A DNA stretch of 64,000 bases from Notolepis coatsorum (taxonomy: Eukaryota; Chordata; Actinopteri; Aulopiformes; Paralepididae): positions 41,881,766 to 41,945,765 of the forward strand of contig OZ020593.1 in the NCBI GenBank assembly GCA_963971535.1, given 5' to 3'. Positions 1 through 64,000 of the stretch are shown here, one piece after another. A model generated the notes under the pieces. That model searched no databases. It saw only the letters and a program-made list of their open reading frames with translations, and had not been told where the DNA came from. Both the position numbers and the translations under genes were made by a program. How positions within the stretch are numbered: the stretch's first letter is position 1; every line of letters begins with the position of its first letter.

Positions 1-60
1 CTCCACGAGTACTCAAGTACATCATGTGATCAATCGATCTGTTTTTTTTGCCCATCCCTA
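1..60 (-). mobile_element. hAT-like MITE end (truncated by the window edge)
   Basis: The window opens in a terminal segment ending TTTTTTGCCCATCCCTA, whose reverse complement starts TAGGGATGGGC like other teleost hAT MITEs. The other end and the target duplication lie outside the window. Confidence 0.4.
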
Positions 61-731
61 GTTTATCCTGTGCTGAAAAGTCTCCATTCCAATAGAGATA
101 GTATATATTTGTGTTTATTTGATTATTGTTGAGCTATATTTTAATCGAGAGTAACTGGTAGTGTAGCTTACTACATTTTCCAAGTAGCTTGCCCATCACA
201 TAATCCGCGAGCCACAGTAAACAAACGCGAGCCACAATTAGGGTGACCAGGTGTCCCGCTTTTGGTTGTATACTGCACAGCCATTTTACCTAATGTCCCA
301 CGTCCCTCTTTTCGAAGCAAAAAATAAAAACATGGGTCTAAAAGCCCCTTCCTACAGTAAACGTAGCAACCCGCCTCTTGTCCACACACATTGCTCTGCT
401 CGTTTTATCATTGCTCTCACGGAGATAAAACTGGGAACGAGGTTACTCTGCTTCTGACGCTACCTCATATCTGATTGGTTAGGTAGTAATTTAGGATATT
501 TAAAATGTCTTCCAATGTTAAATAAAGGTTTATTGCACTTTGAAACGGTTTCCTTGCATTATTATGCTATTATCATTATATTAGTAAAAAAAAAAAAAAA
601 TGTATTGAAAACTTTTGGGAAATACATTTCTCAAAAAAATTATTTCTCTCAAAACCGCAATAATATCACTTATCGCAATAATTTCTGGGACAATTAATCG
701 CCCAGCAAAATGTGTTATCGTGACAGGCCTA
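61..731. other. MITE relics, including the right end of a hAT element
   Basis: No gene is visible. Positions 150-215 resemble the end of the GTAGCTAC-rich, CCCATCAC-ended MITE also present near 4440-4610. Near 240 lies a fragment starting AGGGTGACCAGGTGTCCCGC, a common fish repeat start. About 632-731 is a hAT right end finishing GTTATCGTGACAGGCCTA. The Rex1-like LINE begins at 732, directly after it. Confidence 0.45.
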
Positions 732-3071
732 ATAACCATCAAGTGCCGTCCTTTCTTCCTCCCGAGGGAGTTAACGGCGATCATCCTGATCGGATTGTAT
801 ATTCCACCGCAAGCCAGCAACAACGCCGCGCTCTCCAGACTCCACGACGAGGTAAATAGAATACAAGCGACGAACGTTAACGCCGCCATTTTGGTGCTGG
901 GAGATTTCAATAGCGCCAATCTGAGAAAGGTATTACCTGACTTCTATCAGCATGTGACTTGCAACACCAGAGGCGGTAACATCCTAGATCACTGTTACAC
1001 GCAATTTAAAGGTGGCTACAAGGCTCATTCTGATAGTGGCTTTGGTAAATCAGATCACGCGTCAATCTTTCTTTCACCAAAGTACAAACAGAGAATTAAA
1101 AGTACTCCTGTAGTCTCGCGAGAGGTGCAGAAATGGGATTTGACGTCAGAGGAGACGCTCCGGTCTGTGTTTCACTGCACAGACTGGAATGTGTTCCGCG
1201 ACACAGATAACATTAATGTCTACACGGAAACAGTGCTGGACTATGTTTGTACTAGGGTGGAAGAAACAATCCCCACTACCAAAATGAGAGTTTACCCAAA
1301 TCAAAAACCCTGGGTAGACAAATCCGTCCGTGAAGCTCTGAGAGAGCGCACCAAAGCATACAACGACGGCCTAGTGGCAGGCAACATGAATGACCACAAG
1401 GTGGCGCGATACAACGTAAGGAGGACAGTGTCAGAGGCCAAACGGCGCTACAGGGATAAAATTGAACTCCAGTTTGAACAAGCTGACTCTAGAGATATGT
1501 GGCAGGGGCTCAAAACGATGACAGACTACAAAGGCGCCTCCCTCAAACTGAACAGTGACATCTCCTTAGCAAATGACCTCAATACCTTCTATGCGAGGTT
1601 TGATGCTGGTAATAACAACACCAGCTCACAAGCCACGGCAATGGGGGGGGGGGGGTCGGCTGCTGATGGAGGCGCAGTGTTCAGGGTAACAGAGCATGAG
1701 GTGAGGCGGACCTTTAAAAAAGTGAATATCAGGAAGGCAGCAGGTCCGGACGGCATCCCCGGCCGCGTCCTAAAAGTCTGTGCCGACCAACTGGCCCCAG
1801 TATTCACTGACATATTTAACCTGTCCTTAGAACAGGCTGTCATCCCCACCTGCCTGAAGAAGTCCACTATTATCCCTGTACCCAAAAAATCCAAGCCTGC
1901 TTGCCTCAACGACTACCGCCCTGTAGCTCTCACCTCCATAGCCATGAAGTGCTTTGAGAAGCTAGTAAAGGGCTACATCTGCTCCTCCCTCCCCATCAAC
2001 ATGGACCCCCTGCAATTTGCATACCGCCCCAACAGGTCCACGGAGGACGCCATAGCCCATGTGCTGCACACAGCAGCATCACACCTGGACAAGAGGCAGG
2101 GGAACTATGTGAGAATGCTATTAATCGACTACAGCTCGGCATTCAATACCATAGTCCCCTCCATACTCATAGCCAAGCTCAGGGACCTGGGCTTGAACTA
2201 TGACCTCTGCCAGTGGGTCTTGGACTTCCTGACTGGCAGACCCCAGGTGGTGAGAGCAGGCAACTGCACCTCCTCATCCATCACCCTCAACATAGGGGCC
2301 CCCCAGGGCTGTGTTCTGAGTCCCCTCCTCTACTCCCTGTACACACACGACTGTGTGGCTCAGCGGAGTAGCAATACAATCATCAAATTTGCTGACGACA
2401 CAGTGGTGGTGGGCCTGATCTCTGCCAACGACGAGAGGGCCTACCTGGAAGAGGTCAAGGTCCTGGCGGGATGGTGCCAGGAAAACAGCCTCTCCCTGAA
2501 CGTCAGCAAAACAAAGGAGATGATTGTGGACTTCAGGAGGTCGGGGGTCAAGGACTACAGCCCCCTCAGCATCGACGGGGCACCGGTTGAGAGAGTCAAC
2601 AGCTTTAAGTACCTCTGAGCCTACATATCCGAGGACTTGACATGGACCACACACATTGACAGTGTTGTGAAGAAGGCACGACAACGCCTCTACTTCCTCA
2701 GGCGCCTAAGGAAGTTCCAAGTCAGTCAGAAGATCCTTAAGAACTTCTACTCATGTACAATAGAGAGCATCTTGACCGGCAACATCACCTCCTGGTTTGG
2801 GAATAGCACTGCACAAGACCGAAGCAGACTACAAAGAGTGACACGTTCAGCCGAACGCACAATTGGAGGGGGGCTCCCCACCCTCCAGAACATTTACAAC
2901 AAGCGTTGCAAGGGCAAGGCTAAGAGAATCATTAAAGACTCCAGTCACCCGAACAACTGCCTCTTTGAACTGCTGCGGTCAGGCAAGCGATACCGGAGTC
3001 TCAAGGCGAGCACAGAAAGACTCAGAAGAAGCTTCTATCCCCAGGCCATCAGGCTGCTAAACGAACAATGA
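732..3071 (+). pseudogene. Rex1-like endonuclease/reverse transcriptase, one premature stop
   Basis: The reading frame shows the C-terminal half of an AP-like endonuclease (YIPPQA, GDFN, then GKSDHAS), a linker, and reverse transcriptase with [48 protein letters not shown] and [11 protein letters not shown] (FADD catalytic pair). A TGA at 2616-2618 interrupts it; the sibling copy at 39560 has GGA there, so a single G-to-T change made the stop. The same frame continues to a natural TGA at 3069-3071 through thumb and C-terminal motifs ([19 protein letters not shown]-like, QAIRLLNEQ). With no endonuclease N-terminus and an internal stop it is not autonomous. The frame stays open upstream to 615 through the hAT end. 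Confidence 0.85.
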
Positions 3072-3569
3072 ATGAACACTACACAACAACAACCACCAAA
3101 CGCACATAGCACACACATCCACACGCACACACTCACTTAAACAAACACACTGTAGCACCCACTCCACACACTTTATAGCACACACCCACTTTAAACAAAC
3201 ACACTGTAGCACCCACTCCCCACACTTTATATTTATTGATGAAGGATTGCACTACAACTCGTACACCTTACTGTAAATTGTACCTAAATTGTACCTCATC
3301 CCATTTCTGCTTTGCACTAGATAGTACTGTACATTAGTACACTGCATAGTATTGTATATTATATGGTAACTCAGTCAGAACATTGTACATATGTCTATAC
3401 CGAACACTGTGACCTCTTTTTCTTCTTCTAAATTACATGTATACTATGTTTGATACTATCTTGTCTAGCACAGTCTCTGGAGCGTAACAGTAAGAAGCAT
3501 TTTGTATGAAAGTATTCTGTACTTCTGTATGACAACTATTAAAGAAACTTGAAACTTGAAACTTGAAAC
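732..3569 (+). mobile_element. Rex1-like LINE, 5'-truncated
   Basis: This non-LTR retrotransposon begins inside its endonuclease domain, right after a hAT terminus, and runs through reverse transcriptase and a 3' UTR of about 500 bp to a tail of 7-bp TTGAAAC repeats near 3550-3569. DYSSAFNTI at the RT catalytic site matches the (F/Y)SSAFNT signature I associate with Rex1/Babar elements; a related L2-type clade is possible. A 3'-terminal fragment of the same family lies at 39540-40513. Confidence 0.8.
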
Positions 3570-4937
3570 CATGTATATACTACTACCAACTATGCTAATA
3601 TGTTTATACTACTACAGTATGTACTCAGAGTATAACACTCAAGCTTGACACTGACAAACAATACTACTTATCCTTGGCTGCTAGATATGTACCACTCCTG
3701 CTGACTTGTTGTACACAATTTGTAAGTTGCTTTGAATGAAAGTGTCAGCTAAATGACCAAATGTATTTAAATATGTAACTCACAAAACATTCCATGGCCC
3801 CAAAATCATGTGGGGACCCCCCCTGGGGGTCCTGTCCCACAGGTTGAGAACCACTGCTTTTCCCTCTTTTTTTCTTTTCTCCACCCCCATAATATTGTTC
3901 ATTTTCTGCCTACAGTGAAACATCATCATGATGGCAGCTATCTGTTAGTTAAAGCTGTTGACAAAAAGTGTACTGACTTGTGTGCTGTTTGGGAACAGTT
4001 GATTTTCATCAGCTCACCTGAATGTGTTCTCAAGTTAGTGCTGGACGTGTTGAGAGCAGCATATGTTTTAGCCGTTTTTTCAGTCAAACTCATAAATGTG
4101 TCCCAGATAGGGCCATGGAGAGGCATTGTTGTTATTGACATCATCATCTTCATCAATGCCATCGAACCCCTCTGCCATTTCGCGCGGACTGGTTCATGTA
4201 ATCCGTTAAATTGCATTAATTCAGTACGTCTGTGTTTTGATTTTCACTTCCTGCTTTGCTGCTGGAGTCCCGCCCTATCCTGCCTCTGATTGGCCTACCC
4301 GTAATGTTTTGGCCTACCATACCCAATCGTGAGTCGTCATACTCATATCTAAACTAACCAACCAATCATAGTGGGTTTTTTACGGGGAGTTTTTTTTTCT
4401 CCTCACAAATCTTCTAGTCTAGACTGTTTCTCCCGAAAGTAGCGTGTAACGTTTCTCGTCGCTAGGTCACTACTTCGTTCTATAAATAGCTCCGCTACAG
4501 AGACCGCTACCCTGGTTAAAAAGTAGCGACGCTACCAGCACGCTACTGAGAATTGTAGTTAAGCTATGTAGCATCGCTACTTGTAGCTAGCTACTGCCCA
4601 TCACTGAACCTAGCTCATGCTAACGTGGCTAACCTAAGTGTGACTGATTGACAATTAATGACATAATGCGGACAGCCATACCAGTGACAATGTTTAGCTT
4701 TTAGTGCCAAAGGATAAGAGTCTGAGGCGGTGTCTCAAAAGAGAATGTTGAATATTTATTGTCCATTTAAAAATCACAACATACACATTACTACTAGCCA
4801 GAGCCTCTGCTACAAGCTAACTGAACCGGAGCAGCCTGGAGAGGAAGTGCAACAACGTATAACGTCCATGCGGAACCAACAACCGTTCTGTGGGTGAACT
4901 CATTGAGCATAGTTGTCAATTAATGATACTAATACTA
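3570..4937. other. L2 tail relic and MITE fragments, otherwise featureless
   Basis: About 3580-3775 resembles an L2/SINE 3' tail (TGTAAGTTGCTTTGAATGAA, then GTCAGCTAAATGACC), like the better copy near 15060. Near 3815-3865 is a repeat end reading GGTTGAGAACCACTG. About 4420-4610 is the end of a MITE rich in GTAGC/GCTAC that finishes CTACTGCCCATCAC. I see nothing recognisable in 3870-4420 or 4620-4937. Confidence 0.4.
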
Positions 4938-5313
4938 ATTAGGGCTGTCTTAAATACTTCGAAGCTTCGTTCGATGGCATGAGCTTCGATCATTAAAAAA
5001 AAATATATATATTTTTTGCCTCAAATGCATCTCCAAGGGAGTTGTAAGTAAGTATTTATAAAGCACCTTTCATACATGTCATGTAGCTCAAAGTGCTGTA
5101 CACAAACATAGGCATATATAACGATAAAAGCAATAAAGTCACAGTGATCAGTTAAGATCAATGTTTTAAAAAAAAATAATAATAACGTAAAAATGAAAAC
5201 AGTCATTTGCTGACCAGTTTGGGAGAACAGGTCCGCACAAACATGTCCGTTCAGTAGCAACCGGAAGTAGGAAATGCACTAAACCAATGCACTTGTATAG
5301 TAGGTAGCAATGT
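4933..5313 (+). mobile_element. hAT-like left end, SINE/LINE tail relic and start of a satellite
   Basis: TAGGGCTGTCTTAAATACTT starts a hAT terminus near 4933. The mirror-image terminus of another copy ends near 26033. About 5047-5120 resembles a reversed retroposon tail (AGCACCTTTCATACATG then AAAGTGCTGTACA). From about 5255 the sequence matches the satellite units at 9930-10200 (AAATGCACTAAACCAATGCA) and is then cut by the minus-strand LINE. Confidence 0.5.
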
Positions 5314-8300
5314 TGAATGAATGAATGAATGAAAACTTTATTTAACAGATTGCAGAATGGGTACAATACAGTACGGCTCAATACATACAATTGTTAAGGG
5401 GATGCAGACCTGAGAAAGACGTTTGTCTTGTTTCCATCAGGGTCCCCCATTTTCAATTCATATAGACATTTATGACATACATAACATACATGACATTTAT
5501 GGCATAGGGACATATAGGTATTTAGTACTGATACATTTGTGACATAGGCGGTATTCAAATATACAGTACTGTTACCCCTAGATCCTGACAGAGTATATAC
5601 ATATGATGGGGAGGGGACTGTACATTAGGAGGGGGTGGGTGGGTGGGAGGGGAATATACATACGGCGGGGAGGGAATATATACATGCGGTGGGGAGGAGA
5701 CTGTCTATTAGGAGGTGGTGGGGGTTTTGGGCATTTACGGTGGCCAGTTTCGAATTGCAGCCTCCCGTAGGTGCTCTTTAAGGGCGGTTTTGAATGTGGG
5801 CAGGGATTCACATTCCTTTACAGCTTTGGGTAGGGCGTTCCACATTGTTGTGGCATAATTGCGAAACGTGTTTAGTCCCTTGTTTGAGCCGAATCTGGGT
5901 TTAACATGATTTGTTGAGCTTCCTCTGGTGTAGTGGTTGTGGTATTCACTGACCTTTGGGAAGTATTTTGACATGTACATGGGCACCCCGGTCGTATAGT
6001 GTATCTTGTAGACCAGGCCCATTGCAAGTTGCTGTACTCTGTCGTCTACTCTAAGCCATCCTAGGTTGGCAAAGTGGGCAGGGGTGAGGTGGGTTCTGGG
6101 GTTCAGGTCAAGTAGTAGTCTGACCAGTTTGTTTTGTGATGTTTGTAATTTTGTTTTAAGCGCCTTTGAGGTGCTTTGGTACCATGAGGTGCACGCATAG
6201 TCATAGTACCCTTGAATGAGTGCTCCTGCCAGAGTCCTCAGGGTATTCTTGTTTACCAGAGAGGAGATCCGGTACAAGAATCTAGTTCGTTGGTTGACTT
6301 TTTTTATTACATTGGATGCCATTTTGTCACAGGAAAGATTTGCCTCTAGGATGGAACCCAGGTAGGTAATTTCGTCTTTCCTTGTGACAATATTGTCACC
6401 CACTGTAACTGAGAAGCCGTCGGTCTTGCTGAGTTTGTTATTTGAACCGAAGAGAATGGACTCTGTTTTGCCCATGTGTAATGATAGTTTGTTATCAGCG
6501 AGCCATATGCAGATTTTGCCTAGTTCCGTGCTGAGGGTTTTTTCAACCTGCAATTTGTTCTTGTCAGAGACCAGCAGGGCTGAGTCGTCCGCAAACAGGA
6601 ACAAGTTGCAGTCACAGGCTGACGACATGTCATTTGCATAAATTAGGAAGAGTAGCGGTCCTAGTATGCTTCCTTGTGGAACACCACAGCTCACTGTGAG
6701 GGGGGGGGATAGAGTACCGTTTACCTCTACCATCTGTTCTCTCCCCTCCAGGTAGGATTGCATCCAGCTCACTGATAGGCTATCAAAACCAATTGCTTTT
6801 AGCTTGTCCATTAGAATGGAGTGATTGACAGTGTCGAAGGCCTTTTGTAGGTCCAGCATGACCATGCCGCAGTATTTGCCAGCGTCCACCTCTTGTTTGA
6901 TGTGGTCGTTCAAATAGAGGAGGCATGTGTCAGTGGAGTGGGACGTTCTGAAGCCAGATTGGAATTCGTAGATTAGGTTTTTTTCCGCCAGGTACTTTTC
7001 GACCTGTTCGTAGACTATTTTCTCCATGACTTTCGAGATGGAGGTAAGAATAGAAACAGGGCGGTAGTTGCCTGGGTCTAATTTGCTGCCCTTTTTGTGT
7101 AGAGGGGTCACTCTCGCAATTTTGAAGTCCTTGGGGACGTGCCCCTGTTTTATAGAGAGGTTTATTATGTGTGTGATGACTGGGGTGATGGCGGCTGCTG
7201 CGTCTCTGAGGAATTTGGAGGGGATGTTGTCATGGCCAGTGGCCTTGTTAGGTTGGAGGGCGCTCAATTTTTTGAGTACCTCATCGGTTGTTACCATTTC
7301 AAGTTTGAAGTCGTCTTTGTGGACCCCTAGGTTTTTGTAGTATGCTACTATGTGTTCTACCCCATAATGCCCTGAGTGGGAGGGTAGTTTGTTTACCAGT
7401 GTTGTGGCTATGTTTGTGAAGAAGATGTTTAAGTAATTGGCTACATCCAGCTTGTCTGTGATGAGCGTGTTGTCCGTCTTTATGTTTATGTTTGAGAATC
7501 TGGTTTTAAGTTTTTTACTGCAGCCTAGTTGATTATTGAGTAATTTCCAAAGTTCGCGGGGTTTGTTTTTGTTTTCCTCAGTTTTGTCGTTGATGAAATT
7601 TCTTTTTGCGGTTCTGATCATGGTGTTTACGTCATTTCTTAGTCTGTTTCTTTGGATTTTTTGTTCAACCACGTGGGCTTGGAGTTCACTGTTTGAGCTT
7701 TTGGAAAGCTTTGTCTGACTTTTATGAAGTTCAGAGCATTTTTTGTCTCTGGTTTTCATAGCGGCCAGTATTTCAGTGTGCATCCATGCCTCAGCGTGAT
7801 TTTTAACCCTGGTGGTTCTTATCGGTGCCATGTTGTTGAGTATTGCTGTGAATTTGGTTTTGAATCCAAGCCATGTTTCTTCAACCTGTGTACCACTGAG
7901 CTCATCTGACCAGTCCAAGCTCCCCAGTTCTAGGTTAAAGGCCTCTCTAGAGTAAGTTTTGAGGTCTCTAGATGTGACTGTTTTGTGACAGCCGGCCTTC
8001 TGTTTTAGCTTTTTGCGGGTACAGAAAATCATATAATGATCACTTAACCCGCATGCTATCACCCCTTTACTGGAGATCATGGACTTGTCAGAGGTCAAAA
8101 TGAGGTCAATGGTGGTTTGTGTCGAATCGCATACCCTTGTGGGTTGTGTGATTAGCTGGCTGAAACCGTGCAGGTCAGAAAATCTACTGAAGGCCTTGAA
8201 GACGGGTGCTGATTTACGCAGCATATCCGTGTTCCAGTCCCCAATAAGAATTTTTTCTACCCCCTCCACCCCAGCTAAACACCCATCAAGTGTGTCATAA

Positions 8301-9755
8301 AACCCACTCTGTTCTGGTGGTCTATAGATTGTGCCTACTAGTACCGGTTTCGCCCTGTCTAATAAGATTTCAATCCAAACAGTTTCAATTTCATCATGGT
8401 TAAGGTCAGTACGGTTGATGTATTTGGTATCCTTGTGTATATACACACAGACGCCACCTCCATACTGGTTCCTATCCCTCCTGACTATTGAGTAGTTTTC
8501 AATTTCAATCTCTGGATCCTGTACAGATGAGTCTAATTTTGTTTCTGTGAAACACAATATGTTAGCCTTACCGTTTAAAAACAACTGTTTGATTTCAGCC
8601 AGTTTCGGTCTCAGGCTATTTGTATTCAGATGAAATATGTGAAGTCCATTTTTGCTTGTAATAAGTTTGATGTCGTCACAGTTGAGGTAACTCTGTTCAA
8701 TTGTGTCCTGTCCTGTGGTGGGGGGAGGGGGGGCGTTGTTGCTGTTTGTGCCGTGGGTGGGGAGGGGGGGGAGGGGTGATGCTTTGTCCTTTGCTGGTGT
8801 CTGTATTCCTTTGTGTGAAAGCCCGCGATGTGGGGGGGGGGGCTGGTTGATTACAGATATGTCTGATTGTACTCCATTGTGGGGGAGGGGGGGTGCCTTT
8901 TGTCCTGGCCTCGGCCCGGGTAGACTTGCTGGCATGGCGGCCTTGGCGGGGCCAGCCAAGCTAACCGTCGGGTCCTTGGTGGTCTCGATGTCCCGCGCCG
9001 CTCTCCCTTTAGCCACTCGCCGAGTCCGCTGGGGCTTCTGTGAGGGTATGTCGCCGCTTGCTGGTCGGCTGGTGCAACTGCTGGCTGAAGCGTCAATTGC
9101 GTGGATGCTGTTGATCTCCGGCGCCGGTGTGAGGAGCGATGCCTCGCTGTTTTGTCCCCGCGACGTGCTGGGCGCCTCGGTTGTGAACCCCGGTTCCTTC
9201 CCTCTCGCTGTGGCCTCTCGTGGGTTCTTTTGCAGGGGTGGCAGAGGAGGAATGTTGCCGTTGATCATGTCGTTAGCCGCAGTATGTGTGGGTAGCCGTT
9301 GATCTGTTGTGCTGGCTGCTGCTTCTTGGATCAGCAGATTTGACTGTAGTCTCTGGTTCCGTGTCATTACGGGACCAGGGTTCTGATGAATGTCACCCGA
9401 CATGAGCAGGTATAATAAAAACATTGATCTCTTATTACACTTGCCTGCCGGGGGTAATTTCTTTCGTTCCGGATTTGCAGTAAGTACTGTGTGGATGGTC
9501 GTGGCTCCGAAGGCTGGATGTTTCCTCTCCGAGCCCGTTAACAAATAGAAGTCGCAATGGGACTGCTGTTTTACGTTTTCGCTATCCTCCACTTCTGTCT
9601 GGAGTTGCTGCTTGAGTTGTGAATTCGGGTACAAATCCATAATCCACAGGAGGGAAAGTAGAAAATGCGCAAAGTACTTTGTTGTTGTTGCTCTGTTGCG
9701 TTGGTTACGGGAGCTACGTAAAATGCGACCGTCCATGTTGAAGCCGGATGCTGTG
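5314..9755 (-). mobile_element. CR1/L2-group LINE with 2A-like motif, apparently full length
   Basis: This minus-strand element is bounded by a 3' tail of TTCA repeats on the left (plus strand TGAATGAATGAATGAA from 5314) and by satellite on the right. Five bases, ATGTT, occur at both borders (5309-5313 and 9756-9760) and fit a short target duplication within a satellite unit. It carries one uninterrupted long ORF, about 420 bp of 3' UTR ending near an AATAAA signal, and only about 19 bp before the likely ATG. Partial copies of this family lie at 11536-12420, 57166-58747 and 62230-62985. Confidence 0.85.
5735..9736 (-). CDS. LINE polyprotein: 2A-like motif, endonuclease, reverse transcriptase
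   Basis: The frame of about 1333 codons has no internal stop. I start it at the ATG at 9736 (MDGRILRSSR) because the in-frame ATG 33 bases upstream (9769) lies in flanking satellite. Counting from that outer Met: a hydrophobic stretch and SGDIHQNPGP at 124-133, a 2A-like ribosome-skipping motif; a Pro- and Ser-rich linker at about 140-360; AP-like endonuclease at about 372-585 (LNTNSL, ETKLD, GGGVCVYI, YRPP, GDWN, LSDHYMI); reverse transcriptase at about 835-1130 (NKATGHDNIP, NYRPVSIL, MLDLQKAFDTV, GVPQGSILGPLLFLIYAND, LFADDSALL with FADD at 1059-1062); then a thumb/C-terminal region (NYATTMWNALPKAVKE). Such proteins nick the target and prime cDNA synthesis on their own RNA. All catalytic motifs look present. 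The clade (CR1, L2 or a relative) is uncertain. Confidence 0.9.
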   Translation of the reverse strand: MDGRILRSSRNQRNRATTTKYFAHFLLSLLWIMDLYPNSQLKQQLQTEVEDSENVKQQSHCDFYLLTGSERKHPAFGATTIHTVLTANPERKKLPPAGKCNKRSMFLLYLLMSGDIHQNPGPVMTRNQRLQSNLLIQEAAASTTDQRLPTHTAANDMINGNIPPLPPLQKNPREATARGKEPGFTTEAPSTSRGQNSEASLLTPAPEINSIHAIDASASSCTSRPASGDIPSQKPQRTRRVAKGRAARDIETTKDPTVSLAGPAKAAMPASLPGPRPGQKAPPLPHNGVQSDISVINQPPPPHRGLSHKGIQTPAKDKASPLPPLPTHGTNSNNAPPPPTTGQDTIEQSYLNCDDIKLITSKNGLHIFHLNTNSLRPKLAEIKQLFLNGKANILCFTETKLDSSVQDPEIEIENYSIVRRDRNQYGGGVCVYIHKDTKYINRTDLNHDEIETVWIEILLDRAKPVLVGTIYRPPEQSGFYDTLDGCLAGVEGVEKILIGDWNTDMLRKSAPVFKAFSRFSDLHGFSQLITQPTRVCDSTQTTIDLILTSDKSMISSKGVIACGLSDHYMIFCTRKKLKQKAGCHKTVTSRDLKTYSREAFNLELGSLDWSDELSGTQVEETWLGFKTKFTAILNNMAPIRTTRVKNHAEAWMHTEILAAMKTRDKKCSELHKSQTKLSKSSNSELQAHVVEQKIQRNRLRNDVNTMIRTAKRNFINDKTEENKNKPRELWKLLNNQLGCSKKLKTRFSNINIKTDNTLITDKLDVANYLNIFFTNIATTLVNKLPSHSGHYGVEHIVAYYKNLGVHKDDFKLEMVTTDEVLKKLSALQPNKATGHDNIPSKFLRDAAAAITPVITHIINLSIKQGHVPKDFKIARVTPLHKKGSKLDPGNYRPVSILTSISKVMEKIVYEQVEKYLAEKNLIYEFQSGFRTSHSTDTCLLYLNDHIKQEVDAGKYCGMVMLDLQKAFDTVNHSILMDKLKAIGFDSLSVSWMQSYLEGREQMVEVNGTLSPPLTVSCGVPQGSILGPLLFLIYANDMSSACDCNLFLFADDSALLVSDKNKLQVEKTLSTELGKICIWLADNKLSLHMGKTESILFGSNNKLSKTDGFSVTVGDNIVTRKDEITYLGSILEANLSCDKMASNVIKKVNQRTRFLYRISSLVNKNTLRTLAGALIQGYYDYACTSWYQSTSKALKTKLQTSQNKLVRLLLDLNPRTHLTPAHFANLGWLRVDDRVQQLAMGLVYKIHYTTGVPMYMSKYFPKVSEYHNHYTRGSSTNHVKPRFGSNKGLNTFRNYATTMWNALPKAVKECESLPTFKTALKEHLREAAIRNWPP

Positions 9756-10310
9756 ATGTTAGCTCTCATAACGTTAGTGACTTAGTGTAGTTACGTTTTT
9801 ATTAGTGGTCGCGTATTGTGTGCGTATGTACCTGTTCCCTCATCTAAAGAGTTGGGTCCATAAGGCTTTTCCAAGTCTTATGGATCCATAAGGCTTATCC
9901 AAGCCATAGCGTCTTTGTGTTATGTCTCATAACGTTAGCCAGTTAGGAAGTAGGAAATGCACTAAACCAATGCACTTGTACTTGTTTAGCAGCAACTGGA
10001 AGTAGGAAGTGCACTAGACCAATAACTAGTAGTTAGCAACGTTAGCTCTCATAACGTGCACTAAACCAATGCTAAACCAATATCTAGTAGGTAGCAACGT
10101 TAGCTCTCATAACGTGCACTAAACCAATGCACTTGTACTTGTTTAGCAGCAACCGGAAGTAGGAAGTGCACTAAACCAATGCACTTGTACAGTACGTAGC
10201 AACGTTGGCTCTCATAACGTCAGCTAGCCAGCAGCTCCGGGTACAGCAGGTAGCAACGTTAGCTCTCATAACGTTAGCCAGTTAGCAGCTCCGGGTACTA
10301 AAAATAAAGC
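9756..10310. repeat. Satellite-like tandem repeats (55-bp type and variants)
   Basis: Units share GGTACAG, TAGCAACGTTAGCTCTCATAACGT and CCAGTTAGCAGC, alternating with blocks of AAATGCACTAAACCAATGCACTTGTAC. They resume the array seen at 5255-5313, so the LINE at 5314-9755 sits inside it. The units are related to the regular 55-bp array at 42972-43768. Near 9855-9905 is a small internal inverted repeat built on CCATAAGGCTT. Confidence 0.75.
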
Positions 10311-11045
10311 ATCACATTAATAAGACAACAGTAATAAAAGTACGGCAATAGGCAAAGTACAGTAAAATAACATTTCAGTAAAAGATCAATACATAAGAAA
10401 TAAAAACATAATAATAAAAACATTTCAATAAGATACTCGCTTTCCCTAAGGCATGGTACACTATTTGTAAGCTAGACTGTATAGGTACGTTTTTAATTTT
10501 CCTTTAAAAATGTGTATGGAGCTGGCGTTTCTGATGTGTGTTGGTAGTGTGTTCCATAGTTTTGGGGCATAGTTCGCAAATGCCATACTTCCTATCCTCT
10601 TTTGGTTTCTGGGTGTGTCTAGTAAACCTGTAGTGGATGACCGTAGCGTTCTTGAGGGCAGATAACTAACTAGGGAATTTGCTATGTATTTTGGGCCTTG
10701 CTCATTAAGAGCTTTATATGTCAGGAAAAGGACCTTAAAATCAATTCTAACTAGGGAATTTGCTATGTATTTTGGGCCTTGCTCATTAAGAGCTTTATAT
10801 GTCAGGAAAAGGACCTTAAAATCAATTCTATGAGTTATTGGAAGCCAGTGCAGAGTGGCTAGGACTGGAGTGATATGTTCTCTTCTCTTTGTATGAGTTA
10901 GTAATCGAGCTGCAGAGTTTTGGATAAGCTGAAGCTTCCCAATGGTTGCTTTGGGAAGACCAGTGAACAGTGCATTACAATAGTCAATAGAGACAAAAGC
11001 ATGAATCAGTGTCTCTGCATCCTTTTTATTTACGAAAGGTCCTGT
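10311..11045 (-). pseudogene. L2-like LINE, C-terminal part of the ORF and 3' UTR
   Basis: On the minus strand the sequence encodes typical L2/CR1 C-terminal phrases: AETLIHAFVSIDYCNALFTG, PKATIGKLQLIQNSAARLLT, REHITPVLATLHWLPI, RIDFKVLFLTYKALNEQGPKY, then FANYAPKLWNTLPTHIRNAS and FKGKLKTYLYSLAYK before a stop near 10470. An 81-bp tandem duplication (10668-10748 and 10749-10829) doubles the FKVLFLTYKALNEQGPKYIANSL segment. Downstream lies an A/T-rich 3' UTR into the satellite. Confidence 0.8.
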
Positions 11046-11298
11046 TGATTAACAAGCTTTTTGCCTACAAGACAGTTCCATTTTTCATTCTCAGCACAGA
11101 TAAGAGTGTCAGGGAGGCTTATACACTTAGACGCTTATCCGGTTTGGTCATGCTGCAGGTCAGCTCCCCTGCCAAGTCTAAACACTACCCCGGGACACAG
11201 CTTGGCTTCAGGGACCCCACTGCTTCCCTCCACCCCCTCACTCTGCGGCAATAATATATCCTCCTCTCCACCTAGAGTGTTGGACCTGCATGTATCCT

Positions 11299-11300
<2 letters not shown>
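11046..11300. other. Unassigned stretch
   Basis: No convincing gene or repeat is seen between the L2 fragment and the CA microsatellite. Confidence 0.4.

Positions 11301-11382
<82 letters not shown>
11301..11382. repeat. (CA)n microsatellite
   Basis: About 41 uninterrupted CA dinucleotides. Open frames across it on both strands (Thr-His or Cys-Val runs) are artefacts of the repeat. Confidence 0.98.
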
Positions 11383-11383
<1 letters not shown>

Positions 11384-11535
11384 GCTGCCTCAGACACTAT
11401 ACTCCCTCGCTGCTTAGGAGCTCTCACTCCTCTCTCCTATATGGGAATAATTGGTCCACATTATAGTCACTGCAGCAACCCATCATCTCCCCCTGATTCT
11501 CCTCTCACCATACTGCATGTCTGTCATCCTTGTGA
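11383..11535. other. Unassigned stretch
   Basis: Short CT-rich sequence between the microsatellite and the LINE fragment, with no recognisable feature. Confidence 0.4.
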
Positions 11536-12420
11536 TATGAACATGATCTACGAATTCCAATCTGGCTTCAGAACATCCCACTCCACTGACACATGCCTTC
11601 TCTATTTGAATGACCACATCAAACAAGAGGTGGACGTGGGCAAATACTGTGGCATGGTCATGCTGGACCTACAAAAGGCCTTAGACACTGTCAATCACTC
11701 CATTCTGATTGACAAGCTAAAAGCACTTGGTTTTGATAGTTTATCAGTGAGCTGGATGGAATCCTACCTGGAGGGGAGAGAACAGATGGTGGAGGTAAAC
11801 GGTACTCTACCCCCCTCCCAGTGAGCTGTGGTGTTCCACAAGGAAGCATACTAGGACTGTTACTGTTCCTAATTTATGCAAATGACATGTCGTCAGCTTG
11901 TGACTGCAACTTGTTCTTGTTCGCGGACGACTCAGCACTGCTGGTCTCTGACAAGAACAAGTTACAGGTTGAAAAAAACCTCAGCTCGGAACTCGGCAGA
12001 ATCTGCACCTGGCTTGCTGATAATAAACTATCATTACACCTGGGTAAAACAGAGTCCATTCTCTTCGGATCAAATAACAAACTCAGCAAGACCAACGGCT
12101 TCTCGGTTACAGTGGGTGACAATATTGTCACAAGGAAAGATGAAATTACATACCTGGGTTCCATCCTAGAGGCAAATCTTTCCTGTGACAAAATGGCATC
12201 CAATGTAATAAAAAAAAAGTCAACCAACAAACTAGATTGTTGTACCGGATCTCCTCTCTGGTAAACAAGAATACCCTGAAGACTCTGGCAGCAGCACTCA
12301 TTCAAGGGTACTACGACTATGCTTGCACCTCATGGTACCAAAGCACCTCAAAGGCGCTAAAAACAAGATTACAAACATCACAAAAAAACAAGATTACAAA
12401 CATCACAAAACAAATGTGAC
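11536..12420 (+). pseudogene. Fragment of the 2A-LINE family, RT region, decayed
   Basis: This matches the RT part of the LINE at 5314-9755, from NLIYEFQSGFRTSHSTD to STSKALKTKLQTSQ, with MLDLQKALDTV and LFADDSALL still readable. The frame shifts near 11815 (shortened C-run after NGTLPP) and near 12220 (expanded A-run). It stops without the family's 3' UTR, ending in a short duplication of AACAAGATTACAAACATCAC near 12360-12410, so its 3' part was lost after insertion. Confidence 0.85.
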
Positions 12421-12838
12421 AGACACTAGGACTGTTTGCTAGCTTATTCACTTTTAAAATAAGAATTGGATTCTGTTTATATATTGCATCGTGAAATTCC
12501 TTTTGGTAAATGAGCACATCATTTCTAGTAAGGGGTAAGGGCTGAACAAATCTAAATATTATTGAAATCGCAATATGGCCTTGTGCCCTACCCAAATGGC
12601 AGGAGGCGCAATATTTGTAAAGGCAAAGTGTGTGTCAAAATATTTTTCTAATTGAAGTATTGTGATGCAATGTAAATTATTCTGCAGACATAAGAAAATA
12701 TTTTTGTTTGGTACAGATCCCTGCAAAAATCACAACATGATAATTGTAATATTTTTCAATGAGAATAAGGACATGATAATTCCCTCCCTCATGTCATAAA
12801 TGGCATAGACACTCTCCCATATTTAATAACAATACACT
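12421..12838. other. Degraded MITE-like sequence
   Basis: AT-rich sequence. Positions 12535-12640 (GAAATCGCAATATGGCCTTG, then GGAGGCGCAATATTTG) resemble a common teleost hAT-type repeat. Ends and target duplication are not visible. Confidence 0.35.
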
Positions 12839-13731
12839 CCTGATTGCACAACAACCTATCAGATTTCCCAAATGGGAAAAGAATGGCATACATACATTGG
12901 GAGATATCTTCAACGAACGGGGTTTCTGTAGCTATCAAGATATACATAACAAATTTAACCTCACCAGTTCCACATACTATTTCTACCGACAGTTATTAGC
13001 ATGTTTGAAGGCTCATGGAGTCCCATTAAAGGTACCACTGGAGCACCACAGATATCACAAATTATTTTATGAAAGGGAGACATCGAGAGGTTTTGTCTCG
13101 GACTTTTACCGTCACTTACTTACATCCTTGTATGAAGTCCTTCCCCTAGACTCAGTTTGGAGGAGGGATATACCAGACTTGGAAGTAGATTTTGATTGGG
13201 CTGAAGTCTGGGCAAACGTTCGGCTATCGTCACGTAACCCGGATCATCAACAGATTAATCTTAATTTTATTCATAGGACTTACCTAACTCCTATTCGACT
13301 GAACCGTATGGTGCTTAAACAAGACTCTCTATGTTCCTTATGTACAAACGGTGATAGTGTTACATTTATGCATATGTGTTGGGAATGCCCGCCTGTTAAG
13401 ATATTTTGGGAAGAAATAACCACACTATTATCAGGATATTTGTTTTTGACAATACCTGTAATGCCTTCTGTATTGTTGCTGAATGATGTCTCAATTATCA
13501 CACTCTGTACTTATAAAAAGGATAATCTTGTCCGGTTTTACGGCTGCCAAAAAGCTAATAGCATCACGCTGGATTCAACCTGATAAAATGTGTTGGAGGG
13601 TATGGATTCTTACCTATCTTGATGTGATTTACCTAGAGATATCTACTGCACGAATTCTAGGTGTTAATGAAGCCAGCATAGCAATCTGGTTAGAAGTGGT
13701 GGAGAGAATAAAGCATTATATGAACTTTTAA
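12839..13731 (+). pseudogene. L1-like LINE, ORF2 C-terminal fragment
   Basis: The translation gives fish L1/Tx1-type ORF2 C-terminal phrases: TYYFYRQLLACLKAHGVPL, FYRHLLTSLYE, NLNFIHRTYLTPIRLNRMVLK, SLCSLCTNGDSVTFMHMCWECPPVKIFWEEI, then after a frame change near 13530 GFTAAKKLIASRWIQP and WILTYLDVIYLEISTARI. The CxxC...HxxxxC cluster is the zinc-knuckle-like segment at the end of L1 ORF2. Everything upstream, including RT and endonuclease, is missing. Confidence 0.8.
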
Positions 13732-13739
13732 TCCTTGGT

Positions 13740-14044
13740 ATCAAGCGATGTAGTTCATTCCACCATTGTGGGGCAAGGACTGAGAATAGGCGTGTAGGTG
13801 GTGTATATGTGTTTGAGGATGATATCCTTCAAACAGGCAATAGTGATGATATAATTTGGGCAGTGCTGATCTGGGTTACTTTCCTCCAGTTGGAATGCAC
13901 TACCCACCCCAGTTAGGACAGCCGAATCCCATCCAATCTTTCGCTGTCGACTAAAGACGCACTTCTTCAACCATTATCTGAAATAAAATTAAAAAAATTA
14001 AATAAAAAATATCTAACCCTAACTAACCTTACTGTCATGCACTT
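13740..14044 (+). pseudogene. L2-like LINE C-terminus, first half of an interrupted copy
   Basis: From 13891 to the TAA at 13984-13986 an intact frame reads WNALPTPVRTAESHPIFRCRLKTHFFNHYLK, the typical end of an L2-type ORF. Its 3' UTR runs to 14044, is interrupted by a hAT element, and resumes at 14976. The stretch 13740-13880 is too decayed to read. Confidence 0.75.
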
Positions 14045-14967
14045 TAGGGGTGGACGGTATGGTCTAAAATTTATATCATGGTATAATTTGAAGCATAGAC
14101 GGTAACGGTATATATCACGGTATCAGTGTTTCCGTTAGAATAATTTTTTTTGCCTGATAGGCAGGCTATATAAAGAGTGACATCCTCAAGGCATGTAGAT
14201 TTATAATATTTTTACTTAAAACTAGGCTACTTTTGCGTATAAAGTCATTATATTCCATTATATTCCAAATAAAATAAGTCCCGAGTCCGTGCTGCTCCCA
14301 TTGCAAACAGCCGGGCTGGATGCTGGATTTTGCTAGAAGCATATGTAGCTGCAGAGCCAGCGGCGCTTTCAGGTCTGGTCACAGCTTTCAGCCGTTGGGT
14401 GGGGGGGCGCTGTTGAGCGGACCTGACCTGAAAGCGCCGCTGGCTCTGCGGCTCTGCAGCTGCATGCTATTCGCAAATCCACTGCTGCCGCCGTCCTCCT
14501 GGCTCCCGCTGCAGCCGTCGTTATCATAACACTACACGCATATCATAATGTTTACAGCAAACTGTAGTTGATCACCAGGTATGTTTTATTAACGTAGAAT
14601 AATTCATATAAGAAAAACGATAGGGACATCTCTTACCTTTCTCCACTGGTTAAAAATGCCAGGAACTGAAATTGAAACTTGCTGTGCGCCGCGGTGATTG
14701 TGTTTATTATGAAATGACAATTGCGTGTTGACACGCCCACTGCGCGAAGCCTCCTAAATAACTTTTTCCAGTTTGCACATATCTATTATCTATGACTAAT
14801 TCGATCTATTTTTAGGGGCAAATGCGATTGAAATAGTCGCGCTGTGGTTACATGATGTCATTGCTATTTTAGAGCTGCTCTACCGGTTACACGGTATAGT
14901 CAAAATCCATACCGTAGAGCAAATTAATACCGTTTATACCGTATACCGTTTATACCGTCCACCCCTA
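14045..14967. mobile_element. hAT non-autonomous element inside an L2 3' UTR
   Basis: Terminal inverted repeats TAGGGGTGGACGGTAT...ATACCGTCCACCCCTA are flanked by a perfect 8-bp duplication ATGCACTT (14037-14044 and 14968-14975), the hAT hallmark. From about 14124 to 14545 lies sequence related to the hAT element at 22152-23034 in reverse (CAGTGTTTCCGTTAGAA start), including a strong palindrome at 14346-14462 built on CTGCAGAGCCAGCGGCGCTT. No transposase frame. Confidence 0.92.
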
Positions 14968-15136
14968 ATGCACTTGTCCTAATAAACTAACCTACACTGT
15001 AACACGCAACACTTTGATGCATATTGTTACTCAGCTGATAGAGGTGTATCCTTCCTGATGACCTGTCGTACAGAACTTGTAAGTCGCTTTGGATAAAAGC
15101 GTCAGCTAAATGACTAAATGTAAATGTGAATGTAAA
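14968..15136 (+). mobile_element. L2-like 3' tail, second half of the interrupted copy
   Basis: The sequence resumes the L2 3' UTR after the hAT and ends with the teleost tail CTTGTAAGTCGCTTTGGATA, GCGTCAGCTAAATGACTAAA and TGTAAATG repeats, also used by some fish SINEs. Confidence 0.75.
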
Positions 15137-15775
15137 TGCCTTGTATAATTCCACACATAAGAAAGAAAGATACTGGGATGAATAAACAAAATAGGAAATA
15201 AAATGTAGAAATGCATGCAATACATAAATAAATATGAATCTCCATATATGAAATAGAACATTTAGATAAGGTGCTACTGAGATGTTTTGGTGAGTTCTTT
15301 GTTTTTTTGTGGAAGTAGCCCTTCTTAAAAATGCATGAACATTCACTGATAATTGGTCTGTAGTGGAGTCTACAATGTCTACATTGCCGGACCATGTAGA
15401 CTGACATAATTCTGTGCATAGTTTAGTCTACACAGGCCATATTTCAAATAATCAAAATCTTACTTCATTCATCTTAAACATTCTTGATTTGGGGGATTGG
15501 TAGTTCCCATGAAATCTGAAGTTGTTCAAATGACAACAGCGATCCACCTTGAATTAAATCACACTGTGTTGGCTGCGTCACAGTCACGAAAGGGGCTACT
15601 TAATTCATTAATCCAATCCACTTCATTTATAGAGCACATTTAAAAACAACAAAGTTTACCAAAGTGCTGTACAAGTCCCACAACATAAGATAAAAAAGAT
15701 AAAAAAAAAAAAAAAATTATTGTCATAAAAAAAAAATTAATTCGAAGGTCAGCCCTAGTACTCATCCTAATATAA
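15137..15775. other. Mostly featureless, with a reversed retroposon tail
   Basis: Nothing is recognised in 15137-15600. About 15620-15680 looks like a minus-strand retroposon tail (TTTATAGAGCACATTTAAAA, then AAAGTGCTGTACAA), followed by A-rich low-complexity DNA. Confidence 0.4.
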
Positions 15776-16060
15776 TAAGGTCGGGTGGGCCTCTCTGGCA
15801 GAGAGACGTAAGTTGCATTGGAATCTTTTTATTTATAAAGCCATAATTAGAGATTGTCCAAATTATATTAGTTCTTTATTGGAATGGACCACTGGACCCT
15901 GTCTTACACGATCCAGTTTTTGGCTTACACTTAGAGTGCCTAGAGTTTGTACTGAACTTGGTAGATCTGCTTTTGGCTTTTCTGCCCCTATGTCATGGAA
16001 TACCCTGCAGGAAACACTGAAACTAGACACTCTAATGTATTTTAAAATGTGCTCTTAATT
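15776..16060 (+). pseudogene. LINE C-terminal fragment (CR1/L2 group)
   Basis: One frame reads HWNLFIYKAIIRDCPNYISSLLEW, TRSSFWLTLRVPRVCTELGRSAFGFSAPMSWNTLQETLKLDTLMYFK before a stop, the usual end of a fish LINE ORF with the family's S(A)P-x-x-WN-x-L-x-x-x-LK signature. Nothing upstream of this C-terminus remains. Confidence 0.7.
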
Positions 16061-16350
16061 ATTCTGATTGTCTGATGTCTTTATATTTATGAACGCACTG
16101 TGACACTTGTGAATGTAACATCTCAACGGCACTGTAAATGAGTTTAATTACTCAGTGTATTATCGAATATAAATACAGATTGAATACTGATGTTTTTTGT
16201 ATTCTCTAGACTAGAGGTATGGTTATGAATACTAATGCAGAATGCAGTGTTTTGTCTGTATTATAAGTGCCGTCAGTGCTTTGTCTGTATGATAATTGCC
16301 TTCATGAATTGTGACATTGTCTGAATGCGGTCTTTTGTTTGTGCCCACAG
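16061..16350. other. Intronic sequence, nothing recognised
   Basis: AT-rich DNA leading to the polypyrimidine tract of exon A, with no repeat or gene recognised. Confidence 0.5.
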
Positions 16351-16431
16351 CAATGATTTCAGCAAAATGGTCGCAGAAGAGTACCTCAGCTTTTTTGAAT
16401 TTACAGGGATGACATTGGACCAATCTCTCAG
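16351..16431 (+). CDS. psd3: PSD/EFA6-family ARF-GEF, Sec7 domain exon A (internal exon)
   Basis: This 81-nt exon reads (N)NDFSKMVAEEYLSFFEFTGMTLDQSLR. A pyrimidine-rich tract ending CCCACAG precedes it and GTACTG follows it. It begins with one base that completes a codon from an upstream exon and ends with two bases of an Arg codon finished by exon B. The peptide matches the first helices of the Sec7 domain of PSD (EFA6) proteins, exchange factors that load GTP on ARF6 at the plasma membrane and act in membrane recycling, actin remodelling and, in neurons, dendritic spines. The KMVAEEYLSFF and FTGMTLDQSLR wording suits PSD3 better than PSD, PSD2 or PSD4, but the paralogue call rests on memory. 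The upstream exon, expected to end in ...HLSKN-like sequence, was not found in the preceding 16 kb. Confidence 0.9.
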
Positions 16432-17396
16432 GTACTGTTCAGCAATGTAACAATCTATCGCACAACAATTCCCTTAAAAATATATAGGCAAATATTCACA
16501 TTTTACATTGGCTTGATTTTATACCATTTATAATAGGCTACTTGTGTCCTCTTAAGCCCGACGGGACCGTTACTGGTCCCAAAATGACATCATGTCATAA
16601 ATCAAGCTCTCCAGACTGTCTGACAGGGCCGGACTGGGGAAATCATTCAGGCCAGGAAATATTGTGCAAAATATAGCCCCAGTCAGGCCACTTTTTAAGC
16701 GGGGGGTCTGGGGGTCCTCCACCAGGAAATTCTTTGTTACAAAGACTTCATTTCCTGCATTCTGGTGCAGGATTTTTTTTATTTGTACCCTTTAAATGCC
16801 AGTGTTTGTGATGGCATCACAAATTATTGTTAAAAAACAGGCATATATGATATGACATATATGATTAGCAACACTGGATTTTCAGTTTTTGTAATAGAAA
16901 ATAATACAATCTTTTATTCAACTTCAGCCCTGATCATAACACCACATATTCATTTTATAATTCTAACCCTTTACATGCCAGTGTGTGTGATGGCATATAT
17001 TTGCAATATATCAAATGCAAAGTAGATTTTTCTGGGGGCGATTATTACAGGCTAGCATGTGTCAATGATTAGCAACAACACTGATTTTGATGTATTTTTA
17101 GTTTTTAGTTTTTTCCCGCCTTCACCAATCACATGCGGCTCCCTTTGTGTGTGTGTGTGTGTGAGCAAGAGAGAGAGATAGTTAAACTTGTGTGAGTTGC
17201 AGCGATCTCCTGGTTGTTCCCCACCTAGGTTATCTAACTATTGCGCCACTGCAACTAGAAACACTGGCCTGGCCTGCTTCTAAGTTCAGTGGCCTGACTG
17301 CAAAAAAAATAAAAATTTAAAATCTTTTCTTGAATAATATTTTTTTTTTTAAATCTGGCGACCCCCCCCGCGGCGTCTCGCGACCCCCACTTTGGG
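16432..17396. other. Intron with MITE-like relics
   Basis: A segment near 16625 starts AGGGCCGGACTGGGGAAAT and one near 17265 ends GGCCTGGCCTGCTTC, which may be two ends of a decayed DNA element. Near 17355-17405 is a repeat end of the type that finishes CACTTTGGGAACTCCTGCTC. A short TG run lies at 17147-17162. Confidence 0.4.
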
Positions 17397-17710
17397 AACT
17401 CCTGCTCTAATAAACAGTTCCACAGCCCTAGCTGGTGCTATAATAAACAGTTCCACAGGCCTAGCTGGTGCTCTAATAAACAGTTCCACAGGCCTAGCTG
17501 GTGCTCTAATAAACAGTTCCACAGGCCTAGCTAGTGCTTTAATAAACAGTTCCACAGCCCTAGCTGGGGCTTTAATAAACAGTTCCACAGGCCTAGCTCG
17601 TGCTCTAATAAACAGTTCCACAGCCCTAGCTGGGGCTTTAATAAACAGTTCCACAGGCCTAGCTGGTGCTCTAATAAACAGTTCCACAGGCCTAGCTGGT
17701 GCTCTTAATA
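17397..17710. repeat. 33-bp minisatellite, about nine units
   Basis: The unit TAATAAACAGTTCCACAGGC...CTAGCTGGTGCTC repeats about nine times with few changes. Because 33 is a multiple of three and the unit lacks stops in some frames, long open frames arise on both strands (plus strand INSSTGLAGAL repeats). It sits in the intron between exons A and B and is not likely to be coding. Confidence 0.95.
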
Positions 17711-17778
17711 ATTGTACATCTTGTTGCAGTCAGTCATCCTCGTCTCATGATGTATGATGTGCAGTGCATTTCATCTGA

Positions 17779-18921
<1,143 letters not shown>

Positions 18922-18980
18922 ATGGAGCCCATTGCCTTACATGTGCTCTGATGCTGTTGAACACGGACCTGCACGGCCCT
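18922..18980 (+). CDS. psd3: PSD/EFA6-family ARF-GEF, Sec7 domain exon C (LLNTDLH motif)
   Basis: This 59-nt exon follows a T-rich acceptor (CATTTTACAG) and ends at GTAAGT. Joined to the last G of exon B it reads DGAHCLTCALMLLNTDLHGP and finishes in phase 0. LLNTDLH is Sec7 motif 2, which lines the ARF-binding groove. In PSD proteins as I recall them the next residue after LHG is His (LHGHNIGKKM); here the codon is CCT, Pro. The downstream partner exon lies about 36 kb away. Confidence 0.92.
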
Positions 18981-19800
18981 GTAAGTTAATCTTTTTGTTC
19001 CTGTCACCTTAACCACTCATCTTATCACACCATGAGTCTCTTCCTCCTCCTCCTCCTCTTCCTCCCATCCTTGTGGGCAACAGAGCCTGTGGCCACTAGG
19101 GGGCGACAGTAGCAGGAGCATCTCCACCTCAGTCAGGAAAGGAGCTGTATCCATGGCTGACCATGGAAAGACACTGGGTCAAGTCAGTTCAGTCAGCAGC
19201 GTCACTCTCCACTTAGAAAATATTCAGAAAACAAACGGTTATCCAGTCTTATTGACTCCCTAATACACTGTGCCTCAGAATCAGAGACACTTAATCAGTC
19301 AAAGACTATACAGGAATTTGTCTTGGTTTCAGTGGTGCCATGTTTCCAACATGCCACTGCAATAGAACAACATGGTACAGTGACAGCAAAACAAATGGTA
19401 AATGGTGAACTAACTTATCACTCTCCAGAATTATAATTAGAAGTTCTTTATTACCATGTATATTGGGCAACCATAGTCTGGCTAGAACTGTCACGATAAC
19501 CGCAATATTGCAATGCCATGCTATTGTCAAGCGAACTGCAGGGGATGGCAAGTGACCGCCACAACCGCAAGGTTCATGTATTTTCTTTTTTTCACGAGGC
19601 TACTTGGCCCTTCTTGTTTTACACTTCAATGTGTGTGTATTGAATGTTAAATAAATTCATATTGAAAACAAGAGTTAAGAGCACTAAAGTTCAGGCACTA
19701 AAATGTATCCAATTTAGACCCAATTGGATCACAGGGTCTTCATTATGCTGGTTGAGCTGACACGTGACCACATGAGTTGAAAATAACTGAGCTGCTTCTC
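18981..19800. other. Start of the large intron, few recognisable features
   Basis: A CCTCCT-rich patch lies near 19042-19068. About 19488-19600 resembles an internal hAT-type repeat (CTGTCACGATAACCGCAATA). No exon or complete element is seen. Confidence 0.4.
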
Positions 19801-20587
19801 CCAGGGTTCGCACATGGTCCTTGAAGTGCTTAACCGATTCGCGGCCAACCACGTGTATATATACGTGATTGGGAGCCAGCGCTTGACGGCCAACCACGTA
19901 TATATATATGTGGTAAACTCGGTTTTGCTTTTATTCCATTTTAATATCCTACTCAATGTCACAGAGCTGTATTTTGGCTGGAAAAGGCATATCGGGACTC
20001 CGAAAGTGCAGTACCGGCCAGATCCTGGTATTGGCGCTGTCTCGAGAATGCAGTTTCCCCTGTTGAAGACCGGGTGACACTTCCAGGCGGACCGCTTTGA
20101 AAAGCAAAAATATGCATGCTTAGAACGTTTCCAGAGCGTCTCGCGACTCCCGCGGCTCCGCCACTTGCTCGATTTTGATTGGTCGTCGAAAAAAGTTACC
20201 TTGATGAGCGGCGCTCCTCTCCAAAAGTTGAACTATTTTCAACTTTAGGCGCTGGGAGCGCTCCGCCCAAAACGCTAGCCGCCGAGAGTGCTAAAACGCG
20301 AGGCGCGGCGCTGGGAAAAGGAGCGCGCCTGTCGCGTTTCCAGCATAGAAATTAATGACAGAAAGGAGCTGGCAACTCATAAAAAGCTGGCTGTGGACAG
20401 TACACGTCGCCTAAAGCAGCATTTTTCCACTTCAAGATTTCAAGCTGTTTTGGGCTGGGCTCCGCCCATACTCGCTAAGCGCTTTGAGTGACAGTCACCC
20501 ACACAGCATGATACATACGAGAGAGAGTGAGAGAGAGAACACGAGCGAGCAAGAGAGGAGAGATCGCTCCGTGAGCGCGCGTGTGCG

Positions 20588-20763
20588 CGGCTCGACTCGC
20601 GATTGTGTGTAAAATGCAGGTGGAGAGATAGAGACAGATAGAGAGAGGGAGAGTCAGGGACGTGAGTGTGCGTGTGCGCTGTGTGAGCGGCTCGACTCAC
20701 GATTGTGTGTAAAATGCAGGTGGAGAGATAGAGACAGATAGAGAGAGGGAGAGTCAGGGACAG
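20588..20763. repeat. 103-bp tandem duplication, GA-rich
   Basis: The segment from GGCTCGACTC through GTGTGTAAAATGCAGGTGGA to AGAGTCAGGGA occurs at 20588 and again at 20691. Related sequence, reversed and in more copies, lies at 63595-63780 (CACACGCATTTTACACACAA). Confidence 0.85.
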
Positions 20764-21007
20764 GGAAACCGCTTCCGCATTATTCCCACTGCTCTGTTGT
20801 TGAGCGAATTGTTGATTGTGGGCGGTGACTACAACCAGGGGCTGAGATATGCAGATCAGCTCCTTGCTACGTAGGATAGCGAGTCAAATCAGAATGGCTT
20901 AGTTCACTGGGGGAGGATCTTGTCTCATCTGAATTGGAGCAATCCGCCAAAATGAGAATCTGAGACACAGACATTGATTGTTGATACAACCCCACATTGC
21001 TAGAAAA

Positions 21008-21390
21008 TAGGGATGCTCGATATTGGCTTTTTTACCGATACCTGATATTGTCCAACTCTTAATTTCCGATACCGATATCAACCGATACCGATATATGCAG
21101 GGTTCCCCCCCCCCCCCCCCCCCCAAAACGGAATAATTTCAGGTAATTAACCTTACATATATCTTGTCATCTTGAGAGAGATTTGTATCTTGTGAATTAA
21201 CACAACATTATGCATACTTTTGACAATAAATAAAATCAGAATTTGTTTTTACTTGCTTGCCTGGGTAAATAAATGTGAAATAAATGTAAAAAAAATAAAA
21301 TATATATATATATTTTTTTTAAACAGATACCGATAATTTCCGATATCACATTTTAATGCCAATATCGGCCGATAATATCGGACATCCCTA
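21008..21390. mobile_element. hAT MITE
   Basis: Ends TAGGGATGCTCGATATTGG and CCGATAATATCGGACATCCCTA are flanked by a perfect 8-bp duplication CTAGAAAA (21000-21007 and 21391-21398). The interior has a run of about 18 C (21107-21124) and AT-rich sequence. Confidence 0.95.
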
Positions 21391-21864
21391 CTAGAAAACA
21401 ATGCTAAACACTGGAAAAGGCAATTTATAAGACAGGGGACATTTAAAGTGCTTGATAATAAAAAAAATAATAATAATAAAGTCAAGGCCTGGAATTCCTT
21501 GAAAATAGCCTTGAATAAAAATTTAAGTTTAAAAAAAAAAAAAATAGCCTTGAAATTCAAATCAACCATTCACATTGAATGTTTTATTCATCCATGATCA
21601 AATTGTTCTGAATCAAGAAATCATTTCTTTGTCTTTTTTTTTTATAACATCTGACGAGTTGCTGTCTCGCACGCTCTTTTCCTAATTTCTTCGTGTGTGA
21701 TGCTCTAGCTTGCTCTAGCTGGCAAGCAGGCCAAGAAAATGCTTAAAACAGCATTTAAAAGTGAATTGTATCCCTCGAGTGACATCCTTGAAAATAAAAA
21801 ATAGTGCTTGGAAAAGTACTTAAAAGTCCTTGAATTTCATTTTGCAATGTCTGTGGGAACCCTG

Positions 21865-22143
21865 TTATCCTGTCTCAGACTGGATTACTTTACCTGATCA
21901 AGATATGGATTATTTTGTATTTGCCTTACTGAAAGGAAACTTGTGTGAAGGCATGAGGTAAGCTGATCTTATGATGAATGGTTACTTGATTCAAGGCTGC
22001 TGGTTGGTTGGTGTTCCGCGTTGGCTAATGCTAACGTTAGAGGTGGTGAACATGTGACATTATGTCCATTGGTGTGGAATCAGCTGCTTTGCGGTCAAAT
22101 TTACTTTTGTTTACTCAAGCACTCAAGCATACTGCGCTGTTGA
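21865..22143. other. Intronic sequence, nothing recognised
   Basis: No repeat or coding feature seen. Confidence 0.4.
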
Positions 22144-22151
22144 GCAGCCAC

Positions 22152-23034
22152 CAGGGTTTCCGTTGTCCGGTAATTACCGTTTTTTGACCGGCAAAATCTG
22201 TTGAAGTCCGACATATTTAAATATCTCCTGTCATAATGTCCTGTGAAAATTATTCTCTCTAAGCACAATTTGAATTGTATTAAAATAGTTACATTTGTTT
22301 CATTGTTGCTTCACCAAGCATGTCTAATAATGACAACGATGTGTCAGCGGGAGCTTGTTGCTGGATTTGCGAGAAGCATGCAACTGCAGAGCCGCAGAGC
22401 ACACAGAGCTGTGTTCGCACAGTGCAATACTCCAATTCAGCCATTGGCAATTCAGCTGTTGGGTGGGTGGCGCTGCTGAGCGGTCCCCGGACCGGACCTG
22501 AAAGCACCGCTGGCTCTGCGGCTCTGCGGCTCTGCAGCTGCACACCACTGGGACTCGTCCATCGCCTCGCTGGGAGGCGGAGATCGGCATTGGTTTCAGC
22601 GATCACGCAACGTTGAACCACACGATAATGTTGCCGTCTCTCTCGGCTTTCTCTTCTTCGCTTGATATAATTAATACAAATGTCCAATATAACGGAATTC
22701 GTTAGCTCATAAAAATGTGATTATAACAGACTGCTGTTTAGTGTCGGGCCGACTGCCCACAGACACGGTCTATTTTATTTCAAGTCAGCAGCAGCACGGA
22801 GTATCGAGGGACTTATTTTATTTGGAATATATTAATGACTGTATTTTTAATGCCTAGTTTTAAGTTAAAATATTATAAATCTACATGCCTTGAGGATGTC
22901 ATTCTTTATATAGCCTGCCTATCAATTGTTTTTAAGCTCAATAAACTATGACCGGAATTAATCTCATTTGTCCGGTAGATTGAAATCTTGCAGGACACGG
23001 AGACCGGCAACAATTTTTTCTAACGGAAATCCTG
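22152..23034. mobile_element. hAT non-autonomous element (CAGGGTTTCCGTT family)
   Basis: The left end CAGGGTTTCCGTT and right end AACGGAAATCCTG (one mismatch) are flanked by a perfect 8-bp duplication GCAGCCAC (22144-22151 and 23035-23042). The interior at 22376-22545 carries an inverted repeat of the CTGCAGAGCC/GGCTCTGCAG type shared with the hAT at 14045-14967. Confidence 0.93.
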
Positions 23035-23195
23035 GCAGCCACGCTAAATCACTGCAGGGGAAATTCCATAACCTAAGTCTGCCGACGGGGCATGAGTATG
23101 TACCTTGCATGCATGTCTTCTCTGGAGTGGGAGGAAACCGGTGGCAGACTGATATAGGACCCTATAGTTTCTGTGAAAATGAAATCATGTAATTG

Positions 23196-23470
23196 AGCAT
23201 AGGGTTCAGCGCCAGAGGTCGCTATGGGCGTATGGCCGTTGTGCACCAGCGCTTTGTTCAATGGGGATAAATTCCGGTGTTTGCAGTGCTAAAACTATAT
23301 TAAATATTATAGCTATGGATCTAATAACATAGTCGATTGTCAGTGAGTTTCTTCCGGTCAACATGCAAAAAACAGATAATTTTTTCATCCATACATTTCC
23401 GTTTTATACTGTGGTGAATATGAGTATAGTTTTAGAGTGATTCTGTGTAATCCCGGGAAACGACGCCAAT
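23196..23470 (+). mobile_element. TTAA-family (piggyBac-like) element, left part only
   Basis: GGTTCAGCGCCAGAGGTCGC onward matches the left part of the element at 51135-52294 (shared GTCGATTGTCAGTGAGTT and TTTTTTCATCC blocks). The right end is missing. Confidence 0.6.
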
Positions 23471-23940
23471 CAGAGTTTTACTGCATTTCATTATAAATCG
23501 TGCCATACAGGGCTCTACAGTGTGACCATATTGCTCGCATTTGCCCCTAGAAATATGTGTGTGCGAACCGGAAAAATCAATTACTCGCACGGTGTGCGAG
23601 TGAAGATTACAGCCTCAGTCGTGCTTTTTTCTCTCCGCTGATAATCGTTCAAAAACTACAAGTCCCACATTGCACTCAAGCCAACGGTCCAATCACAGTA
23701 GAGTGACGTGACTGGTTTCGAAAAAAAAAAGAAGGAAATGACCAATCGGAAGCTCTCATTTGCTTTTTTACTTCCTGAAAGTTCGCCATTGCGATATGCG
23801 AGAGTTTTCCGAGACAGTACCTTATTCTAGTCTTGCCAATAGCAATAGATTTTAGAACACCTAGATTTATCGATAGCAATAGTAATATAACGTTAATGCA
23901 ACAAAACGAATGCCTTGCTTTGTTAATCATAACGTTGATG
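23471..23940. other. MITE relics
   Basis: Near 23512 a fragment starts AGGGCTCTACAGTGTGACCA with an internal GTGTGCGAGT block, a common fish repeat start without a visible partner end. The rest is unassigned. Confidence 0.35.
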
Positions 23941-23948
23941 CAGTAGCG

Positions 23949-24394
23949 TAGGGCTGCACGATTAATCGATTTTAAATCGAAATCGCGATTTGGAATGATG
24001 CAATTATCAAATCGCAAAAAAAAGAAAATCGCAAATATATATATTTCTTTTACTTTTTTTTTGTTTAACCAGGAAGTCCCATTGAGATACAAGATCGGTT
24101 TGGGAGAGGGAGGTAAGGGGTTTTAGATTGTGTGTTGTGAAGTTTAGACTTCAGAGAGGGAGAGTAAAGTACAGAAAAAAGGTACCGTTGGGTACCGGTA
24201 TCGATTCCCAGGTAAAAAGAAAAAATGTCAGGCTCGGTGTCCCGAAAAGACCCACCGCGTAGGCCAGATGCAAGCCGCATTTTACAATAAACCTCTGTGG
24301 GGCTGCTTAAATAAATTTTTATTAATTTTATCGCAATCGCAATATCTGTCAGAAAAATCGCAAGTAGATTATTTTCCAAAATCGTGCAGCCCTA
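23949..24394. mobile_element. hAT MITE (TAGGGCTGCACGATTAATCG family), copy 1
   Basis: Ends TAGGGCTGCACGATTAATCG and ATCGTGCAGCCCTA are flanked by a perfect 8-bp duplication CAGTAGCG (23941-23948 and 24395-24402). The interior includes a block ending GGTACCGTTGGGTACCGG that also occurs in the GGTACC-rich MITEs at 37451 and 42060, so the family is a mosaic. Copy 2 lies at 35446-35904. Confidence 0.95.
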
Positions 24395-24402
24395 CAGTAG
24401 CG

Positions 24403-24850
24403 TATGTCATTGTGTTGGCTGTAACGGACATGAGAATAACATAACACTGTGTACACATTAAAATTGCGATAATCGATTCTAACATTTTCAAATCGATGCA
24501 GTTGAATTTTCCTCTTAGGATCGATGCATTGCGATGCATTGTTAAACCCCTACACCAAAGTCACTGGCCCACTGTGCGTGTGTGTGTGCTAACTTGGCTA
24601 GCGTTATCAACAGCAGAGGTGGGTGAAAGCGGTGTGACGTATTTGGCAGAATCGACTTGTCAATCAATGGTCTACCTGACACGCAAACTCATAAACAATG
24701 TTTCTGTACTGGAGGTGTACAGTATTTCAATAGGCAATCCTGAAAGGATTATTTTTCTAGAAGAGCAACACTAGCCAAAACATAGGCATTGTATGCATAA
24801 AAGGGGCAAAAGCTAAAGTTAAGTGACTGTTACTTTTGTAGCAGTAGTTT
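24403..24850. other. hAT end relic and unassigned sequence
   Basis: About 24465-24553 (AATCGATTCTAACATTTTCA to GCATTGTTAAACCCCTA) is the right end of a hAT repeat. Nothing is recognised in 24560-24850. Confidence 0.4.
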
Positions 24851-25100
24851 GATTTGATAGTTTATTTGATAGGGACAGCACATGTTAATGAACATTGAGT
24901 ACAAAATACAAAATGTAAACATGCAGGGTTCTAGCAAGAGCTAATTTACACCAGGAGACAGCAAAACTCTTTCAATAAATAAATAGCCTGCTTAGGGTAA
25001 AAGCATTGTGACAATCAATGATAAAAACAACAATAAAAACAAGAAACAAGTTACATAAACTAAATCAGATAAAAAATGATCACAGTTCTGGTTTGCCTTA
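24851..25100 (-). mobile_element. LINE 3' UTR relic
   Basis: The phrase TTTATTTGATAGGGACAGCA then ATGTTAATGAACATTGAGTA is a reversed LINE 3' end common in fish genomes. No coding part remains. Confidence 0.45.
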
Positions 25101-25104
25101 AGAT

Positions 25105-25490
25105 GCAGCTTAAGGGCGTTTTCACACCTAGCTCGTTTGGAGCTGTTATTCCGGAACCTGGAGCGTTTACCCCTTATTTCGGTTCAGTTGGGCATATGTG
25201 AACACAGCAATTACATTCTGTTGCGGAACAAAACAAGCGGACCGAGACCACCTGGAGAGGGTGGTCTCGGCGCAGTTCCAACCGAACCCGAAGCGGACTC
25301 GTACGCTGTGAGAATGCAATCGATTTAACAAACCGACACAATTAATAATAATAATACGTCGTGGAGCAGCGATGAGGTACACTGCGTCGTTGATATTTGG
25401 GCAGACGATCACATTCGTCAGATGCTGGAGAACACGCACAAGAACTAAAAGATGCTTTTTTTGCAATGTCTGTGGGAACCCTGGTTATAG
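25105..25490. mobile_element. DNA-transposon relics
   Basis: GGGCGTTTTCACACCTAGCT starts a common teleost MITE end near 25108. Its interior has a palindrome GAGACCACCTGGAGAGGGTGGTCTC (25246-25270, arms GAGACCACC/GGTGGTCTC). Near 25460-25482 is another right end GTCTGTGGGAACCCTG. Confidence 0.45.
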
Positions 25491-26040
25491 CCTATATGTT
25501 GGAAAAACGTACAGACTTGGAGTAATATTCAAATGACCCGTCAATCAATGTCCAATGCTAAATGTCAATCAAAACAGTCGGTTACCTTTGTGATAATTAC
25601 ATGACCTGTCCTCTACTCTGCATTAGGTCTCTCCACTCATGGAACAGCTGATTTCTTGGGAAAGAAGTGTTTTGGTACATGATGTCTTCTCTTCTTTGGC
25701 TAGCAGTAGTTGCAGTGTTTGAGTCCATGTAACGTTAGCACAACTAACATTAACCATTAGCTAGCCACAACTTCAGCGTGTCCATATCTATGAACGCTAC
25801 GTGAAGTGACATATTGTTGGCCAAATCTGGAAATGCCCAAACACAAATCTGTCAGTGCCGAGTCCGATCTCATCTTAAATAACAAACAGCATTGCTTGTT
25901 GTAGTTAACAAAGAGACGCAGAGTTGATTTAGCAAAAAAATAATATATATATTTGTTTAAATATTCAAATTTAATTTTTCCATTATAATCCCATGCCCAT
26001 CAAACGAAGCTTCGAAGTATTTAAGACAGCCCTACTGGTC
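25491..26040. other. Unassigned sequence, then a hAT right end
   Basis: Nothing is recognised before about 25900. Positions 25985-26033 end AAGTATTTAAGACAGCCCTA, the mirror of the terminus at 4933. Confidence 0.45.
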
Positions 26041-26372
26041 ATCCTTCTATTTCTTGGAAATACAATTTCTGATCATTCTGACGTTCTGTGTTAGTATCTG
26101 GAGAGTGATTTTATTATCTGCATCATCCATGTCTTCCTTGCTTTGATAGATATTTGAAGAGTGGACTGTGGATGGCATATGTGTGCGTAAATGGCACTGT
26201 TGTGCGTGGATCCTCTTGCCTCCTGTGAAGCTATTTGATATGAGAGAGAGAGAGGGGGGATCAAGATGAGCAGTGCATAACATATAATGAAAATCATAAC
26301 TGGCCAGCTGGCCAGCTGAAAAGTTGTGTAGTCTCGCTAAATTAAAGGGATTTCACAGTAACATTGTAATGG

Positions 26373-26636
26373 TAAATGGTGCATTTTATATAGCGCTTTT
26401 ATCCAAAGCGCTTTACAATTTTATTCCCTATATTCACTCACACATTCACACACCAACGGCGGAGGCCACCATGCAAGGTGCCAACCTGCTCATCAGGAGC
26501 AGTTAGGGGTTAAGTGTCTTGCTCAAGGAAACTTCGACACGCTACCCGGGAGGAGCGGGAATCGAACCGGGAACTTCCGGATTGCCAGATGACCGCTCTC
26601 CCAACCTACCCGACCTCCCAGAGCCACTGTCACCCC
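26373..26636 (-). mobile_element. tRNA-derived SINE (minus strand)
   Basis: On the minus strand a B-box-like GGTTCGATTCC is followed by SINE body sequence (CACCTTGCATGGTGGCCTCC) and ends in the teleost tail TTTGGATAAAAGCGCTATAT. A 7-bp GTAATGG occurs at both borders (26366-26372 and 26637-26643), a plausible target duplication. Confidence 0.75.
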
Positions 26637-26643
26637 GTAATGG

Positions 26644-27683
26644 GAACACTGTATGCGCTTGTGCTCCATTATATTATCTAATTATCATGCGTCTTATAGT
26701 AATGTAGGCAATAGGCATAGGCTTTATTTTATTGTTGTGTTGTGTTTATTTGCATCTTCTTCTTTCGTGTAACGTCAGAGGTCCAACTCTGTATCTTGTA
26801 GCCATGCCCTTAACTCTGGTCTGGTTGAGCGGGGAAGCGAGATCCGATCACAAGCGGTCACTTGAGACACACATGGAAACACATTTTAATGCCAGGTGTA
26901 AACTGACGTACTTGGAACTGTCCACTTGTGATCGGATCACCCAGATGCCAAGTGGAAACGGCCTATAAGTCTTGAAATGACTTGAATGTTATGTGATACT
27001 TTGGCCTGTTTGACCTTCAAGATTGAACTTAAGGATTTAATTTTACAATCACCTTAAGCTTAAGAGAGAGTAGGTGAAGCCGTCTTTTTGTGTTGTGTAC
27101 ATTTAATTTCATTCAATAGCTTGTCACAAAACATTTTGAAATTGCATGTTTGAATGTGTGGTTGTGGGGGATGGCGAATACAGAAGTATAGGCTTTATTC
27201 AACCTACGGTAATAATCATAAGAGGCGTGGGTGTTTGTTTGTGTGGGTGTGTGAGAGAGAGAGCGTGATTGTGTGACTAGTAGCTGTCAAAAGGCTAAAA
27301 TGTGAGTTATAAAAATGTATTAATAATAATGAAAGTATGCGTGACCTAGAGTAGGTGAGGAGAGAGGAGCATTTAATGTCTAACCTTTCTGTCCACAGCA
27401 AAGCTGATGGAGTGTGTGTAGCCTGTGTGTGACAGGAGCAGGGTAGTGAGTGAGACAGGGACAGAGCAGCTGCAGCATAGAAGATGAAAATGAAAAAGTA
27501 CCTATCCTTTTGTTAGCCAGGCTTGTAGTAGGCTTCTTTGTACATGGAGAGGACTGGAAAGACATTATCCTATTTCTCTCACAACAGCTAATCTCCCGCA
27601 TTTAATTTATATCCTGTCTTGTGCAAGTAAGGCACTTGCCGACGAGGATGAGTCTACTGAATAAAACAGCTGACGAACGTTAG
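26644..27683. other. MITE fragment at 26800-26970, otherwise featureless
   Basis: About 26830-26965 has inverted GATCCGATCACAAG/CTTGTGATCGGATC arms, 14 bp each, typical of a fish MITE interior, ending AAACGGCCTATAAG. Nothing is recognised in 26980-27680 apart from a GA-rich patch near 27250. Confidence 0.45.
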
Positions 27684-28221
27684 TAGGGGTGGGGGGAAAA
27701 ACCGGTACGTAGTAGTATCGCGATACTTTGCGTGGCGATACTGTATCGATACAGGGACGCCAAGTATCGATATTTAATTATTTATAAAATAAACAAAATA
27801 AATTATTTTTTTTTGTATTCTTTTTTGTATAAGGAAGTTGCATTGTTCATTTCAATACCTGTAATAGTACAGTAGTCCACACACACATGTGCATTCAGTT
27901 AAGTTGGAATATGACTGTAATACAAACAGTTCAGTTTGTCAGGTACAGGTACATTACAGTGTTTACATCTGTCTGCTTGAGAAAATAGCATGTTCTGCAA
28001 TAAAAATCATTGAAGTGAGATGAACAGACTGAACTTTATTTTATTAGATAAAACATGTTGACAAAGTTTTACTTTGCAGTTGAAAAAATGTAATAAATCG
28101 CAATATTAATAGCGCAATACTCAGCATATCGCAATATATTTAGTATCGCAATACTATCGTATCGTGACTCAAGTATCGTGATAGTATCGTATCGTGAGGC
28201 CTCTGGTGATTCCCACCCCTA
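27684..28221. mobile_element. hAT MITE (GTATCG-rich family), copy 1
   Basis: Ends TAGGGGTGGGGGGAAAAACC and GGTGATTCCCACCCCTA are flanked by a perfect 8-bp duplication AACGTTAG (27676-27683 and 28222-28229). Inverted copy at 53061-53586; a relative at 45125-45670 shares the interior TGCACATGTGTGTGTGGACT-type block. Confidence 0.95.
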
Positions 28222-28229
28222 AACGTTAG

Positions 28230-28852
28230 GCAGGTGTGTGGAGCTGAACACATCCATGTGACTTGACAAGATTCTGACAAGATTAGTCAGATCAAGACTC
28301 TGGCTTCATAGCCTGTTTGGAATGTAACTGGTATAATTTGAAGGCTTAAGCTATGTTCATTTGTAGGGGGATGCACAATACATCTGTGACCATATTGGTT
28401 TTGGCCGATGATAGTGATTTTTCAGTCCAACGAGCAAAACTGGGCAGATATATTGGCAAACGTATATCGGCTGGTGATAGTGATTTCTTTATTGATTGCA
28501 TTGGTCTGATGAGCAAAACTTGGCCGATGTGAACAACGATGGCTATTTATCTGTTTGTGTGTTTTTCTTTTTTTTGGCCATGTAGTGTTTGTTTGGGTAC
28601 TGTTACTTGCATGTGACAATGACTGATTGTTAAAAAAAAATAGTATGTACAAAATTCGATACGTAGTCTATTGGAACAAGTGCCTCCATTCTATACCCAA
28701 CTGTGGCTTCCCAACTAGGCATGTGCTGGTATGATATTTTGATGGCATGATAACCTTGGACAAAAATACCACGGTTTCACAGTATATCGCGGTATTCGGT
28801 CAAGAAAAAGGACAATTATTTTTCCATTGAGCAAAATGTTTTATTACAGTGC
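28230..28852. other. hAT-type relics and the left end of an interrupted element
   Basis: About 28366-28530 is a decayed GGGGATGCACAATACATCTG repeat with a duplicated GATAGTGATTT motif. From about 28717 TAGGCATGTGCTGGTATGAT starts a hAT-like terminus that runs to the start of the 1.5-kb repeat at 28853. Confidence 0.45.
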
Positions 28853-29390
28853 TATCAGCTTTTCTGTAAGTGTTATTTATGAATGTGTGAAAATCCCAAC
28901 ATAGCTTTTAGATAGATTTATTGTATTTATACATTGTTATTTATTGTATTTTGATAGACTACAGGCCACCTCTTTGCAGGTTTAAATGACTCTACGGACA
29001 TACTGTCACTTTTATAGGCTAAGTAGATTACATTATAGTATTATTATTTTTTGTCTTGCATTACTCAATGCTCTTACATTGTTGTTTTTTGATAATTTTT
29101 GATAATTGTTTATTATTATTGATCTATTCTATGTTTGTTTTGACTCATTTCTTTATGTTGTTATAATATTTTGAGTTTGTGTGTATATATACTTATATAA
29201 TATACAAATTTGTTTATTTCTATTTAGTATTATTGTATATTTCTTCAACTCAAGAGAATGTTGCTTTGCCTTCATTTATTTGGGACCAGCTGTCCCCCAT
29301 TGTAATTAGTCACTCCCTGAGTTATGTTTTTTCCGTTTTTTCCTTGTTTCCTCTATCTAGTCACAGTATTGTTTTTGTCACAGCTACAAC

Positions 29391-29427
29391 ACCCTGAAGA
29401 AGGCCATGTAGGCCGAAACATGTCGGT
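29391..29427 (+). ncRNA. Hammerhead-like core motif, copy 1 (not proven)
   Basis: The order is ACC-CTGAAGA-A-GGCC-ATGTA-GGCC-GAA-ACATGT-C-GGT. This fits a type I hammerhead: weak stem I (ACC/GGT), CUGANGA core, stem II GGCC/GGCC with a 5-nt loop, GAAA, a palindromic stem III (ACAUGU) that could pair in a dimer, then C at the cleavage position. One extra A lies between the core and stem II. An AATAAAGG signal follows about 40 bases downstream. Confidence 0.3.
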
Positions 29428-29723
29428 TTTTTAAAAAGAATTTTCTAAATAATGTAAGCCAATAAATAAAGGCTTTTTAAATTTTTTTAGAGCTGCCTTG
29501 GATCTCAACCTTTCTTTTATAGCTGAGAGGGAATTCAAAAAAGTCTGCACTTTGTAACACATTTGAGCTATTTGACATGGTGTTAGGTATGGGTATACAG
29601 TTTTCAAAAACCACGTCATACAAGTTGGGGTAGCCGCCTGGTTGTTATGTTTAAAATCCAATATGGCCACCATCGGAAACAGTGAATGTCATATTTCAGC
29701 TTCTGTTAGTACTAGATCCTTGT

Positions 29724-29917
29724 GGGGTGCTCCAGTAGCACACCATATAGCGCGCTGAGTCGCGAAGCGGTCGCCCCGGGTTCGATTCCCAGTCCCGGTG
29801 GGCCATGGCCATTTGCCGCATGTCCTCCCTGCTTCTCCCGTTCTCCCTCTCTCCTCTGTCGGTCCTGTGTGGCCAGAAAAAGCTGTGAAAAACACTAATA
29901 AAGATAATTAAAAAAAA
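29724..29917 (+). mobile_element. tRNA-derived SINE, copy 1
   Basis: The head (GGGGTGCTCCAGTAGCAC to GGGTTCGATTCCCAG) has A- and B-box-like promoter blocks. The body ends in A-rich sequence. A perfect 16-bp target duplication, AGTACTAGATCCTTGT, flanks it at 29708-29723 and 29918-29933. Relatives are at 33576-33769 (the same insertion, duplicated) and 51861-52057. Confidence 0.93.
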
Positions 29918-30387
29918 AGTACTAGATCCTTGTTTAATATCTTTTTCTACTTTCTTTGGTGCGAAAAATCAATTTCTGAAGTAATTATTTATGTTAACAC
30001 ATTAACTGCCACATAGTTTGATCATCTTATACCATTCTCTGCCAGCACTGTAAGTCTATGGAGATGTTCACCTTCTTTGCAGGGCTATAACTTTTTAAAT
30101 TGTATTGCTAAATTGACATTACTATGGCCCATTCAACATCGATTATCTATCGTTCAGGATGTAGGAACGTTTTACTTTTTCATTCACACATTCATACGAA
30201 AATACCGTCTAGAATATAAATATGTTTTTATCGTTTTCTGCAGTAATTCCTAGAACGTGAGATATAGGCATAAATGCATATATACATTATCAAATGCCGT
30301 TTGTTGCCGATCCACGCTATATTAAAAATTTCAACTGTACATGGTCCTAAACGTTATGACTGATCATGCGCGGGTGAACGGAGGGGG

Positions 30388-32696
30388 TGGTCTATCAAAT
30401 AGACCACATATGCATCAACAGAAAGTTCAGGAGGTCATGGCAAGATGTACGAGTCAAGAGAGGGGCAGATGTGGCATCAGACCATCATCTCGTGCTGACG
30501 ATCATAAAACTACGTCTGAAGAAGTATGCCACAACCACCGGCGCAAGAACCAGATATGACGTTGGACTTCTTAGGAACAAAGAAATACAGAGTAGATTCC
30601 AGATCAGCCTTACCAACAGGTACCAGCAACTACAGGAACAGGATGAAGACACAGATGTGGACATAGAAACTCAATGGCAGCACACAAAGACGTTGTGGCT
30701 GGACACCTGCAAAGAAATATTGGGAAAGAAGAAGACAAAACACAAGGAATGGGTCTCAATGGAAACACTCCAGAAACTGAAAGAAAGAAAGGAGAGGAAA
30801 GAGATACTGAACACAAGCAAAACAAGATCAGCAAAAGCAAAGGCACAGGAAGAATACACCCAAGCCAATAAGGAGGTGAAGAGTAGCATTAAGAAGGATA
30901 AAAGAGATCACATAGACAACTTAGCCAAACAAGCAGAAACAGCGGCAGGGCAAGGCAACATGAAATACCTCTATATGATCACTAGGAAGTTAGCAGGCAA
31001 GTTCCAACAAACGGACAAACCGGTAAAAGACAAACAGGGAAACCCACTTATAACAACAGAGGACCAACGGAGAAGATGGGCTGAACATTTCAAAGAACTA
31101 CTGAACCAACCAGCCCCGACAGAGCCAGCGGACATTATACCAGCGGAGAGAACATTTCCAATAAACTGTGATAAACCCAGCAAAGCAGAGATCAAAAAAG
31201 CTATTATCTCAACAAAGGACGGAAAATCTGCAGGACCAGATGAAATACCAGCAGAAGCCATCAAGGCCGACTTGAAGACTGCGGTAGATATGCTTCATAG
31301 CCTCTTCACCAAGATCTGGGAGGAAGAAAAGATTCCAGAAGAATGGAAAGATGGAATCATCATCAAGCTACCAAAAAAGGGAGATCTTACCAACTGCAAC
31401 AACTACAGAGGAATAATGCTTCTATCAGTACCGGGAAAAGTACTCAACAGAATTATACTGGACAGAATGAGTGTTGCTGTGGATCCCATGCTTCGAGACC
31501 AGCAGGCAGGCTTCCGGAGCAACAGATCTTGCACGGACCAGATCGCCACCCTGCGCATCATTATAGAGCAATCCATCGAATGGAACTCTCCATTATACAT
31601 AAACTTCATAGACTATGAAAAAGCCTTTGACAGTGTGGATAGAGAGACTCTGTGGAAACTGCTGCGGCATTATGGTATCCCAAAGAAAATCATCACTCTG
31701 ATTCAAAACACCTATCAAGGAACATCATGCAAAGTTTTACATGCAGGCCAACTGTCAGAGAGTTTTGAGGTCAAGACCGGTGTGCGTCAGGGATGCCTCC
31801 TATCGCCCTTTCTATTCCTTCTAGTCATAGACTGGATTATGAAGACCACCACAAAAGGAAATAAAAACGGCATACAGTGGACCCTATGGACACAACTGGA
31901 TGACCTCGACTTTGCTGATGACCTGGCTCTCCTGTCACACAACTACAACCAGATGCAGGACAAGACAACCAAGCTGGCAACTACATCCCTTGAGACTGGG
32001 TTGAGAATAAACAGGAAGAAAACCAACCTAATGATGATCAACACCTCTACCAACAACACAGTCACAGTAGGTGATGAATCCATACAGGAAGTCAACTCCT
32101 TCACTTACCTAGGCAGTATCTTGGATAAGAAGGGCGGCACAGATGGCGCCGTCACAGCAAGAGTAGGCAAAGCCAGAGCAGCATTCATCATTCTGAAGAA
32201 CATCTGGTCCTCCAAGGACATCGCCATGACAACCAAAGTGCGGCTCTTCAATTCAAATGTCAAATCTGTCCTTCTCTACGGTTCAGAGACTTGGAGAATG
32301 ACGAAAAGAACATTGCAGAAGATACAGACCTTTATAAACGGCTGTCTGAAACGCATCTTTGGGATCCGGTGGCCAAACAAAATCAAGAATGAGGAACTAT
32401 GGCTGAAAGGAAGACAGGAACCAGTGGAGAAGCAGATCCTGAGACGAAAGTGGGGATGGATAGGCCACACTTTGAGGAAACCGGCTACCAGTACTACACG
32501 CCAGGCCCTGACTTGGAATCCCCAAGGGAAGCGGAAGAGAGGGCGGCCTAAGAACACCTGGAGGCGGGACACTGAGGCGGAGCTCAAGAGACAAGGAACT
32601 ACCTGGGGGGAGGCAGAAAGGACAGCCCAAAGCCGTGTTGGATGGAGAAAAGTCGTAGATGGCCTATGCTCCATTGGGAGCGATGGGCCTAAGTAA
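30388..32696 (+). CDS. RTE-like LINE endonuclease (end) and reverse transcriptase
   Basis: One open frame of about 769 codons. It opens with the last endonuclease motifs (QIDHICI, then SDHHLVL at residues 31-37), followed by a basic, Lys-rich linker and reverse transcriptase with AGPDEIPAE (282-290), CNNYRGIMLLSVPGK, INFIDYEKAFDSVD (catalytic Asp about 409), GVRQGCLLSPFLF and LDFADDLALLS (FADD 509-512). The C-terminus has VLLYGSETWRMTKRTLQKI, RRKWGWIGHTLRK, GKRKRGRPKNTWRRD and ending phrases typical of RTE-type endonuclease-reverse transcriptases. The frame is undamaged but lacks most of the endonuclease, so it is a truncated copy; the first codons come from the junction, not a natural start. 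Confidence 0.88.
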
Positions 32697-32703
32697 GTAA
32701 GAG
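30388..32703 (+). mobile_element. RTE-like LINE, 5'-truncated, between 1.5-kb direct repeats
   Basis: The element begins inside its endonuclease domain at the end of the left direct repeat and ends with a short TAAG-repeat tail (CCTAAGTAAGTAAGAG) at the start of the right one. A small perfect palindrome GGTCTATCAAATAGACC (30389-30405) sits on the 5' junction. It has almost no 3' UTR, as is usual in RTE-type elements. Confidence 0.88.
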
Positions 32704-33242
32704 TATCAGCTTTTCTGTAAGTGTTATTTATGAATGTGTGAAAATCCCAACATAGCTTTTAGATAGATTTATTGTATTATTTATACATTGTTATTTATTG
32801 TATTTTGATAGACTACAGGCCACCTCTTTGCAGGTTTAAATGACTCTACGGACATACTGTCACTTTTATAGGCTAAGTAGATTACATTATAGTATTATTA
32901 TTTTGTCTTGCATTACTCAATGCTCTTACATTGTTGTTTTTTGATAATTTTTGATAATTGTTTATATTATTATTGATCTATTCTGTTTGTTTTGACTCAT
33001 TTCTTTATGTTATAATATTTTGAGTTTGTGTGTATATATACTTATATAATATACAAATTTGTTTATTTCTATTTAGTATTATTGTATATTTCTTCAACTC
33101 AAGTTGAGAATGTTGCTTTGCCTTCATTTATTTGGGACCAGCTGTCCCCCATTGTAATTAGTCACTCCCTGAGTTATGTTTTTTCCGTTTTTTCCTTGTT
33201 TCCTCTATTTAGTCACAGTATTGTTTTTGTCACAGCTACAAC

Positions 33243-33279
33243 ACCCTGAAGAAGGCCATGTAGGCCGAAACATGTCGGT
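33243..33279 (+). ncRNA. Hammerhead-like core motif, copy 2 (not proven)
   Basis: Identical to the motif at 29391-29427, including the extra A before stem II. It lies in the right direct repeat. Confidence 0.3.
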
Positions 33280-33575
33280 TTTTTAAAAAGAATTTTCTAA
33301 ATAATGTAAGCCAATAAATAAAGGCTTTTTAAATTTTTTTAGAGCTGCCTTGGATCTCAACCTTTCTTTTATAGCTGAGAGGGAATTCAAAAAAGTCTGC
33401 ACTTTGTAACACATTTGAGCTATTTGACATGGTGTTAGGTATGGGTATACAGTTTTCAAAAACCACGTTATACAAGTTGGGGTAGCCGCCTGGTTGTTAT
33501 GTTTAAAATCCAATATGGCCACCATCGGAAACAGTGAATGTCATATTTCAGCTTCTGTTAGTACTAGATCCTTGT

Positions 33576-33769
33576 GGGGTGCTCCAGTAGCACACCATAT
33601 AGCGCGCTGAGTCGCGAAGCGGTCGCCCCGGGTTCGATTCCCAGTCCCGGTGGGCCATGGCCATTTGCCGCATGTCCTCCCTGCTTCTCCCGTTCTCCCT
33701 CTCTCCTCTGTCGGTCCTGCGTGGCCAGAAAAAGCGGTGAAAAACGCTAATAAAGATCATTTAAAAAAA
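33576..33769 (+). mobile_element. tRNA-derived SINE, copy 2 (duplicate of the same insertion)
   Basis: Same SINE with the same 16-bp target duplication (33560-33575 and 33770-33785). A handful of differences from the left copy, such as GCGGTGAAAAACG versus GCTGTGAAAAACA, indicate time since the duplication. Confidence 0.93.
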
Positions 33770-33846
33770 AGTACTAGATCCTTGTTTAATATCTTTTTCT
33801 ACTTTCTTTGGTGCGAAAAATCAATTTCTGAAGTAATTATTCTATG

Positions 33847-34752
33847 TTAACACATTAACTGCCACATAGTTTGATCATCTTATACCATTCTCTGCCAGCA
33901 CTGTAAGTCTATGGAGATGTTCACCTTCTTTGCAGGGCTATAACTTTTTAAATTGACATTACTATGGCCCATTCAACATCGATTATCTATCGTTCAGGAT
34001 GTAGGAACGTTTTACTTTTTCATTCACACATTCATACGAAAATACCGTCTAGAATATAAATATGTTTTTATCGTTTTCTGCAGTAATTCCTAGAACGTGA
34101 GATATAGGCATAAATGCATATATACATTATCAAATGCCGTTTGTTGCCGATCCACGCTATATTAAAAATTTCAACTGTACATGGTCCTAAACGTTATGAC
34201 TGATCATGCGCGGGTGAACGGAGGGGGGGGGTTCTTTTATAATTCCGTGATCGTCGTTGAATGCTTTGTGGTATGGGTGATATATAGATCAGAGCAGTTT
34301 GCATGGGTAATAATAAACACTCACGCTGAGCAAAAACAAACAAAAACATCCCGGTTATTTGATGGGGATCGAGTCGATCCATTTCCGGTTTGTATAATAA
34401 TAATAACAGCCCAAATCATGTTGATTATTGAGTTATGGCAGCGATCCATATCCACGGCGTGTGTCTACAGTCCCGCAACGATATGCGAGTGGCCGGACGT
34501 ATTTAGGAGACTCACCGATATCCAACCGGCCATTTCCGGTTTGGCAACTCGCCGATCATCCACCAGGTGGCAGTATTGAAGCGTTGCAGAGTTGTGCCGA
34601 GTTCCACTGCATCAGACGAGGCTCTGAGGGAAATATGAATACCATGGCGCAAATATGAAATATGGTCACAATAACGTCGTATGCCGTGATCTGGCAGAAT
34701 TGGCATGAACTTGAAACACGTCGTACAACGTGAATGGCGCAAGATGTGTTAA
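33847..34752. mobile_element. TTAA-flanked (piggyBac-like) element
   Basis: TTAA at 33847-33850 and 34749-34752 brackets ends CACATTAACTGCCA and, reversed, CACATCTTGCGCCATTC. Much of it aligns by eye with the element at 60136-61656, including the AAATCATGTTG, GAGTGGCCGGACG and CACTTCCGGTTT-like blocks. No transposase frame. The left third is duplicated at 29994-30387. Confidence 0.75.
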
Positions 34753-34757
34753 GGTCA

Positions 34758-34953
34758 AATGTTATTTTCAAGGTCACCTTTAGCATCAGCAAAAAAGTGG
34801 CCATAACCCTGTAACTAAGTCACATAGAAAGATTATGTAGGGCTCTAGACCTATGTTTTCAAACCCAAGGGATTCATTTTCCAGTTTATTTTACATTTCA
34901 CGGTCACTCTTGGTGTCAAAAATCATTATGGTCAAAATGGCTACCGGTCTGGC
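34758..34953. other. Unassigned
   Basis: Short AT-rich stretch between two TTAA elements. Confidence 0.4.
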
Positions 34954-37045
34954 TTAGCTCTTTCACGGCCACCAGCTTTCGCCATCTGCACTGTTTGGCG
35001 CCAGCATTAATGACCATTTTTGCGATGTTTACACACCCATTGTGTGTTCTGTATTATGGAGACAATAGTATGGCTCATTTTACAGGCATTGTTCATACTC
35101 CATTACTGACTAATCAGTTCATTTCTACACTATAGTTTGTTACACGCTAAACATCGCCCCATTTCCGAAATAATCAAGTCTTTTTCCATAGCTCGCGAGA
35201 TATGACACATTATATGCAATACACGCTAAACATCGCCCCCTTTTTCCGAAATAATCCAGTCTTTTTCCATAGATCGCGAGATATGACACATTATATGCAA
35301 TAAGCCCAAATCCTTCTGGTTGATCCCCTGGAGCCCCAAATACTCCCAAATCAAAGGTATATACCATGTACATAATGTGTCTTGAACTTAAAACTGTGAT
35401 CGTTACCAAAAGCAAGTTTTACGTCCGGTAAACATGTGTGCACGCTAGGGCTGCACGATTAATCGATTTTAAATAGAAATCGCGATTTGTAATGATGCAA
35501 TTATCAAATCGCCAAAAATGATTAAATATCGCAAATCTTTATTTTATTTTTATTTTATAAATTTTTTTAACCAGGAAGTCCCATTGAGATACAAGATCGG
35601 TTTGGGAGAGGGAGGTAAGGGGTTTTAGATTGTGTGTTGTGAAGTTTAGACTTCAGAGAGGGAGAGTAAAGTACAGAAAAAAATGTACCGTTGGGTACCG
35701 GTATCGATTCCCAGGTAAAAAGAAACATTTTCAGACTCTGTGTCCCGAAAAGACCCAATGCGTAGGCCAGATGCAAGCCGCATTTTACAATAAACCTCTG
35801 TGGGGCTGCTTACATTTTTTTTTTATAATCGCAAGTTTAATCGCAATCGCAATATCTGTCAGAAAAATCGCAATTAGATTATTTCCAAAAATCGTGCAGC
35901 CCTAGTGCACACGGCGCGCGCACACAAAAATGCGTTCACAACATTCACTCGACTCGTCGCGCCATGCACCAAGTACCGGTACTCAGCTATCACCTAGTCT
36001 TTGCATAACAATAGCATAGCAATAGCATAACAAAGAATGAGAAAACCAAAATACAAGCCCTGTACCAATTGGTGGGGGTTGCTTGACCTGTGGAGTTGCT
36101 TGACCTATATCTCACCTGTGGACATTTCTTAAGTTGTGCTTCAGAAGGAAACTGTCCTTCTGTAAACTAAGTTACATTGTTAATTTAGTTTGTATTTACT
36201 TTTCTAGTTTAACTTAATTCAATTAAATAAATTGTAACTACAATATTGTATCTACAATTACATTTAAAACATTGTTTGTTTTTCAACCATATCTGTTGAA
36301 AATATAATTTCTTTATATATTGAAGGCTACATCCTGCTACCTTTTTCAGCTTCTCTATTTCAAGGCAATATTTACAAAAACTAAACTAAAACTAGTAATT
36401 TCCTATACAAACATGTTTCCTACTATTTATGCATAATAATCATCTGTTCTGTGCGCATGCGAGGGAACATGTGTGCGCATGCGCGCGCGGGAGCATGCGT
36501 GCATGTGGTGTCATTTAAACAGCGTACAGGCACTTATATTACGACTGCACCCCTGGATACAGAAGCATGTTTTATGTAAAAAAAAAAATACCAGCAGGTT
36601 ACCTAAGAAAGACCTTACCTCAGTCAGAAAGTACTCCAAAATGAATAAATCCCAGTCGATCCCATGACGATCACAATTACTCGTGTATATTGGGCATGGC
36701 TACCATACGGTAAATAATAGCTCTTGAGGCACCAAATCTTCCAACGATTGCTATGTTGTGATCCACTCCTAGGCGGAAACAGCCGGAGTGGATCACAAGA
36801 CAAGCGATATCCTCAGTTCCCAGTTCAAAAGGTAGGCGATACTGCCACCTGGTGAGATTCGATGGTCATTGCAATTCCAACATAGGTAGATGAATCACAG
36901 ACACCTAGAGGGCTCCGGCTGACCGTATAGAACGCGGATCAAAGGAAAATATCAAAGGATCAAAACCTGAGTATACTCTGTTTCTGGCACTCAACGGTTA
37001 GCGAGATAACCCGACTTTACTCGGGTTTGGCCGTCAAAGAGTTAA
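34954..37045. mobile_element. TTAA-family element carrying a nested hAT
   Basis: The left border TTAG-CTCTTTCACGGCCACC (TTAA changed in one base) mirrors the right border GGCCGTCAAAGAG-TTAA at 37042-37045. Inside are a 78-bp tandem duplication (35142-35300), the hAT MITE at 35446-35904, and a hairpin with 12-bp arms GTGATCCACTCC/GGAGTGGATCAC (36758-36796). No coding frame. Confidence 0.6.
35446..35904. mobile_element. hAT MITE (TAGGGCTGCACGATTAATCG family), copy 2
   Basis: Same ends and interior as copy 1 at 23949, flanked by an 8-bp duplication with one mismatch, GTGCACGC/GTGCACAC. Confidence 0.93.
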
Positions 37046-37450
37046 AATGTCCATAACTCAGAACTAAGCCACATACAAAGATGATCTTCAGCTCGACCCC
37101 ATGTACAGTAAAAAAATAATAATAATAATAATCATCCATTATCAAAACAAATCAAATAAATTTTGACAACACACGTTAATGTCCCCATGGGCCGGACACG
37201 TCTTCTTTAAAGGGGAACTATCTTACTACTTATTTCACTATTTGGGCAATTTTACACAATTCCTGTGAGTCTATGGAACACATCTGTATGTTTTTTTCCA
37301 AAAATAAATTCATTGTATTGTATTTCTAATCAAGTACTCTAAAACAGCATTTTTCCACTTCAAGATTTTAAGCTGTTTTGAGGCTGGGCTCCGCCCATAC
37401 TCGGAATGCGATTTGAGTGACAGACCCCCATGTCTGTAGCTCTGTCCATT
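37046..37450. other. MITE fragments
   Basis: TTTAAAGGGGAACTATCTTA near 37208 resembles the start of the TTAA repeat at 63252. Positions 37345-37435 share CTGGGCTCCGCCCATACTCG with 20455 and, reversed, 63890. Confidence 0.5.
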
Positions 37451-37814
37451 AGGGATGGGTACCGAATTCGGTACTTTTGAGGTACCGAACCGAAACACGT
37501 CGGTACTACCGAGTATCGATTCAAGTGAGATACTTTTTTTTAGTTTTTTAACCTTTTTTTTCATGTCAACGTTCACATGCACAATATATGCTTACCTATG
37601 ATTTGACTTGATTCAACAACAAAGCAGTCGGAGCAATGGCAAGCCGAAAACCGTCGAAATTGTAGTTATTTGAACTTTGGATTATTTTTTCACGACTGAG
37701 GTAGGTAAATAAAATTTCTTGAGACTAAAGTACCGAAAAAAGGTACCGTTGGGTACCGGTATCGATTCACAGGTACCGGTACCGTATCGGTTCAAATGTG
37801 AAAGGTACCCATTA
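37451..37814. mobile_element. hAT-like MITE (GGTACC-rich family)
   Basis: The left end TAGGGATGGGTACCGAATTC and the right end GTGAAAGGTACCCATTA, which lacks the last few expected bases, define it. The interior is shared with 41875-42100. No clear target duplication is left. Confidence 0.7.
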
Positions 37815-37976
37815 GGTCAAAGTGAACCTAATACACAAACAAATATGGCTCAAGCATACGTTTTCGAATACAATACAATCCACAAAGGGATGACACCGAA
37901 GCAGGTACCCATGCCATACGATTTTGGGTATAGAGAAAACAAATGACAGGAAGAATAAGATTGCTCTCACTCCGTC

Positions 37977-37978
<2 letters not shown>

Positions 37979-38006
<28 letters not shown>
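37979..38006. repeat. (CA)n microsatellite
   Basis: About 14 CA units. Confidence 0.95.
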
Positions 38007-38009
<3 letters not shown>

Positions 38010-38042
38010 GCTTGTACTAACGTTAGATCAAGGATCACATTT

Positions 38043-39540
38043 GTGCCTCCCTCCCCAGTGATATGGACCCTATGCAATTTGCATACAGGACAAACAGGTC
38101 CACTGACGACGCGGTCTCCCAGGTACTGCACAGCACCCTCTCTCACCTTGACCGCCAGAAGGGGGGCATGTGAGACTGTTGTTCATTGACTACAGCTCAG
38201 CGTTCAACACCATAGTCCCCACCAGACTGGTGGACAAGCTGATCGAGCTGGGTCTGAGCTCCGCTCTGAGCGCCTGGGTACTGGACTTTCTGAGTGAAAG
38301 ACCCCAGGCAGTCAGGGTGGGGGGTCAGACCTCCAACACCATCACCCTGAGCATCGGGTCCCCCCAGGGCTGTGTTCTGAGCCCCCTGCTGTACTCACTC
38401 TACACACACGATTGTGTGGCCAAGTTCAGCTCCAACGCCATAGTGAAGTTTGCAGACGACACGGTGGTGGTGGGGCTGATCTCGGACAACGACGAGAAGG
38501 CCTACCGGGAGGAGGTTGAGGTACTGGAACGCTGGTGCCAGGACAACAGCCTGCTCCTGAACATTGGTAAAACCAAGGAGCTGATCGTGGATTATAGAAG
38601 AGGACAGCAGGAGACACACATACCACTGAGGATAAACAGGGCTACCATGGACAGGGTGAGCAGCTTTAAGTACCTGGGGGTCCACATCTCAGAGGATCTG
38701 ACATGGTCAACACACATAGACACAGTTGTAAAAAAGGCGAAGCAGCGCCTCTACCACCTGAGACAGTTAAGGAAGTTCAGAGTATCTGGGAAGATACTCC
38801 AGTCCTTCTACTCCGGAGTTGTAGAGAGCATCTTGACTGGAAACATCACTGACTGGTATGGAAACAGCACAGCACAGGACAAGAAGGCCCTACAGAGAGT
38901 GGTGCGCTCAGCCGAGCGTACCACGGGTATTGCACTACCTCCCCTGCAGGTTCTATACAACAAGAGGTGCAAATCCAGAGCCTGCAGAATAATGAAAGAC
39001 CCTCACCACCCCAACAACAGCCTGTTCCAGCTGCTGAGGTCAGGCAGACGCCTGCGAACCCCAGCTACTAGGACAGAGAGGCTTTGGCTCAGCTTCTTCC
39101 CCCAGGCCATCAGAGCCTTGAACACTGAACACTGAGTGCCACAGAACACTGAACTCTCCACACACAAGCACACATGAGCACACACACGACATGCACGCTG
39201 TACACGCTCGCACACTAGCAGCCACTTTAACATGAGCAAGCACACACTCATGCTGCACACGCCCACACTTATGGCCACAAAGGAAAGGTCACTTTAAAAA
39301 TAGTATAGCAACAGTAACAGTGTATTGCACTACCAAAGGACCTAGCATGTCCTCCATGCTCTGTAAATAACTTATGTACAAATACCGAGATGCCCCACTA
39401 TGTTACCTGTTTATTGCACAATGTTGTTTTATTGGATTCTATTATATGTTGTACTACTGTATTGCACATCGTTGCGGGCAAGACCACCCGCATTTTATTG
39501 TATACTTGTATGCCGTGACAAATAAAACTCTTGACTTGAC
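38043..39540 (+). mobile_element. Rex1-like LINE (second subfamily), 5'-truncated
   Basis: It starts within the RT domain and ends with an AATAAA signal and the tail CTCTTGACTTGACT. It is clearly diverged from the copy at 732 while keeping all RT motifs, so two Rex1-like lineages are present. Another Rex1-like fragment is inserted exactly in its tail. Confidence 0.85.
38170..39135 (+). pseudogene. Rex1-like reverse transcriptase, C-terminal part
   Basis: An open frame of 321 codons runs from [13 protein letters not shown] through [52 protein letters not shown] and [14 protein letters not shown] to [10 protein letters not shown]. About 120 bases of RT sequence upstream (MDPMQFAYRTNRSTDDA) lie in another frame: one base has been lost near the G-run at 38161-38166. 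The endonuclease and RT N-terminus are absent. Confidence 0.85.
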
Positions 39541-40513
39541 TGAGAGAGTCAACAGCTTTAAGTACCTCGGAGCCTACATATCCGAGGACTTGACATGGAC
39601 CACACACATTGACAGTGTTGTGAAGAAGGCGCGACAACGCCTCAACGCCTCTACTTCCTCAGGCGCCTAAGGAAGTTCCAAGTCAGTCAGAAGATCCTTA
39701 AGAACTTCTACTCATGTACAATAGAGAGCATCTTGACTGGCAACATCACCTCCTGGTTTGGGAATAGCACTGCACAAGACCGAAGCAGACTACAAAGACT
39801 GACACGTTCAGCCGAAACGCACAATTGGAGGGGGGCTCCCCACCCTCCAGAACATTTACAACAAGCGTTGCAAGGGCAAGGCTAAGAGAATCATTAAAGA
39901 CTCCAGTCACCCGAACAACTGCCTCTTTGAGCTGCTGCGGTCAGGCAAGCGATACCGGAGTCTCAAGGCGAGCACAGAAAGACTCAGAAGAAGCTTCTAT
40001 CCCCAGGCCATCAGACTGCTAAACGAACAATGAACACTACACAACAACAACCACCAAACGCACATAGCACACACATCCACACGCACACACTCACTTTAAA
40101 CAGACACACTGTAGCACCCACTCCACACACTTTATAGCACACACCCACTTTAAACAAACACACTGTAGCACCCACTCCCCACACTTTATATTTATTGATG
40201 AAGGATTGCACTACAACTCGTACACCTTACTGTAAATTGTACCTAAATTGTACCTCATCCCATTTCTGCTTTGCACTATATAGTACTGTACATTAGTACA
40301 CTGCATAGTATTGTATATTATATGGTAACTCAGAACATTGTACATATGTCTATACCGAACACTGTGACCTCATTTTCTTATTCTAAATTACATGCTATAC
40401 TATGTTATTTGATACTATCTTGTCTAGCACAGTCTCTGGAGCGTAACAGTAAGAAGCATTTTGTATGAAAGTATTCTGTACTTCTGTATGACAACTATTA
40501 AAGAAACTTGAAA
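39540..40513 (+). mobile_element. Rex1-like LINE fragment inserted in another LINE's tail
   Basis: This 3'-terminal piece of the family at 732-3569 starts at GAGAGAGTCAACAGCTTTAA, equivalent to 2589, and ends with the TTGAAAC tail. CTTGACTTGA occurs on both sides (39530-39539 and 40514-40523), a target duplication made from the tail of the preceding LINE. A 9-bp duplication (CAACGCCTC near 39640) and an extra A near 39815 break its frame. Confidence 0.88.
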
Positions 40514-40523
40514 CTTGACTTGA

Positions 40524-41216
40524 TACCCCACGCAAAGTTAAGTAAAAACTCACTAAAAACCTAGCAATAGGAAAAAAGCACCACAGGCAATGTGGAGGGG
40601 AGAAACCTTAGAAGGGTCATTCAAGGGGGGATCTCCCTTTTTGGATGTCGGTGATAGTAGTGTTGCTATAAAACAGGCGAAACAGTTGGTAAGTATGTAC
40701 ATATACGTGTAATGAAACACAAATATGTACATGCAATAGCAACTGGGGCACATAAGAACATTTTGAAAGATTGAAAATAGAATAGAGCTGATGACTGATC
40801 CATTTGAGGTATGGGGGCGACGTAGAGAGGATCGCATCCTCCCGGCCATCACCACGGGCTGTCCACCACTCCGTCCATCACCACGAGACATCCACTCATA
40901 AGGAGACAGGGAGACGGGGACATGTATTAGACAGTTTGCGTGTGATGAGCGGACATAGCAATAGATACATGTAGTAAGCATATATGTGAATAGAATAGAT
41001 ACATGTAGTACTAAGCGTATATGTCAATAAAATCAGAGTATATAAGATAATCGCGAAATCAGGTAATAAATAGAACTAAGAACAACTGCAAGCGTATGTA
41101 TACAGGATGAGATACAAGACGATGGCTCAGGGCCATATGCCCCGGGGCGCAGGAGAAACCATTCAGAATAGGTCATGGCAGAGCAGGTAAGGTTTTTTCT
41201 ATCACCTTCTATGGAA
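40524..41216. other. Unassigned, possible retroelement-like remnant
   Basis: No gene or repeat family is recognised. A short ATAGATACATGTAGTA motif occurs twice near 40960-41010. Confidence 0.35.
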
Positions 41217-42104
41217 CCTGGCCAGGATTCACTAAATCTATTGCCTTTGTGACCTCGAACATTGAGGGCAGAATCCACAGAGAATGGATTGCGCGAAGCA
41301 AATTGCATTCACAGAGCCTGCTCTGCGTCTGCGAGGTATCCACAAAGCACATTGCTCGATGAGATACCATGCGCAGACACGCCCAATGTGTGTAGCTTGT
41401 GAGCAGTTTGCACTCTGCCCCGCTGACGGCACTCTTGGCAGAAATGTGTGTCGAAATAGCGTGCTGTCAAGTTTAGCGCGCTGTCCAAAAAAAGAAAAGA
41501 AATTAGAAATCACTCCATCCATTAACTCAACTGTCATACTATTCATTTGCACTAGCACTATTGCACTTGGGACATTGATATTATATTATTGATGTTATTA
41601 TTTATACATGCTATATTCAGTATGTTTGTATGTGATGATGCTCTAAACTCAATTTCGTTGGACCAACAATGACCATTAAGATTATATTCTTTTGCACTCC
41701 TCTATACATTACGAAGTAAACGAAATACACTACAAAATGAACGGAATACTAAAGAAAATAGCGGGTCGATAATTATCAGGCCGATATCAGCAATAATGAC
41801 GTCATCCCGATAAACCCGATAAAAGTATTGATAGCTCCGATAATAAATATTTTATTTTGTTTACACTTTTTTCTTTTCATGTCAACGTTCACACGCACAA
41901 TATATGCTTACTTAGGATTTTACTTGATTCAACAACAAAGCAGTGGGGGCAATGGCAAGCCGAAAACGGTCGAAAATGTGGTTATTTGAAGTTTGGATTT
42001 TCCCCCCCACAACTGAGGTAGGTAGATTACATTTTTAGAGACTAAAGTACAGAAAAAAAGTACCATTGGGTACCGGTATCAATTCACAGGTACCGGTAGC
42101 TTGA

Positions 42105-42467
42105 AGCCTTTTTACAACGCATCCGCGTTTCCGGGTTCCCGTTTTGCGCTCTGATTGGCCAGGTCATGTGACATGAGCGCCAATCGTGGGAAGGCAAGTT
42201 TCTACACTGGTTAAGCTTAGGCACTCTTCGAAGTTGGTTAAGGTTAGAGTTTGTCTTAGAGCGTGACGGCAAGTTCTTTCGCCGGTTAAGCTTAGGCACT
42301 CTTTCGAAGTTAGTTAAGGTTAGAGTTTGTCTTAGAGCATGGCGATAGAACGGCAGGTAGATTGCAGGCTGTTCGACGCGGAAATGGGCAAACACGCTAT
42401 TGGGCGCACATGTCACATGACCTGGCCAATCAGAGCGCCGGAAACGCGGATGCGTTGTAAAAAGGCT
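42105..42467. mobile_element. Palindromic MITE with long inverted arms
   Basis: AGCCTTTTTACAACGCATCC at the left is mirrored by GGATGCGTTGTAAAAAGGCT at the right. The arms extend about 70 bp with few differences (GATTGGCCAGGTCATGTGAC). The centre holds a roughly 75-bp sequence in tandem (GGTTAAGCTTAGGCACTCTT). It splits a GGTACC-type MITE whose right end (GGTACCCATCCCTA) is at 42504-42518. Confidence 0.85.
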
Positions 42468-42793
42468 ACATGCGTACCGTTACCGTATCGGTTCAAATGT
42501 GAACGGTACCCATCCCTACTGACAAAGCACAATACCTGTTGGTTTTTAGTTCACTCATTGTTCAGGGAAACACATTGTTAATGACATTGACGGATTGTGA
42601 ATTTTGTGATTGACTCAAATTATATTTATTTGGAAAAATAAATATAGTCACTTTATTTGAAGAGTCAAAACTGTTCTCTTGGCTTTGTTTTGTTCATAGT
42701 AGTAACGCTCATGTCATGATAAATCTGGTTAGGTCAAAACTACAGGAATATACATAAAAAAGAAATTTTAATTTATAATACAATAAATATATA

Positions 42794-44638
42794 TACCGTA
42801 ATTTTCGCACTATAAGCCGCACCTGATTATAAGCCGCAGCAGCTAAATTGAATGATGTGTACATATATAAGCCGCACTATGTAAGGGTATGTAAGGGTTC
42901 GTGCACAGAGGGGATTGTCGGGAAAGAGATGGCTGTTTGAGGAAGCTCCCATTTATTAAAATTTGTTTAAACAGGAACGATAGCCAGTTAGCCAGCGCCA
43001 GGTACAGTAGCTACCAACGTTAGCTCACATAACAATAGCCAGTTAGCCAGCGCCAGGTACAGTAGCTACCAATGTTAGCTCACATAACGATAGCCAGTTA
43101 GCCAGCGCCGGGTACAGTAGCTACCAACGTTAGCTCTCATAACGATAGCCATTTAGCCAGCGCCAGGTACAGTAGCTACCAACGTTAGCTCTCATAACGA
43201 TAGCCAGTTAGCCAGCGCCAGGTACAGTAGCTACCAATGTTAGCTCTCATAACGATAGCCAGTTAGCCAGCGCCAGGTACAGTAGCTACCAATGTTAGCT
43301 CACATAACGATAGCCAGTTAGCCAGCGCCGGGTACAGTAGCTACCAACATTACCTCTCATAACGATAGCCATTTAGCCAGCGCCAGGTACAGTAGCTACC
43401 AACGTTAGCTCTCATAACGATAGCCAGTTAGCCAGCGCCAGGTACAGTAGCTACCAACGTTAGCCCTCATAACGATAGCCAGTTAGCCAGCGCCAGGTAC
43501 AGTAGCTACCAACGTTAGCTCTCATAACGATAGCCAGTTAGCCAGCGCCAGGTACAGTAGCTACCAACGTTAGCTTTCATAATGATAGCCAGTTAGCCAG
43601 CACCAGGTGCAGTAGCTACCAACGTTAGCTCTCATAACGATAGCCAGTTAGCCAGCGTCGGGTACAGTAGCTACCAACGTTAGCTCTCATAACGATAGCC
43701 AGTTAGCCAGCACCACAGGTACAGTAGCTACCAACGTTAGCTCACATAACGATAGCCAGTTAGCCAGTAGGCTTGGGCGGTATGACGGTATTACGGTATA
43801 CCAGGGTATTTAGAAATCCCGACGGTAATCACAGATGCGTTTCAGTTTATATTACACTGAAACAGAGTTTTGACAGTGGTTAGTTGTAGTGCACACACGC
43901 GCCAGCAGAGGGCGAGACCAGTCCTCACTAGTGGAGCGACCACACGCAGAGCTGGTTGTCTTCTACACACAGGAGGAGGGGAAACCCCGCTTCAGTGGTG
44001 GAAATTAAATGAGACACGCTTACCGTTGCTGGTGCTAACTGGCTATTCTGAGAGCTAACTGTTGTGTATGTGGATCACAACGGTGTTCACGCTTTACGGT
44101 AATGTTGCGACAGTGCTGTGAAAATACCGTAAAGCGTTGTGCTAACAAGAGTGTGTGTTGTGCACTGGTGGAGCAAGCAAATAAACGGTAAAACGTTACA
44201 TCGCAGTCCGGTGCGTTTTTGAATACACAATACTAACGTTACTAGGGTGCTGCAGGCTTCTGGCTACCATTCTGAGAGCTAACGTTAGTAGTAGCTAGAT
44301 AACATTAGACAACGCCTCATGTATTAATAAACTAAAGTGAATAGTTCGTTGACTGGGTCATTTTGTTTAATGCTTCAGTTATGTTTAAAGAGGAGCTCTG
44401 AGCTGCTCATGCACTCCTCTTGCCGTAATGGTTTGTTGACGTGGTTATGTGAGGCGGAGGAGGAGGGGCAAGGTGTGCACTGCTGCAGCAGATTTAGGAG
44501 TCTGATCTGACGGTCACAGAGCTGAGGGAGTGCGCCCAGTTAGCTGTAAAAATCCATAGATTAGCCGCACCGTTATATAAGCCGCAGGGTCGAAAAATGG
44601 GGGGAAAAGCCGCGGCTTATAGTCCGAAAATTACGGTA
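42794..44638. mobile_element. DNA transposon with ATAAGCCGC ends, carrying a satellite
   Basis: Ends TACCGTAATTTTCGCACTAT and ATAGTCCGAAAATTACGGTA form an inverted repeat, each continuing with AAGCCGC motifs, in an AT-rich target (TA or ATAT). The interior contains the 55-bp satellite at 42972-43768 and, from about 43775, a second MITE-like start (GGGCGGTATGACGGTATTAC). No transposase is visible. Confidence 0.8.
42972..43768. repeat. 55-bp tandem array, about 14.5 copies
   Basis: The unit GATAGCCAGTTAGCCAGCGC-CAGGTACAGTAGCTACCAAC-GTTAGCTCTCATAAC repeats with a strict 55-bp period and mostly single-base variants. Related, less regular units flank the LINE at 5314-9755. Confidence 0.97.
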
Positions 44639-45124
44639 TATATCTGTTATCGACCTTGAGGAGCAGAAACTTATTGGTATCGATATCGGGGTCAAAAAAT
44701 CTATATCGTGCACCCCTAATTAGATTATATTCTAGTGAAGGTTATTAATGAATTATTAATTTTATAATAATAATAACTTCGTTTTATATAGCGCCTTTCA
44801 TAAAACCTAAGGTCGCTTATATAGGGAAGAAATAACAGACTGTAGCTAAGGGGCTACACAACCCTGACTGTATTTAAATAATGAGCTTGGCAAATACTAA
44901 ATGATATATTAACCAATATTAAATTTACACAAAATGGCGGACACTCTTATTAACTGGAGGGGACAGGGGTACAGAGTTGAATTATTACATTTAATGTGTA
45001 ACATTAAACTGGGGCTAATAAAAATGTACATGCAACCGGGTAGTCGCTGGATAGAGGGGGCCTCGTACGGAAGGTTCCTATAGTCCAAAACGCTGGTCTT
45101 CGGTGTTGGAGTATGTCACTGCAC
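44639..45124. other. Outer hAT end and retroposon-tail relic
   Basis: The end TCTATATCGTGCACCCCTA near 44718 belongs to a hAT-type repeat. Near 44775-44815 TTATATAGCGCCTTTCATAA is a reversed retroposon tail. The rest is unassigned. Confidence 0.4.
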
Positions 45125-45670
45125 TAGTGTCACGATACTGGAATTTCGACTTCGATACGAGACCTTGAAAAGTATCGATATTCGATACTTTTTCGATACC
45201 AAAAAAAAAAGAAAAAATGTATAATATTTAATTTAAATTAAATGCTGGTTGATTCTCCTCAGCTTCTCTCTAGTACTATAAGAGAAGATAAATATAACAC
45301 TTTTAAAACCCTTTGTTTATCTTTAGATCACACATTTAAAAATAACTGTTCATCTCACTTCAATCATTTTTATTGCAGAACATGGTATTTTCTCAAGCAG
45401 GCTGTAATCTGTGTTGCATGTACCTGACAAACTGAACTGTTTGTATTAGTCATATTCCGACTTAACTGAATGCACATGTGTGTGTGTGTGGACTACTGTA
45501 CTATTACAGGTATTGAAATGAACAATGCAACTTCATTATAAAAAAATATATATATATATTATAATTATATATTATATATAAATATCGATATTTCGGGAAA
45601 TGAGTATCGAAACCGTTTTAAATATTCAGAATCGATATGTATCGATTTTTCGATATTTTTGACAACACTA
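45125..45670. mobile_element. hAT MITE (GTATCG-rich family, divergent)
   Basis: Ends TAGTGTCACGATACTGGAAT and TTTTTGACAACACTA are flanked by a perfect 8-bp duplication CACTGCAC (45117-45124 and 45671-45678). The interior shares the TTTTATTGCAGAACATGGTA to GAACAATGCAACTTC block with 27684-28221 and 53061-53586. Confidence 0.93.
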
Positions 45671-46308
45671 CACTGCACTTCTCCTGGCTTTGGCGATATT
45701 ACGATACCGTTTTTAACTGGTAATTCACTTCACCAACGTTATCATGCAGCGTTGTAGCAAAAAACTACTCTCTCCTCTCTCGCTCACTTTTTCTTCCCAA
45801 AATAACGGTATCTTTCTCTCCGTTTCAATACGTAACATGGGTGAGACTGGCTCGCAAACTATAACGGTAACTCTTCTCCGTCCCAATACGTGCAGGTGCG
45901 CGCTGTATACAGCCACTATAGCGATATATCTCTGCATGTGGCTTTATATTTGTCGCTCAAATTAGATTATGTTTATACAAGCATTAAGCCAAAGCCCACA
46001 ACGTTTATAACGATATTTAAATAACTACGAAGCTCAATATCTTGATTTGATAGTCGTTCGAGATATTCTATATTCTTTCACGGTCTGCTACAATTACTGC
46101 TGCCATGATCACCTGTTTAGAGGCTAATTTACATAGAAAGGGGAGATTTTCCGCCCATATTACCTCATTTAAATATACGCCAATTGCACTGACGCAAAGC
46201 CATATGTTACGCATGAGCAACCTAATTTCATTCATTTGAGAGCGAGATGCGCCGGCTTTGCGTCGGAAAACGCGATCAAAGCCTCTGTGGATTCAGGCCT
46301 GAGTGTTT

Positions 46309-48854
46309 CTGCATGGCCATTGTTCACCCCCATGTCGTCATGAGTGAGATGGTTGGCCAGAGATAATTGGTGCCATGGAGCCTAATGAGACCAAACTCAT
46401 CCATGTTATCGACTCCACCAGTAGTGAAGACTCCCTGCTTGATGACACAGCTAATGCAATGTGCTCATTTCCATGCACTTTCAGTCCCAGATAGAGAGGA
46501 AAGGATGTATCTTTCTCCTTCCACTGATAGAGAATGAGAGTGTGACTGGTTTGCATTTATATTTTACATTCACTCAGTAAAATAGGCTACCTATTGTTAG
46601 ATTTGGATCAATCAGCCAGTATCACCTCTCCATCGTTGTCGTTGTGTAGTTTCTGCGTTGTGTTTATTTCTCTCCGTCTTCTCATACTGGCTGTACAATC
46701 TTTGTCATTCCCCTTTAATGCAATCCGTCAACATAAGAATTCGACACTGGGCGGCGTAGTACCTTTCTTGGAATCGTTGTTTATTACATAAACAAAAGCC
46801 TCAGATGTTACCCATTTCGTATTGTCCTTGAAAAGTCTTTGATGGAACACTAAATTCATTATTCTATCGTCTCTTCTGCTGTTTAGTCCAATGGTGGCTG
46901 AGGCCTTGTCGTTAGCCAAAACCCTTCTCCCGTTAGCCGAAGCTAATGATGATGTGTCATCTCCCCTCCCCCACCGGCAAGGGTGAGGGAGGGATGAAAG
47001 TCTCTGATTCACGTCCGCTCGCGTCAGCTTCGTGTCTAGATCTAACTCACGCGCGGAAGAACTCACATTATAATAATCATCATCATTATCATCAATGACA
47101 GGCCCCGCCCCTCTTCTGGTTCCTATGCGACGCGCTGTCTGTGACCACAGCTATTTGACCCAGATCACTATAGCAATGGCAATGTTGATATTAACTTACC
47201 CCAAACAAACGCTGGGGCTATCAGCTGGTGATGACAACAGCACAGCCTCAGCTGCAGGTTGTTAATTAGCTCCTACCACACACTAAACGTCCAAAGCCTG
47301 TCTGTCCTTTCAATCCTTATCAAGATGAAGGTATGACCTTCAAACCACTTACACCCTGCAACACCGAGGCAGAGACACACTGCCGGCTGACAGACTCTCT
47401 CTCTCTGCTTCTGTGTTGCTCTCAGATGGCTTTAAGCAGTACTGTCATTATATACATTTTGTTTACATTATATACACTGAAAAACCATCGAGATCCTTCA
47501 CTATGCTTTATAGGTAAGAGAGTGAAAGGAAAATTAAAATTAAAATAAAACAGCCTACAGAAAAACCTCCCTCTGCTCCACAATTAATATAGCAGCATCA
47601 AAACTACTGCTACTTCTGTTGTGTGGGCATTCAAATCTGATGCCTGCAGTGCGCCATAGAACCGTCAAATGAGGCATGTCAAATGAGGCAATTATCGCTT
47701 TCAGTGCGTTTTGGCCTTTACTGTCACTTCCACAGGATTCTCATCTTTCTCTAAAATGGCTGTTTCGGCCCGACAAGGGCACAGTCAGAGATGAACAGAC
47801 GTAGACACAGCCTAGACAAAGGCTGCCAGATAAGAACAAGCTTGCCATCGCTCTCTTTGGCCAAGGTCACCGGAAGTGACATATCATTGCGATTAGCAAT
47901 GACTTGATAATTGATGACGTTGCGTAATCTGCACAGCCTTACATTTTAAACAGTGTTTTTAAAATCTGATTAACGCAATCGTCAGAATGATCACAGAACG
48001 CTTAATTACCAAAATAGTAATTAGTGACAGTCCCACGTCTTTGTCAAAATAGTTATAGGATCAAGAGATGAGAAAAAGCTATAGATTCAAGAAACATTCA
48101 ACATCAAAATGCTATTAGTTACTAGATTGAAAAACTTATGGTCATCATAGGCATTCATCATACTGTAAATGAACACCTAAGAGGATAATATGGTAAATAT
48201 ATGCTGTGGCAGGGCTTGATTAGAAGCAGACAGTTTTAATTTACAGCTAAGAATCAGCCTGCGGTATGCTCTGGGACCATAAGGGCACTGTGACCACAGA
48301 TGTGCTTGTTCCATCTGTACCCATTCCATGTAGTCGTATAGTGTGCCCTTGTCTAGTCCCCTGGCGGACTTTAGAGGACAGTCGTTCACCACCGCTCAAT
48401 CTTTTTCTGCCTGGCTGACGCAGCAGCTCTGCGTGGGATACACAGTCTGAAAAGGTCCTTTGATCTTTGTGAGCACATTTACGATACTGTAAGAGGTCAA
48501 TACACGTGGGGTACAATCCCGTGTCACACAAACAAATTTACAACAACAATGTAACTGCCCCCCGGCATGGTGTAGCATGGTGTAGAAAGAATGAGCGGTT
48601 TAGTTTCGTACAGATGATTTTCTTTTCTTTTCTCTTTTCTCTTTTCTTTGCATTGCATTTGAGCATAGCAGCACTTCAGTACGTTGCCGTGGTTGCATCG
48701 TTTGCATCATTTGCATCATTGCATTGTGAAACTATAACAGTAGAAAACACAAATACATAAACCATTAGTCATATAGTTCACAGAACCACAACAAAGCTCC
48801 TAATGCATTTAAACAAACATTTCAACTCAACGATAATGGTTGAACTTGTCTTCC
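46309..48854. other. Intronic sequence with little recognisable content
   Basis: No exon, RNA or repeat family is recognised in 46320-46735 or 47100-48580. About 46735-47105 has repeat-like edges (GACACTGGGCGGCGTAGTAC, then TGACAGGCCCCGCCCC) and spurious open frames. A CT-rich tract lies at 48620-48650. Confidence 0.4.
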
Positions 48855-49791
48855 TTAACACATTGAGGACCGGCCGTCGCCGTCTAATATGTGGCTTTGT
48901 AAACAAACCGATGTACTTTTGGAGAGCTATATCTATACTTTATAGTATTGCTATCTGTCCATTCTCATTGTCACTTGAGTGCATAAACCGTGCCTTCATA
49001 ATGGCTTAAAGAAAAAATAAATCCATTGGTTGGTTGTCATTTTATAGCGTCGTGAATATAAGGTTTATCGCACTTTTCGTCTCAAATATTTTCTGGGAAG
49101 CTAGATATAGGGCTAAAGGCTACTAACGTTATATTGAACGGCATTTCTGTTGTATATATTCGAATGAAATAAAACAAACTGCTTATCATCCGGACTATTA
49201 CAGAGCATCTATGGATGAAATGGGGGTGGCGGGGGACGCCGATTAGTATTATTGATTAGCAATAGAGTGTACTGTCCGTGCAAGTAGCCACATTCACTGA
49301 TCGATTGCTTGCGTTTTACAACAATGTCTGATCCGGCTGTAATTTGGGTGAAGAGGGTCCTACCGTCAGCCCATGTGATCACCGGCAGCATTTCCCCATT
49401 ATTCATCGGCATCTGGTAGATCGATATGTCCATTGGCTGATCATAAATCCCATTATTCCAGGCTGAAATCTGCGCTTCGAACCGTGATCAACGGTGCATG
49501 CTGTTCGCTTGGGATCAGGCTAAAATGAAACGCCCATAGACGTTATTTTTTTTTAAATCCACTCTCCCACAATGATACTGCAGTGGAGCGATGGCGCCCC
49601 TAAGAGGCCGGTATTGCATGTCGCCGATTTCACAGAGGCGGGTAATTCTGCAGAGTCGATGGGGGATCTTGATCCGTTTATTAATATGGAATAAAACAAT
49701 AACAACTTGCCACGAGTTAACTCGTGGCTCTGGTCCTCAACGCATGGCACTGAAACCCGAGTTAACTCGTGGTTGGGCGGCAAAGTGTTAA
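48855..49791. mobile_element. TTAA-flanked (piggyBac-like) element
   Basis: TTAA at 48855-48858 and 49788-49791 brackets CACATTGAGGACCGGCCGTC and, reversed, CACTTTGCCGCCCAAC. A minus-strand open frame at 49209-49433 has no family features that I can recognise. Confidence 0.7.
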
Positions 49792-50250
49792 CAAAAAGGC
49801 ATTTTAGGGAAACTAATAAGTAGCATTACGTGTTCAGCACCAAGTGCTGACAGTAGAACCTAATCAGTCAGTGCACCACTTTACACTTCTACAACACGCA
49901 AACATATAGACATCTCCAGTAATAATACACATTTTAGTGTTCAACGTACCTTATTCCGCTTTACCAAGGGGGTGTTAATTTCTTAAGTGAGGTTCTGATG
50001 GTACTCTAGTCTAGATAGTTCGCTTGTCTGCTCCGACGTTCTCTACGTGGTTACTTCCTGTATTAGTTACAGGTCTCGTGAGCGCAAACAGGAACTTGTG
50101 ACAACCTTTATACTATAGGAAAACGAGGTCTGCCTCCGTGTGGACACTAACGGAAAATACATAAGCTGCAACTGAGATATTAACACAGGGTTTCCTAAAT
50201 AGAACATTAACGTAAACATTATAAACCAACCAATAAAGAAAATGTTGATC
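49792..50250. other. Intronic sequence, nothing recognised
   Basis: No repeat or coding feature seen. Confidence 0.4.
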
Positions 50251-50258
50251 ATCTAGAC

Positions 50259-50710
50259 CAGGGGTCAGCAACCTTTTTGACATGGAGTGCCTGTTTAAAA
50301 TATAGTTGTAACTAGTGTGCCTCAACAATATTCCATGCATCGTAATTTTTTTTCTCTCATAATCAGGTATTTTTAATGAAAATTTTTACATTATTACATC
50401 ATTATTGTTATTATTAACAATATTATTATGATGGTTGTATCAACCCTAAATCTGAGTTGGGGGGGGGGGGGGGGGGTGGAGAATGCAATGCAGACAAACG
50501 GCTGCATACAGTGCAACCATTTCACTCACATTTGCCCATTCATTTTTGGACACATCACACACCATCGGTGTGTGTACTGTACGTGTGCTGTCATAGCTCC
50601 ACCTACAGGCCTAATGGAGAATACCAGGAGAACACCAGGATGTGAATGGAGGGTGAATGTGAGGTATATCGTGTAAATAAGTTTTGATTGCCTAGGGTTG
50701 CCTACCCCTG
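50259..50710. mobile_element. hAT MITE (CAGGGGTCAGCAACC family)
   Basis: Ends CAGGGGTCAGCAACC and GGTTGCCTACCCCTG are flanked by a perfect 8-bp duplication ATCTAGAC (50251-50258 and 50711-50718). It contains a run of about 20 G near 50457-50476. Confidence 0.96.
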
Positions 50711-50718
50711 ATCTAGAC

Positions 50719-51134
50719 CAATGTAAATTAAAGCTTACTGATAATAAAGATGATAGGCATCTCCACCCTTGGTGGTCATTTATTGTGAGTGGAAGCCAAT
50801 CGCTATATTTACCCAATTTTTGGCAAATATTGTATCTGTATTGTATCTGTATTGTATCTTACCAGAGTAGTCGGCTAAGTGGGGGGGGGGGTCCTTGCCG
50901 ACATACTCCTGGCTCAAGCGAAGAGAGATACATTTTTCTGTCCTTTGGATACTGCAACCTGACATCTCAGATTAGGATGAAGCTCTGTATGGAAGTTACA
51001 TGCAGAACATGTTCCATAGGCTCATAATTGAGGTCACCACTGCCATGCGTTTTTCCGGTGGACCATCTGCTAGTGCCGATCTGCACACCAGCCGGCCAAC
51101 AAGGCTTCATCTGAGTGGGTTTTAGTTGGAAGTC
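50719..51134. other. Intronic sequence, nothing recognised
   Basis: Contains a short triplication of TTGTATCTGTA near 50829-50860 and a G-run at 50881-50890. Confidence 0.4.
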
Positions 51135-52294
51135 TGAACTCATTCAGCGCCAGGGGGTGGGGCGCTACAGCGCCATCGCTTTAATCAATGGGGAGACTGC
51201 GATATTTGCGAGTGCTTAAAATATATCTTATATTATAGCTATGGGTCTAATAACGCTGTCGATTGTCAGTGAGTTGCTTCTGGTCAACGTGCAAAAAACG
51301 GATAGTTTTTTCATCCGTACATTTCTGTTTTATACCGTTTTGAATATGAGTATAGTTTTGGTGATTCTGAGGAATTCCAGGAAAAGACGCGATAATAGCC
51401 TTTTAGTGGAATGCACTTATCACGTTGTCATTTTTCGCCTGATTATCGAATCTTCCTGAAATCAACGCTAGATTATCATTATTATGTCTCGTCGTGCATA
51501 CATGAAATGGCCCTCGTAGTGGGGCGCTCGCCCCCCCCTACCGCAGCCAACGGTAAAAAGCACAACACTGTCCACACAGATAGCTTTGATCGCGGGAGAA
51601 AGAAATATCAGATCAATGCAAGATTTTATATATAGTGTTCTTACCTTGTCTCCGATGTAATGCAAAAAGAAAAAAAAGCCAATTATCTGTTCGCCATTCC
51701 AAATACTGCTCGTGGAGGTCCGTCCCACATTGTCCGGCATTGCATATGAATGGGGGGGGGGGGCAGCATCGCAGATGTATCGTTGTAAACGCTAGTCCTG
51801 CCGGAGTATTTAAACCCCACCCGCACGGCTCAGATCGGCCCAGAAAAGAAACGACAACATTTTTTTATTTATTTTTTAGATGATCTTTTTAGCGTTTATC
51901 GCTTTTCCTGGTCAGACATGACCGACAGATACAGTGAGGGTGAAACGGGGAGAGAGAGCAGGGGAAGACATTCGGCAAATAACGGCGGGTCCTGGAATCG
52001 AACTCGGGTCGGCCGATCCGCGACGCAGCGCGGTACATGGTGTGCTACTGGAGCGCCGAAACTACACCATTTCTAATGGAGTGCAATACCGGCTGGAAGG
52101 TGTAGTCGGCGGTATTTGCCCTTTTGCGAGCTCAGACCCATTCCCAATGATAACATCAGGCTGGATGGATGAAAAATGAATGGATATAGCTAATAAAATA
52201 AATGACGATTAAAGATTAGAGTTTTCGCGTGATTGTCGCTGAACGGTTGGCGAGTTAACCCAACTTTTCTCTTGACTGGCGCAGGATGAGTTAA
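51135..52294. mobile_element. TTAA-family element carrying a SINE
   Basis: The left border TGAA-CTCATTCAGCGCCAGG (TTAA altered) mirrors the right border CTGGCGCAGGATGAG-TTAA (52291-52294). Its left part matches 23196-23470. A tRNA-SINE is nested at 51861-52057. Confidence 0.65.
51861..52057 (-). mobile_element. tRNA-derived SINE, copy 3 (minus strand)
   Basis: Read on the minus strand it has the same head (GGCGCTCCAGTAGCACACCA, B box GAGTTCGATTCC) and body as the SINEs at 29724 and 33576, ending A-rich. Imperfect 13-bp duplications (GAAACGACAACAT and GAAACTACACCAT) flank it. Confidence 0.88.
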
Positions 52295-52606
52295 TAGTGA
52301 ATATATTTATATATTCTTTTTAAATCTGTGCTAGTTTGCTAGTTTCTGGGTCATTCGTTATTTCCAGTATGTCCATGAACTCCGAACACACAACCAGTCA
52401 AAATAAATTCATATCATGTAACCTTTGCGATGTACATTTTCACTGTTTCCATTGCTCTTGCATGGTTTAATTTTCAATTTGGAGAGTCTAACCTCCTATG
52501 ATTGACAGGCAATTCGCTTGTTCGATTTCGAGGAAGATTGCATCGACCAATCAATTTCGGAACGCAACATGTCTTGAGTTTCAGATGAGGAATATACAGT
52601 ATCCAC
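52295..52606. other. Intronic sequence, nothing recognised
   Basis: Short unassigned stretch before the hAT element. Confidence 0.4.
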
Positions 52607-53060
52607 TAGGGGTGTAACGGTACACAGAAGCCATGGTTCGGTACGTACCTTGGTTTTGGGGTCACGATTCGATACGAGTTCGGTACAACAGGAAAAAAGC
52701 AATAAAAGTCCCAAACGCATAACGCTAGGTTTCTTTTCATTTATTTTGAACAGACCGTAGTGTCTAGTTCCACCTAGTGTCATATAGTCCCCCCTGAGAT
52801 AGCTGGTACAGCCTGGGCCTGTAGTGCATAAAGCAGTAAACACAACAGTGAACATACACTCTTGCATAGGTCATATTTCTATGCAGGGCCGGCTGATAAT
52901 TTTTTTTAAAGCAATTGGTCACAATCAGCTACAGAACTGAAAAGCATATCTTATGTTATAAAAGTACAAAATAAGTAGAATAAAATATCATCAAGCCTCA
53001 CTTATCATCATCTAGCCTAACTTATGATCAACTATTTCCATATCATCTAGCCACACTTAT

Positions 53061-53586
53061 TATGGGTGGGAATCACCAGAGGCCTCACGATACGATACTA
53101 TCATGATACTTGAGTCACGATACGATAGTATTGCAATACTAAATATATTGCGATATGCTGAGTATTGCGATATATTGCGATTTATTACCTTTTTTCAACT
53201 GCAAAGTAAAACTGTCAACATGTTTTATCTAATAAAATAAAGTTCAGTCTGTTCATCTCACTTCAATAATTTTTATTGCAGAACATGGTATTTTCTCAAG
53301 CAGACAGATGTAAACACTGTAATCTGTGTTGCATGTACCTGACAAACAACTGTTTGTATTACAGTCATATTCCAACTTAACTGAATGCACATGTGTGTGG
53401 ACTACTGTACTATTACAGGTATTGAAATGAACAATGCAACTTCCTTATACAAAAAAAATTAAATAAAAAAAAATCTTTTTTTTCAATAAATAATTAAATA
53501 TCGATACTTGGCGTCCCTGTATCGATACAGTATCGGCACGCAAAGTATCGCGATACTACTACGTATCGATTTCCCCCTCACCCCTA
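53061..53586. mobile_element. hAT MITE (GTATCG-rich family), nested copy
   Basis: This is an inverted relative of 27684-28221 with ends TATGGGTGGGAATCACC and TCACCCCTA, flanked by a perfect 8-bp duplication ACACTTAT (53053-53060 and 53587-53594). It inserted into the larger hAT element. Confidence 0.95.
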
Positions 53587-53710
53587 ACACTTATCATCTA
53601 GCTTCACTTATTATCATCTATTTCCATATAATCTACAGTAGCCTCACTTATTATCATCTAACTTCACTTATTATCATCTCTTTCCATATCATCTAGCCTG
53701 GGTTTTTAAT

Positions 53711-54058
53711 TTACCACTCACAGTTAATGAAGTGGGCGGTCACTGCGAGATAGCTTTCAGTAGCACGGGAGGTCCATCCCTCAGTTGTTAGTGCAATGGC
53801 GTGTGCAGTGGACAGCTCGTGCTCAATCACTGCTTGTGTGCGCCTGTAAAGGGCTGGGACCACGGAATGGCTTATGTGCGCACGGGATGCGACAGTGTAG
53901 CGAGGCTCGAGCACTTTTAATAAATGTTTGAAGTCGGGTTCCTCTATTATAACGTGAAGGCATCTTGTTATGGTGTGTCGTCTTCTTCTGCTGTTCATGT
54001 TGACGGTTGGCAAATAGCGTTTAGGTGCTTTATCGCCACCTTCTGGATTGGGAGTGTG
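53711..54058 (-). pseudogene. hAT transposase fragment (ZBED-like)
   Basis: The minus strand encodes KAPKRYLPTVNMNS, then FKHLLKVLEPRYTVASRAHISHSVVPALYRRTQAVIEHELSTAHAIALTTEGWTSRATESYLAVTAHFI. This is the segment before and at the start of the hAT catalytic core: LKVLEPRY, then ALTT(D/E)GWTS, where the first catalytic acidic residue is usually Asp (TTDGWTS) and here is Glu. Only about 110 residues remain; the zinc-finger N-terminus and the C-terminal dimerisation region are gone. Confidence 0.85.
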
Positions 54059-54170
54059 GATCAGAACGGACTGATTCAGACGTATTCTTCGTATGGCTGC
54101 ACGTACCGAACCGTGACCTCCGTACCGTTAATTCGCGGGACGAATACAACATGTACCGTTACACCCCTAC

Positions 54171-54717
54171 TGTAGTATCCACATATCTATACACGGTCCA
54201 AAACAAACAAATCCAATTTGCACACAAACACAATTTCAATAAATAAAAGATATTTATTGATTAGTAGCACAAAGTCCGATGGGCAATAGAGTAGTATAAC
54301 AGTCCAGGGTCAAAACACGTATCAGGCTCTCGTACAAAAAGGGAATGTTCAATACTCTTGTCGTCCGGTCCAGGGTCAGTTTCACAAGGGTGTATCTCAG
54401 CCAGTCCAGGGTCCAGTACCACAAACACCTTCTCGCTTTCACCTCTCCTTTCAACTACCTCTCACCTCACAAACTCTGTATAACACTCTCTCTCTCTGCT
54501 CTCTGCTCCTTCCTCACCTCCACTCAACCTTTCTCTGTCTCCTCGGGCTTTAAACTATGGGTGTCTGTGTGTGTGTGTGTGGGATATGGGTGATCACGTG
54601 GTGCACAGGTGTGTTCCATCAGTCCTAATCAACTCCCTAATTAATTCTCCTCTGCCCGTGGCAGTAGTATCTCCCTTCCTCCACATAGCCATGGGAAGGG
54701 GGATGATATCTGCCACA
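54171..54717 (-). mobile_element. Possible solo LTR, Gypsy-like (fossil)
   Basis: Read on the minus strand this segment starts TGTGGCAGATATC, has an AATAAA signal about 70 bases before its other end and finishes near TACTACA, the layout of a teleost Gypsy-type LTR. No internal coding region or second LTR is seen nearby, so it would be a solo remnant. No target duplication is evident, and family and borders are tentative. Confidence 0.35.
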
Positions 54718-54740
54718 ATATTTATATATTATATTGTTTA

Positions 54741-54846
54741 CACTGCTTGTTCTTACTACCTGTACCCCCCCCCCCCCCCCCCATGCTGCTATGATGCCTG
54801 AATTTCCCCAAGGGGATCAATAAAGGAATATCTTATCTTATCTTAT
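54741..54846 (+). mobile_element. LINE 3'-end relic with (TATCT)n tail
   Basis: After a run of about 16 C (54766-54781), the phrase GAATTTCCCCAAGGGGATCA-ATAAAGGAATATCTTATCTTATCTTAT is a well-known teleost LINE 3' end with its pentanucleotide tail. No coding part remains. Confidence 0.65.
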
Positions 54847-55044
54847 TTAGATGCTCAGCAAGAACAAGTAATGCTCTGCTTACTGCAGACGAATATAGCT
54901 GTGGTGAAGTCCCCATCTTGCCTGTCAATCCAGTGAGCCAGACCAGTGTTGACAAGGTTGACCAGGCCCTTGGATCAGGGGAGCTGGTGGCATGACGATG
55001 TCTCTCACATAATCACACTAATAAATGTTTCCAACACCTTGCAG
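54847..55044 (+). other. Intron end before exon D
   Basis: Low-repeat sequence leading into a branch-point-like CACTAAT (about 55015) and the acceptor ACACCTTGCAG. Confidence 0.5.
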
Positions 55045-55134
55045 AATATCGGGAAGAAGATGACGTGCCAGGAATTCATCTGTAACCTTGATGGGCTAAA
55101 CGGAGGTCAAGACTTCCCCAGAGAGCTTCTGAAG
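55045..55134 (+). CDS. psd3: PSD/EFA6-family ARF-GEF, Sec7 domain exon D
   Basis: This exon of exactly 30 codons reads NIGKKMTCQEFICNLDGLNGGQDFPRELLK. The acceptor is ACACCTTGCAG and the donor is AAG|GTAAGA, and both ends are in phase 0. It continues exon C directly (LHGP-NIGKKM), as in all PSD/EFA6 Sec7 domains, where NIGKKM(S/T)C(Q)(E/Q)FI follows motif 2. The next expected segment, ALYNSIKNEKL-like, was not found in the remaining 8.9 kb, so the following intron is at least that long. The FPRELLK ending is somewhat closer to PSD4 as I recall it, while the rest favours PSD3. Confidence 0.92.
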
Positions 55135-57165
55135 GTAAGATCATCTGACAACAATTGTACATAGGTGTTTAGAAAATCAACATGAAGTAATGAGAGCATT
55201 CCATGGGTGAAATGGGATGGAGGTCGTGGTCCAGCAGATCTCTATTAGACCAGGTAACACAAGACTCTATTTTGGTCCACCACGTTCAACTAACAATCTG
55301 ACCCCCGAAGCCGACCAAGAGCAATTGTTTTCAACTGCATTAACCTGATATTCTGTATGACTTACAACCTGAAGGACAATAACTTTCTACCTCTTTATTA
55401 ATTAGTGCTAGTTGAGTTTTGTCATTGGAGATGGGGTAGAGTGAAACATCAGAACACAAAAGAACAGGAGGCTCTGTTACAGTAGCCACATATTCCAGCA
55501 GCTACTGCGGTCCAGAGCAAACCATGTGGCTAACATGGCCGCCATGTAGTTCTTCTGTTTCCAAGTGGTAACCAAAACTGTATAATATACTTCTGCAGAG
55601 GGCTATCTGGTCTTCAGTATAATGAGCTGTAAGAGTTAATCAATTTCAGAGAAGGAAATTATGTTGTCTAATAACAGCATTGTCAGCACCAGCAATTTGT
55701 GCTCATTTGGCTGTTGATCCAATAGAAAGTCGCATCTCCTGCTGGTTAATCTCCTCCCTTAGTCATACATGGTGTTGCTCAAGCTTAGTCCTGCGCTACC
55801 AAACCACAATACAGACCCGTTGACCATAAGCTCCACTACCCAGGGAAATGAATATCTCTTGCCAAGTCTCTTCTCGGTGGACATAAATAATGAAACAATT
55901 CCCCAGCCCCCCTTCTGTCTAATAAAGTGAACACATACCTCACTCTTGCATCAAATTATTGCATTGGCTAGCGTTTGGCAGTAGCACCCCTTGGCTTTGG
56001 ATATGGCCAAATGGTAGGCACAATGATGGTCTCCAGGACCAAAAAATACCCTCACCGCTCCGCCTCCACATTGTGCTTGTCATCTCACCACTTACTCACT
56101 GTTGTTTCTCTGTTAGTCACACCATTATGGGTCTGTGATGATGCAAACATCTTAACAAATCTATTAGCTAGCCTTAGAGACCTAAGATTAGAGCTAATTT
56201 CCATGATCAAATATTGCTGTTAACGCTACCTATTGTTAATCAAATACCTGTTTACCTGTAACATTTGGTAGCTGACATAGCAGCAACAATTTGGTTAAAA
56301 ATGTTTGCATTAAATGTTTGCTAACAGCAAAACAAGGAGGGTAAATGGAGGACATGTCACTACCGACATAATGCATCATATCCTTTGAAGAAAGTGGGGT
56401 ATCACACATGCAGTGCAATATGAGCATGTGCTGTACCCTCATCTCTCATTGGCTTATTGGTGACTTAGCTTCCAATATATTAACCTTGCTGCAAGAGAGG
56501 ATGTTTTGCTTTGCATTGTGGAGTAGATTAGGAGGACTGATAACATGAGGGAAGTCATACTTAATTATGGAAAGTGAAAGTGGCTGAATATTTTACAAAA
56601 GGCACTGTATTATTATATAATATACCATAGTCTAGCTATATAGTAACTTATTATACTGTGAATATTTCCAGACCTCTCTTGGCAGTATCACTGCTGAACC
56701 TACACATCAGACAAACAAAACATGTAAACAAAATGCAATATCACAAGGAGTACTTTTGCCTCGAGGTCTGTTTGATGGCATTACAGATTATACCTTTAAT
56801 ACAGTCTCCCATTGTTTGCACAAGGTTAAGTTATACTTTGAGTCTATGCCTGCCATTTCTCTTCTATTCTATACAAAAAATATATTGATAGATGACTATC
56901 TTTTTAAGTGCTTGGCTGTTGGCAACCTCTGGCACCCTTACAAACTGGTAACAAATGCACTTTCATTGAGTGCACATTATCAGATCAACAGCCTTAGAAA
57001 TGGGTTAGCCTCAATTTGAAGCCAAATATCGAACAACGGCTTGAAATACTTTATCCAGCATCTCTCTTGTACGTTATTTTTGGAAAACGCCAAAGCTGCA
57101 TACTGTATGCTTTAGAAGCTAATAAATAGTATTTTAAATAATGAATAGTCCCTCTCATCTTTGTC
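55135..57165. other. Intron after exon D, first 2 kb, few repeats
   Basis: I find no exon or recognisable element. This is the least repetitive 2-kb stretch of the window. Confidence 0.5.
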
Positions 57166-58299
57166 CTGCTGGACCTACAAAAGGCCTTCGACACTGTCAA
57201 TCACACCATTCTGATTGACAAGCTAAAAGCAATTGGTTTTGATAGTTTATCAGTGAGCTGGATACAATCCTACCTGGAGGGGAGGGAACAGATGGTGGAG
57301 GTAAACGGTACCCTATCCCCCCCCCTCACAGTGAGCTGCGGTGTTCCACAAGGAAGCATACTAGGACCGCTACTATTCCTAATTTATGCAAATGACATGT
57401 CGTCAGCTTGTGACTGCAACTTGTTCCTGTTTGCGGACGACTCAGCCCTGCTGGTCTCTGACAAGAACAAGTTACAGGTTGAAAAAGCCCTCAGCTCGGA
57501 ACTAGGCAAAATCTGCATATGGCTCGCCGACAACAAACTATCATTACACATGGGCAAAACAGAGTCCATTCTCTTCGGTTCAAATAACAGACTCAGCAAG
57601 ACCGACGGCTTCTCGGTTACAGTGGGTGACAATATTGTCACAAGGAAAGATGGAATTACCTACCTGGGTTCCATCCTAGAGGCTAATCTTTCCTGTGACA
57701 AAATGGCATCCAATGTAATAAAAAAAGTCAACCAACGAACTCTATTCTTGTACCGGATCTCCTCTCTGGTAAACAAGAATACCCTGAAGACTCTAGCAGG
57801 AGCACTCATTCAAGGGTACTATGACTATGCTTGCACCTCATGGTACCAAAGCACCTCAAAGGCACTAAAAAACAAATTACAAACATCTCAAAACAAGCTA
57901 GTCAGACTACTGCTTGACCTGACTCCTAGAACCCACCTCACCCCTGCCCACTTCGACAACCTAGGATGGCTTAGAGTAGACGACAGAGTACAGCAACTTG
58001 CAATGGGCCTGGTCTACAAGATACACTACGCGACCAAGGTACCCATGTACATGTCAAAATACTTCCCAAAGGTCAGTGAATACCACGATCACAACACCAG
58101 AGGGAGCTCCACAAATCATGTTAAACCCAGATTTGGCTCAAACAAGGGACTAAACACGTTTCGCAATTATGCCACATCAATGTGGAACGCCCTACCCAAA
58201 GCTGTAAAGGAATGTGAATCACTACCCACTTTCAAAAACACTCTCAAAAAACACCTACGTGAGACAGCAATTCGAAACTGGCCCCTACAAATGTCCTAA
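57166..58299 (+). pseudogene. 2A-LINE reverse transcriptase, intact C-terminal part
   Basis: One open frame covers RT from the LDLQKAFDTV motif, through GVPQGSILGPLLFLIYAND and LFADDSALL, to the normal C-terminus (NYATSMWNALPKAVKE, LRETAIRNWPLQMS, stop 58297-58299). No internal stops, but endonuclease, 2A-like motif and the first half of RT are missing, so it is a dead-on-arrival copy. Confidence 0.9.
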
Positions 58300-58747
58300 C
58301 CTAGTTGTACAGTAAATGACCAAGTAAGGCTTTGTCAGTATTCCAATGTACAGTGTAAAATGTGTGTGTGTCCTACCCAACCCCCCCCCCCACTTCCAAT
58401 GTACAGCCCCCACCCACCCACCCAACCCCACCCCACCCACCCAACCTCCTCCAATGTACAGTTTCTACGTCAAATGTATATACACTCTTTTTCTGGACAC
58501 TTTTGTATCACAAACAGTACTGTATTTGCAAATCTGATATGTCATAAATGTATAGATGTAGCAGTACTGTATCTGTATGTCATGTATGTCATATATGTTA
58601 TGATGAATTGAAAATGGGGGACCCTGATGTAAACAAGACGAAAGTCTTTCTCTGGTCTGCATCCCCTTAACAATTGTATGTATTGAGCTGTACTGTACTG
58701 TACCCATTCTGCAATCTGTTAATAAACTTTTCAATCAATTCAATCAA
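57166..58747 (+). mobile_element. 2A-LINE family copy, 5'-truncated, plus strand
   Basis: It begins within RT (LLDLQKAFDTVNHTIL) and runs to a complete 3' UTR with AATAAA and a TCAA-repeat tail. It is very similar to the LINE at 5314-9755. The 3' UTR has C-rich blocks near 58380-58450. Confidence 0.92.
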
Positions 58748-58952
58748 TCAACCCTGTTGCACAGAATGTCGAGGTAAAGTGGGAATAATCAACTAATCGT
58801 TTGTCCAACCCTCACCCTTCAGAGACCCTCACAGACTCAAAATCATAATACAGATTCTCAAACCCTTTCAAGACTCAAAGCTATTGTGTTGCCTCTCTAA
58901 AACATTTGTAATTTAAAAAGTTCAATAGTAAGTGAATAGTGGTTTGATCTTT
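58748..58952. other. Intronic sequence, nothing recognised
   Basis: Short unassigned spacer. Confidence 0.4.
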
Positions 58953-58968
58953 AGAATTCTTCACTGCT

Positions 58969-59436
58969 GGGCGGCTATGTGGTGTAGTGGGCAAGGCACT
59001 CGCCACGAAATGCTGGAGACGCTGGGCTCGTCAGTTCGAGCCCAGCGCTCCACATTTGCTTTCAGTTTAGCTGGTCGTCCGTACTAATACACATTGGCCG
59101 TATTAGGGGGTGGGAAACTGTTGGGTGGGGATCGGGCGTTGTGGACAGGTCGGTTGGTGTGCCTGCGCAGTAGAATCAGGAAGTGTCGGGGGCTGCGTGA
59201 GCCTCCCACGCGTTACTCCTCGCCACTGAGAGATCGAGCTGCGCAGGTGAAAAGATGCGACTGCTGTTACCTCAAGTACCGGAGGGGACTTGTGCTATGT
59301 ATGACTTAGTCCACATAGCAGCCGGCTTGTGGGAGGCAAGAAACAGCGTCCGTGACAGGGGAGGGTTGAATTGGATGATACGAAATTGGGATGGGAGAAA
59401 ATATAGAAAATGGGAGAAAAAGTTGATAAAAAAAAA
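58969..59436 (+). mobile_element. tRNA-derived SINE, long type
   Basis: The head has an A-box-like TGTGGTGTAGTGGGCAAGGC and a B-box-like CAGTTCGAGCCC. The body of about 470 bp ends GGGAGAAAATATAGAAAAT and poly-A. A perfect 16-bp target duplication AGAATTCTTCACTGCT flanks it (58953-58968 and 59437-59452). It is unrelated to the SINE at 29724. Confidence 0.93.
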
Positions 59437-59452
59437 AGAATTCTTCACTGCT

Positions 59453-60135
59453 AAATGAGTTTGAGCTTGGTGGGATGATTCAGTGGAACTCAACATTTAC
59501 AAGGGAGTCAGGATGTTGTCAAAAAAAACGTAATTTGCTGAGATTCTGCAGTAATACATCTTGTGAGGCCACCCATCCTCAGTGTGTGTACAATTTATTC
59601 ACCGAGTTCCCAAGCCTGGCCTATCGGATAAGAGCATTTGGACTTCTTGGATGCCTGCCTTGGCTATGGTTGGCAAATGATTAAGGAGAAAGGCAGGGTA
59701 ATGGAGAGTTGAGCATGACCAGCGAGTGTAAATCAAGATGGTGTGTCCCAGACCGTACACGCTCTTATGTAAGCACAAGTATCACTGCTGAACCCATGAC
59801 CAACCCATGGCCTTTAACTTGACTTTGAGGAATGGTAGCATAGGGGTGTGTTATGTAACGTTTAAGCAGACAAAGAATGTAGAATGTAAACATGTTGAAA
59901 TGTGCTTCTATGCCATATTAGTTCCACTCCATCTATGCTTGAGGTAAAGCAGAAATAGACTGTAACACCAGTGTCTTGTTGCTGTGTTTAAATACTCAGT
60001 GAAGTACTGTTGGTAGTCTATTTACAGCTTTGCATCAGTTTCTATTCCTTCCTTCAGATAGATTTTTGACCTGTCCAAAAGCATATCCAACTTGTCCAAA
60101 TAAGGTTGAATGCAATATGTGCTTGGCTGCCTATA
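59453..60135. other. Intronic sequence, nothing recognised
   Basis: No repeat, RNA or exon recognised. Confidence 0.45.
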
Positions 60136-61656
60136 TTAACCCTTTATCTGCCAGGGATTATTCTGATCTTAATCACCTCTCTGCCACCACTGTAAGTCTA
60201 TGGAGATGTTCCCCTTCTTTGCAGGGCTATAACTTTTTAAATTGTATTGCTAAATTGACATTACTATGGCCCATTCAACGTCAAGTATCTATCGTTTAGG
60301 ATGTAGCAACGTTCTACTTTTTCATTCACATATTCATACTAAAATACGGTCTAAAGTATAAATATGTTTTTATCGTTTTCTGCAGCATTCTGCAGAACGT
60401 GAGTTATAGGCATAAATACATATATTAGATCATCAAATGTAGTTTGATACCGATTGACGTCGGATAAAAAATTTCAATTGTACAAGGTCCTAAACGTCAT
60501 GCTTCATCATCTGCTGGCGACCGGGGGGGGGGGGGGGGGGGGTAGCGTTGGGCGATCAGCGTGGAGCAGAAAGTTCGCTATTATGGGATGTTGATCTAGT
60601 TGGTCCAGTTCCAGGTTGTATAATACTATATACGTCCAAATCATGTTGTTTATCGAGTTATTGGCAACGGATCGCTATCCAGTGTATCAAGCTGGAGTCC
60701 CGAGAGCGATAGCGAGTGGCCGGACGAAATATGGGTGAGCACTAGGGATGCCCCGATCACGTTTTTTGCCACCGATACCGATCACCGATCGTCGTGAGCC
60801 ATATCGGCCGATACCGATCCGATACAGATCGTTTTTGATTAAAAGAAATAAAATTTTATTTTATATAATTTTTTTAATATTTTTATTTTTAATATATATA
60901 TTTGATATATAACGTTAATACAACGCCTCAGTGAATTATTTAGTTCAATGGGACATTTCGTTTTGAACAGTGAACTAACTTGCGCTAACGTGAGCTAACA
61001 GCTAACAGCTAACAGGTATCATACACATCTACTAGACTTGATGGAGCGTTTGTTGATGTCAGGAGCTATCGGTAGCTGGCCGGCTAGATACCGTTCGGTT
61101 AGACAATGCCTCATCATGTATTAAACTAAAAGTGAATAGTTGACTGGGTCATTTTGTAACGGTAGCTAAGCTAACGTTAGCTCAGGGAGACGCCGTCCTC
61201 CCGTGTCCCGTCTCACTAGACTAGAAGACCCGTGTTTACATGCGTGCGGGAGGGGCTGGAGGGATGAGCAGACGCCGCACCACCCGGTGTCTGAGACGGA
61301 ACTAGATCGGCTTTGACGATCGGCGAAAATAAAGCATTATCACTGATCGCATATTTATACTGATTATCGGCCGATAACGATCGGTGGCCGATGGATCGGG
61401 GCATCCCTAGTGAGCACCACTTCCGGCCGCTCACTTCCGGTTTTGGCACCTCGCCGATCGGCCACCAGATGGCGGTCTTGCACCGTTGGAGAGTTGAGAG
61501 GAGCTCTACAGCACCCGTCAAGTCTCCGTGGGTGCAATATGATTGCCATGACAGATTTTTGAAATATTGATCTCAAAGACGCTGTACGACGTCATTGGCA
61601 GATTACGCATGGCGAGGAATGACGTCTAAACACGTCATTGGCGATTAAAGGGTTAA
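60136..61656. mobile_element. TTAA-flanked (piggyBac-like) element with nested hAT
   Basis: TTAA at 60136-60139 and 61653-61656 brackets CCCTTTATCTGCCAGGG and, reversed, CCCTTTAATCGCCAATGACG. It aligns along much of its length with 33847-34752. It has a run of about 19 G near 60524-60542. The hAT at 60743-61409 interrupts it. Its right TTAA is also the left TTAA of the next element. Confidence 0.78.
60743..61409. mobile_element. hAT MITE (TAGGGATGCCCCGATC family)
   Basis: Ends TAGGGATGCCCCGATCA and GGATCGGGGCATCCCTA are flanked by a perfect 8-bp duplication GTGAGCAC (60735-60742 and 61410-61417). Confidence 0.97.
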
Positions 61657-63255
61657 CACTTTGAGTGCCAGCCACGGCATAATTAGTTATTTCATGCCAA
61701 CCGTTGAGTGCCAGCCGACGAGATATGCTTTTTTTTTTTTGCGATTTCCATTCATATTTCATCAATCTAGCCTCACGTTACCAGTGGGGATCTGTCTGAA
61801 CTCGAATAGGGAAAATACCGCCCCCTATCGTCTCCCGGATGGTAATGCACGCATTGGAATGGACTCAATGAAAATGGATGAGAAGAGAAAAATCCTAAAT
61901 CCACATTTTACTTCTCAGGCAAGTAACCCGAGCCGATCGGACTCATTGTGGTCCCTCAGAACAACGTGGAATATATATTTCCAGTACCCAGCGTTGGATC
62001 AATAAACGCGATCGATATTTGGAATGGCGATCAGGAATTTGAATACTCTTTTTGGAGAACATCTGATCTGAGGTAAGGAATCTATTTTACCAGTATTGGG
62101 ATAATCGGAGCTATTTTCACCTATATATCAGCGTGTGCCATATGTGTGCGTGTGTGTGTGTGCAATCAGGAAATAAGAGAATCGATTTTTCAGCCCTCTT
62201 CTATAGCGTGCATAAGTACACATACTATCGATAATTGATTGATTGATTGATTGAAAAGTTTATTAACAGATTGCAGAATGGGTACAGTACAGTACAGCTC
62301 AATACATACAATTGTTAAGGGGATGCAGACCAGAGAAAGACTTTCGTCTTGTTTACATCAGGGTCCCCCATTTTCAATTCATCATAACATATATGACATA
62401 CATGACATACAGATAGACAGTACTGCTACATCTATACATTTATGACATATCAGATTTGCAAATACAGTACTGTTTGTGATACAAAAGTGTCCAGAAAAAG
62501 AGTGTATATACATTTGGCGTAGAAACTGTACATTGGAGGAGGTTGGGTGGGTGGGGTGGGGTTGGGTGGGTGGGTGAGGGCTGTACATTGGAGGTGGGGG
62601 GGGGGGGGGGGGGTTGGGTAGGGGACACACACACATTTTACACTGTACATTGGAATACTGACAAAGCCTTACTTGGTCATTTGCTGTACAACTAGGTTAG
62701 GACATTTGTAGGGGCCAGTTTCGAATTGCAGTCTCACGTAGGTGTTTTTTGAGTGTTTTTGAAAGTGGGTAGTGATTCACATTCCTTTACAGCTTTAGGT
62801 AGGGCGTTCCACATTGATGTGGCATAATTGCGAAACGTGTTTAGTCCCTTGTTTGAGCCGAATCTGGGTTTTACATGATTTGTGGAGCTCCCTCTGGTGT
62901 TGTGATCGTGGTATTCACTGACCTTTGGGAAGTATTTTGACATGTACATGGGTACCTTGGTCGCGTAGTGTATCTTGTAGACCAGACGCTAGACTTGTAA
63001 TCTAGCGTTTACTTGAAAACAATTCATAAATAGGCAGAAAAATGACAACGTGTTTTGTGTATTCCACTAAAGAGCGATTATCACAGAATCTTCTGAAATC
63101 TTCTGGAAGTTTCAAGAAACAAGCGTTTTTCAAAATGATATAAAACGGAAATGAACCGATTAAAACAAATAATCCGTTTCGACAATGTTGACTGCAAACA
63201 GGTCATTGATAAGCGACGGCCATATTAGACACATAGCCGGCACTGAAAGTGTTAA
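61653..63255. mobile_element. TTAA-flanked element with a nested LINE fragment
   Basis: TTAA at 61653-61656 and 63252-63255 brackets CACTTTGAGTGCCAGCC and, reversed, CACTTTCAGTGCCGGC. The 2A-LINE fragment at 62230-62985 lies inside. No transposase frame. Confidence 0.75.
62230..62985 (-). mobile_element. 2A-LINE family copy, 3' end only, minus strand
   Basis: It holds the TCAA-repeat tail, the 3' UTR and the last 90 or so codons (VYKIHYATKVPMYMSKYFPKVSEYHDHNTRGSS, then NYATSMWNALPKAVKE). A shift near the C-terminus replaces the normal end (FKNTQKTPT). It is nearly identical, in inverted orientation, to the end of the copy at 57166-58747. Confidence 0.9.
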
Positions 63256-63815
63256 AGGGGACATGCATTATTTATAAATGGCTTTTTCCAGTATTTAGCA
63301 TTGTATTATAGCAATAGGGGTTAGTATCAATGGGTCTGTGTCTCTAATTACCATATTGACTCATCAGTCTAGTCTCGAATTCACGAGATCTTCCCTCACT
63401 CAACTAAGCTGTTCTGATTTGACAGTTTTGCTGACGTGAAAAATATAGCACTGATTTGCATAACTAAAACTCTATGGTTGACAGCGACAGCAGAGCGAGT
63501 GGAAATATCTTCACTTCCTCAAACAGAGCGAGGCAGAGAGAGAACGAGCAAGCGAGAGAGATAGAGGGAGAGAGAGGAGCTTCTGTCGGGGAAACAAACA
63601 CACGCATTTTACACACAACCTGACGGCGCGCAGGGGGAAACACAAACACACACGCATTTTACACACAACCTGACGCGCGGGGCTTCTCCCTGGTAGAGAC
63701 AGAGAGAGAGAGGGACCGCGGCACAGGAGTGTGTGAAACACAAACACACACGCATTTACACACACAACCTGGACCGCACAGGGGAAGCAGTGGAGAGATA
63801 ACTTTATGCTCCGTG

Positions 63816-63852
<37 letters not shown>

Positions 63853-64000
63853 GCCAGTCGCAGACTGTGGGTGACTCTCACTCAAAGCGCTTATGGGCGG
63901 AGCCCATCCAAAAATAGCCTGAAATCCTGAGGTTGAAAAATGATGCTTTTGAGTACTTGATCAAAAATATAAAACAATGCATTTTTTGGAAAAAAATCTT
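63252..64000. mobile_element. Start of a third TTAA-abutting repeat, cut by the window edge
   Basis: Directly after TTAA the sequence AGGGGACATGCATTATTTAT resembles the start of a very common fish TTAA repeat. Further in are repeated CACACGCATTTTACACACAA units (63598-63770), a (CT)n tract (63819-63848) and the block shared with 20450 and 37380 in reverse. Confidence 0.55.

Follow-up and report, generated by a model that had tools for sequence, protein, structure and literature searches.

A single insertion of an RTE-like LINE probably produced the 1.5-kb direct duplication between whose copies the element now lies, and the duplicated segment would then be a target-site duplication; judging from sequence comparisons, we put the probability of this reading at roughly 0.8. 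The earlier note on this DNA had recognized the topology of a target duplication, and this is supported by paralogs of the two outer junctions, by a target motif at the 3' end of the LINE and, weakly, by the similar ages of the LINE and the duplication. The window, by which we mean the whole stretch of DNA that was analyzed, is 64,000 nt long, contains no N, and comes from a 134-Mb contig of a 3.42-Gb assembly. From left to right, the locus consists of old flank (to position 28852), left copy, TGGTCT, LINE, AG, right copy and old flank again, and its features are as follows (a slash marks a junction).

28839-28854, + strand: predicted first-strand nick site, a four-T run 11-14 nt upstream and then C/TA at 28852/28853
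28853-30387, + strand: left copy of the duplicated target, 1535 bp
28916-29521, + strand: one arm of a dispersed element that lies within the target and recurs in the right copy; it served to polarize changes
29710-29932, + strand: SINE that lies within the target, recurs in the right copy and has a direct repeat of its own, TACTAGATCCTTG
30387-30407, + strand: palindrome GTGGTCTATCAAATAGACCAC, with arms of 9 nt and a loop of 3 nt, formed where TGGTCT meets the start of the LINE
30388-30393: TGGTCT, six extra bases between the left copy and the LINE
30394-32701, + strand: RTE-like LINE, 5'-truncated, 2308 bp, with the 3' end TAAGTAAGTAAG and a (TAAG)3 tail
32702-32703, + strand: AG, two extra bases between the LINE tail and the right copy
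32704-34227, + strand: right copy of the duplicated target, 1524 bp
33847-34752, + strand: TTAA-ended element, complete in the right copy and cut off in the left copy

The direct repeat is real, and the LINE lies exactly between its copies. Over about 1515 aligned columns, the left and right copies differ by seven substitutions and eight indels (of 3, 2, 2, 2, 3, 3, 1 and 13 bp), and a chance origin of the repeat is excluded because the copies share exact blocks of 282 and 300 nt. The earlier note's description of an RTE-like LINE between direct copies of about 1.5 kb was thus accurate, including the edges of the copies (28853-30387 and 32704-34227), as was its observation that the left copy ends within a TTAA element, the TTAA ends of which lie at 33847 and 34752 in the right copy. 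Its statement that the copies differ by substitutions and small indels also stands, except that the differences are not scattered evenly: five of the seven substitutions fall within 43 bp (29868-29910) in the tail of the SINE. Among the best 40 of 7492 candidate matches to the unit, two places are near full length, both at the window locus, and the others are parts of dispersed families; no third near-full-length place that might represent a single-copy unit elsewhere in the assembly was found among these 40.

Several of the repeats in and around the target have features of their own. Members of the 606-bp family to which the arm at 28916-29521 belongs are found in opposite-orientation pairs, which among the listed places lie up to about 4 kb apart (for example, C29:130497394- and 130499109+, or C24:9399331- and 9402749+); the family therefore probably represents long terminal inverted repeats of a DNA element. 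A second, diverged copy of the TTAA-ended element is present at 60166-61496 of the window, in pieces that are 76-83% identical; this is the same element whose first part the LINE cuts at 30387. To the right of the complete TTAA-ended element, an 81-bp tandem duplication (two copies, 93% matches) occupies 35141-35302. A 55-bp tandem array of 14 copies is found at 42976-43767, and shorter arrays at 10014-10298, 33 kb away, look related to it by eye. Long open frames at 5735-9769 (- strand), 615-2618, 38170-39135 and 57253-58299, one of them of 1344 aa, have products that by eye resemble other LINE endonuclease/reverse transcriptases.

The outer junctions of the duplication are ancestral, and the two LINE junctions derived, because all listed paralogs run through each outer edge. 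Specifically, 39 of 39 other listed matches to 28720-28920 cross 28852/28853 in one alignment, and 39 of 39 other listed matches to 34130-34400 cross 34227/34228 in the same manner (best 40 candidates in each search). A dispersed repeat, labelled a hAT terminus in the earlier note and thus a putative one, spans the left edge of the left copy. In a base-by-base alignment, six of its paralogs have ...TTATTACAGTGC followed by ACA(A) and ATCAGC, and the window reads GTGC and then TATCAGC, a private difference of two or three bases at the very edge. From the T onward this difference is common to both units, and it therefore predates the duplication. At the right edge, eight of the 39 paralogs were aligned base by base and are unbroken through a G-run of variable length. 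The LINE is flanked, then, by direct repeats of one ancestral target segment. The earlier proposal that removal of the LINE and one copy restores a single uninterrupted locus is borne out by the paralogs that cross both outer junctions.

The element can be classed as RTE-like by its size, single frame, TAAG tail and insertion signature. RTE elements measure about 3.2-3.9 kb and carry one frame of about 900-1070 aa that encodes an AP-type endonuclease and a reverse transcriptase (PMC1291365). The longest sampled copies of the family in this genome are about 3343 bp, and one sampled copy retains an open 1002-aa frame with Exo_endo_phos and RVT_1 domains, that is, endonuclease and reverse transcriptase. 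The (TAAG)n tail corresponds to the A-rich tetramer or pentamer 3' end of the RTE clade. Also, the Tn-TA signature of this clade, which comprises a T stretch about 10 nt upstream and a duplication that starts with T or A (PMC13295347), agrees with the base preferences of 20 family sites. The window LINE lacks approximately the first third of the element, and its 769-aa frame (30387-32696) is still open. Matches to the query part of this LINE have 99-100% identity in 40 of 40 scored places (best 40 of 720), and the exact 21-base tail pattern has 255 matches in the genome (122 forward and 133 reverse).

We evaluated the 3' junction of the LINE by using a target-site matrix derived from 20 other insertions with short duplications, from which the window copy was left out. 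In these 20 family sites, T occupies positions -13, -12 and -11 in 11, 13 and 14 cases, respectively, C or T is found at -1 in 19, and T or A at +1 in 16. The 3' junction lies at a site of this kind: 28852/28853 scores in the top 0.21% of window positions. By this matrix, position 28919, less than 100 bp from the junction, scores higher still; in leave-one-out analysis, 15 of the 20 true sites rank within the best 5.3%, and the other five lie between 14 and 49%.

The same matrix bears on the possibility that two LINEs of this family stood 1.5 kb apart on two haplotypes, and that unequal crossing-over between them, or an assembly chimera, generated the order unit-LINE-unit. Such an event predicts the same topology and exact edges; the 99-100% identity of the listed LINE copies makes recombination or mis-joining possible, and runs of N adjoin two of the 30 other LINE copies that we sampled. 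However, two insertions would have had to fall within 1.5 kb of each other in a genome of 3.4 Gb that has 255 exact-tail matches, and a family target site would be expected near the end of the left copy. No such site was found 6-17 bp before that end, where the best of 12 positions ranks in the top 9.7%, about what is expected by chance, in a matrix that also gives poor scores to five of 20 true sites. The window, moreover, has no N. We therefore consider crossing-over or a chimera unlikely.

To place the duplication within the behavior of the family, we sampled 30 other copies, 20 of them together with about 3 kb to either side and 10 with about 130 bp beyond the 3' end. Of the 20 wide-flank copies, 17 have matching ends of 9-16 bp; the other three have no matching ends (L011), lack the 3' part (L019) or are bordered by N (L025). 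Short duplications are also present in three of the 10 narrow-flank copies, namely 14 bp in L063, 12 bp in L066 and about 10 bp with one mismatch in L059, and of the others one is bordered by N (L057) and six (L058, L060, L061, L062, L064 and L065) gave no assignable duplication. Overall, 20 of 30 copies have short duplications, 10 are unassigned and none was seen to have a long one. The expectation that LINE duplications are normally short thus holds in the assignable copies of this family (9-16 bp in 20 of 30), and the search that the earlier note proposed for other copies with long flanking repeats yielded none among the 30, of which 10 are unassigned. Long duplications as a habit of the family were considered on the same counts and were not seen.

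Among the 20 wide-flank copies, no long direct repeat ends at both edges of the element within the roughly 3 kb on each side. Direct repeats away from the element do exist in some copies (163 bp at 97.5% in L015, and arrays in L014 and L022). The window duplication, at 1535 bp, is outside the usual 9-16 bp of the family, no short target duplication is seen at the window LINE, and the long duplication is exceptional within this 30-copy sample.

Two further observations concern individual copies. L011 is a nearly full-length, young copy that has no visible target duplication; it was considered as a second long case and rejected, since its flanks were not seen repeated around the insertion. The outer half of its 3' flank consists of a repeat that recurs on the same contig at distances of 107 kb and more, and the insertion perhaps caused a target deletion. 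L012 (C1:120.60 Mb) and L019 (C1:120.37 Mb), which are 230 kb apart, have the last approximately 36 bases of their 5' flanks in common, which suggests a larger local duplication that carries the LINE.

The ages of the LINE and of the duplication were compared through their divergence. The window LINE has six private substitutions over 2308 bp (0.26%) relative to 18 other aligned copies (of 20, two being left out as rearranged), and the two units differ by 0.46%, or 0.23% per lineage. The per-lineage ratio of unit to LINE is 0.89, which fits a single age for both, in a weak test with a wide interval (0.26-3.2).

When the SINE-tail cluster is removed, this ratio becomes 0.25 (0.03-1.4), and the duplication looks younger than the LINE; the chance that five of seven substitutions cluster in 43 bp of the SINE tail is about 1e-4. 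The lower ratio would agree with an order of events in which insertion of the LINE, accompanied by a short duplication, preceded duplication of its flank by slippage or repair. A later duplication, however, has no reason to place its edges at the 3' and 5' ends of the LINE, and the short duplication has left no visible remnant; such a history is very unlikely. Lower still do we rate the reverse order, in which a tandem duplication came first and the LINE then inserted at its join. Tandem duplications are common, but the LINE must have struck the join to the base and made no short duplication, the join must have coincided with a family target motif that is present in the left flank, and the units are, per lineage, no more diverged than the LINE.

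The differences between the units were polarized by using as outgroups 14 copies each of two dispersed families. Among 15 differences, five are derived in the left copy, six are derived in the right copy, one is ambiguous and three are without polarity; because derived changes occur in both copies, both units have drifted. For the same reason, error-prone copying of one unit at its birth is unsupported. Patch conversion of the SINE tail is unsupported as well, in that the four polarized changes of the cluster are split two left and two right. The left changes in the SINE tail are two CpG losses that are also found in another copy of the SINE (L043), and one of the right changes is also found in a further copy (L049). 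With respect to indels, eight distinguish the units and none is found in the LINE; the unit is AT-rich with many short repeats, and its indel excess may result from this composition.

The 5' junction of the LINE carries the palindrome listed above. Read on the opposite strand, TGGTCT matches LINE bases that lie immediately within the 5' end, and it is not LINE sequence in its usual place, because other LINE copies differ upstream of ATCAAATAG. A stem of this kind arises in 0.0002 of random flanks joined to the LINE start and at 0.0019 of random window positions, and the largest such stem in 19 other LINE copies is 6. With one mismatch or fewer allowed, the palindrome has one match in the genome, at the window locus, which shows only that it is not a family feature. 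Probably, the palindrome was formed when the 3' end of the cDNA snapped back, was extended and was then joined. Snap-back is the simplest reading of the scar, part of which may nevertheless come from the target. In other copies of the TTAA element (eight of 39 were aligned), the G-run is followed by TC, so GGTC at 30389-30392 could be target and not filler. When joins of the target G-run to the LINE were simulated, a 7-bp stem appeared in 0.1-1% of cases and a 9-bp stem at a frequency of 0.00008-0.0003.

The two dissimilar junctions also speak against a false haplotype duplication in the assembly, with the units being two alleles, which we rate no higher than a duplication that preceded the LINE: a substitution divergence of 0.46% is within the range of allelic divergence, and gaps adjoin two of the 30 other copies, but both junctions are on one gapless LINE, of which one end shows the target motif and the tail and the opposite end a scar that resembles repair, and the near-full-length places listed for the unit (best 40 of 7492) are just the two found here.

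If a single LINE insertion made the duplication, events may have been as follows. The endonuclease would have nicked the bottom strand at 28852/28853 and primed cDNA synthesis there, by target-primed reverse transcription, and synthesis would have stopped early, which would give a 5'-truncated copy. The 3' end of the cDNA then probably folded back and was extended by 6-7 nt, either by the reverse transcriptase or by a repair polymerase. The usual second nick, 9-16 bp away, would have gone unused, and at a G/C run the end of the cDNA would have been joined to a distant break, which lay about 1.5 kb downstream in either the same duplex or the sister chromatid. As observed, the 5' end of the LINE is joined to target sequence 1.5 kb downstream of 28852/28853. 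Fill-in would have left the 1.5-kb stretch on both sides, after which each copy would have drifted on its own. Use of a distal nick in the same duplex or of a sister-chromatid break would give the same structure at the locus, and the former is perhaps slightly the likelier. The scenario as a whole, in which the truncated cDNA of an RTE-like LINE snapped back, was extended and became linked to a break far from the nick, perhaps in the sister chromatid, such that LINEs beyond human L1 are natural makers of kilobase-scale tandem duplications, is a tentative proposal, more apt to fail in some part than to hold throughout.

Comparable structures have been described for human L1. In cells deficient in nucleotide-excision repair, L1 target duplications are between 5 bp and 5.3 kb long (median 1495 bp), and the use of a distal, unrelated nick was proposed; in HeLa cells, duplications longer than 100 bp never made up more than 10% of events (PMC5223499). 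As in the window, kilobase direct repeats flank a LINE that has an endonuclease site at its 3' end, with the median of 1495 bp to be set beside about 1530 bp here; the human events took place in cultured repair-deficient cells, whereas the window holds a natural RTE-like insertion with a palindromic 5' junction. One tumor carries a 22.6-Mb tandem duplication with a single L1 between its two copies (PMC7058536, Fig. 7 legend), an arrangement that was explained by the joining of the cDNA to a sister-chromatid break downstream of the nick (PMC7058536). That case resembles ours in having a LINE between duplicated segments and an endonuclease motif at the 3' breakpoint, and differs in that its duplication is of 22.6 Mb and somatic, whereas here one of 1.5 kb is found in a genome assembly. 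By analogy, the structure of the locus fits either the distal-nick or the sister-chromatid route.

Within the RTE clade, SR3 of Schistosoma mansoni is similar to the family studied here in its size (about 3.2-3.3 kb), its one endonuclease-reverse transcriptase frame, its TAAG tail and its ordinary duplications of 10-12 bp, the last as in most assigned family copies; the window LINE has a kilobase duplication, whereas for SR3 none is mentioned in the portion of PMC1291365 used here. No natural kilobase-long target duplication of an RTE element was found in the literature that we searched. R9 of rotifers, a site-specific rDNA non-LTR element, reportedly has an exceptionally long and regular target duplication of about 126 bp. 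R9 and the window LINE are both non-LTR elements with a long duplication; that of R9 is shorter and regular, whereas the one described here is a single exceptional insertion of a dispersed family.

That a natural case occurs in a different type of LINE, in which the nick site, the 5' scar and the age can be read, suggests that the second-strand step can fail likewise elsewhere, and that LINEs may have produced some of the small tandem duplications of large, repeat-rich genomes. If this is true, a readable snap-back scar could help to find other such events, and the full set of copies (255 exact tail matches) would allow the rate of long duplications to be measured. The locus is less extraordinary than the earlier note implied, given that similar L1 cases have been published (PMC5223499 and PMC7058536). 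It is a well-supported natural example of an outcome that is rare but known, and its novelty lies mainly in the type of LINE, in its setting and in the scar at its 5' end.
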